A DNA stretch of 33,478 nucleotides from a virus: positions 1 to 33,478 of the IMG/VR virus record IMGVR_UViG_3300042564_001192; one strand, given 5' to 3'. The position numbers and the translations under genes were made by a program. Numbering within the stretch: position 1 is the first letter of the stretch; the number at the start of each line of letters is the position of its first letter. Shown piece by piece: positions 1-33,478 of the stretch. The notes beneath the pieces were generated by a model. It worked only from the letters and a program-made list of their open reading frames with translations, did no database searches and was not told the DNA's origin.

Positions 1-322
1 CATTACCTGGAAACCAAAATGTTCCAGATGCTAAAGAGTTCTTCTCAGAGTACTCATCAAGCCCTAGTGTATGAGCCAACAAAGGAAAATAAATATCACA
101 TGCTTGTTGATATGTTGGACAGATCAATGAGACGTTCTTATTAGGCATCTCTTCAGGCATCTGCATAAGCTCATGGACAGCCATCGTAGCTGCTACACTC
201 GCAGTGTAACTCTTACCGAATCCTCGTGAGGCACATACAGTTGCATATCGAACGCCTTTAGGTTCTTTAAACAGATATCTTAAGACCTCTGATTGACCTT
301 TATGTAATTTAATCTCTGCCAT
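1..322 (-). CDS. terL: Terminase large subunit (N-terminal part, cut by window edge)
   Basis: The ATPase-nuclease motor that packages phage DNA into the prohead. The reading frame opens with ATG at 322 and runs off the left edge after about 107 codons. It contains a Walker A-like loop ASRGFGKS at residues 31-38, followed by SLICPTYQQA near residue 70, the usual order for the terminase ATPase domain. Only the N-terminal ATPase part is visible; Walker B and the nuclease domain would lie outside. It directly follows the small subunit, separated by 55 bases, as in most tailed phages. Motif and context agree, so the call is firm. Confidence 0.9.
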   Translation of the reverse strand, partial: MAEIKLHKGQSEVLRYLFKEPKGVRYATVCASRGFGKSYTASVAATMAVHELMQMPEEMPNKNVSLICPTYQQACDIYFPLLAHTLGLDEYSEKNSLASGTFWFPGN

Positions 323-377
323 AAAATTGTATACTTCCTAATAGTAAAACTAATCACCACAGAAATCGTATACAGTT

Positions 378-773
378 TTATTCATTTGTAAACACAATCT
401 TTAGTGGTTTCTTATCCTCAATAACCTGTTCAGTCTTCTCAGGAACAGCACGATAACCATATTTCATAAGAGTATTCATAATGTTCGTCTGAATACCTAA
501 TAGACTAGCTAGAGCAACAGCTGAGTAGCGAACTTGTCCAGTCTCCATCTTGAAGATAGTCTCCTGAACCTCATAGTACTTCTTAACCATCATATCAATA
601 GGATCAAATCCAAGCTCCTGTAGTTTCTTTACAGAATCCTTTGAATAGATAGTTGTAGAGCCTTTAGGACGGCCTTGTCCGGGTCTCAACCCACCACGCT
701 GGCCATAAGTCGTTTTCTCTTTATAGTCCTTAACAGTTGGGTCTGAGACATTTTGTTTATTGTCTTCAGTCAT
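378..773 (-). CDS. terS: Terminase small subunit
   Basis: DNA-recognition subunit of the packaging terminase, expected to bind the packaging site and hand DNA to TerL. The 131-residue product has a basic, Gly/Pro-rich segment GGLRPGQGRPKGS (about residues 27-39) that I know from the N-terminus of many phage TerS proteins, then a helical central part and a charged C-terminus. It lies immediately upstream of terL on the same strand. The upstream gap (774-997) is the largest gene-free stretch in the window and carries a candidate promoter. The ribosome-binding site is weak (GAAAG before the ATG at 773). Confidence 0.85.
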   Translation of the reverse strand: MTEDNKQNVSDPTVKDYKEKTTYGQRGGLRPGQGRPKGSTTIYSKDSVKKLQELGFDPIDMMVKKYYEVQETIFKMETGQVRYSAVALASLLGIQTNIMNTLMKYGYRAVPEKTEQVIEDKKPLKIVFTNE

Positions 774-790
774 CTTCGTCTTTCTTTTTT

Positions 791-819
791 ATTATAGTCC
801 ATAAACACCGGGATGTACA
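791..819 (-). promoter_or_regulatory. Candidate sigma70-type promoter for terS-terL
   Basis: On the minus strand a perfect TATAAT (791-796) lies 17 bases downstream of TGTACA (814-819, 4 of 6 matches to TTGACA). The start of transcription would fall roughly 10-15 bases before the terS ATG, giving a very short leader. It sits in the only sizeable gap before the packaging genes, where a late promoter would be expected. Sequence match only. Confidence 0.45.
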
Positions 820-880
820 CTCTACGACAAAGTCATAGTACATCAACACAAGTGATATAGATATTGTTACTTAAAGGAGT

Positions 881-986
881 ACTTTAATGCTACCGCTCTT
901 AAATTACTCTTTTAAATATTATTTATTTTTAATACATACATACATTTTAACAACCTTAATGCTACCGCTATAAGGTTACTCTTTAA
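881..986 (-). repeat. Two imperfect 34-base direct repeats upstream of terS
   Basis: Copies at 881-914 and 953-986 share 28 of 34 positions, including an unbroken 14-base core TTAATGCTACCGCT (884-897 and 956-969) and a second block TTACTCTTT. They are exactly 72 bases apart. The second copy can form a 7-bp stem around the core (AACCTTA with TAAGGTT); the first only weakly. They flank an AT-rich stretch between the GIY-YIG gene and terS. Regulator-binding sites, duplicated promoter elements or packaging-related sites are possible; nothing decides between these. Confidence 0.55.
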
Positions 987-997
987 GGTTAACCCTC

Positions 998-1420
998 TTA
1001 ATCTCCCTTTAAGAAATTAAACTTAGGTTTGTATTTTAGTATAAACTCTCTCTCGACAAGTAATGCTTCACTACTTGTAAGTCTCGAATGAGTAATTCTA
1101 ACAAAAGGTATATTGTCTAGTATACAAGAGATCATCCATTTAGCGTGATCTTCTTTCCTAGACGTGTTCCATGCTCTACCATTACAACCCTTACCTACAT
1201 AAACGATTTCACCATTTAAATCAATATGATTATAAACGTAAAATACGTTACCATTAGCATTAAAGGTATTTCCTGGTTCATAGAACACTTGTCTTTTCTT
1301 ATTAACCTTCTTTTGACATTCTTTACATTTACTTGATATCTTAGATACTCGAGAGTTATCCTTGTAAAATTCTGAAAAGTTTTTCTCAGTATTACATACA
1401 TAACAATTATATTTTCTCAT
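998..1420 (-). CDS. GIY-YIG endonuclease with N-terminal zinc ribbon (homing-type)
   Basis: Likely DNA endonuclease of 140 residues. An N-terminal CxxC pair (C6, C9) and a second pair (C32, C35), with an FSEFYKD segment between, form the zinc ribbon often fused to phage HNH and GIY-YIG nucleases. Residues 60-84 hold the GIY-YIG core (FYVYNH, then EIVYVGKGCNGRAW) with the conserved Arg at 82; E124 is a candidate metal-binding Glu. It lies between the endolysin and terS with its own flanking non-coding DNA, unlike the tightly overlapping genes elsewhere, which fits a mobile insertion. It is preceded by repeat copy A and AAAGGG as ribosome-binding site. The target is unknown. Confidence 0.8.
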   Translation of the reverse strand: MRKYNCYVCNTEKNFSEFYKDNSRVSKISSKCKECQKKVNKKRQVFYEPGNTFNANGNVFYVYNHIDLNGEIVYVGKGCNGRAWNTSRKEDHAKWMISCILDNIPFVRITHSRLTSSEALLVEREFILKYKPKFNFLKGD

Positions 1421-1446
1421 AAGTATACCCTTTCGGTAATAGTCTC

Positions 1447-1471
1447 TCTTAAGCGTCCCCTGGTGACTTTT
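1447..1471 (-). promoter_or_regulatory. Repeat motif copy A (possible phage promoter) before the GIY-YIG gene
   Basis: Minus-strand CACCAGGGGACGCTTAAGA matches copy B upstream of the endolysin with one substitution, and also with one insertion in the flank. Both copies lie about 15-45 bases before a start codon. The core CACCARGGGACG loosely recalls single-subunit RNA polymerase promoters (T3 has CACTAAAGGGA), but no such polymerase is visible in this window. Confidence 0.35.
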
Positions 1472-1490
1472 GAAAAAAATAAAAGAGAAA

Positions 1491-1552
1491 CCCCTCCAGA
1501 ATACCCCTCACCTGACCCCCGAAGGAGCCAAGCAAAGAGTACCCTGGAGGGG
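1491..1552 (-). terminator. Compound hairpin with UUCG inner loop and U-rich tail, downstream of the endolysin
   Basis: In the minus-strand transcript, 1552-1539 pairs with 1504-1491 in an unbroken 14-bp stem that includes two G-U pairs. The same positions are A-C mismatches on the plus strand, so the structure belongs to the minus-strand RNA. Inside it, 1529-1514 forms a 6-bp hairpin (GGCUCC with GGGGUC) closed by a UUCG tetraloop. The tail TTTCTCTTTTATTTTTTTC follows directly. This fits an intrinsic terminator of unusual size at the end of the long operon; a structured regulatory RNA or RNase-processing site is the alternative. Confidence 0.65.
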
Positions 1553-1589
1553 ATAGGTTGGGAGACCTTAGTCTCACCGCCCCTATTGG

Positions 1590-2084
1590 CTATTTTACAT
1601 AAAAGATATGAGCACCTATTGTAGCACTCTTTGTAACATGTTTATTCCATTTTGGATTTACATAGTTTGCATGATAGAAGGTAGCACCCTTAGTAGGGTC
1701 TTTTAGTTTACCTTGCATATAGTCTAATGCAATTTGTTTAGCCTGTTCATACTGCTCAATGCTCCTTGGTACATGAGACTTAACTTCATAAACCCATGAA
1801 AATTGATAAGGTTGATGAACTACTTTACAGATAGAGTCTGGGAATCCTTTTGCATTAACTCGATTAAGGGTTACTGCAGCTACTGCTATCTGACCTTCTG
1901 TTGGTTCACCTCTAGCTTCAAAATAGATATTCTTTGCTAAACACTCTAACTCTTTCTTAGATATTGTAATCTCTACTTGTTTTGGTTTTTCAATTTCAAT
2001 AACAGGTACAGTTACAACTTCTTCAGTCTTCATAAAGAGTATTAAACAAGTAGCAATTAATGCTACAATAATACTATTCCACAT
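1590..2084 (-). CDS. SleB-like cell-wall hydrolase (probable endolysin) with N-terminal membrane anchor
   Basis: Likely peptidoglycan hydrolase that lyses the host. The 164-residue protein begins with a hydrophobic segment (residues 4-18), a signal anchor. The Hydrolase_2/SleB domain (about 43-164) shows LAKNIYFEARGE (49-60), whose first Glu corresponds to the family's catalytic Glu, then AVAAVTLNRV, QFSW and ATFYHA motifs. The anchor suggests Sec-dependent export or a SAR-type release mechanism rather than simple holin-dependent escape; no obvious holin lies next to it. Good ribosome-binding site AAAGGTG before the ATG. The gene is followed by the large hairpin, so it closes the upstream operon. 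Confidence 0.85.
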   Translation of the reverse strand: MWNSIIVALIATCLILFMKTEEVVTVPVIEIEKPKQVEITISKKELECLAKNIYFEARGEPTEGQIAVAAVTLNRVNAKGFPDSICKVVHQPYQFSWVYEVKSHVPRSIEQYEQAKQIALDYMQGKLKDPTKGATFYHANYVNPKWNKHVTKSATIGAHIFYVK

Positions 2085-2101
2085 AAATTCACCTTTATTC
2101 T

Positions 2102-2125
2102 TCTTAAGCGTCCCTTGGTGCTTTT
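2102..2125 (-). promoter_or_regulatory. Repeat motif copy B (possible phage promoter) before the endolysin
   Basis: Minus-strand CACCAAGGGACGCTTAAGA, ending 18 bases before the endolysin ATG and touching the 3' end of the exonuclease gene. It is nearly identical to copy A (1447-1471). Placement before both members of the lysis/endonuclease pair suggests a transcription start or processing signal. Confidence 0.35.
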
Positions 2126-2537
2126 AGCGACTTTCTCTAATAGCCCTTGCATCATACAGGGCATTATGAGGCACCTCTGACTCATACTGGATAAATGTGT
2201 CTAATTGAAAGTTAATCTTATTTGACAAAAAGATCATCTCTCCCGGTCCAGTAATCAAGGCTTCACAGAAGTACCTCAAGTCATCTGGCCAGTCTGCTAC
2301 AATAGTACACTCTCCAACTTCCCTTAAGTATTTACTCAACTCATTCTGAAATTGACTGTATGGCACTGGTACAAGGAACATGTGAGGAACTACATTCTCT
2401 TTTACCCAAGGGTCTAACTGATCTGTCATCTCAATTTCTCGGTAAAACTCAGGTACACTATCGTCTTCAGGTACAAGAGCCATAGACATTAGCTTGCCTT
2501 GAAAACCGTTGAACTCAGTATCAATAAACAGTTTCAT
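2124..2537 (-). CDS. DEDDh-type 3'-5' exonuclease-like protein
   Basis: Probable exonuclease acting on DNA or RNA. The 137-residue protein starts MKLFIDTEF, giving the paired D6 and E8 of the exonuclease I motif. D82 in VADWPDD fits motif II, and H124 with D129 (HNALYDA) fits the DEDDh motif III spacing of five. The fold resembles the small Rv2179c-like phage/bacterial exoribonuclease family. Length is short but complete. Its start overlaps the upstream 66-residue gene by 17 bases. The substrate cannot be told from sequence; RNA turnover or proofreading-type trimming are both possible. Confidence 0.75.
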   Translation of the reverse strand: MKLFIDTEFNGFQGKLMSMALVPEDDSVPEFYREIEMTDQLDPWVKENVVPHMFLVPVPYSQFQNELSKYLREVGECTIVADWPDDLRYFCEALITGPGEMIFLSNKINFQLDTFIQYESEVPHNALYDARAIRESR

Positions 2538-2721
2538 AACCTAACTCCTTTAGTTTTTCATAGATCTCTTCATCTAGGTCATAGACTCCATCATAGTCAG
2601 TTACCTTCTTGTCCTCTAGCCATAGACGACCTGCTTCTTCATCTCCATATCGCTTATGTTCAAAGTAAGCCATAGTTGGACAAAAGAAATCTATTGTATA
2701 ATTCTCCGTATCTACTTTCAT
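2521..2721 (-). CDS. Hypothetical acidic protein (66 aa)
   Basis: Unrecognised small acidic protein beginning MKVDTENYTIDFF and ending in an acidic helix-like stretch rich in Glu, Asp and Tyr. The ATG at 2721 is preceded by a strong AGGAG and overlaps the stop of the upstream 50-residue gene (ATGA). Its 3' end overlaps the exonuclease start by 17 bases, arguing for translational coupling. No function inferred. Confidence 0.75.
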   Translation of the reverse strand: MKVDTENYTIDFFCPTMAYFEHKRYGDEEAGRLWLEDKKVTDYDGVYDLDEEIYEKLKELGYETVY

Positions 2722-2870
2722 TCTTCACTCCTAAAAAGTTCTTCAAACAAATCTAGCAACTCAATATTAGATAAACTCTCCAACTCTTGTGGTGAGATGT
2801 CTAGTTCAAGCTGTAGATTAGGTGCGTTGATAAGCGCTTCAGTAATCCTGTGTATAACTAAGTTTCTCAT
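2718..2870 (-). CDS. Hypothetical small protein (50 aa)
   Basis: Frame MRNLVIHRITEALI... ending LFEELFRSEE. It is predicted helical and very acidic at the C-terminus. It fills exactly the space between the 102-residue gene (stop 2872) and the 66-residue gene (start 2721), with an ATGA overlap downstream. There is no clear ribosome-binding site, so it is probably translated by coupling to the gene before it. Confidence 0.65.
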   Translation of the reverse strand: MRNLVIHRITEALINAPNLQLELDISPQELESLSNIELLDLFEELFRSEE

Positions 2871-2871
2871 T

Positions 2872-3180
2872 TTAAAAAGGTATGTCATCATCCTCTATGT
2901 TAATCACCTTATACTCAGGTGCTACATAGTCTGGATTATCAAAGTTATAGAAGACTGTATCATAGTCTCCTCGAAGTCTATCTTGATTGTCACTCAAAAT
3001 TTCTCTTTTGTCTAAGCTTGAGCAAGGGTTCCACGGATGCTGTATTGTTATGTAGCCATTAATATAGGTGCCATGCCAAGCACCATTAACAACCCAAAAC
3101 TCAAACTCACCCGGTGGTACCCCTCTTTCAACCTTTACTAACAATTCAGGCTTTTCACCTACTCCTAACATGAGTCTCAT
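2872..3180 (-). CDS. Hypothetical protein with acidic DDDIPF tail (102 aa)
   Basis: Unrecognised protein with aromatic, Gly-rich central sequence (residues 20-55) and a C-terminus ending EDDDIPF. That acidic-hydrophobic tip recalls the C-terminal tip of single-stranded DNA-binding proteins, which binds partner proteins, but the body is not a recognisable OB fold and is too short for a canonical SSB. The ATG at 3180 follows GAGG and overlaps the previous stop by one base (TAATG). Confidence 0.7.
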   Translation of the reverse strand: MRLMLGVGEKPELLVKVERGVPPGEFEFWVVNGAWHGTYINGYITIQHPWNPCSSLDKREILSDNQDRLRGDYDTVFYNFDNPDYVAPEYKVINIEDDDIPF

Positions 3181-3341
3181 TACTCAACCTCGAATTCTTC
3201 ATATTCACGCCACTGAAACTCTGTATCCTTGAAATCTTCTTTCCAAATCAAAGCCTTAACCTCGTCATCAAAAACTTTAGGTGCACTACGCCATACATCA
3301 CAGTAGTCGTAGTAGCATTCATAGCCAATATAGACTTTCAT
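3180..3341 (-). CDS. Hypothetical acidic protein (53 aa)
   Basis: Begins MKVYIGYECYYDYC and ends in EYEEFEVE; Tyr-, Asp- and Glu-rich. Strong GGAG ribosome-binding site before the ATG at 3341. It fits head to tail between its neighbours with ATGA and TAATG overlaps. Function unknown. Confidence 0.7.
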   Translation of the reverse strand: MKVYIGYECYYDYCDVWRSAPKVFDDEVKALIWKEDFKDTEFQWREYEEFEVE

Positions 3342-3601
3342 TCTTCAACTCCAAAGTGTTGTTTAATTTTCTCATGAATCAACCAAGTGTACTCACATTC
3401 TTCGGTGTCTGGGGTATGATACTTAGCAACTTTCATACATTCCTTAATAAGTGTTCCAGCAAACTCTCTCATTTGTTCAAATGTATAGCCGTGGATATCA
3501 CCTTTTTCAGGGTCATAACCTAGCCACTCTTGTGCAGGTAACTTGAGATTACGAGCTTTGTTAAAAGCTTCATACTTTTCTCTGGTGCTTAATGCGTACA
3601 T
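3338..3601 (-). CDS. Hypothetical phage protein (87 aa)
   Basis: Start chosen at the ATG at 3601 because GGGAGGT lies at ideal distance; the frame is open further upstream but would run deep into the previous gene. The C-terminal half (MREFAGTLIKECMKVAKY ... IKQHFGVEE) matches a small helical protein type very common in tailed phages, with a variable middle and a conserved IKxHFGVE end. Function unknown. Confidence 0.75.
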   Translation of the reverse strand: MYALSTREKYEAFNKARNLKLPAQEWLGYDPEKGDIHGYTFEQMREFAGTLIKECMKVAKYHTPDTEECEYTWLIHEKIKQHFGVEE

Positions 3602-3779
3602 CTGAAACCTCCCTAAAATGGTGTCTCTCACCACGCCAGTCACAGTCCTTACAAAAAGCCTCTGCGCCTGGATCATGACCCTTTACACTAAAGCAGTAGT
3701 GCTCAAAGGTGTTAGCGTCTATTGCATGCTTCTCATAAACACAAACTTCCTTAGAGCCGCATTCAGGATATACTAGCAT
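3570..3779 (-). CDS. Small zinc-ribbon-like protein (69 aa)
   Basis: Contains C7 and C12 in the N-terminal stretch and a clear FCKDCDWRGERHHF segment (about residues 42-55), typical of short zinc-ribbon proteins encoded by phages. The C-terminus is basic. It overlaps the upstream 53-residue gene by 7 bases and the downstream gene by 32 bases. A metal-binding role is inferred from Cys/His spacing only. Confidence 0.7.
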   Translation of the reverse strand: MLVYPECGSKEVCVYEKHAIDANTFEHYCFSVKGHDPGAEAFCKDCDWRGERHHFREVSDVRIKHQRKV

Positions 3780-3934
3780 TCATCATATCCTTTTCCAAAT
3801 CCAAGGTACACATGCAGCTTTACAAAGTTCAACTGAATTGAGACCTTGTGTTCACTGTTAAGTGTTAAGCTTACTCCAATAGCGTAAGAGGGATAGGAGT
3901 CCCATTTGACTCTAAAACGTTTACCGCTTCCCAT
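3773..3934 (-). CDS. Hypothetical phage protein (53 aa)
   Basis: Start taken at ATG 3934, 6 bases after AAGGAG; a longer frame exists upstream but lies inside the preceding gene. The basic N-terminus MGSGKRFRVKWDSYPSYA is followed by alternating hydrophobic residues suggesting beta strands. Overlaps the upstream stop by 14 bases. Function unknown. Confidence 0.7.
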   Translation of the reverse strand: MGSGKRFRVKWDSYPSYAIGVSLTLNSEHKVSIQLNFVKLHVYLGFGKGYDEC

Positions 3935-4382
3935 AGTTCTTCTCCTTGAGTTTGGCTTCGATGTGTTCTGCAAATTTCTCATGATTGAGAAAGCCCCAAC
4001 CTTTTGAATCCACAATATCCATACTGACTCGGTACAAAAAATCAATTTCCTCATCCGTCAGCCCAACCCAAGGCTTCGACGCAACAGGCCAAAGTTCCTT
4101 GACGGGGGCTGAGTACGGCCCCTGCACAAGTGCTGGCTGTGCGGGTGGGGAGCCATTGATCCATCCAACAATTGCACGAACCCTGAAAGAAGGCTCGAAT
4201 CTGTTTTCATGCAAATGTTTTGCTGCATCACGAATATATTCAGGAATTGCCACAGGCTCCTGCACAGGTGCTGGCTGTGCTGCAAGGGCTTGCTTGGTGT
4301 GCTCTACGCCTCTGCTGTAAGCATCAGAAATCTCATCGCATGTATCGCAGGAATCCGGGTGGTTTCCATGTGGGCAGCTCAT
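3921..4382 (-). CDS. GC-rich cassette protein 1, Cys N-terminus plus WVGLTDEE module (153 aa)
   Basis: Modular protein of unknown function. The N-terminus MSCPHGNHPDSCDTCDE is Cys/His-rich and could bind zinc. A low-complexity Ala/Pro/Gln linker follows, with repeats QPAPVQEP and QPALVQGP. The C-terminus carries WVGLTDEE (about residues 106-113) and ends in an AKLKEKN helix. The same C-terminal module, at DNA level too, occurs in the next gene upstream (4379-4594). Base composition is strikingly GC-rich against the rest of the window, so recent import from a GC-rich source is likely. AAGGAGAAG precedes the ATG. Confidence 0.75.
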   Translation of the reverse strand: MSCPHGNHPDSCDTCDEISDAYSRGVEHTKQALAAQPAPVQEPVAIPEYIRDAAKHLHENRFEPSFRVRAIVGWINGSPPAQPALVQGPYSAPVKELWPVASKPWVGLTDEEIDFLYRVSMDIVDSKGWGFLNHEKFAEHIEAKLKEKNYGKR

Positions 4383-4498
4383 GTGTTCTTCTCCTTGAGT
4401 ATGGTTTCGATGGCTAGGTAGTAAGCAACAAGCCCACGACCTTGATGAAAAACGGTGTCGGTGATGTGGATATATTCCTCATCCGTCAGCCCAACCCA
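4047..4498 (-). repeat. 24-base exact direct repeat and flanking similarity shared by two cassette genes
   Basis: Positions 4047-4070 and 4475-4498 are identical over 24 bases and encode the WVGLTDEE segment in both cassette proteins. The 3' ends (about 3936-3963 and 4384-4411) are also nearly identical and encode the LKEKN end plus the ribosome-binding site of the following gene. The repeated unit is thus a coding module with its downstream translation signal, pointing to duplication or recombination of modules. Confidence 0.85.
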
Positions 4499-4594
4499 TT
4501 GCCGCTGTGCTGCGGGTTTTGGCTTACCTATTCTTTCAGGAATGCAGCCGTATTTTGTGCAGTGCGCTGCTGTTTCGCATTGATCACAAATCAT
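4379..4594 (-). CDS. GC-rich cassette protein 2, Cys-rich N-terminus plus WVGLTDEE module (71 aa)
   Basis: Start set at ATG 4594, preceded by AAGGAGA; the frame is open upstream but overlaps the tiny gene before it. Residues 1-16 contain C3, C6, C11 and C16, a possible zinc site. A short Lys/Pro linker leads to QWVGLTDEE and the C-terminal AIETILKEKN helix shared with the neighbouring cassette protein. Function unknown. Belongs to the imported GC-rich segment. Confidence 0.7.
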   Translation of the reverse strand: MICDQCETAAHCTKYGCIPERIGKPKPAAQRQWVGLTDEEYIHITDTVFHQGRGLVAYYLAIETILKEKNT

Positions 4595-4680
4595 GTTGTC
4601 TCCTTGTTTCGGATAATGTCTGGTACGTGCGGGAAATACTGAGCGCAACCTTCAAGGGCCATATCTATCGTGTCTCTCAT
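4591..4680 (-). CDS. Tiny ORF of the GC-rich cassette (29 aa)
   Basis: Frame MRDTIDMALEGCAQYF... ending NKETT. It has ATGA overlaps on both sides: its start with the stop of the 77-residue gene and its stop with the start of cassette protein 2. That precise fit is the main support. At 29 residues, coding status is uncertain; it may act mainly as a coupling leader. Confidence 0.45.
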   Translation of the reverse strand: MRDTIDMALEGCAQYFPHVPDIIRNKETT

Positions 4681-4910
4681 GATAAAAACACCGCCTTTAC
4701 TTTTTCATGATCAGGATACTCCTCACCAGTTCTACTGAGTAAACCAACAACTTCATGCTCACCGTAGTACCACGCAGAGTTAACATTCAGAGCAATTATC
4801 AAGGTACCTGTATTACTCACTTCATGCGCTCCACCCTCATACCCTCCAATAACAACCCTAGAGTCAGGGTCATGACACTTCAGGTGTTCAATCAATTCTT
4901 TAACTTTCAT
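4677..4910 (-). CDS. Hypothetical phage protein (77 aa)
   Basis: Begins MKVKELIEHLKCHDPDSRVV and continues with a Gly-rich segment GGYEGGAHEV. This N-terminal pattern (LIExLxxxdPDsxVvi) is common in small phage and bacterial proteins of unknown function. AAGG lies before the ATG at 4910. Ends with ATGA overlap. Confidence 0.75.
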   Translation of the reverse strand: MKVKELIEHLKCHDPDSRVVIGGYEGGAHEVSNTGTLIIALNVNSAWYYGEHEVVGLLSRTGEEYPDHEKVKAVFLS

Positions 4911-5110
4911 CCAAATAACCTTTTCTTAATTTCTTGCATCATCAAGTGTTCTGCTTCTCGTCTAGCATATTCAAATGGGATTTGTTTGTGGAATCTTTTC
5001 TTACAATAAAAAAGTTCACCATTGACTTCTACTTCCATATAGAATTCATTTACAGTATCAAACTGTTGTGAGTCCCATTCACGTTTAAAACGATATTCAA
5101 TTACTTTCAT
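4907..5110 (-). CDS. Hypothetical protein (67 aa)
   Basis: Start placed at ATG 5110 (MKVIEYRFKREWDSQQF), just after the upstream stop at 5113; a TTG four codons earlier is possible. Charged protein ending EIKKRLFG. No motif recognised. Confidence 0.7.
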   Translation of the reverse strand: MKVIEYRFKREWDSQQFDTVNEFYMEVEVNGELFYCKKRFHKQIPFEYARREAEHLMMQEIKKRLFG

Positions 5111-5112
5111 AT

Positions 5113-5589
5113 TCAGTCCCAAAGTCCTCGATAATATTTACCAAACAAGGTTGTACCACGAAGCACACGTGCGCTATGCTCTGCTAAACCTTCCAAGTCT
5201 ATTTTATGCGTATGGTTTGGACCATGCTTCAATTCAGATAACATAGGGTTATCCTCACACGGTACAAAGTCAAAATCAATCTCGCCTGAGTGAAACTTTG
5301 ATTCAGCGTCATCATCAAGCATCTGAGCAAAGGCCCAAATCATCTCATCAAGAACCCAGTCCCAACGCTTAAACCAGTTATCGTCTACATCCCAAGGGTT
5401 CTCTTTAGGTGTAGCCCACAAATGTTCAGGAACATCAATATCATCTACACTAGGTGCTCCATGTTTAGTTTTTTTCAACTGGATCAAGGCAGGATAAATA
5501 ATCTTAGCCAAATTCCAGTCAAGACTCCATGTGTCATGTTTTTCAATAACAATCTTAGCTTTACCTTTTTCAGGAATGTTTACTCGCAT
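5113..5589 (-). CDS. Conserved phage protein of unknown function (158 aa)
   Basis: Acidic, Trp-rich protein. Segments such as DTWSLDWNLAKIIYPALIQL (19-38), the following KHGAPSVDDIDVP and EMIWAFAQM I recognise as a family seen repeatedly in tailed-phage genomes without assigned function. A region of Trp/Asp repeats (about 65-85) and a C-terminal GKYYRGLWD complete it. Start ATG 5589 overlaps the stop of the upstream zinc-binding-like gene by 10 bases. Recognised family, unknown role. Confidence 0.8.
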   Translation of the reverse strand: MRVNIPEKGKAKIVIEKHDTWSLDWNLAKIIYPALIQLKKTKHGAPSVDDIDVPEHLWATPKENPWDVDDNWFKRWDWVLDEMIWAFAQMLDDDAESKFHSGEIDFDFVPCEDNPMLSELKHGPNHTHKIDLEGLAEHSARVLRGTTLFGKYYRGLWD

Positions 5590-5765
5590 CTTGGTAACTC
5601 CTCAACTTTTTTAACAACACCTGAGCGTATGCAATGTTTACAGACAAACTTTGAGGGTCGGTCTAGAACTGCATAACTCAGAACTTCAGGTTTCATCTGT
5701 TTACAATAGCCACAATAACAGAAGATCCTAGAATCTTTGTTACAATTTACTCGCTGTACTTTCAT
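5580..5765 (-). CDS. Small Cys-rich, probable zinc-binding protein (61 aa)
   Basis: Two Cys pairs, CYCGYCKQ (about residues 16-23) and CKHC (about 42-45), separated by a hydrophobic segment, give the spacing of a small zinc ribbon. Basic overall. Coupled to the following gene by a 10-base overlap. No specific role can be assigned. Confidence 0.7.
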   Translation of the reverse strand: MKVQRVNCNKDSRIFCYCGYCKQMKPEVLSYAVLDRPSKFVCKHCIRSGVVKKVEELPRCE

Positions 5766-5771
5766 TTCTCT

Positions 5772-5963
5772 CTATTCATAGATTCCAAAATAGTCTCCAA
5801 TATCCTTTGCTGTAAAAGGATCATCGTTATCTAGAGCAAGTTGAATAGCTTGTCTAGCAACACGTCTACCAAAAGTTTCAAGTGCCTTTAAATCCCATTC
5901 ATCAGGTGTGCCCTGTGACATCAATCCAGACTCCCAAACTAGCTTCTCAAGATTCTCATTCAT
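5772..5963 (-). CDS. Hypothetical phage protein (63 aa)
   Basis: Helical protein with EWDLKALETFGRRVARQAIQ (about 22-41) and a C-terminal DIGDYFGIYE. This arrangement, a conserved ExFaxxVa segment then a short acidic end, is frequent in small phage proteins of unknown function. AAGG precedes ATG 5963; starts 8 bases inside the upstream gene. Confidence 0.75.
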   Translation of the reverse strand: MNENLEKLVWESGLMSQGTPDEWDLKALETFGRRVARQAIQLALDNDDPFTAKDIGDYFGIYE

Positions 5964-6252
5964 ACTTTGCCTTCAGTCTTGCTAAAAGAGCTAACTCAGT
6001 TGCTCGTGTGTTGTCCTCATCAACTTTTTGTTCTATAACACGAGTATTACGTTCTTCAGGGGTTTCATCTCTTTCCCCTATGATTGATAGCACTAATGTA
6101 TCATCATAGTCATAATCTACATCAAAACGAAGAAGCCAATCAGGGTGTCTTAGTATTGCATCATCGATAGAGCATCTGATATACTCTAATTCGTAACCAT
6201 CCATCCAACTATTTGGGCTACCAAGCTCCTCTAACTTTTTACGAATTTTCAT
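5956..6252 (-). CDS. Hypothetical acidic protein (98 aa)
   Basis: Begins MKIRKKLEELGSPNSWMDGY, has a DVDYDYDDTLVLSII strand-like segment (about 44-58) and ends in a helical ELALLARLKAKYE tail. Starts inside the end of the macro-domain gene (14-base overlap). No recognised motif. Confidence 0.75.
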   Translation of the reverse strand: MKIRKKLEELGSPNSWMDGYELEYIRCSIDDAILRHPDWLLRFDVDYDYDDTLVLSIIGERDETPEERNTRVIEQKVDEDNTRATELALLARLKAKYE

Positions 6253-6718
6253 TTGTATACTCCACCAGTGTTACTGTTCCTGTGATTATTTCGCTGAAGT
6301 CTTCTAACAACCCTACAATGATCTGCTTGTTACCTCCCGCTAGACCCATGCCAATATACGGAAATCCAAACCTTGCTTGTCCATGATACTTAGCTAGATT
6401 TCGAAGAATTTTTTCAAATGCAACATATTCAAACCGATCTTTAAACTCTTCACCTTTTTTGTTGTAGGTTAGCTGAGTATACGCATTAACAATTGTAAAC
6501 CCATCTGCTTCAGCAAAGGTTACACTACCCAACTTATTCTCAGGACTACGCCTGTCATCCACATCAGCATAGAACGCTTGTGGATATTGCTCTCTGATTT
6601 GTCTAGCGATTCCTGAGTTCATTGTACTCTGACAGTTTGCTCCATGAACAACTATGTCAAAGTGACCTTGTCGAGCAAGCTCAAGCAAGTCACCCTTCAT
6701 CTTCTTCAACGTAGTCAT
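6239..6718 (-). CDS. Macro-domain protein (ADP-ribose binding / ADP-ribose-1''-phosphatase type)
   Basis: The 159-residue protein is a single macro domain. HGANCQSTMNSGIARQI (25-41) contains the ADP-ribose-binding NCQ...GIA motif, and GFPYIGMGLAGGN (118-130) is the phosphate-binding loop. The family binds ADP-ribose or removes phosphate from ADP-ribose-1''-phosphate; some members reverse protein or nucleic-acid ADP-ribosylation. It lies three genes downstream of an RNA kinase/ligase pair and in the same operon as NAD-salvage enzymes, which suggests handling of ADP-ribose produced by RNA repair or host NADases. Which activity it has cannot be decided from sequence. Confidence 0.85.
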   Translation of the reverse strand: MTTLKKMKGDLLELARQGHFDIVVHGANCQSTMNSGIARQIREQYPQAFYADVDDRRSPENKLGSVTFAEADGFTIVNAYTQLTYNKKGEEFKDRFEYVAFEKILRNLAKYHGQARFGFPYIGMGLAGGNKQIIVGLLEDFSEIITGTVTLVEYTNENS

Positions 6719-6956
6719 AATTTTTCCAATACTTCTTCAAAAGACCTTTGTAGTTTGCATAAGCTGAATTATGCTTATACATTGTACGTTTCACCAACCA
6801 ACGACCCCAATCAAAGTAGCAATTCTGACAACACCAGTCAGGGTAGTAGATTGCTGTCTTACGTGGCCTCTTGTTCTCTTCGCCATTAACAGTAAATCGA
6901 CTCCAATGTCTTGGTAAATGTTTTAGCCGTAGCTTAGCTCTTGTACTGACTCTCAT
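6690..6956 (-). CDS. Hypothetical basic protein with CCxxC (88 aa)
   Basis: Strongly basic N-terminus (MRVSTRAKLRLKHLPRHWSR) followed by DWCCQNCYFDWGRW (about 41-54), then an aromatic Lys/Tyr-rich region and an acidic end. Basic charge suggests nucleic-acid binding (inference). It lies between the RNA ligase and the macro domain, overlapping both (23 and 29 bases), which ties it to the RNA-repair group by position. Confidence 0.7.
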   Translation of the reverse strand: MRVSTRAKLRLKHLPRHWSRFTVNGEENKRPRKTAIYYPDWCCQNCYFDWGRWLVKRTMYKHNSAYANYKGLLKKYWKNYDYVEEDEG

Positions 6957-7818
6957 AAAAGTTCTCCAAATAAGTTCTTCGGGTTTGTTCAGGGGTCTCT
7001 AACCATACTTGCTTAGGTACTTCCTTCAACACACGATCAACAACAGCATCCCACATAAAGTCAATTTGACCCTTGATAACCTTGGGATCACGGTACATCA
7101 ATTCAACATTTGACTTAGACAGCCTCATCAACTTTTTCTTACCAGCATAGTATGGTGTCTTTAACTTGCAAGGATACTGGTTATAGGTGTCATTAACACG
7201 ATAAACCATAAACCCCTCACCCTTATCAATCTTAGCAAGATTCAAAGCATCTTGTAGATACATTTGAGTGACAGGTAGATTACGCATAGGATGGAAGTCC
7301 CCAGTAGACTTACACCTGTTACCAAGGTAATGCAGTCCAATACGCTCTTCAACAATATGCGGATCTTGTGGTAAGACAACCTCAAACAAGCAAGTACTAT
7401 CGTGATCAATAACAAGTGAGTGAAGCTTGTAGTCTTTCAAGATCAACTCTCGAGCCCATTGAGCATACTCTGAAGTTGTAGAGCCTGTTGTTGATACTAT
7501 GAGATCACCTCGATGCAAAGTAACACAAGCCATGTAGCCATTAATCTTCTTGTACACATTCACAGGAGTTGTTGGCTGTAACCCACTCCACCAGTTGTTC
7601 TCAAGAAAGTTAAACGACTTACGGGGAGCAGCCTGTACTACTGTACCATCTCGATTGTCATACACATGACCACGGCACTCAAGCAGCTTTGGGTGTTTAT
7701 TCCAGAGATACTCATACATTACTTTACGGTGATACTTAAAAGTAGACAGATGTCCATCTACCTTTACAGTTGCCAGTCCTTGGTCAACCAACTCAAGCTG
7801 TTCTTTAAAGCTTAACAT
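6934..7818 (-). CDS. RNA ligase, T4 Rnl1-like
   Basis: ATP-dependent RNA ligase that would seal 5'-phosphate and 3'-hydroxyl RNA ends, as T4 Rnl1 does for cleaved tRNA. Counting from the alternative TTG at 7821, motif I is KKINGYMA with nucleophile Lys92 (KxNG rather than the usual KxDG). Also visible are ECRGHVYD (49-55), motif III CLFEVVLPQD (144-153), motif IV GEGFMVY (201-207) and motif V CKLKTPYY (218-225). At about 294 residues it is shorter than T4 Rnl1 (374). Start ATG 7818 lies within the end of the kinase gene (14-base overlap), so kinase and ligase are translationally linked. Confidence 0.88.
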   Translation of the reverse strand: MLSFKEQLELVDQGLATVKVDGHLSTFKYHRKVMYEYLWNKHPKLLECRGHVYDNRDGTVVQAAPRKSFNFLENNWWSGLQPTTPVNVYKKINGYMACVTLHRGDLIVSTTGSTTSEYAQWARELILKDYKLHSLVIDHDSTCLFEVVLPQDPHIVEERIGLHYLGNRCKSTGDFHPMRNLPVTQMYLQDALNLAKIDKGEGFMVYRVNDTYNQYPCKLKTPYYAGKKKLMRLSKSNVELMYRDPKVIKGQIDFMWDAVVDRVLKEVPKQVWLETPEQTRRTYLENFYESQYKS

Positions 7819-8212
7819 CAAAACGGTCTTTCATTTGTTGAAGTTTATCTTCGGGTACACCATGAAGGCTACGATTTCCATGACGATTTTCAACAATCAC
7901 AGATACAAAGGTTGCACCAAACTGTTTAGCAATCTGTTCGTAAGTTTCGATTTCCTTTCGAGTTGTAGATGTGTTAGATACACACACATTTAAACCTTCA
8001 AGAAGAGCATTAACTGTCCTCTGTTGACAATGAAGGTGAGCTTTACTAAGTTTAGTGGAGTCGAACTGATACTCACCATCCTTGATAAAATACTCATCTG
8101 CTTCAAATACATGGTCTACAAGACCCGAATTGAAGAGTTGATAGGCAAGTGTACTTTTTCCCGAGCCAGGTACACCACGAATTAAATATAAAGTTTGCTT
8201 ATTACCAGTCAT
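7805..8212 (-). CDS. Polynucleotide 5'-kinase (P-loop kinase domain only)
   Basis: Transfers phosphate to 5'-OH nucleic-acid ends. Begins MTGNKQTLYLIRGVPGSGKS, with the Walker A loop GVPGSGKST at about residues 13-21, FEADEYF as the substrate-binding Asp region and a central NVCVSNTSTTRKEI strand-turn. At 135 residues it lacks the C-terminal HAD 3'-phosphatase domain of T4 Pnkp, so it can only do the 5' half of end healing. Directly upstream of, and overlapping, the RNA ligase. An ATG at 8233 in the same frame is possible; 8212 was preferred because homologues usually start close to the first strand. Confidence 0.85.
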   Translation of the reverse strand: MTGNKQTLYLIRGVPGSGKSTLAYQLFNSGLVDHVFEADEYFIKDGEYQFDSTKLSKAHLHCQQRTVNALLEGLNVCVSNTSTTRKEIETYEQIAKQFGATFVSVIVENRHGNRSLHGVPEDKLQQMKDRFDVKL

Positions 8213-8561
8213 TTTGAAATGTAAAATATCCATTGTTCATACATTCAGTAGCAAATGCTTTCCACTTTTCGGGATTGTCATCAAAATACCCATAGTCATC
8301 TAGCTCTCTACAATCAACATCTTCATATCGTTCTTTGTAGAAGTCGTCATACCAACACAACTCACCATACTGTTTCTGAAAATCAGGAAGACGGATAATC
8401 CAAGATTGACGATCAACAAGATGGTCAGGGCACTCTTTCCAGACTTCGTAACGGTCTTCCCAAGATTGAGTTTGATCCATTACAAAATCTTTTACAATTT
8501 TCTTTTGTTGCTCGATATCGGATACAAACAAAGATTTAACTTCAGCTTTAGACAGGCTCAT
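8202..8561 (-). CDS. Hypothetical acidic protein (119 aa)
   Basis: Starts MSLSKAEVKSLFVSD at ATG 8561, preceded by GGGAA; a longer frame runs up into the previous gene. Very rich in Asp, Glu, Trp and Tyr: WYDDFYKERYEDVD, ELDDYGYFDDNPEKW. DNA-mimic proteins have such composition, but that is only a composition argument. Overlaps the kinase start by 11 bases. Unknown function. Confidence 0.7.
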   Translation of the reverse strand: MSLSKAEVKSLFVSDIEQQKKIVKDFVMDQTQSWEDRYEVWKECPDHLVDRQSWIIRLPDFQKQYGELCWYDDFYKERYEDVDCRELDDYGYFDDNPEKWKAFATECMNNGYFTFQNDW

Positions 8562-8835
8562 ATGTTTCCCAAAAGATGTCTGGTTTGCATGCATAGAATT
8601 CACCATGCACACCCTTGATAATAAAGTCACCCTCAGTTGCAATATGCTTAACTGTAAGGTTAACACCGTCTTCCAATGTACCAACTTCCATTTCAGTTTT
8701 TGCATCGGGATGACGAGCTTTCTTGATCAGACCAATACAGTCACCCATCCAACAACGCAAATCATTCATTGTCTCCGTGTCATATACAAACTTCTTTGCT
8801 TCAATAACAACTGGTTTTTTACGGTAAAGTCTCAT
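8548..8835 (-). CDS. Conserved phage protein MRLYRKKPVVIEA-type (95 aa)
   Basis: Start at ATG 8835, overlapping the stop of the upstream membrane-protein gene (TAATG). The N-terminal MRLYRKKPVVIEAKKF and the C-terminal GDFIIKGVHGEFYACKPDIF are hallmarks of a small protein family very widespread in phages and prophages, with a conserved GDWIikGvxGEfYpckpdiF end. No biochemical function is known to me. Confidence 0.85.
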   Translation of the reverse strand: MRLYRKKPVVIEAKKFVYDTETMNDLRCWMGDCIGLIKKARHPDAKTEMEVGTLEDGVNLTVKHIATEGDFIIKGVHGEFYACKPDIFWETYEPV

Positions 8836-8990
8836 TAGCGTTCTTCCATAAAATAATAAAGTACTCGAAATACTGTAAGCGCTGTTAATAATACCCCCAG
8901 AATGCCACCAAATAATATTGGATCTGCATAAACCAGAAATACAATCAAACAAGCCAAAAAGCCGATAGATAGCTTAACAGATAGAGGCAT
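8835..8990 (-). CDS. Small two-helix membrane protein A (51 aa)
   Basis: Frame MPLSVKLSIGFLACLIVFLVYA... ending VFRVLYYFMEER. Two hydrophobic segments (about 6-21 and 24-43) with a short turn and a charged C-terminus. AAGGAAAA precedes the ATG at 8990. It resembles the next upstream gene product in architecture and in the C-terminal pattern (RVLYYFMEER against RILFYIIEGK), so the two look like a tandem duplicate. A holin-like or inner-membrane accessory role is conceivable but unsupported. Confidence 0.7.
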   Translation of the reverse strand: MPLSVKLSIGFLACLIVFLVYADPILFGGILGVLLTALTVFRVLYYFMEER

Positions 8991-9143
8991 TTATTTTCCT
9001 TCAATGATATAGAACAAAATACGCATCAGTGAAAAACCAACGACAATAGGTACTAGAAGTTGCCACGGTGCAAACACAAGGAAAGACACCGCAGCAATCG
9101 CAACTATTACCGCAGCTAAGACTACAGTAATAGGGTACTTCAT
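8991..9143 (-). CDS. Small two-helix membrane protein B (50 aa)
   Basis: Begins MKYPITVVLAAVIVAIAAVSF and ends SLMRILFYIIEGK. Two hydrophobic helices at about 5-23 and 27-46. Coupled to nadV by an ATGA overlap and followed immediately by membrane protein A, its probable paralogue. Unknown function. Confidence 0.7.
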   Translation of the reverse strand: MKYPITVVLAAVIVAIAAVSFLVFAPWQLLVPIVVGFSLMRILFYIIEGK

Positions 9144-10630
9144 TTCAGAGTCAATTCAACACGAGCACGAATGTTGTCAAGAGAATCATCAATCACGAGC
9201 TTACCGTTCAAGAATACAGTCTGCAAACAACCCTGTGTTTCCTGCTCTACTGTTTGCTGATCATACAGAACGTAAGTGTCACCCTCACGCTCAACACGAA
9301 GCAGACCCTTAGCAGACTTCTTAACACCAGTGTCTGTTACCGGATCCTTGAACAACTCTTGACCTACACCATCGATCTCACAATAAGTAGCCTTCATAGC
9401 AAAACCGTGAGTGTCACGAGTCACATACTGGTATGTATATGAGCCCACACCAAACACTGTATTGCAAGAGGCAAACCCTTTGTCAGCCAATCGTTTCATA
9501 ATCCGATTAGCACGATCAAGTGTAATTGAGTCACCGTAGATCAAGCCAACTCGTTGATTCAGCACCTTGAAACCTTTGTCAGTTACAGTACCACCGAATG
9601 TATCCCACAAACACTCAACAGCACCTTTATATGCAGGTGAACCAGTCGTAGCAGTAGGGTCACCACACAAAATATCTACTGGATCACCTGAGTCCGGACG
9701 GAACACTACCTTGGCAAGACCCAACTCATTTGGTTTACGATCGAGGATTTCCTGTTTCAGTGCTGCAGCTGTCTCCGTAATCACATGCCAGAAGTCCCAT
9801 GTATCGCTAACAATACTGACCACACCGCTTGGACAAACCTCAGTAATCAATCGGCGATACGTCTCAAGCTCAGTATCCTTACCACCAGCACTCATAACAG
9901 AATGTTCAGAGGCAGGTACAGAACCACCAACAAAACTATCACGAGCATTATAATAACGCTCAAGATAGTCAATAGCTGGAATAGTGTCAGTACCAAGGAA
10001 ACTCAGCAAGTGACCAGCAGCAGAGCTTGCATCATGCAAACCACTCAAGCCACGGAGACTAAAATCGTGACCCTGCCACAATACAAAGTCCAATGGTGAG
10101 CCTGTTTTGGTAGCGTAGTCTTGAATCAACTTACGGTACTCGTAGGCTGTAGTAGCTGTAGTGCAAGATTTCCAGAGTTCAGCGCTCAGAGCAGTCTCAA
10201 GATAGTTTGGCAACCATCCAAAGTCAGGGTGAGTGTTTGCAATTGTCATAACCGGAACTTTAGTAGGAACCAGTGAACCTTCTGGAAGAGCTTTAATCTG
10301 AATAGGCAAGTAGCCAAGCTTATGCAATGCAGCAATGTGAGAAGAGTCTACCGAGCCTTGACCCAAGCTTGTATTGTTTCGGCGGTCGTACTCGCTAATC
10401 ACCAGACCCAAAGGCTGATCAAAGAAACCCTTCTGGAATGCATCAACCAAGAACCACTTTACAAAACCTTGCAGACCGAAGAAGACAATCTTAGAGTCCT
10501 TATTAGCTGCATAGTTATTTGATCGTGGTGTAAAGTTACTATAGATCTTTGTCAAGCCATTTGGGTACATGGCTTTATGCCCAACCTTGTAAAAGTCGCA
10601 AGCAGTGATAGGATTGATAAATGTATTCAT
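9140..10630 (-). CDS. nadV: Nicotinamide phosphoribosyltransferase family (NadV/NAMPT-like)
   Basis: Classically makes nicotinamide mononucleotide from nicotinamide and PRPP, the key step of NAD+ salvage. The 496-residue length is full for the family. Recognised landmarks: DFYKVGHKAMYP (12-23), LGTD (212-215), VPASEHSVM (238-246) with the active-site His243, and VVFRPDSGDPVD (308-319) with the substrate-binding Arg/Asp. It lies just downstream of a prs-like gene, the pair found in many phages. In the NARP1 anti-defence pathway the homologous enzyme (Namat) instead joins nicotinamide to ADP-ribose pyrophosphate; sequence reading alone cannot tell which substrate is used here. Confidence 0.93.
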   Translation of the reverse strand: MNTFINPITACDFYKVGHKAMYPNGLTKIYSNFTPRSNNYAANKDSKIVFFGLQGFVKWFLVDAFQKGFFDQPLGLVISEYDRRNNTSLGQGSVDSSHIAALHKLGYLPIQIKALPEGSLVPTKVPVMTIANTHPDFGWLPNYLETALSAELWKSCTTATTAYEYRKLIQDYATKTGSPLDFVLWQGHDFSLRGLSGLHDASSAAGHLLSFLGTDTIPAIDYLERYYNARDSFVGGSVPASEHSVMSAGGKDTELETYRRLITEVCPSGVVSIVSDTWDFWHVITETAAALKQEILDRKPNELGLAKVVFRPDSGDPVDILCGDPTATTGSPAYKGAVECLWDTFGGTVTDKGFKVLNQRVGLIYGDSITLDRANRIMKRLADKGFASCNTVFGVGSYTYQYVTRDTHGFAMKATYCEIDGVGQELFKDPVTDTGVKKSAKGLLRVEREGDTYVLYDQQTVEQETQGCLQTVFLNGKLVIDDSLDNIRARVELTLK

Positions 10631-10642
10631 TTCAAACTTTCT

Positions 10643-11467
10643 TTAAATAGTTTCAGGCATTAACTTACCGAGAACTTTAACTCGGAGTGCATCATTGTTG
10701 TACAAGTTAGAACAGTACACAGTGTCAAATACATCGTGTAGCTCTTTATCTCCTTTTGAGAACAAACCGTGGGTTACATACAAATCAAGTCGATCTAGCT
10801 GTGGTTGAGTATCACGTAGCATCCGACCAAGAGCTAGGAAGGTAGCGCCTCCATCACACAAGTCATCAACAACACACGCAGTGCCCACAAGAGAGTCCCT
10901 TTCATAGTTGTCATAGGCTACCCCATTAGCTGTACGTGTCTTTGTCAAGTAGACAGCATCTGATAGCTTGTTGCGTACTTGGTAGTGGTCAAGCAGTTTG
11001 TTATGCGCACCTAAGTCAGGTGCAATCATGGTGTCATACTTAGGTAACCACCTTGCACATTGATCTTGGTGGTTAACAATAAGCTCATAACTATTTGAAC
11101 TTAGTGTCTCAATCGTCTTAGTACTATGAGGATCGTCAATAATCACATTTCGGCAGTAAGACATAGACCGGAACATTCTAGTAAACACCTCTAGTGCATT
11201 ACTCTCACCTGAATGACACACACGATCTTGACGAGCGTATGGTACATATGGCATGCGAATAGAAATGTTGTCCTTGTTTACACCAGCCTCTCTAAGCGCA
11301 TCAAGCAAGTTAAAATACACAATCAAGTCTTGACTGTTAGGAACCCAGAGTGTTACCCAAGTCTCTACATCTCGAATTGTGTCAGGTAGTTTTACACCAA
11401 CTTCTTTACCGGGAAACAACCAAGTTTTGAAGTCAATCTCAATAGCATTTTGTTCAAGGACGATCAT
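10643..11467 (-). CDS. prs: Ribose-phosphate pyrophosphokinase family (Prs-like; possible ADP-ribose pyrophosphate synthetase)
   Basis: Makes PRPP from ribose-5-phosphate and ATP, supplying NadV. The 274-residue protein is shorter than cellular Prs (about 315). It keeps MPYVPYARQDR (72-82), IIDDPHST (109-116) and the PRPP-binding loop VVDDLCDGGATF (199-210). The N-terminal 'FSGxxx' region of cellular Prs is replaced by a divergent sequence. In phages this family includes Adps enzymes that pyrophosphorylate ADP-ribose (NARP1). Located 12 bases before nadV in the same operon. Confidence 0.9.
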   Translation of the reverse strand: MIVLEQNAIEIDFKTWLFPGKEVGVKLPDTIRDVETWVTLWVPNSQDLIVYFNLLDALREAGVNKDNISIRMPYVPYARQDRVCHSGESNALEVFTRMFRSMSYCRNVIIDDPHSTKTIETLSSNSYELIVNHQDQCARWLPKYDTMIAPDLGAHNKLLDHYQVRNKLSDAVYLTKTRTANGVAYDNYERDSLVGTACVVDDLCDGGATFLALGRMLRDTQPQLDRLDLYVTHGLFSKGDKELHDVFDTVYCSNLYNNDALRVKVLGKLMPETI

Positions 11468-11760
11468 GATAAGTGTGAGTAATGTTTTGGGTTAGTGGAT
11501 CCATACATAGCATTAAATTTTGCTGGAGTATAAAAAGGAAGTTGTAATTCTTTACCGTTGTATTTTAGCAATAGATCAACAATGCCTTTATGGTACATAC
11601 TTGGAATTAGTTTACCACCAAATTTAATCTTTATCCAGTCCGGATTACCTGTAGGCACAATACCTTCAAATAAACCTTGGTAGTAGGTAAAAGATGCTTT
11701 ATGGTTAACATAACCACTTTGATGCTTAACAACATCTACAAATGAATTTAATTTTTTCAT
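11464..11760 (-). CDS. Hypothetical protein (98 aa)
   Basis: Basic protein, MKKLNSFVDVVKHQSGYV... with IKIKFGGKLIPSMYHKG (about 42-58) and a C-terminal Pro/Tyr-rich stretch. Coupled to prs by ATGA overlap and to the upstream gene likewise. No recognised domain; its position immediately before prs may indicate a link to the NAD module. Confidence 0.7.
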   Translation of the reverse strand: MKKLNSFVDVVKHQSGYVNHKASFTYYQGLFEGIVPTGNPDWIKIKFGGKLIPSMYHKGIVDLLLKYNGKELQLPFYTPAKFNAMYGSTNPKHYSHLS

Positions 11761-12035
11761 ACAATTAGTGCTGCAAAATATTTTTGAAGTAATTGAATTT
11801 CTTCAGGAGTAATCGGCGGTAAGGGCTCTACCCAAGACTGGACTTTATAGATTGAATTACGAGTTTCAAATGTATTCTCATCTATTTGCCTCAAGATTAG
11901 ACTAGAATACATATAGCGATGTACAAGGTCACGCCGCTCTTCGTGAGCAAGACAATTTCCCTGTAATCGCAACGGGTTGTTGTCTTCGTCTCGCAACAAA
12001 GTAGCATCTTTTAAAAAGCCAATTGGTTTAGTCAT
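11757..12035 (-). CDS. Hypothetical protein (92 aa)
   Basis: Start at ATG 12035 (MTKPIGFLKDATLLRDED); an upstream in-frame start would run inside the preceding gene. The middle contains HEERRDLVHRYMYSSLI and the C-terminus PLPPITPEEIQLLQKY. Unknown function. Overlaps the upstream stop by 8 bases. Confidence 0.65.
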   Translation of the reverse strand: MTKPIGFLKDATLLRDEDNNPLRLQGNCLAHEERRDLVHRYMYSSLILRQIDENTFETRNSIYKVQSWVEPLPPITPEEIQLLQKYFAALIV

Positions 12036-12447
12036 AAATTTTGATATCCTCTGTTTTTCGATAAACAAGTTCTGTTTCAAATAATTCCTGATACAGTGGA
12101 TGAAGTCCTGGAACCATTGTTCTCAATATAGCTTCAATGTGGTCATTAGACATTGATTTAAGTTGTACATGTTTTAACGGTTGATCTCCATCTTTACCAT
12201 AAGTACCCCAACTAAAGTATTCACGTTGAAGATTAAAAGGATCATCACTATACACTGACAATTCAGTATACGGTTCAGACTGACCTACAGACCTGCGTAA
12301 ATAGTCTAGCCCACCATCAACCATGTAAGTCTCACCGTTCTTATCAGTGTACTCCTTATAGTCGTGTCGATTAAATGACTGTAATATTGTACCATCTGGT
12401 GTACAAATCAAGTTTGCAACCAGTTGCCTTGGATTAGATTCCGTCAT
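12028..12447 (-). CDS. Conserved phage protein of unknown function (139 aa)
   Basis: Start at ATG 12447 (MTESNPRQLVANLI), with GGGG upstream. Contains TPDGTILQSFNRHDYKEYTD and YMVDGGLDYLRRS, signatures of a protein family I have met in many tailed phages without known role. The family features invariant His-Asp and Gly-Gly-Leu-Asp segments, perhaps structural. Full length. Confidence 0.8.
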   Translation of the reverse strand: MTESNPRQLVANLICTPDGTILQSFNRHDYKEYTDKNGETYMVDGGLDYLRRSVGQSEPYTELSVYSDDPFNLQREYFSWGTYGKDGDQPLKHVQLKSMSNDHIEAILRTMVPGLHPLYQELFETELVYRKTEDIKIYD

Positions 12448-12655
12448 ATTCAATACCCCATTTTAAACAGAAGGCCTTGACTTTCTCGATAACCTCTTGA
12501 TTGTACTCAATCATGCTATCCCAACTCTCTGGATTGTCTTCGTAGAAGTCTCCACCACAACCGCAATCACAACCGAACTTTACTTTAGTATACTCATCTG
12601 AGTAAAGTACATTACCATAATCAGATGCTAGATCTGAAATTTCACTCCACTTCAT
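12434..12655 (-). CDS. Small Cys-rich acidic protein (73 aa)
   Basis: Start at ATG 12655, seven bases after AAAGGAGA; an ATG at 12673 is in frame but precedes that site. The centre has FGCDCGCGGDFYED (about 28-41), a compact three-Cys cluster that may bind metal. Acidic helical C-terminus. Overlaps the upstream ClpX-type zinc finger gene by 14 bases. Confidence 0.7.
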   Translation of the reverse strand: MKWSEISDLASDYGNVLYSDEYTKVKFGCDCGCGGDFYEDNPESWDSMIEYNQEVIEKVKAFCLKWGIEYDGI

Positions 12656-12821
12656 TGAGTCTCTCCTTTGCATGTGCTACACACTCGTTACAAATGTGTT
12701 TTGAATGTAAGCCTTCTTGTCCATTATGAAAAAGATGCTTAACTTGATCTTCAGATTTTTTACAAAAAGAACAAATACCATCTCTTTTTTCGGGACGTTT
12801 GAAGGGTACGATGTTGCTCAT
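12642..12821 (-). CDS. Stand-alone ClpX-type C4 zinc finger protein (59 aa)
   Basis: Consists almost entirely of a ClpX N-terminal zinc-binding domain: CSFCKKSEDQVKHL (17-30) and HICNECV (42-48), with Cys17, Cys20, Cys44 and Cys47. E. coli ClpX has the same CSFCGKS...V..L...YICDEC order, with 18 rather than 23 residues between the pairs. In ClpX this domain dimerises and binds adaptors and substrates such as SspB and lambda O. No AAA+ module is attached. The phage also encodes a ClpP homologue (25005-25646). I infer an adaptor or decoy acting on host ClpX. ATGA-style packing with neighbours supports a real gene. Confidence 0.8.
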   Translation of the reverse strand: MSNIVPFKRPEKRDGICSFCKKSEDQVKHLFHNGQEGLHSKHICNECVAHAKERLNEVE

Positions 12822-12975
12822 TCTTTAGTCTTTCAATTTCATTAGCTGCTTCTTCAAGCAAGTCTGCAATACGATCAGGTTCACCATTCTGAACAGAACG
12901 CCTTGTAGGGATCTGCCTTCGAATTGCTGCTCTAATCCTTAAGCGTTCGATCAATGTTTGTTGTCGTACGTCCAT
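12760..12975 (-). CDS. Hypothetical basic helical protein (71 aa)
   Basis: MDVRQQTLIERLRIRAAIRR leads to a basic segment, then RIADLLEEAANEIERLK (about 35-51), a helix typical of many small phage proteins (DLLxxAAxEIxRL). The C-terminal 20 residues overprint the first 62 bases of the ClpX-type zinc finger gene in another frame. Unknown function. Confidence 0.7.
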   Translation of the reverse strand: MDVRQQTLIERLRIRAAIRRQIPTRRSVQNGEPDRIADLLEEAANEIERLKNEQHRTLQTSRKKRWYLFFL

Positions 12976-13376
12976 CCAAGCTCTTTCATCATCTTATGTT
13001 TAACAAGTAAATTAGGGCTTCTAAAAACACCAGTGTCTTCAAAACCCATCATTACACCAACCTCACAAACAGCTCCACTACGACATACACCAGCAACACA
13101 ATGAACAACTACATTCATTTCTTTGTCGTATGCATGTTTAAGAAGACTTACAAGCTCTTTTGCTTGTTCATCAGTTACACAAAACTCCGAACCGAAAGCT
13201 TCATTACCTTCTAAATCAAGAAATTCAAATTGATGCGTTTCTGTAAACTGGTGTAAAGGTTCTGGAAATTCCATAAGCGGATCTACAATCTGAATTAACA
13301 TTGAGTTAGAACCAGCAGGTTTATGAAAACCTTTTCGAATATCAGCTAGAGATACGTTCTGAATCCACGGTTGCAT
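12951..13376 (-). CDS. Cys-dependent phosphatase (protein-tyrosine / dual-specificity phosphatase fold)
   Basis: Start at ATG 13376, preceded by AAAGGTGG. The 141-residue protein has the P-loop VVHCVAGVCRSG (90-101), matching HCX5RS with catalytic Cys93 and Arg99. DEQAKELVSLLKHAY just before it forms the usual preceding helix. Such phage enzymes may dephosphorylate host proteins, or act on RNA 5' ends or nucleotides; the sequence does not say which. The frame extends upstream without support. Confidence 0.82.
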   Translation of the reverse strand: MQPWIQNVSLADIRKGFHKPAGSNSMLIQIVDPLMEFPEPLHQFTETHQFEFLDLEGNEAFGSEFCVTDEQAKELVSLLKHAYDKEMNVVVHCVAGVCRSGAVCEVGVMMGFEDTGVFRSPNLLVKHKMMKELGWTYDNKH

Positions 13377-13551
13377 TCCACCCACCTTTCTCCCAACTTT
13401 TAAAGGTTGCTCTTGACATGTCAATAACGTGCTTAGGAAAGACCCTTGAAGTACCTGCATACCATTCGTCCTCAAAAGAACAACTACAACTTGCTAAGAA
13501 ATGTTCATACTCAGCATCCCATACCCACAAAGGTAAAGCATTCCAACTCAT
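13342..13551 (-). CDS. Hypothetical protein (69 aa)
   Basis: MSWNALPLWVWDAEYEHFLASCSC... Trp-rich with a Cys pair and a C-terminal SWEKGGWNATVDSERISS. ATGA overlap with the upstream membrane protein and 35-base overlap with the phosphatase gene. Unknown. Confidence 0.65.
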   Translation of the reverse strand: MSWNALPLWVWDAEYEHFLASCSCSFEDEWYAGTSRVFPKHVIDMSRATFKSWEKGGWNATVDSERISS

Positions 13552-13691
13552 GAGGCAAGCTTCCAGAGACCAATGTTTGCAAAGGCATATCCAGCATAAG
13601 CTACAGCCATACCGGAGTTACCTTTCAAACCTTGCTCAAGTGCAACATAAGCGTAAATTGCACCTGTTAATGCGATTAACCAACCTGACAT
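13548..13691 (-). CDS. Small membrane protein, two helices (47 aa)
   Basis: MSGWLIALTGAIYAYVALEQGLKGNSGMAVAYAGYAFANIGLWKLAS in outline: hydrophobic helices at about 3-17 and 27-45 around a polar EQGLKGNSG loop. Strong ribosome-binding site AAGGAG before ATG 13691. Similar short hydrophobic proteins are common in phages. A membrane location is inferred; holin function is possible but unproven. Confidence 0.72.
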   Translation of the reverse strand: MSGWLIALTGAIYAYVALEQGLKGNSGMAVAYAGYAFANIGLWKLAS

Positions 13692-13885
13692 TAGAGTAAC
13701 TCCTTATATTTTGTACCTTGATAATTTTGCTCAAATGACCATAGTCTTTTGCAAGATGAACATTTCATTTGACCACTTGTAATATTTAAATCCTGAGTAC
13801 TGTCAGGATAAAAAGCAGTTGTTTTAACTGTATTTTGTATTGTAAATCGGCAATCTCTGCGATCACATTTTGGTTTTGTATTCAT
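13691..13885 (-). CDS. Zinc-ribbon-like protein (64 aa)
   Basis: Start at ATG 13885 with an ATGA overlap to the upstream deaminase-fold gene. CDRRDC (about 7-12) and CSSCKRLW (about 42-49) form two Cys pairs 30 residues apart, typical of a zinc ribbon. Basic. Role unknown. Confidence 0.7.
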   Translation of the reverse strand: MNTKPKCDRRDCRFTIQNTVKTTAFYPDSTQDLNITSGQMKCSSCKRLWSFEQNYQGTKYKELL

Positions 13886-14190
13886 GTATGTTCTATAATT
13901 TCTATTCCTGCTGCTCGAATAGCAGACTGACAAATAGGACAAGGTTTAGCGTTTAAGGGTAATCCTGTACCGCCAAACCTAGATACGAATATTCGGTGAG
14001 CTTTACTTAAGTCCCGACATCGTAATATAGCCTGTACTTCCGCATGAAGATAAATCTTTTTGTGAAGGCCAACCTCTCTAGCATATTTTGCCATCATAGG
14101 GTGACTCTTCACATAACTATTTTGTCCAATAGAAAGTACACGCCCTCGCTTGTCGTAAATGACAGCAGTTAAAGCGTGTTTATGTTTCAT
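13882..14190 (-). CDS. Cytidine/deoxycytidylate deaminase-fold protein (102 aa)
   Basis: Shows the zinc-dependent deaminase signature: HAEVQAIL (49-56), giving the His ligand and catalytic Glu, and KPCPICQSAI (82-91) with the PCxxC ligands. Length 102 is near the minimum for the fold. The substrate is not evident; it lacks the features of the phage's other deaminase at 32656-33069, which looks like a true dCMP deaminase. Free nucleosides, RNA or protein-bound bases are all possible. Confidence 0.8.
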   Translation of the reverse strand: MKHKHALTAVIYDKRGRVLSIGQNSYVKSHPMMAKYAREVGLHKKIYLHAEVQAILRCRDLSKAHRIFVSRFGGTGLPLNAKPCPICQSAIRAAGIEIIEHT

Positions 14191-14493
14191 TTAGGGTAGT
14201 TGTTCTAGTACTCTGAGCTTGTTAGCTGTGTACCATAACCCTCCTTGATTTTCAGGTCTCTTGTGTTCTGTGTAACCCTCAATATCTACTTTGCACCATA
14301 CACGTTCCTTGTAGCTTAGATGAGGGGCATGAGGCTTAGAACAGCAATGCCACCCAGGACGATAAGCATAGCCATTAGTAGGATGGGATTCTGCATCGTA
14401 GTTGACTCCAAGCTCAATTCTTTGTTTTCGGTTAATAAAAAGGGGACCATAAGTCCCATCTTTGCGCTTTCGGAAAAGTTTGTATGCAATCAT
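14191..14493 (-). CDS. Conserved hypothetical protein, YKLFR...GWH-type (100 aa)
   Basis: MIAYKLFRKRKDGTYGPLFI with NGYAYRPGWHCCSKPHAPHL (about 40-59) and VWCKVDI, then RPENQGGLWYTA. I recognise this as a conserved family found in phages and some bacteria without known function. Invariant Trp/His/Cys residues suggest a metal or nucleic-acid contact, but this is speculation. Confidence 0.8.
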   Translation of the reverse strand: MIAYKLFRKRKDGTYGPLFINRKQRIELGVNYDAESHPTNGYAYRPGWHCCSKPHAPHLSYKERVWCKVDIEGYTEHKRPENQGGLWYTANKLRVLEQLP

Positions 14494-14750
14494 TTAGCTA
14501 GCTGTTTTACCACTCGTTGGATTGCAGCAAGCTTTTTAATTTCATCTTTAAAATAACGAACAGCGGACTTTTGTCGATTCATGTCTTTAAAAGCGTTAGT
14601 TGTTTCTTCTGGCTTGTCTTTATCGCACTGATCATACAGATAAGTAATATATTCTTTACTCCTGTTAACTGCTTGCTCACAAGCGTTAATTTGTTCCGAT
14701 AGTATTACTTTCAGGTATTGTGCTTGTTGAGTTGTTAGTTGTTTAGTCAT
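14490..14750 (-). CDS. Hypothetical helical protein (86 aa)
   Basis: MTKQLTTQQAQYLKVILSEQ..., predicted nearly all helix with heptad-like Leu/Ile/Val spacing and a Lys-rich C-terminus (KKLAAIQRVVKQLAK). Probably a short coiled coil. Overlaps both neighbours by a few bases. Confidence 0.7.
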   Translation of the reverse strand: MTKQLTTQQAQYLKVILSEQINACEQAVNRSKEYITYLYDQCDKDKPEETTNAFKDMNRQKSAVRYFKDEIKKLAAIQRVVKQLAK

Positions 14751-15009
14751 AATATGGCTCCTTGATCATTGATGCATAGTCAGGTTCGTATTGGTTTTCA
14801 TATTGCTCTAAGAACTCTACACTAATTTGGTCTAGTACAGATTCTGCAATAATATCAGTAATATCAACTCCATTTAAAGATGCAGAGACTACCCATGCTG
14901 TTGAGCTATAACCGGGACAGTCTGGGTATTCAGGTTCACCACCCTCGTAATCCATTTCACATTCTAAGTAGAGATCGTGTTTCAGTTTGTATGTAAAACT
15001 TGTAGTCAT
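14743..15009 (-). CDS. Hypothetical acidic protein (88 aa)
   Basis: MTTSFTYKLKHDLYLECEMD, Glu/Pro/Tyr-rich centre, AWVVSASLNGVDITDIIAES strand-helix segment, acidic C-terminus. ATGA overlap upstream. No motif recognised. Confidence 0.7.
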   Translation of the reverse strand: MTTSFTYKLKHDLYLECEMDYEGGEPEYPDCPGYSSTAWVVSASLNGVDITDIIAESVLDQISVEFLEQYENQYEPDYASMIKEPYYD

Positions 15010-15143
15010 CGTGTTAGGATCTGAAGTAAAATATTTATACCCTGAACAAACATCATTTGTTCTTGAGGGTCAAGTTGTTGCCAAGTTCGAGTAGAACCAA
15101 ACTTAGCAGCGCTAGCGGCATAAAACTTTTCAACATCACTCAT
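15006..15143 (-). CDS. Hypothetical small protein (45 aa)
   Basis: MSDVEKFYAASAAKFGSTRT followed by WQQLDPQEQMMFVQGINILL. The (T/R)W..L...EQ...F..G.. pattern is common among very small phage proteins of unknown function. ATGA overlaps on both sides. Confidence 0.65.
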   Translation of the reverse strand: MSDVEKFYAASAAKFGSTRTWQQLDPQEQMMFVQGINILLQILTR

Positions 15144-15322
15144 TTTAACATTCCTTGTTTATCGTAGTAGTCTTCAGCTTCTTTACAAGCCAAGAGAATT
15201 GATTCAATCCGATTCGCTAGGTGCTGATCACGATCGCTACAAACGTAACCACCATTAAGCAGTATATCAAGAGCCATTGCTAGTCTTGATTTTGCCTCTA
15301 CAAAATAGTCTGGTTGTTTCAC
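15140..15322 (-). CDS. Hypothetical protein with GTG start (60 aa)
   Basis: Starts at GTG 15322, forming a GTGA overlap with the previous stop and preceded by GGAAAGG. MKQPDYFVEAKSRLAMALDI..., helical. Unknown function. Confidence 0.65.
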   Translation of the reverse strand: MKQPDYFVEAKSRLAMALDILLNGGYVCSDRDQHLANRIESILLACKEAEDYYDKQGMLK

Positions 15323-15459
15323 TTATACCTTTCCATTAACTCTCTACGTTGAAGATCAAGCATCCTTAAATGCTTGTCTAGTTTGTCAAACTGTCTCGTA
15401 TCATACAATGCTAGCGCTTCACTACCTTTGGCTAGTAGCACACCTTTATACATGACCAT
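15319..15459 (-). CDS. Hypothetical small protein (46 aa)
   Basis: MVMYKGVLLAKGSEALALYD leading to a basic amphipathic helix (LDKHLRMLDLQRRELMERYK). Starts in a TAATG overlap with the SPFH lipoprotein gene and ends in a GTGA overlap. Unknown. Confidence 0.6.
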   Translation of the reverse strand: MVMYKGVLLAKGSEALALYDTRQFDKLDKHLRMLDLQRRELMERYK

Positions 15460-16259
15460 TATTTTACGTTTACCATACCTTTAAAGTCCATTGGAACAAC
15501 AATAGTGTTTACCTTACCAGCAGCAATACCTTCAGCAATCTTCATTTGAGCCTGAGCATTCATATACTGGATACTCTGACCTGAGTTAGATGCTAATGCT
15601 GCCATACGCTCAGACTCTTTCTTAGCGATAGCAACTTCGGTTTCTTTAATTCGAAGTTCATTTTGAGCCTTGACGTACTCAGTTGCTGACTTCAGAATTT
15701 CTTCGTTAGGCAAAATAGAACGAATCGCAATAGATGTTACTTTGATAGCCTTAGAGAGACCATCCTCATCAAGCTTTTCTTGTACTAGCTCAAGGATAGA
15801 CTTCTCAAGAGCTTCACGTTTATCACCAACTTCAAGAGCCTTATATGCACGTACAGCTTTGTAGCTTGCATTGTTTAAGGAGGTTTCAATATAGGTCGCC
15901 ATCAATAATACATCACCATCTTTTTCAGTAGCATGGAAGCTCTTTGACTTTTGTGAGTACAACTCCGCTACACTTCCTTGATCAATACTGTACACCATAG
16001 TAATGTCAAAGTCACTTAGCTTTGTATTGTCACCTGTCTGATACATCTTGTTATTAAGACTAACTTGAATGTCTCGTGTAGGAAATGTCAAGACATCACC
16101 GATAATAGTTTGAGCCATTGAGCCGGGAAGAATTTCAGTTCCTTGGACTTGTTTATAGGCATCTACACGAACACCTACTTCACCTGTACCAATACGGGTA
16201 CAAGCTTGGAGGGAAACGAGAGCAGCAACGATAGCAGTGATTTTGAAGAATTTGTTCAT
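15459..16259 (-). CDS. SPFH/Band 7 (prohibitin-like) lipoprotein
   Basis: The 266-residue protein has a type II signal peptide with lipobox LQAC, so Cys20 should be lipidated. The SPFH domain follows: GEVGVRVDAYKQVQGTEILP (about 26-45), FPTRDIQVSL (59-68), VYSID, then SILPNEEI and a long helical flotillin-like region (about 190-235). It ends in NTIVVPMDF, as in bacterial prohibitin-like proteins. SPFH proteins form membrane-associated rings that scaffold or restrain membrane proteases such as FtsH. A phage copy could protect phage products from proteolysis, guard the envelope or interfere with superinfecting phages; none of this is shown by sequence. Confidence 0.85.
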   Translation of the reverse strand: MNKFFKITAIVAALVSLQACTRIGTGEVGVRVDAYKQVQGTEILPGSMAQTIIGDVLTFPTRDIQVSLNNKMYQTGDNTKLSDFDITMVYSIDQGSVAELYSQKSKSFHATEKDGDVLLMATYIETSLNNASYKAVRAYKALEVGDKREALEKSILELVQEKLDEDGLSKAIKVTSIAIRSILPNEEILKSATEYVKAQNELRIKETEVAIAKKESERMAALASNSGQSIQYMNAQAQMKIAEGIAAGKVNTIVVPMDFKGMVNVK

Positions 16260-16276
16260 TTTGTTTAGTCCTTAAG

Positions 16277-16603
16277 TTATTTATTTGCAGCGATATACAG
16301 AGCGATACGAGTAACGATTTTCAGTTTAGTTTCAGACCATGAATTTTCAGCATCAGTCTTCTCTTTAATTCCAAGAGCGGTCAGCAGAGTGTTAGCTTCG
16401 TTAATTTCGGCTTGAGCCTCAGCTTTACCTTCTGTAGCATACTTTAAAGAATTTTTAGTGTTCTCTTGTTCTTTTGTTAGTTCAGCAAGTTTCTTTGTAA
16501 GTTCTTTATTTTGTTCATATAAAGCAGCTACTTGATTTTCATCAAGGCTAATTGTAATTACTTCAAATTCAGAGCCACGAGTTTGGATTTGGATAGTGTT
16601 CAT
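16277..16603 (-). CDS. Hypothetical coiled-coil protein (108 aa)
   Basis: A beta-like N-terminus (MNTIQIQTRGSEFEVITISL) then a long Glu/Lys/Asn helix (about 23-75) with heptad spacing, then a hydrophobic C-terminal helix ending IALYIAANK. It immediately precedes the SPFH gene in the transcript, so a joint role is possible. Unknown function. Confidence 0.7.
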   Translation of the reverse strand: MNTIQIQTRGSEFEVITISLDENQVAALYEQNKELTKKLAELTKEQENTKNSLKYATEGKAEAQAEINEANTLLTALGIKEKTDAENSWSETKLKIVTRIALYIAANK

Positions 16604-16604
16604 A

Positions 16605-16769
16605 TCAGAGAAAGTTAGCGATTAGAAACATTGTCAAGAGAGAAGCGGTGGCCAGTGCACCAATTTTAAAGGCAAGTCGATACTCATGAAGAGTAGCGGT
16701 AGATACTGCTTTGTAAACAAAGGCAAGTAGCAAAGCAATCAGAAGAAATACTGCAATTAGTTTAAGCAT
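16605..16769 (-). CDS. Small membrane protein, two helices (54 aa)
   Basis: MLKLIAVFLLIALLLAFVYK, polar STATLHEYRL linker, then a second hydrophobic helix ending FLIANFL. TAATG overlap with the gene upstream. It sits beside the coiled-coil and SPFH genes, so the three may form an envelope-acting group (inference). Confidence 0.72.
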   Translation of the reverse strand: MLKLIAVFLLIALLLAFVYKAVSTATLHEYRLAFKIGALATASLLTMFLIANFL

Positions 16770-16981
16770 TAAATTTCCAGTTTAAGTTCATCATAAACAT
16801 CAGAGTGGAATCGGTCATGAACCCACGCTAAACTGTCATCATCTCCTGTTTGGATTGTGTAGGGCATTGAGTCAAAATAATAGTCGTATAAGACCTGAAA
16901 TAAATCGTCTGACATATCAAAGCCCATAAGAAAGTCTTCAACTTCCTTTTCAAACTCTTTACAGATCTGCTCAATCCTCAT
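16769..16981 (-). CDS. Hypothetical acidic protein (70 aa)
   Basis: MRIEQICKEFEKEVEDFLMG, rich in Asp, Glu, Phe and Tyr, with a SLAWVHDRFHSDVYDELKL end. Starts 11 bases inside the upstream gene. No motif recognised. Confidence 0.7.
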   Translation of the reverse strand: MRIEQICKEFEKEVEDFLMGFDMSDDLFQVLYDYYFDSMPYTIQTGDDDSLAWVHDRFHSDVYDELKLEI

Positions 16982-17201
16982 CGTAAATCCTCTCTGCTAA
17001 ATCACAAATTTCATAGAATGGAGCACGGCGAATTGCTGGATGATCCGGTAAAGCCAACCAGAAGTCATTCCAGAAATATGGTGTATACATTGACATTTGT
17101 CGGTCAATATAGTACTGCCTTACTTTGTTAAACAGATCAACATAATAATCGTAGGCATGCACTTTTTCTACTAGTGCCACATGCTCTTCATTTGAGATCA
17201 T
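16971..17201 (-). CDS. Hypothetical protein (76 aa)
   Basis: MISNEEHVALVEKVHAYDYY, a Tyr/Trp-rich middle (MYTPYFWNDFWLALPDHP) and an acidic C-terminus. Overlaps neighbours by 11-14 bases. Unknown. Confidence 0.7.
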   Translation of the reverse strand: MISNEEHVALVEKVHAYDYYVDLFNKVRQYYIDRQMSMYTPYFWNDFWLALPDHPAIRRAPFYEICDLAERIYDED

Positions 17202-17343
17202 ATTCTAAATCCAAAAGTTGTTGTTCAGCCTCGTATTCAGTTACAGAACCAGAATACCATTGATCAGTACCGTAATGATACACAGAAAAATCATCTGCAA
17301 TATCACCAATTGCCCAACCTGAATCATCGTAAAATGTTTTCAT
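17188..17343 (-). CDS. Hypothetical acidic protein (51 aa)
   Basis: MKTFYDDSGWAIGDIADDFS..., acidic, ending in a Glu/Leu helix. Overlaps the following gene by 14 bases and the preceding by 4. Small and unrecognised, but fills its interval exactly. Confidence 0.62.
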   Translation of the reverse strand: MKTFYDDSGWAIGDIADDFSVYHYGTDQWYSGSVTEYEAEQQLLDLEYDLK

Positions 17344-17594
17344 TGCTTTACCAATTTATTCCAAAAAGACCAAGACTTAGGCAAGATTAAATCAAAATCT
17401 CGTCTAGCCCTAAAACGAATAACCGTTTGCAGCTCTTCCCAGGGTTTGCTAAATATAGCTCTCGGTACCTGAAATTCTGCAATTGGTCGATGTAGTTTAA
17501 AGTCAATAATCTGTACAGTTACTTTTTCTTCCTTTTGAAACCGATCATATGCTACAATAACTTGATTTAGTTTAGTGCCTTTACTTTTTGGCAT
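17340..17594 (-). CDS. Hypothetical basic protein (84 aa)
   Basis: MPKSKGTKLNQVIVAYDRFQ, with a basic FRARRDFDLILPKSW segment toward the end; net positive. Nucleic-acid contact is possible from charge alone. Overlaps the upstream gene by 14 bases. Confidence 0.68.
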   Translation of the reverse strand: MPKSKGTKLNQVIVAYDRFQKEEKVTVQIIDFKLHRPIAEFQVPRAIFSKPWEELQTVIRFRARRDFDLILPKSWSFWNKLVKQ

Positions 17595-17739
17595 TACGTG
17601 TTACCTTATACAGTTCTTTTCTAATTTTTGCTAGTTCTTCAACATTATCCAGTGTTGCTTCACCACCTTGCTGAATTAAAGAAAGTATCAAAAACCGCTT
17701 AACAAGCTTATCGTAATTAGCAAGAAGATTATTTACCAT
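17581..17739 (-). CDS. Hypothetical basic helical protein (52 aa)
   Basis: MVNNLLANYDKLVKRFLILS then QQGGEATLDNVEELAKIRKE and a Lys-rich end. Reads as a helix-turn-helix-sized helical protein but lacks a recognisable HTH. Fits the interval between neighbours with a 14-base overlap. Confidence 0.62.
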   Translation of the reverse strand: MVNNLLANYDKLVKRFLILSLIQQGGEATLDNVEELAKIRKELYKVTRNAKK

Positions 17740-17744
17740 CTGAT

Positions 17745-17945
17745 TTAGTCTTTCCAAACTGCATTAATAACTGAAGGATAGTATCCCATAACACGATTGT
17801 CTTGCTCTACTACATACACTAACCCTGTAGAATTCGAACTGTGAGGCTTTACATAGCCTTGTACTTTACAAAAGTTTCCTCGAAACGTTGGTACTGTGTC
17901 ACCAACTTGAACTTCTCTATCGGTATTTGCGTAAACCAGTTTCAT
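17745..17945 (-). CDS. Conserved small phage protein, VGDTVPTFRG-type (66 aa)
   Basis: Start ATG 17945, preceded by AAGGAGTG. MKLVYANTDREVQVGDTVPT, then FRGNFCKVQGYVKPH and STGLVYVV. The VGDxVxTFRGe...P....StGrVyV layout is a small beta-barrel-like family widespread in phages; function unknown. Confidence 0.8.
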   Translation of the reverse strand: MKLVYANTDREVQVGDTVPTFRGNFCKVQGYVKPHSSNSTGLVYVVEQDNRVMGYYPSVINAVWKD

Positions 17946-17947
17946 AA

Positions 17948-19069
17948 TCACTCCTTATACAATTTCTCAAATAAAAACTCAAACACTTGAGAGTCATCAT
18001 AACCAGCGGTTATCATACCCTCACAATCATAAATAATATCATCGCTTAGTCTGTTACGATCTAAAAACTTAACACAAGTATCAGGTTCATCAGGCATTAC
18101 ATATTCTGCGATTAGGTATAACAGATCGACTTTCAATCCATGTTTAGCGTCATCTAATGCATCTACCAACATCTGAGTTGGGTCTTGCTCTAGCATTGTA
18201 TCTTGATAGTATGCATAGGCATCATCTTCCTTTTCGAAGTATGCAGGTTGCTTGTACGTTGGCCACTTAGTGTGGTAGCTACCTACTGGATCAAGCTCAG
18301 GGATATCAATAGCGTCAGGGTCTCTGGCTACAGGTAACTTATCCCACTCTACTTTAAGTACTGCATCTGCTAAGTCTTCAAAGTGTTCAATGTCAAGTTT
18401 TTCTCGATCACTGTGCTCATTATAGTAACCAACACTTACGTTTGTACATTCAGGGATATAGTTAATAAACTCAGCTGTATCAGTGTATAAGCCTGAATCA
18501 TCTGGGTCATACATAAAGTTTGCACACTGATTATTCAACTCATTTGCCAAGGCGTAAGCAAACTTATCTGAGCATGTTCGTCCATACATTTGATGAGTAA
18601 TAATGCTATGTACATCTTTTCGATCAAATGCAATTGCACGATCAAAGTCATACAGTATCTCAGACATATTGGCAGCTACCCAACTTGAGCCAATACCACC
18701 CTTTTCTTCACCTTGAAAGAAGATATAGTAGCCGGGAACGTTGTTATCAATTAAACCCAGAAGTAAAGCAACACCAGCACCATCATCAGCACCGAGTGGA
18801 TCTCCCTTTGGTGCATTCATCCACTTCTCGTTATAAGAAAAATTATTCTTACCTTCATTACGATGTACTGTATCTACGTGTGCACAAAACAAAGTACGAT
18901 CTTTTTCTGTCTCACGGTTATCTACGTGAATATTTCCTGAGAAGTCAACACTTAATTCACCATTAGTAACTCGCTCAACAATATACTTACAGAGTGTTGC
19001 AACACCTGATCCCCCATGAGGACGCTTCAAGGATACTGCAAACTCTAGGTCTTTAATCAAATTTTTCAT
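17948..19069 (-). CDS. M20/M28-type zinc metallopeptidase with C-terminal extension
   Basis: Probable two-zinc aminopeptidase or dipeptidase. Metal ligands are all present: CAHVDTVH (62-69; His64 with Asp66), LGADDGAG (92-99), QGEEKGG (119-125; Glu121/122), IAFDR (146-150) and YYNEHSDRE (215-223; His219). The catalytic domain ends near residue 245; a roughly 120-residue acidic extension (about 254-373) has no family I recognise. Phage-borne members of this family are uncommon. Targets could be peptides or peptidoglycan-derived fragments, or peptide-like signalling or toxin molecules. It overlaps the Cys-rich 443-residue gene by an ATGA. Confidence 0.85.
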   Translation of the reverse strand: MKNLIKDLEFAVSLKRPHGGSGVATLCKYIVERVTNGELSVDFSGNIHVDNRETEKDRTLFCAHVDTVHRNEGKNNFSYNEKWMNAPKGDPLGADDGAGVALLLGLIDNNVPGYYIFFQGEEKGGIGSSWVAANMSEILYDFDRAIAFDRKDVHSIITHQMYGRTCSDKFAYALANELNNQCANFMYDPDDSGLYTDTAEFINYIPECTNVSVGYYNEHSDREKLDIEHFEDLADAVLKVEWDKLPVARDPDAIDIPELDPVGSYHTKWPTYKQPAYFEKEDDAYAYYQDTMLEQDPTQMLVDALDDAKHGLKVDLLYLIAEYVMPDEPDTCVKFLDRNRLSDDIIYDCEGMITAGYDDSQVFEFLFEKLYKE

Positions 19070-20397
19070 TTAGATTCTTCCTCAGTTACGGGTGCTTTAT
19101 CGGCATGATAAGTTACACCATCAACCTCTACACATTCATTGTCTTCTGCTACAAAGTACTGATCTGTTGCGTGACAGTAAAATACCTCGCTATCTAAGTA
19201 AACAGTCCCGTTTACAACTAATGGATATTTCTGTTCATTGTAGTCACTCTTAAGAACCCAATCTCCACAGGTGGTCTCATAGCAATCGGACTTTTGTTCA
19301 AACCGACCATCCTCTAACTCAACAATATCATGATTTTGATACCAATCTTCGTGGTAGTAATCCCCGTTAACCGTACGAATACAGTTGTCTTGGTGGTAAT
19401 AGTCAGAATGTCTACGACCCATGGCCTCTACATAGTAGTCATCCCTGCAACCATCACACACATGAGTAAGACCGTCTTCAACCCAACTCATGTCGTCTTC
19501 ATCAAAGTAATCATTACAAGACTCACATTCACAATTACTATCTGCATTATAAGGTACACCTTCTGTACTTGTAAAGTCGTAGCTACCCCGTTCGGTGATT
19601 ACTAAATGGCTTCCGCTCTCTTCACCACACTGTGTATCACCATCAATGTAAGGAGCCAAGACTGATCCACGGAAAGGAATACGTTTTAACTTGGTTCCAT
19701 TTGGCCATTCAGACAAATGCTCATATCCGCTTTCCTTAAGCCACATCTCCATAGCCTCATCCGCATAGCTATAGTCGTGGCCTCGCTTATAGGTTCTTAC
19801 AAAGATATTCCGATCATCACCGTGTAGTACCAGACCACGACCGTTAATTTGACGGGTGTTAGGGTCTAACCGTACAACTGACTTCCATCCTAGCTCTGGG
19901 TCATAGACTCGATATGGGTGCAATAAACTTGAGTCGTATGATGGTGTTCCAGGCGTATACTCAGAACCCCAGGTCATGCAACTCTTTGGACCTAGCTGTA
20001 CACTACGTACAATGTCATCACTAGTCTCCCATACTTCAAAGATATCCCCAATACACTTAGTAGTGTAATCACGAACTTCATGATCCTTCATATCAGGAAA
20101 ATGTTTACGGATATATCGACCAAAGGTAGTTACTGTTTGTCGGTCAGCCGTACCGTTACGTTCATTCTGAGTATAGGCTACGTTAGATGCGTCTCTCAAA
20201 GATTGATGTGGATACTCTAAAGCCAACAGTAAGTAGTCTGCTGGTTTAAATTTCAGCATTACTTCTTTAATTACAGGATGAAAGTCATAACGATCTTGCT
20301 CACGGCGATGCCAAGAACGGGTATAGCGAAGCGTAGCTAGTACTACCTCAAGATTATTCGCTAGTTCTTCAGCTGTTAGCTCGATTGATTCTGTCAT
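19066..20397 (-). CDS. Large Cys- and Tyr-rich protein, conserved in phages, unknown function (443 aa)
   Basis: The N-terminal half (about 1-245) includes SCMTWGSEY (139-147), LLHPYRVYDPE (158-168) and a VLHGDDRNIFVRTYKRG segment, a layout I have seen in large-phage hypothetical proteins. The C-terminal third (about 285-435) contains Cys pairs C289/C291/C294 and C314/C317, followed by tandem short motifs of the form xxYYHED (332-352 and beyond) and VEVDGVTYHAD. These look like repeated small beta hairpins or zinc knuckles that could bind RNA or protein. Translationally coupled to the metallopeptidase downstream. No function can be assigned. Confidence 0.8.
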   Translation of the reverse strand: MTESIELTAEELANNLEVVLATLRYTRSWHRREQDRYDFHPVIKEVMLKFKPADYLLLALEYPHQSLRDASNVAYTQNERNGTADRQTVTTFGRYIRKHFPDMKDHEVRDYTTKCIGDIFEVWETSDDIVRSVQLGPKSCMTWGSEYTPGTPSYDSSLLHPYRVYDPELGWKSVVRLDPNTRQINGRGLVLHGDDRNIFVRTYKRGHDYSYADEAMEMWLKESGYEHLSEWPNGTKLKRIPFRGSVLAPYIDGDTQCGEESGSHLVITERGSYDFTSTEGVPYNADSNCECESCNDYFDEDDMSWVEDGLTHVCDGCRDDYYVEAMGRRHSDYYHQDNCIRTVNGDYYHEDWYQNHDIVELEDGRFEQKSDCYETTCGDWVLKSDYNEQKYPLVVNGTVYLDSEVFYCHATDQYFVAEDNECVEVDGVTYHADKAPVTEEESK

Positions 20398-20777
20398 TTA
20401 CTTAACTCCAAAAGTTTTAACGATTTAGCATAAACCCAAGGATTTCGGTGTGGTAAGTGTGCTCCAGTAGCACCATCCCAATCCCGAAACTCCCAGTCGA
20501 AGAAATCTATTTTCATACATTCCGGATGCTTTGTTTGCAACTCTTGTAATTCATCGGCCCATCTTTGCCATGTATGATCAGATACTATATTATCATTCAT
20601 CTCATAGTAGATACATGAATGTACTAACATTTGTGCCCTACGTTGTCTAATTTTTTCAACTAGATCAATAGGGCATACGCTGTTAGTCGTTTCCGGCGAG
20701 TAGCCAGTCGTTTGAAATCGCCTTGAAGGAACCGGCTTTGCTTTTAAAGACGAGACCTTCTCGTTTTGTATTGGCAT
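20394..20777 (-). CDS. Phage protein resembling NAD+-dependent DNA ligase domain Ia
   Basis: The core LVEKIRQRRAQMLVHSCIYY (39-58), followed by ND-x-IVSD, W..WADEL and ELQTKHPE, follows the LigA Ia pattern (helix, YY...D...SD...Y..L..EL..L...HPE). That domain binds the nicotinamide mononucleotide half of NAD+ in bacterial LigA. No nucleotidyltransferase domain follows. The ATG at 20777 lies 95 bases inside the RNA-ligase gene; the alternative ATG at 20633 has AGGG before it but would lose the first conserved helix. Downstream homologous segment DWDGATGAHLP is typical of the phage version. Function unknown. Confidence 0.68.
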   Translation of the reverse strand: MPIQNEKVSSLKAKPVPSRRFQTTGYSPETTNSVCPIDLVEKIRQRRAQMLVHSCIYYEMNDNIVSDHTWQRWADELQELQTKHPECMKIDFFDWEFRDWDGATGAHLPHRNPWVYAKSLKLLELSK

Positions 20778-21720
20778 TTAATACAGACTCTCCATTTGCT
20801 TCCTCAAGCATTTGTTCCATTGTTTTACCAAGGAGTGACTCTGCAAGAGAGATTAAAGGTACATGAGTTAGTTCGTTGTCCTTACAGAATTGTCGGCGGT
20901 CCTTTGGAGACAAGTAGCATTGGTTATCAATATCCCAAATTTTGTAAATAAAATAAGCAGATTGTCCATTGTTTAGTCTGTAAGGGTTTCCTTGAATGCC
21001 TGAACTAATCAACTCACCTTGAAGTGCTAAGTTACGATTACTATTTCGAAGTTTATTCTCTAACTCGTAGCTGTTTGCAGCAGAGACAAAGGCATTATCT
21101 GTATCCTCAAGTTTCAACTCTAGGTTACGAGAACAAACACCAAACTCTCCATTATTAATATAGACAGTCATAGATGAACCATCAAGCTTCTCTGTTACTT
21201 CCCATACAAGATCTGGGTCATGAGCCCACTCTTGCAGTTCCCTTGACAAGTTCTGGATACGCTCTTCGTTAGTTTTTGGGATAAACGAAGGAAAGTTACC
21301 CTTACACATACCAGCAAGCTGTGCATTAAAGGGTGGTTCCCATTTCTGGATACCAAAATGATCAGTTACATCTAGCCCTGCTTCAATTAAAATTCCTGCA
21401 CCTTTCTTTGTATCTTCCGGAATAGGTAACAACAAACCCTGACTCAGCTGTTTACGTAAACGAGCTGTACGAAGGCGTTCACCCTTTACTCCATTGTACT
21501 CGTGTGGTTCTTTACCTTTACTAAGAAAGCTTGCCAACTCTGTTGGAATCCAAGAATCGATTTCAAAATACACTGCCAAGTCGCCAACATTAAATTCACC
21601 TTTCTTTACTACTACTTTCCAACCACCTACGGTTGCTACTTCAATTTGATCTGCACCATCAATAGGATTAATCGCATCGATTGTACGGATTGTTGCTAGT
21701 TTACGATCGTTTTCTTGCAT
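20683..21720 (-). CDS. RNA ligase, DraRnl (Rnl5)-type
   Basis: ATP-dependent ligase sealing nicked RNA or 3'-OH RNA ends in duplexes. The N-terminal OB-like domain (about 5-60, ATIRTIDAINPIDGADQIEV to VYFEIDSWIP) precedes the catalytic module, the domain order unique to Deinococcus Rnl relatives. Motif I is TEKLDGSSM with Lys178, motif III LQGEL (233-237), motif IV REGLVFKS (320-327) and motif V SFKAISN (331-337). Length 345 matches DraRnl (342). It belongs to a different RNA-ligase family from the Rnl1-type enzyme at 6934-7818. Good AAAAGGA ribosome-binding site. Confidence 0.9.
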   Translation of the reverse strand: MQENDRKLATIRTIDAINPIDGADQIEVATVGGWKVVVKKGEFNVGDLAVYFEIDSWIPTELASFLSKGKEPHEYNGVKGERLRTARLRKQLSQGLLLPIPEDTKKGAGILIEAGLDVTDHFGIQKWEPPFNAQLAGMCKGNFPSFIPKTNEERIQNLSRELQEWAHDPDLVWEVTEKLDGSSMTVYINNGEFGVCSRNLELKLEDTDNAFVSAANSYELENKLRNSNRNLALQGELISSGIQGNPYRLNNGQSAYFIYKIWDIDNQCYLSPKDRRQFCKDNELTHVPLISLAESLLGKTMEQMLEEANGESVLNANTKREGLVFKSKAGSFKAISNDWLLAGND

Positions 21721-21738
21721 TTTTAAAAGTCCTTTTAT

Positions 21739-22017
21739 TTAATCTTCCAAATCATCAAAATTACCTACCCAGTGAACTTTTCGAATATTTACCTTATCCT
21801 TGCAATAAGGCATTAATTTATAGTATACGTCATCAGTTATTTCTCGTAGTGGACTGGTTCGTGACATACGAGTTGAATCTACAGGTAGATTACCAGAGAT
21901 ATTGGCGCACAAAGAATGAAACCAGTCTAGTTGTTCTTGTGTTAGCTTTAAACACAATTCATAGGTTGCTGGAACAACAATTGTACGTTCTGGAGTGTGA
22001 TTTATTTCAATAGACAT
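21739..22017 (-). CDS. Hypothetical protein (92 aa)
   Basis: MSIEINHTPERTIVVPATYE..., with a central LTQEQLDWFHSLCANISGN and an acidic end FDDLED. Overlaps the nucleotidyltransferase gene by 16 bases and lies just before the DraRnl-type ligase. No domain recognised. Confidence 0.7.
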   Translation of the reverse strand: MSIEINHTPERTIVVPATYELCLKLTQEQLDWFHSLCANISGNLPVDSTRMSRTSPLREITDDVYYKLMPYCKDKVNIRKVHWVGNFDDLED

Positions 22018-22886
22018 TTTTTGTATGCTTCTTCAATTTTGGTTGTTGTTGCAGAAAGAGGAAAAAGTGTTGAGACCTTGTAGTAATTTTCCCAAGCATA
22101 CTCCCGAAACCAACCAGAGGTAATGCTTGTACAAACCTTCTCAAGTGCCTTCAAGAATGCTTGATGAGGTGTAAGTGTACCGGGAAAAGGCAATAGACTA
22201 CGCTCGATAGCAAGCACGGCAGACTCTTCCCATACAGCGGATAACCTTTCCTGATCACTGAGTTCACAAAAGAATTTATCTTTAGAACTAAAGACTTCCT
22301 CGCCAGCTACGGCAATCTTTTGATAGATTGGTTTATCCCATATCTTGACGTACTCATGTATAAGGTCATGATCAACTATATAATTAACTCCGTCTGCTGA
22401 GAAAAATTCATTCTTTCTTACATTAAGCTTAGGGTGTGCATATGTGTAAGTTTCCTCTTCACGTTGTTTAAGGATATCAATCAACTCGAGATCTTGTAGC
22501 TTAACACCTGCCTTACGAAAAGACCAGATATCAGCCATTGTCTTTAAGAAATGTGGAGAGTTCCTAAGATAACGATGAGACAATTTCATCATCAGTAGAA
22601 CTTCCATTGGTGCATTGTAAGTCTTCTTATCAATACAATAATTTAAAATACGCTCTGCACTAGTACCAGCCCAAGCAATCTCAGCCTCTGAGGGAACTTG
22701 ATGCTTGTACTTAGCAATTAGCTTAGAACCATCTTTATTAGGAACACAAGAAATAAGTGTACCTTTAGCTTTGATCATTTCTTGCGCAGTATCAAAGTCT
22801 GCAATAAAATCGTAGTCACTTCTGGGTCTAGTAATTACGTTTGCAGGAGCAGCGTGTGAACCAACACTTACAAATTTTTGTGTCAT
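22002..22886 (-). CDS. Nucleotidyltransferase-fold protein (294 aa)
   Basis: Start set at ATG 22886, one base after the upstream stop; the frame is open beyond but overlaps that gene. The N-terminus has GSHA (9-12) and RPRSDYDFIADF (20-31): a GS motif followed by SDYD, the metal-binding Asp pair of pol-beta-like nucleotidyltransferases of the type found in many T4-like and cyanophages. The rest (about 60-294) is helical with YNAPMEVLLMMKLSHRYL and HPKLNVRKNEFF segments. It could add nucleotides to RNA ends or modify proteins or nucleotides. Position before the DraRnl-type ligase suggests RNA metabolism (inference). Confidence 0.78.
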   Translation of the reverse strand: MTQKFVSVGSHAAPANVITRPRSDYDFIADFDTAQEMIKAKGTLISCVPNKDGSKLIAKYKHQVPSEAEIAWAGTSAERILNYCIDKKTYNAPMEVLLMMKLSHRYLRNSPHFLKTMADIWSFRKAGVKLQDLELIDILKQREEETYTYAHPKLNVRKNEFFSADGVNYIVDHDLIHEYVKIWDKPIYQKIAVAGEEVFSSKDKFFCELSDQERLSAVWEESAVLAIERSLLPFPGTLTPHQAFLKALEKVCTSITSGWFREYAWENYYKVSTLFPLSATTTKIEEAYKKCLLK

Positions 22887-22887
22887 A

Positions 22888-23178
22888 TCAAGAATACAAG
22901 TCAGACTCTTCCCAAACAGAACTATCACTCCAGCTATCAGTAATACTTCTGTAGCCTGTACTATCAACTGAAACCTGCCAATTGTCTAATTGGTAGTTAA
23001 ACAGTATACCGTGTACTTTACAAAGATCAGTAGCTTCGATAAAGAGGCTATTAATCTCAGTATTGATTATACCAAGTCGCTGCATAGCTTTCCGCTTTGG
23101 CGCTTGTCGTTCTACGTTACGTCGAACTAATTCTTCTTGTAGCTCTTGATCAGTTAATTTTGTTAAGTCATTTTTCAT
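22888..23178 (-). CDS. Hypothetical protein (96 aa)
   Basis: MKNDLTKLTDQELQEELVRR with a basic RQAPKRKAMQRLG stretch, then an acidic, Ser-rich C-terminus. The LTDQELQEELVRR helix is typical of many small phage proteins. Unknown role. Confidence 0.7.
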   Translation of the reverse strand: MKNDLTKLTDQELQEELVRRNVERQAPKRKAMQRLGIINTEINSLFIEATDLCKVHGILFNYQLDNWQVSVDSTGYRSITDSWSDSSVWEESDLYS

Positions 23179-23188
23179 GTTAAACTCT

Positions 23189-23389
23189 TTAATAATTTAA
23201 ACCAATAAAATTACGTTTATCATCTATGCTTGAATCAGGAAAATCGTATACAAGATTGATTTTATCCCAAGCTGCCATTTTACTACGTCTAAAATCATAA
23301 TCATCCACGGCTACTTCAAAACCCTTGATGTTGTTGATTCGTAGTAGATCTTGGTTCAGAATTGATACAATTTTTTCGATTTGTTTCAT
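23189..23389 (-). CDS. Hypothetical protein (66 aa)
   Basis: MKQIEKIVSILNQDLLRINN then KGFEVAVDDYDF and DKINLVYDF. Shares the outline 'helix, KGF, beta strands' with the gene before it (23316-23630), so the two may be distant tandem paralogues. ATG 23389 lies within the end of that gene (74-base overlap) and has only a weak ribosome-binding site. Confidence 0.62.
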   Translation of the reverse strand: MKQIEKIVSILNQDLLRINNIKGFEVAVDDYDFRRSKMAAWDKINLVYDFPDSSIDDKRNFIGLNY

Positions 23390-23630
23390 GTGTGTTTTTA
23401 ATTAAGTTGTCCAATGCATTTGAGAGAGTATCCGACTTTACTTGATATCCACTTCGAGTAAGTTGTGGTTCTACTTTTAACTTAAAAATCCGATAGTAAG
23501 TATTGCTTAAACAACTATCCAAATAATCTATCGGCTCAGATAATGTAAAACCTTTAGTACCATTTAATGTTTTAGTTACAATAGGAACAAATTTATTTAA
23601 TTCAATTTCAATTTTACTGATTCTTGGCAT
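23316..23630 (-). CDS. Hypothetical protein (104 aa)
   Basis: MPRISKIEIELNKFVPIVTK followed by GTKGFTLSEP and YYRIFKLKVEP. The last 25 or so residues are polar, low-complexity and overprint the start of the next gene in another frame. Overlaps the upstream stop by 17 bases. Unknown. Confidence 0.62.
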   Translation of the reverse strand: MPRISKIEIELNKFVPIVTKTLNGTKGFTLSEPIDYLDSCLSNTYYRIFKLKVEPQLTRSGYQVKSDTLSNALDNLIKNTHETNRKNCINSEPRSTTNQQHQGF

Positions 23631-23814
23631 TAGGATCCTTCTTACAAAGTAAGCAAACAGTGCTAGGTTTTTTAATTTGATTCAATTTATTTAACAAGTG
23701 TTTTCCAAGTAAATTAACACCTCGTTGATAGGACTTATCCTTATTAGTGTGCTCGGCAGCTTCCACTGCTAAACGTCGAAGATCTTCAAACTGATCGATA
23801 GTTACTGTTATCAT
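23614..23814 (-). CDS. Hypothetical protein with CxxC (66 aa)
   Basis: MITVTIDQFEDLRRLAVEAA..., helical and Lys-rich, with CLLCKKDPNAK near the C-terminus. Overlaps the phosphoesterase stop with ATGA. A single CxxC is not enough to claim a zinc site. Confidence 0.68.
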   Translation of the reverse strand: MITVTIDQFEDLRRLAVEAAEHTNKDKSYQRGVNLLGKHLLNKLNQIKKPSTVCLLCKKDPNAKNQ

Positions 23815-24362
23815 TCTGCTCCTATGCCATGTGCAAAGATTTTTCTATCTAAGGCTAATGAGATTATGTCATCAAGCTTAGACACTACTTTTCCTGTTGC
23901 GTCTAGACCAACATCAAATGCTCGAAATTGTTCAAGACCAGAAGGATTACCATGTAAATGGCCATGTAACAAAATACTGCCACGATGACAATTGTTCCAC
24001 TCAATAATAGGAAAATGAAACATAACCACTTTAAACCCCTCATAATTAAGTTCATAGTAGTCATAGATATTCTCAAAGAATTGGCAGAAGTCAGGCTGTT
24101 TAACTAGTTTTGCATCATGGTTACCTTTAATTAAAACCTTACGACCGTTTAATCGGCATAAAATAGCAGCAGCCTGTTGGGCATTCGAGAATGCAACATC
24201 ACCTAGAATATAAACAGTATCGTTTGGGTGAACATTCGTGTTCCATTCTAACTGAATAGACTCATTCATTTCACTTACATCTGAGTATGGTCGAGTCTTT
24301 GCAGAATACTTCAGAATATTTTTATGATAAAAGTGTAAGTCACTTGTAACCCAAACGGTCAT
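23811..24362 (-). CDS. Calcineurin-like metallophosphoesterase
   Basis: The 183-residue protein carries all five metallophosphoesterase blocks: SDLHFYHKN (7-15), ILGDVAF (52-58), LIKGNHD (77-83), MFHFPIIEW (about 114-122) and LLHGHLHGNP (about 131-140). Length and motifs match the short phage/bacterial group annotated as phosphoesterases acting on nucleotides or nucleic-acid ends. As the phage kinase lacks the 3'-phosphatase domain, this enzyme could supply a phosphatase or cyclic-phosphodiesterase step in RNA repair, but that is speculative. Confidence 0.88.
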   Translation of the reverse strand: MTVWVTSDLHFYHKNILKYSAKTRPYSDVSEMNESIQLEWNTNVHPNDTVYILGDVAFSNAQQAAAILCRLNGRKVLIKGNHDAKLVKQPDFCQFFENIYDYYELNYEGFKVVMFHFPIIEWNNCHRGSILLHGHLHGNPSGLEQFRAFDVGLDATGKVVSKLDDIISLALDRKIFAHGIGAE

Positions 24363-24525
24363 ATACGTCCTGTATTAGTACTGAAATTTCAAGTTTAAGA
24401 AAGTCAAGATCTTTTAAGATACTAGAATAAGAGCCTTCACTTTGTTTAATACCTTCAACTTCTTTTTGAAGATCTTTTAAGCGGTCAGTTAACCACCAGT
24501 CTTTAATATCATGCTCATTAATCAT
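24340..24525 (-). CDS. Hypothetical coiled-coil protein (61 aa)
   Basis: MINEHDIKDWWLTDRLKDLQ then a Leu/Ile heptad helix (KEVEGIKQ..., LDFLKLEISVLIQDV). Probably a small dimeric coiled coil. Overlaps the phosphoesterase start by 23 bases and the upstream stop by ATGA. Confidence 0.68.
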   Translation of the reverse strand: MINEHDIKDWWLTDRLKDLQKEVEGIKQSEGSYSSILKDLDFLKLEISVLIQDVYDRLGYK

Positions 24526-24806
24526 AGTAAGGTGTTAACTCCTGTATTACCAAAAGTAACTATACATGTTATCTCTGGTCTGTTTGTTGGTGAAAACATT
24601 ATCAGTATACTCTTATCTCTTTTAACAATAAACCAAGTATTACCTTGAGCATCGTTAAATGAAGTTAAGCTAGAAAACACACCTAATTGACTAGATATTA
24701 CATCCGTTGGAGCACAGAGTACTTTCATAGTACCCTCAACTGTAGTTTGAGCTTGAGCGTTTAAGGCTAACCCTAAACAAATCGAAGCTATAAATTTTTT
24801 AATCAT
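24522..24806 (-). CDS. Small exported protein with signal peptide (94 aa)
   Basis: Start set at ATG 24806: MIKKFIASICLGLALNAQAQ is a classic Sec signal peptide with cleavage expected after AQA (about residue 18). The mature part (about 76 residues) is predicted beta-rich with two Cys (MKVLCAP and ITCIVTFG) that could form a disulfide in the periplasm. No family recognised. Its ATG lies 9 bases downstream of a strong hairpin, with no clean ribosome-binding site outside that hairpin, so translation or transcription is probably regulated. A periplasmic role such as superinfection exclusion is only a guess. Confidence 0.75.
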   Translation of the reverse strand: MIKKFIASICLGLALNAQAQTTVEGTMKVLCAPTDVISSQLGVFSSLTSFNDAQGNTWFIVKRDKSILIMFSPTNRPEITCIVTFGNTGVNTLL

Positions 24807-24814
24807 AATAAAAT

Positions 24815-24840
24815 AGCCCCAACTATTTCTAGTCAGGGCT
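24815..24840 (-). terminator. Intrinsic-terminator-like hairpin with GAAA loop, in the leader of the exported-protein gene
   Basis: The minus-strand RNA folds into an unbroken 11-bp stem closed by a GAAA tetraloop, including two G-U pairs that are A-C mismatches on the other strand. ATTTTATT follows. It lies 7 bases after the 52-residue gene's stop and 9 bases before the next ATG, so it can act as a terminator, an attenuator or a translation-blocking hairpin. Confidence 0.7.
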
Positions 24841-24846
24841 TTAAGG

Positions 24847-25005
24847 TTAAATATTAAAGTTATTTTTAGTAGCAAGCATTGCATTACTCTCTGCTAAATC
24901 AGTATCCATTCCACCTTCAAACTCAAAGATTGCTGCTCTATCTTCAAAGAAGTCAAGCTGATCATCATTTAAGCTTAAAATAAAATCGGCAATTTCTTTA
25001 GTCAT
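24847..25005 (-). CDS. Hypothetical acidic protein (52 aa)
   Basis: MTKEIADFILSLNDDQLDFF, acidic and Phe-rich, ending LATKNNFNI. TAATG overlap with the ClpP gene stop. Followed directly by the hairpin at 24815-24840, so it is the last gene of that transcription segment. Unknown. Confidence 0.68.
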   Translation of the reverse strand: MTKEIADFILSLNDDQLDFFEDRAAIFEFEGGMDTDLAESNAMLATKNNFNI

Positions 25006-25646
25006 TATTGATAAGTCTTTACTACTTCGTCACAGATACCATGAAGAACTGCTTCTTCAGGAGTTAAATAAACATCAGAGGATTGTAACAAATGCTTACG
25101 GATGTAGGCATCAGTTTTCTTTGTACACTTACGGTAGTGCAGTAGCATACGAGCACTATCTAGAGTAACCTCCTTAGCCGCTGCAACGATCTCATGCTCT
25201 TTACCACCAAAACCTCGTGAGTATTGGTGAGACATAATAGCTGTAGTTTCAGTTACAAATCGGTTACCCTTGTCACCAGCCATAAGGATCATAACACCTG
25301 CTGAAGCGACTTCACCCAGACCAATTGTATGGACTGGAATAGGCGACTGCTTCATGATGTCAATCAAATGGTATGCTGAACTAGCCATACCACCGGGAGT
25401 ATTAACAAACAACGTAATGTGGTCAGGTTGATCATCGGGATGCATTAAATTGTATTCCATAATACCTTGGATAATAGGTTGTACGGAATCATCATCTACC
25501 TCACCCATCAACATAAGAACACCATTAAGCATCATGTTCTTACCAAAGAAATAAGGTCCACTTACTTCTTCGTGTTCAACTTCAACAGGCTTGGTATTCT
25601 GAAGCCGTGAGGATTTGTTTGCTTGGCATCCGAAGAGTTTGGTCAT
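25005..25646 (-). CDS. clpP: ClpP-family serine protease
   Basis: A 213-residue ClpP/crotonase-fold peptidase. The catalytic triad is visible: Ser115 in GEVASAGVMI (111-120), His140 in MSHQYSRG (138-145) and Asp191 in SSDVYLTPEEA (189-199). LFVNTPGGMASSAY (79-92) is the oxyanion-forming Gly-rich segment. Length is near cellular ClpP (about 207), with a divergent N-terminus instead of a processed propeptide. Some phages use ClpP-like proteases in head maturation, but those usually sit with capsid genes; this one lies beside ribonucleotide reductase genes, which points to a regulatory or host-directed role. AAGGA precedes ATG 25646. Confidence 0.88.
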   Translation of the reverse strand: MTKLFGCQANKSSRLQNTKPVEVEHEEVSGPYFFGKNMMLNGVLMLMGEVDDDSVQPIIQGIMEYNLMHPDDQPDHITLFVNTPGGMASSAYHLIDIMKQSPIPVHTIGLGEVASAGVMILMAGDKGNRFVTETTAIMSHQYSRGFGGKEHEIVAAAKEVTLDSARMLLHYRKCTKKTDAYIRKHLLQSSDVYLTPEEAVLHGICDEVVKTYQ

Positions 25647-25923
25647 TTTCTAGTTCCTTGTACATAATAAAGCAGTCTGAGGGTTCAATAAGGGATTGTG
25701 CATAAGACACAACACGCCATCGTCCCAACGAACCAGAGAGGTTAATAATTTTAGAGTTAGTTAAGTTTAACAAACTATAATCATCACTGGCCACAATCAA
25801 TTGATAATGGTTATCCCACAGCCATTGTAGTAGCCAGTAATTGTCTTTAGTCAGATTATCGATAATTACACGAGTAGTTTGTGCTTTAGGAAATAAGAGT
25901 TTAATCTTATCAGTCAGTTTCAT
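25582..25923 (-). CDS. Hypothetical protein (113 aa)
   Basis: Start at ATG 25923 (MKLTDKIKLLFPKAQTTRVI), 14 bases inside the upstream gene; the frame is open further up but lies within that gene. Middle NYWLLQWLWDNHYQLIVAS and GSLGRWRVVSYAQS suggest an alpha/beta fold. The last 21 codons overprint the start of clpP in another frame. Unknown function. Confidence 0.65.
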   Translation of the reverse strand: MKLTDKIKLLFPKAQTTRVIIDNLTKDNYWLLQWLWDNHYQLIVASDDYSLLNLTNSKIINLSGSLGRWRVVSYAQSLIEPSDCFIMYKELENDQTLRMPSKQILTASEYQAC

Positions 25924-26104
25924 CGTAGGTAAACTGGTCGTAGGTGATTCCAGAATAGGACTCATCACTGTCGTCCCATCCAACGGGGTTTCGATCTCGT
26001 TTGTAGGGTCGCTTTGGTCTATCTTTGTTCGAGTGTTTCTCGTCTTTGTAGTGCTTGTCTTCACGTTCTAATTCCTGCCAATTATGTTTCTGTTTTTTGC
26101 TCAC
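25910..26104 (-). CDS. Hypothetical charged, disordered protein (64 aa)
   Basis: Dense Lys/Asp/Glu/Arg composition from MSKKQKHNWQELEREDKHYK through RPKRPYKRDRNPVGWDDSDE to the end. Predicted disordered; basic half then acidic half. Overlaps both neighbours. Could be an RNA- or DNA-binding tail protein; no evidence beyond charge. Confidence 0.62.
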   Translation of the reverse strand: MSKKQKHNWQELEREDKHYKDEKHSNKDRPKRPYKRDRNPVGWDDSDESYSGITYDQFTYDETD

Positions 26105-26324
26105 GATTCACGCCTAGTTTATTAGCTTTCTTATCTAGGAAGTTATTCAATACTTCTTGTACTGCTGCTTGATCTACTTGGTCAGCATAGTGTACAATTA
26201 ATACACAAGCTAACTCATATTGATTAAGCATTTCTTTTGGATCAGTAATACCTAAGCGATCAAGTGTATGGCTAACACTTTGATCAACCATATTAGTCAG
26301 TTTAATTTTATCTGCTGGACTCAT
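26082..26324 (-). CDS. Hypothetical helical protein (80 aa)
   Basis: Start ATG 26324 overlaps the nrdB stop (TAATG). MSPADKIKLTNMVDQSVSHT..., helical, with CVLIVHYADQVDQAAVQEVL (about 40-59) and a basic tail. Unknown function; position after nrdB suggests co-expression with nucleotide metabolism. Confidence 0.7.
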   Translation of the reverse strand: MSPADKIKLTNMVDQSVSHTLDRLGITDPKEMLNQYELACVLIVHYADQVDQAAVQEVLNNFLDKKANKLGVNREQKTET

Positions 26325-27274
26325 TACCAATCCCAATCACCAGTCATACCATTAACACTGTACTCTGTAACTTTCTTCTCAAAAAAGTTGTCATGAGATA
26401 CGCCATTAAGAATCCAATCTAGCCAAGGTAAAGGGTTGTCTCGTTGGTTAAAGATAGTCTTTAAACCCAGTTGAAGAAGCCTTCGATCAGTTACAAAACG
26501 AATATACTTCTTGACTTCATCCTTAGTAATTCCGGGAATCTCAAAATTAGAAAAGGCAAGCTCAATAAACTGATCTTCTAATGCTACTGCATCCTTTGCC
26601 ATCTGATAAATTTTAGACTTTAATTCATCATTGACAATCCGTGGATGTTCAGCACAGAATTCACGGAATAGCCTAGCACCACCCTCTACGTGTAAAGTTT
26701 CATCCCGAATAGACCATTCGACAACTGTACCCATACCTTTCATTTTACCAAACCGTTGAAAGTTAAGTAACATAACGAAAGAAGCAAACAAGGCAACACC
26801 TTCATTTGCAACACCTTTAGCAAGTGTCAAAGCAATACCTGTCAGTGTACTTGGATCGTTAGACTGCATAAAGTCAATCTTGTCTGACATCTCTTTGTAC
26901 TCTAAGAACTTATGATACTCTTCGTCAGATAAACCTAAAGTATCGTTCAGTAGTGCATAAGCTCGTTGGTGTGTACCTTCACGGCCAGCAAAGGAACCAA
27001 GCATTACTCGGACTTCATTATTCTTAAACTTAGGGATTAAATAGTCATAGTAGTTTTGACCTACTTGAACATCGCCCTGTGTAAACAAACGAAGGATGTT
27101 AGTAATAAACTCTTTTTCATTAGGTGTTAATTTAAGTTTCCAGTCTGAGACATCCTCTGACAAATCGGCTTCATCTTCAGTCCAATGAATTTCTTCATGT
27201 TTCTTCGTTAACTCTACTGCCCAATCATGTAAGAATGGTTTATAGGTTTTATTAAATGTTGTTAAAGTTGACAT
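26324..27274 (-). CDS. nrdB: Ribonucleoside-diphosphate reductase, beta (radical) subunit
   Basis: Class Ia R2 subunit, holding the diiron-tyrosyl radical. Start at ATG 27274, one base after the nrdA stop; the frame is open upstream but overlaps nrdA. The 316-residue protein shows GDVQVGQNYYDYL (first Asp ligand region), REGTHQRAYALL with the E..H...Y spacing (Glu, His ligands and the radical Tyr), VANEGVALF and RDETLHVEGG (second Glu/His set). The C-terminus GMTGDWDW is the part expected to dock on NrdA. All key residues appear present, so an active enzyme is expected. Confidence 0.93.
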   Translation of the reverse strand: MSTLTTFNKTYKPFLHDWAVELTKKHEEIHWTEDEADLSEDVSDWKLKLTPNEKEFITNILRLFTQGDVQVGQNYYDYLIPKFKNNEVRVMLGSFAGREGTHQRAYALLNDTLGLSDEEYHKFLEYKEMSDKIDFMQSNDPSTLTGIALTLAKGVANEGVALFASFVMLLNFQRFGKMKGMGTVVEWSIRDETLHVEGGARLFREFCAEHPRIVNDELKSKIYQMAKDAVALEDQFIELAFSNFEIPGITKDEVKKYIRFVTDRRLLQLGLKTIFNQRDNPLPWLDWILNGVSHDNFFEKKVTEYSVNGMTGDWDW

Positions 27275-27275
27275 A

Positions 27276-29270
27276 TTATCCTTCACATGCTTTGCATTCG
27301 TTATCTTCCTCAACATTTGCAGTTACAAAGAACTTAAGTAGTTCATTTAATCCACCTACATAATCACCATTTAAATAAATTTGCGGTAGTGAACGGACAT
27401 CTTGTCGTCCTGTAATTTCTGCTGCGGTCTTACCAAGTTCAACGATATCCACATAATCATATGCAATACCTTTTGAGTTAAGTAAGCTTTTAGCTGTTTG
27501 ACATTGTGGGCAATTTGGCTTGCCATACACGACTGATCGATTATCATCTTGCAATTTGTTTTCCTCAACCTTTTTAGATACATTCTCTGCTCGTACTTTT
27601 GCCTCTGTGCGTAAATAGTACAAACCCTTTAAACCTTGTTTCCAAGCGGCAATATGGACATCCTTTACCACAGATCGATCAGCACCAGCGGGAAACGCTA
27701 AGTTAACTGATTGACCCTGACAAATATACTTCTGTCGATCAGCTGCATGCCGAACAACCCAGTGTTGGTCTAATTCAAAGAAAGTCTTATAAACTTGCTT
27801 TGTATCATCATCTAAGAAAGTTAGATGTTGTACAGAACCTCCATTAGTAATAATGTCAGACCAGACTTCCTCAGTATTCTTACCTATTGTCTCTAATACC
27901 TGCTCTAGGTACTTATTCTTTACTAGGAATGAACCAGCACGACCACGCTTAGTATAAGCATTTGCCTTGTTAGGCTCAATACTAGGTGAAGTACTTAACA
28001 AGTCTCCTGAAGAAGCATTTGGAGCTATGGCTAGTAAATGAGAATGTCGAATAGATAATGGAGCCATATCTAAAGCTGCACCTCGACTGCTTGCTAAACG
28101 AATAGAAGCTTTCTTAGCCTCTGACTTAATGTTAGCAAATACAGAATCATTTAACAATGCAGCTTTTTCACTTTCAAAGGCAAGGTTTCGTCTTTGGAGT
28201 AAGTAATGGAATCCCATAGCACCTAAACCAATAGAACGTTCACGCATAGCTGAATACTTTGCTCTTGCTAAACTATCTGGTGCATTCTCAATGAAATATT
28301 CAAGAACATTATCTAGCATTGTTACTAGATCTTGAATCATCGTAGTATCTTTCCAATCATCATAAAACTCGATGTTTGGAGAGCTTAGGCAACACACTGC
28401 TGTACGATCTTCATTAGTAGGTAAATGAATTTCATTACATAAGTTAGAGCCGTGAATCTTTAAACCTTTAGCCTTTAACTGTGCAGGGAGTGCAGCATTA
28501 GCAGTATCAATGAAGTTAAGGTAAGGCTCACCCGTACGAAACCTAGTTTCAAGTAGTTTACCATAGGTTTTACGAGCATCAAGGAACTCACCTGTTGGTC
28601 CCTTTTTAGGGTCAACAAGTTCATAGTCTGTGCCAGCTTCCACTGCTTGCATAAACTTATCAGTGATGTTAATTGCATTATGTAAATTTAAACATTTTCT
28701 GTTATTATCTCCAGTAGGAACACGAATGTTGATGAATTCTAAGACATCTGGATGATCGATATCTAGGTATGCAGCGTAAGAACCTTTACGAGTTTTACCC
28801 TGACGATAAGCGGTCATATCACTGTCAATTGTTGATAGGAAAGGAATTGGTCCAGGAGCAACATCAGATACAGACCGAATGTCAGACCAATGACCACCAA
28901 CACCACCTCCCATAACTGATAGCCACCTAATTTCAGAGCTATGATCAATAAGACCAGCAACAGTATCAGGTACATAGGTTAAGAAACATGAGATTGGCAT
29001 TCCTTTACCTTTACCATCGATATCAGGTGCATTTGATAAGACTGGAGAGGCAAACATAAACCATTTGTTTGAGACATAATCGTATAGACGTTGGGCTAGA
29101 GCCAAGTCAGTGTTACCTTTAAAGGTACTCCACGCTCTACAGGCACGAGCATAGACTTGTTGTGGAGAGTCTTCGCCATCTTTAGCGTAGAACTCAAGAA
29201 TCATTTCTTTTGCGTAGTCTGCTAAGAGTTCATCCTTTGTTAAGTCAATTTTAATATTGTAGTAATCCAT
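27276..29270 (-). CDS. nrdA: Ribonucleoside-diphosphate reductase alpha subunit with embedded glutaredoxin domain
   Basis: Class Ia R1 subunit reducing ribonucleotides to deoxyribonucleotides. Active-site residues: Cys95 (PISCFL), Asn276/Cys278/Glu280 (SNLCNEI), Cys294 (CCLSS) and the radical-path Tyr551/552 (GLYYLRT). The N-terminal ATP cone of E. coli NrdA is absent, so dATP feedback inhibition is probably lost. Residues 578-649 are a glutaredoxin domain (VYGKPNCPQCQTAK, SLPQIYLNGDYVGG) and the final CKACEG tail (659-664) restores the mobile Cys pair of NrdA. The electron donor is therefore built in, between body and tail. 664 residues in all. Upstream of nrdB by one base. Confidence 0.93.
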   Translation of the reverse strand: MDYYNIKIDLTKDELLADYAKEMILEFYAKDGEDSPQQVYARACRAWSTFKGNTDLALAQRLYDYVSNKWFMFASPVLSNAPDIDGKGKGMPISCFLTYVPDTVAGLIDHSSEIRWLSVMGGGVGGHWSDIRSVSDVAPGPIPFLSTIDSDMTAYRQGKTRKGSYAAYLDIDHPDVLEFINIRVPTGDNNRKCLNLHNAINITDKFMQAVEAGTDYELVDPKKGPTGEFLDARKTYGKLLETRFRTGEPYLNFIDTANAALPAQLKAKGLKIHGSNLCNEIHLPTNEDRTAVCCLSSPNIEFYDDWKDTTMIQDLVTMLDNVLEYFIENAPDSLARAKYSAMRERSIGLGAMGFHYLLQRRNLAFESEKAALLNDSVFANIKSEAKKASIRLASSRGAALDMAPLSIRHSHLLAIAPNASSGDLLSTSPSIEPNKANAYTKRGRAGSFLVKNKYLEQVLETIGKNTEEVWSDIITNGGSVQHLTFLDDDTKQVYKTFFELDQHWVVRHAADRQKYICQGQSVNLAFPAGADRSVVKDVHIAAWKQGLKGLYYLRTEAKVRAENVSKKVEENKLQDDNRSVVYGKPNCPQCQTAKSLLNSKGIAYDYVDIVELGKTAAEITGRQDVRSLPQIYLNGDYVGGLNELLKFFVTANVEEDNECKACEG

Positions 29271-29289
29271 TTATTTTCTTTTTATTATT

Positions 29290-29496
29290 TTAAGCGTTGA
29301 AACAAGTACCCGGAGTTAGGAGTACCTCTGCAATTTTCCCTTCCATGCTTTCATCTGAAACACAGATAAAAGCTTGGATATCAAACTCTGTAAAACTATC
29401 TAATGCATATTGACAATCATTCATGTTTGCGTAAATGAACTCAAGGAATTTGCCTATCTTCTCATCATATGCGAATACAGCGTACCTTGTGTTCAT
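29290..29496 (-). CDS. Hypothetical protein (68 aa)
   Basis: MNTRYAVFAYDEKIGKFLEF..., a mixed alpha/beta small protein with several Cys (NDCQYAL, AFICVSD, PGTCFNA). ATGA overlap with the primase-helicase stop. Its position between helicase and nrdA is suggestive only. Unknown. Confidence 0.7.
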   Translation of the reverse strand: MNTRYAVFAYDEKIGKFLEFIYANMNDCQYALDSFTEFDIQAFICVSDESMEGKIAEVLLTPGTCFNA

Positions 29497-31127
29497 AGAT
29501 CGAACTCCTCAAATGGCTCTGTATTACTTAATCTTCCTGTTGACTCTAAAAATCTATACTGACCCATCGGGCCTGTTCTACCTGTCCAGCGATCTTTAAG
29601 TGACCATAAACGACTGGTATGTCGCTTTACTTGGTCCTCTTCTTTCTTATTACGACTAATCGCAATAATCTGAGCTGCAATTTGCTTTAAAGAACCTGAA
29701 CCTTTTAAATCATCATCTGAAGGTACTGCTCCTTCTTCAAAAGATTTCTGATTGTTATTTGTCTTACGTAAATGACTGATAACACCAATCCAGACATTAT
29801 GACGTTTAGCTAACTTTAACAAATCCGACATCATCTTATCGGTAGCTCGGTTAACATCCATTTCTTCAGTATCAGACACAGCAATTGTAATGTGGTCAAG
29901 ATACAAGAACTTACAGCCACTTAAGGCCATAAACTCCATCTTGTCAATTAATGAATCATCACCCATTGAACCTTGATGGTCTAAGAATAAGAATCGTCCT
30001 GTACCCATTGTCTCAGTCCAAGCCTTCTTTTCTTCTTCCTCTGAGAAGTCAACATCAGGTAACTGAATACGCTTATTGACATGCAAAGCCATTAAAGCTT
30101 CAACTGTCTCTGCTACTGATTCTTCTAAAGAACAAATACCTATTTTTTCATTTGTTGTTTGTAACAAGTGATACTGATCTTCTTTAATAAAAGAACTCTT
30201 ACCCATGCCAGTACCAGAGGTAAGCAGAGTAATAGAACCTAAGGCACGACCATATATTTGTTTGTTTAACTCTACAGCAAAAGGAGGCCAAGGGATGTAT
30301 TCTGTTTCAGACTCAGTTTTGTACAACTCCCAAGTATCAGCAGAATTAACAATACCTACAGGACTCCAAGGTTGAGCATCCCATACCGTCTGAAGTACTG
30401 CTTGATATTTATCTTTTAAGTAAAGCTCATTTGCATCCTTGTACTTAGTGTTTTTTACAACTTTGACTTTATCAAAACCGATAATCTTTGCAGCTTTATC
30501 AGCGGCTTCTTTACCGGGATCATCGTTGTCAAACCAAATTACTACTGAATCAAAATTACGAATCCAGTCTCGATTTTCAAGTAAAACTTTTGTTTGGCTT
30601 GCAGAAGGAATAGAGACAACAGGATAAATCTTATCATATTTCTCGTACCAAGCTTGTGCTACAGTCATAGCATCAATCTCGCCCTCTGTAATAACAAGGA
30701 CTTTACCTCCATTACCAGCTTGCATTTGACCGAATAAACCTTTAAGTTTACCGATCGTAAGAAACTCTTTTGGTAATGTACGTTTCTTGTAACCTACAAT
30801 ATCTGTTACACCGTATGGGTAGTAGTGAGTATCTACTTCACCTTTGTCATTTAGAGTAACCTTTACATTAAAGTGTTGAGTAATCTTCTTAGTAATCCCA
30901 CGATCTCTAAAACCTGCATTTGCATACTCTGCTACTTCTTCAAGGGTTTCTCCTTCCCAATTTAACATTTTTGCCATTGGTCTAAAGCTTTCTTCTTTTT
31001 CTTGTTTAGGGAAAAATGAGCTACATGAAAAGCAGTAGGATGTACCATCATCATAAACTTGACGAGCATCGCTACTACCACATGTATCATTTAAACAAGG
31101 TTGGTTCTTTACTACTACCTTGCCCAT
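29493..31127 (-). CDS. T7 gp4-type bifunctional DNA primase-helicase
   Basis: Replicative DnaB-like helicase fused to primase. Domains in order: zinc-binding domain (Cys11, Cys16, Cys32, Cys35), TOPRIM primase domain with VITEGEIDAM (145-154) and WFDNDDPGKE (198-207), then the RecA-like helicase with Walker A SGTGMGKSS (304-312), ICSLEES and Walker B FLYLDHITIA, followed by SHLRK and a Lys/Arg-rich C-terminus. 544 residues, close to T7 gp4 (566). The acidic C-terminal end EEFDL resembles the T7 gp4 tail that contacts polymerase. A polymerase gene is not seen in this window and presumably lies to the right. Confidence 0.93.
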   Translation of the reverse strand: MGKVVVKNQPCLNDTCGSSDARQVYDDGTSYCFSCSSFFPKQEKEESFRPMAKMLNWEGETLEEVAEYANAGFRDRGITKKITQHFNVKVTLNDKGEVDTHYYPYGVTDIVGYKKRTLPKEFLTIGKLKGLFGQMQAGNGGKVLVITEGEIDAMTVAQAWYEKYDKIYPVVSIPSASQTKVLLENRDWIRNFDSVVIWFDNDDPGKEAADKAAKIIGFDKVKVVKNTKYKDANELYLKDKYQAVLQTVWDAQPWSPVGIVNSADTWELYKTESETEYIPWPPFAVELNKQIYGRALGSITLLTSGTGMGKSSFIKEDQYHLLQTTNEKIGICSLEESVAETVEALMALHVNKRIQLPDVDFSEEEEKKAWTETMGTGRFLFLDHQGSMGDDSLIDKMEFMALSGCKFLYLDHITIAVSDTEEMDVNRATDKMMSDLLKLAKRHNVWIGVISHLRKTNNNQKSFEEGAVPSDDDLKGSGSLKQIAAQIIAISRNKKEEDQVKRHTSRLWSLKDRWTGRTGPMGQYRFLESTGRLSNTEPFEEFDL

Positions 31128-31132
31128 ACTGT

Positions 31133-31315
31133 TTATTCGCCTTTATTAAAAACGGCTCCAAATGCAATTAATGCTGTTGAAAGAAAGCTCAGACTTGCTG
31201 ACATAACCATTACGTCTGCTGAGTTAACTGGTTCAGTACCTAGTAGTACACGAACACTCTGAATAACTAACATTACTAAAGATGCAATGGCTAATCCAAT
31301 ACCTATTGTTTTCAT
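31133..31315 (-). CDS. Small membrane protein, two helices (60 aa)
   Basis: MKTIGIGLAIASLVMLVIQS is one hydrophobic helix, a polar RVLLGTEPVNSAD loop follows, then a second helix (about 35-56) ending AVFNKGE. Five bases before the primase-helicase start. Unknown role. Confidence 0.72.
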   Translation of the reverse strand: MKTIGIGLAIASLVMLVIQSVRVLLGTEPVNSADVMVMSASLSFLSTALIAFGAVFNKGE

Positions 31316-31317
31316 TA

Positions 31318-31764
31318 TTATAATCCTGCAAATTTTGTTAAACGTTTACGATGCTGTGTAGTAACTACTTCAGTTGACCGCCATTGTACTTTGTCAATAA
31401 ATCGGTTATACCAAATGTGGTTGTTAGTTGGGACTTCTACATGACATTGAGACCAAGTCTCTGCCCAGCTTAGACCACCACGAGTGTAGTACTGCTCTAG
31501 CACAATAAACTCAAAGTCTTCTAAACCTGATTCTTCAATCATAGCATTAACATCTTTTGAAGAACTAGTATAAGTTCTCCAATTACTTTGTTTGCCCTTG
31601 TTTGATTTACCAGCACCTCTAAAAAACTTCTTACCTAGATACATCATTCCAGTAGACTTCCGAATCATTAGATATACAAATCCAAATGCATTCTCAAAGT
31701 CTAATTGTTCTGGAAACACCCAATGTCCGTTATCAAACGGCTTCTTATTTTGTTTTGTTGCCAT
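31318..31764 (-). CDS. SegE-like GIY-YIG endonuclease-family protein (148 aa)
   Basis: Contains AFGFVYLMIRKSTGMMYLGK (26-45), a GIY-YIG type core, followed by KFF, then NWRTYTSSSKDVNAMI and FEFIVLEQYYTRGGLSWAE. This matches the SegE-like GIY-YIG group of T4-type phages, which are found between replication genes. Differs from the other GIY-YIG protein at 998-1420 in lacking the zinc ribbon. No Shine-Dalgarno-like sequence is visible before ATG 31764. It may be an active endonuclease or a domesticated relative. Confidence 0.82.
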   Translation of the reverse strand: MATKQNKKPFDNGHWVFPEQLDFENAFGFVYLMIRKSTGMMYLGKKFFRGAGKSNKGKQSNWRTYTSSSKDVNAMIEESGLEDFEFIVLEQYYTRGGLSWAETWSQCHVEVPTNNHIWYNRFIDKVQWRSTEVVTTQHRKRLTKFAGL

Positions 31765-31769
31765 TTTAT

Positions 31770-32465
31770 TTAAATCATAAAATGGTCGTCAATGTGTCGC
31801 CAGATGTGGATAAGTCTACCATTTGCAAGCAAATAGTCTTTCCACTTATCACCATACTTTTCTTTATAAGCACCAATTACTGCCTCTTTTCTTTTAGTTG
31901 TTGTATCGCAGTCCGCTAAAATCTTATTAGCAGTAACTGGGCCTACCTTAGGTAAACCGGGAATATTATCTACATTATCACCCATTAGAATTTGTTTCCA
32001 ATAGTGAGCATCACCTTCATCAGGAGTAACTATATAGAATTTTTCTGTTCTACCAAAGTTAAAATGATAACCGGGAACACAATCTAGATCCTTATCAATA
32101 GTACACAAGACAAAGGGGTCTCCAGCCTCCTCTGCCTGTGTAGTCCAAATACGAATTAGATCATCAGCTTCAAAACCATCTGTAAGAACAGAATTCTCTT
32201 TAGATGCAAGGTAAGCCTTTAACTGATCAAAGTACTCAGCCTTGTTTTTCTTTGAAGCAAGACGGGATGGACTTCTTTTATAATCAACATAAAATGTTTC
32301 ACGCCAATTATTAGGTCCACCCACTGCAATTAAATAGTCATCACAAAAGATTGTTTCTACTATTGACTGGAGAATCTCGTCTAATTTTTTCTTAGCTTCT
32401 TCTAACGTATCATTACCCCAACAGGCTTGGTAAAGAGTTACGTCTCCGTCAATAAAGGCAATCAT
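31770..32465 (-). CDS. 5'-3' exonuclease / flap endonuclease (T7 gp6-, PolA N-domain-like)
   Basis: Removes RNA primers or degrades DNA 5' to 3'. The 231-residue protein has MIAFIDGDVTLY (1-12), GFEADDLIRIW (about 97-107), CTIDKDLDCVPG (about 121-132) and MGDNVDNIPGLPKVGPVTAN (about 162-181), the last being the metal-Asp cluster and helix-three-turn-helix. These are the standard FEN/PIN-like acidic motifs. It lies beside primase-helicase and dCMP deaminase genes, fitting a T7-like replication set. Confidence 0.9.
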   Translation of the reverse strand: MIAFIDGDVTLYQACWGNDTLEEAKKKLDEILQSIVETIFCDDYLIAVGGPNNWRETFYVDYKRSPSRLASKKNKAEYFDQLKAYLASKENSVLTDGFEADDLIRIWTTQAEEAGDPFVLCTIDKDLDCVPGYHFNFGRTEKFYIVTPDEGDAHYWKQILMGDNVDNIPGLPKVGPVTANKILADCDTTTKRKEAVIGAYKEKYGDKWKDYLLANGRLIHIWRHIDDHFMI

Positions 32466-32659
32466 ACTGGATAAGTTACTTTCTCAAAGCCGTATTTCTT
32501 AACACGAGCAAGTAAACCCTTACCTACTTTATTACGGACTTTGTATTTAATAATTGTTGGACGATCTACAAAAGTTAGATAGATGTATTTATCACCACGA
32601 GGGTATGTATATGTAGCGGAGGGAACACGGTATACTAGTGAACGCTTTACTTTAGTCAT
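32462..32659 (-). CDS. Hypothetical basic protein (65 aa)
   Basis: MTKVKRSLVYRVPSATYTYP, strongly basic with Lys/Arg/Tyr and a beta-rich pattern (YIYLTFVDRPTIIKYKVRN). Overlaps the dCMP deaminase and exonuclease genes by ATGA. Nucleic-acid binding is plausible from charge and context, not from a recognised motif. Confidence 0.7.
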   Translation of the reverse strand: MTKVKRSLVYRVPSATYTYPRGDKYIYLTFVDRPTIIKYKVRNKVGKGLLARVKKYGFEKVTYPV

Positions 32660-33069
32660 TTTTTAATTACCTCAATTGAACTTAGTCTTAATGAAATTAA
32701 ACCACCATCATGTTTGTAGTCATCTTTATATACTACACGGTTAACGCCTGATTGAATCAGGAGTAAGGCACAGTTATCACACGGTGCAGTTGTTACATAA
32801 ACAGTTGAGTCTCGAAGGCTTAAACCCTCAGCAGCTGCTTTTGCAACTAGATTAGCTTCAGCATGGATTACCCACGGATAAGTTTTACCTTCATTGTTTT
32901 CACATTGATTGTTAAAACCAGCAGGAGTACCATTAAAACCAAAGCTAAGTATGTTATTGTTCTTAACAGCAATAGCACCAACCTGTCTCTTTTTAGCATA
33001 AGACATTTGGGCTATGCGTATTGCAAGATCTAGGTACAGGCTATCGTATCTAGCTTCTTTATCAGCCAT
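32656..33069 (-). CDS. Deoxycytidylate (dCMP) deaminase
   Basis: Converts dCMP to dUMP, feeding dTMP synthesis. The 137-residue protein shows RQVGAIAVKNNNILSFGFNG (28-47), then TPAGFNNQCEN, HAEANLVAKA with the zinc His and catalytic Glu, and TTAPCDNCALLLIQSGV with the PCxxC ligands. Length and motif order match phage dCMP deaminases; the extra zinc-site features of T4 Cd (HxxxC) appear reduced. Works with NrdAB in the same operon to raise thymidine precursors. Confidence 0.9.
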   Translation of the reverse strand: MADKEARYDSLYLDLAIRIAQMSYAKKRQVGAIAVKNNNILSFGFNGTPAGFNNQCENNEGKTYPWVIHAEANLVAKAAAEGLSLRDSTVYVTTAPCDNCALLLIQSGVNRVVYKDDYKHDGGLISLRLSSIEVIKK

Positions 33070-33478
33070 AAAGGAGTTTCTCGATTAGTATACTTCATCA
33101 AATTTAATTTTTCTGTTGTGTAGTAGTTTCGGTATGCAGTAACAGCATCTTTGTGTTGACAATGTTCTGGCATTGCTTGTGGTGGATCTTGCCAATTTAG
33201 TGCTTTAATGGCACTTGGTGTTTCAAACAAAGTATCTCGATGATCTCGAATAGTTTTATGTTCTTTTCCAAATCGATGAGTGTACTCGTTACCAAGACGT
33301 ATCATCAAACAGTAAAGCCAACTATAATGATTTACTGAAGCTCTTGCCCACACAGCAGAGGGATGATTCTGGTGAGTCACCTTGTATGGCCCACCGCTAC
33401 CACATAAGTGATGAGCGGTAGACAGTAGTTGGGCTGACTCAAGAATCATCTTAACTACGTGTGTATCATAGTGAGCAA
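33030..33478 (-). CDS. Conserved phage protein with HVVKMILEsAQLLSTAH signature (N-terminus beyond window)
   Basis: The frame continues to the right edge: before the apparent Met the sequence reads AHYDTHVVKMILESAQLLST, which is the known N-terminal part of a phage family, so the true start lies beyond 33478. Further hallmarks are NHPSAVWARASVNHYSWLY, EYTHRFGKEH and PPQAMPEHC then AVTAYRNYY. About 149 codons are visible. I know the family from many T4-like and cyanophages; no tested function is known to me. It overlaps the dCMP deaminase start by 40 bases. Confidence 0.82.
   Translation of the reverse strand, partial: AHYDTHVVKMILESAQLLSTAHHLCGSGGPYKVTHQNHPSAVWARASVNHYSWLYCLMIRLGNEYTHRFGKEHKTIRDHRDTLFETPSAIKALNWQDPPQAMPEHCQHKDAVTAYRNYYTTEKLNLMKYTNRETPLWLIKKLDTIACT

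Follow-up and report, generated by a model that had tools for sequence, protein, structure and literature searches.

A phage-encoded solitary ClpX-type zinc finger and its small subfamily with a putatively altered binding face

ClpX zinc fingers in bacteria and phages

The N-terminal zinc-binding domain (ZBD) of ClpX (PF06689; structures 2ds5, 2ds6, 2ds7, and 1ovx) is where several ligands meet. On the ZBD dimer, a single hydrophobic region near F16 and I46 accommodates trigger factor, lambda O, SspB, and RssB, and the degradation of lambda O needs the ZBD (PMC7804408). The free ZBD dimerises, and adding the E. coli ZBD inhibits the RssB-dependent degradation of sigma-S by ClpXP in vitro (PMC7226468, Fig. 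1d). ClpX recognizes lambda O by an N-terminal sequence, MTNTAKILNFGR (PMC7804408; PMC8138137), which has a TAK element in common with Dps tags (PMC8138137).

Some jumbo phages (PA5oct, phage G, and Lak) encode full-length ClpX proteins of about 400 amino acids, with the AAA+ module. Solitary ClpX fingers are also already catalogued in phages. In RefSeq, the 'ClpX C4-type zinc finger protein' of E. coli prophages (P88 type, PHROG 6797, which includes the P88 and D6 fingers) is a small phage protein with a solitary finger, and the P88 gene occurs in 109 of the 5,426 complete genomes of E. coli. A second kind is the 65-amino-acid finger of Detrevirus (PHROG 12435; L116 1201-1398, L117 1201-1398, and L120 1180-1377). 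These fingers of Pseudomonas phages lie close to primase/helicase and NinB/Orf genes, and they are labeled 'protease', 'Clp protease', or 'ATP-dependent Clp protease ATP-binding subunit'. Calling them proteases is misleading, since they have no catalytic or AAA+ part, and solitary phage ClpX fingers are often misannotated in this way. In the openly licensed literature that we searched, we found no functional study of a solitary phage ClpX finger, and the phrase 'ClpX C4-type zinc finger' does not occur. A Tolypothrix plasmid encodes a sigma-70-family factor (L125 856-1680) that has a tblastn match to the ClpX-type finger (53% across 32 residues, E = 0.03), a hint that the finger is in use outside ClpX.

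Here we describe a solitary finger from a small conserved subfamily with a presumed binding face unlike that of ClpX.

A ClpX-type finger without an AAA+ module

The window, the whole stretch of DNA that we analyzed, is an entire IMG/VR record of 33,478 bases and is likely a fragment. A 59-amino-acid ORF on its minus strand (translation MSNIVPFKRPEKRDGICSFCKKSEDQVKHLFHNGQEGLHSKHICNECVAHAKERLNEVE; Table 1) has two CxxC pairs (Cys17, Cys20, Cys44, and Cys47), just as the first-pass annotation, which gave no strand, had described when it called the protein essentially only a ClpX C4 zinc finger. The profile search that it had proposed as a check was significant: zf-C4_ClpX (PF06689) matched with 45.3 bits (E = 8.1e-12, cut-off 27), and in a six-frame scan of the record, this ORF was the sole match (43.6 bits). 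The lack of an AAA+ module was also borne out. The ORF has its stop at codon 60, so that no AAA+ module follows the finger, and an unrelated ORF of 73-79 amino acids overlaps its end; the NCBIfam clpX models reach only 20-25 bits (cut-offs 359-371) and match over their first ~45 positions only. The ORF is a genuine gene for a solitary ClpX-type zinc finger. It was fair to say that such a gene falls below common length cut-offs and is easily missed, although the class is already annotated in RefSeq. PADLOC gave no match for the finger or its neighboring genes.

Table 1. Features of the window that bear on the zinc finger.
Feature	Position	Strand	Evidence
Solitary ClpX-type C4 zinc-finger protein, 59 aa	12642..12821	-	Pfam, orthologues, dN/dS, fold match
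Accessory insertion, ~1.1 kb: phosphatase, 71-aa, zinc-finger, and 79-aa ORFs	12454..13547		tblastn synteny map
Protein-phosphatase-like gene (HCVAGVCRSG), first of the insertion	12951..13475	-	Pfam DSPc 26.8 bits, below cut-off 33.5
71-aa ORF upstream, overlaps finger start by 62 nt	12760..12975	-	Homologue in L009
79-aa ORF, next downstream gene	12434..12673	-	Sequence; no Pfam match
ClpP-like serine protease	25005..25646	-	Apparently intact triad; kept in phage group, without genetic link to finger

The protein is predicted to fold around one zinc ion. AlphaFold gave a poor model from the finger sequence alone (pLDDT 63) and, with 20 related sequences, a model with a mean pLDDT of 77 and block means of 77-90 for residues 21-59. 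Its best matches among solved structures were a ClpX-ClpP model and the ZBD crystals 2ds5, 2ds6, and 2ds7 (E = 0.02-0.06). For the three crystals, the target-normalised TM score was 0.78-0.82 and the Foldseek probability was 1.00; the E values (0.03-0.06) are modest, as is to be expected with about 43 residues. The best-named viral match was a 65-amino-acid 'Clp protease' of Pseudomonas phage PP9W2.

The finger resembles the ClpX ZBD in its C4 treble clef, its CSFC...ICxEC pattern, F16, other conserved hydrophobic residues, and fold, and differs in the missing AAA+ module, in changes at the positions of V33, Y34, L42, and I46, and in an added N-terminal NIVPF motif. The loop between the CxxC pairs has 23 residues, as in many phage ClpX proteins (including that of PA5oct), compared to 18-20 in the cellular-type ClpX proteins that we compared. 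The jumbo-phage proteins share the phage-encoded ClpX finger but carry the AAA+ module. The P88 finger is longer (110 amino acids, with an extra N-terminal segment). The Detrevirus finger is likewise solitary, about 60 residues long, and near replication and recombination genes, but its N- and C-terminal tails are different. Also, the P88 and Detrevirus fingers both keep the ClpX surface.

Orthologues in two other phage groups

Scans with a single protein, run on viral contigs and genomes, returned either no orthologue or only Blautia ClpX, and among the matches that we read from a search of named phages with the finger, there were only full-length or contig-end-truncated ClpX proteins (from gut contigs and Lak phages) and no solitary relatives. 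A DNA pattern anchored to the 23-residue loop picked out seven solitary relatives, all in one dataset (group B: L130, L136, L141, L151, L157, L160, and L164). With the group B alignment as the query, a scan added four further records (group C: L166, L167, L168, and L170), of which L166 and L167 are practically identical. The 11 records hence contain 10 non-redundant solitary orthologues. They are 42-57% identical to the window finger over the full length, with alignments that begin at residue 1, and PF06689 scored 46-53 bits on the four that were tested. The finger gene of L160 starts with GTG.

All members share an N-terminal motif, M(S/T)(D)N(I/V)(I/V)(P/N)(F/L), which reads MSNIVPF in the window protein. 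All of the loci that we fetched together contain 4,541 distinct candidate starts that have a Shine-Dalgarno-like sequence, and the strict motif was confined to those of the finger family. Pairwise dN/dS within the groups was 0.05-0.28 (except for one pair with no amino-acid change), and such low values among distinct orthologues imply that the finger genes are under purifying selection.

A changed binding face

We compared nine positions in the ZBDs of 22 full-length ClpX proteins, in five further solitary phage fingers, and in five members of the window subfamily. In the full-length ZBDs, the residue at F16 is hydrophobic or aromatic in 22 of 22, and that at I46 is hydrophobic in 22 of 22. 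In the other solitary phage fingers, all nine positions are hydrophobic, apart from one residue in one finger. In contrast, every tested member of the window subfamily, across all three phage groups, has K or R for V33, H or N for Y34, and H or K for L42; the positions of F16 (F19 in the window protein), I35, V40, and I47 stay hydrophobic. The position of I46 is Arg in the window protein (Arg54) and in group C, and Leu in group B. Only F16 and I46 have a documented place in the dimer interface or ligand groove (PMC7804408), and the other positions were assigned by alignment.

We infer from the changed surface that the finger's partner has probably changed too, and that the finger is less likely simply to mimic ClpX or to dimerise with it. 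Judging by these residues, solitary phage fingers seem to fall into two classes, those that keep the ClpX binding surface and those in which it is changed. If so, the split provides a simple test of which solitary fingers could hijack host ClpXP and which would do otherwise.

Gene neighborhood

Homologues of the genes at 13548-13691 and 12028-12453 adjoin each other in eight relatives of the phage (tblastn; L099, L101, L103, and L105-L109), with a gap of about 120-499 bp, compared to 1,094 bp in the window. Homologues of the phosphatase-like gene, 64-67% identical, are present in two records (L009 and L010) that have no zinc finger. The wide gap in the window, the narrow syntenic gap in relatives, and the phosphatase homologues without a finger together indicate that the finger lies in an accessory insertion (Table 1).

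The finger's ATG has no clear Shine-Dalgarno sequence (by eye), which, with the overlap between the finger gene and the upstream ORF, suggests that translation of the finger is coupled. The likely true start of the downstream 79-amino-acid ORF is the ATG at 12655 (73 amino acids), and by eye, the Shine-Dalgarno sequence of this shorter gene (AAAGGAGAG) sits within the 3' end of the finger gene. The 79-amino-acid ORF bears a cysteine motif, FGCDCGCGGDF, and matched no family. A scan with the neighboring Prs-like gene as the query found nothing.

In group B, the finger is part of a stretch of DNA-metabolism genes, in which the order is a Sak4-like annealing protein (PHROG 124), ORFs of 95 and 57 amino acids, the finger, DUF7173, and a DUF669/SSB-like gene, with ThyX and a deaminase-like gene nearby. 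In group C, the neighbors are small unknown genes, a DUF1289 protein, and a thymidylate-synthase-like ORF (the last by eye). As the neighbors differ between the three phage groups, genomic context is weak evidence.

Possible functions

The window finger is a real protein and ordinary in kind, and its interest lies in the surface change. Our leading explanation, which we hold tentatively and rate a little below an even chance, is that it is a re-specified protein-binding zinc module that serves as a small adaptor in the phage's accessory and DNA-metabolism gene set. The protein would fold around one zinc ion and act as a small protein-binding adaptor whose face, used by ClpX for substrates and adaptors, would have been re-specified from hydrophobic to polar or basic. 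Given such a face, the partner is probably not simply one of ClpX's own ligands or ClpX itself. On the other hand, an altered surface need not prevent binding to a host ClpX or adaptor that itself differs in sequence. The finger would have arrived in this phage with the ~1.1-kb cassette (the phosphatase, the 71-amino-acid protein, the finger, and the 73-amino-acid protein), and its translation is probably coupled to that of the overlapping ORF upstream.

The first-pass annotation had proposed that a free finger could act as a decoy, pair with host ClpX, or serve as an adaptor that redirects proteolysis. A decoy would keep adaptors and substrates that dock on the ZBD off host ClpXP and might, for example, protect a phage replication protein. 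The idea has a precedent in vitro, where isolated ClpX ZBD blocks RssB-mediated sigma-S degradation (PMC7226468); also, a single hydrophobic ZBD region is common to lambda O, SspB, and RssB, and lambda O degradation is ZBD-dependent (PMC7804408), and F16 is retained in the window finger. However, the subfamily has polar or charged residues at V33, Y34, and L42, and the window protein has Arg in place of I46, which weakens the proposal here, and we consider a decoy possible but doubtful. The P88, D6, Detrevirus, and Cr30 fingers keep nearly the whole ClpX surface, so this may be a role of the wider class. The same substitutions weaken the idea that the finger pairs with the N-domain of host ClpX and poisons the hexamer. 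Although free ClpX ZBD does form dimers (PMC7226468), the hydrophobic face is largely swapped for polar or charged residues, and heterodimers seem quite improbable. An alternative that leaves the zinc module free to hold another protein is that the N-terminal motif docks on host ClpX, as a ClpX-directed adaptor or a competing client. The finger N-termini (such as MSNIVPFKR and MTNIINFTE) resemble MTNTAKILNFGR of lambda O, whose degradation requires the ZBD, and the motif is kept in all members and exclusive to them in our sample. But the TAK part of the lambda O and Dps tags is missing, and the likeness, which we noticed post hoc, is gapped and spans about six residues, so we give it low weight and consider this alternative unlikely. 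It is improbable, in our estimate, that the subfamily combines a lambda O-like ClpX-recognition peptide with the re-specified zinc module to steer host ClpXP to or from chosen proteins during phage DNA replication.

It has also been suggested that the phage's own ClpP adds to the case for Clp manipulation. The ClpP-type ORF is real, and its Ser/His/Asp triad is apparently intact (by eye, in an alignment with bacterial ClpP). We gathered 49 related records with the ribonucleotide reductase as the query. A ClpP homologue (about 50-67% identity) is present in 15 of these, records of nearly 80 kb included, and PF06689 in none, even at E up to 10, in a search that was positive in control genomes. 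Conversely, none of the 11 records with an orthologous finger has a ClpP-family match. Fragments are among the records, although G004, G006, G014 (77-80 kb), and G061 (79 kb) are long. Since relatives have ClpP without the finger and other phages have the finger without ClpP, the two genes are not inherited together, and ClpP fails as support. That the finger partners the phage protease in a phage proteolysis system is suggested by the presence of both genes in one fragment, 12 kb apart. Yet this would have to hold despite the 15 relatives and 11 finger records that have just one of the two, and 59 residues hold no AAA+ part and no ClpP-binding loop. We rejected this partnership, as the most improbable reading, for the lack of co-occurrence among relatives. 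Manipulation of Clp by the finger is possible, with the phage ClpP, its main support, removed.

Other genes in the window

A nicotinamide/nicotinate phosphoribosyltransferase gene (NAPRTase, NAMPT_N; 9140-10630, minus strand) adjoins a ribose-phosphate pyrophosphokinase-like gene (10643-11467, minus strand), and both are absent from the syntenic relatives. We take this pair to have the layout of NARP1-type pathways, by which phages rebuild NAD+ against NAD-depleting defences. Near these genes is a macro-domain (ADP-ribose-binding) protein (6239-6718, minus strand; 23.2 bits, cut-off 22), which was not found in the relatives that we compared. The ribonucleotide reductase large subunit (27276-29270, minus strand) carries a C-terminal glutaredoxin domain in the same protein (PF02867 and PF00462), and many relatives match it across all 664 residues. 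Finally, a predicted lipoprotein with an SPFH/Band 7 domain (15459-16259, minus strand; 62.9 bits) has a 66% identical homologue in another record (G018, locus L112).
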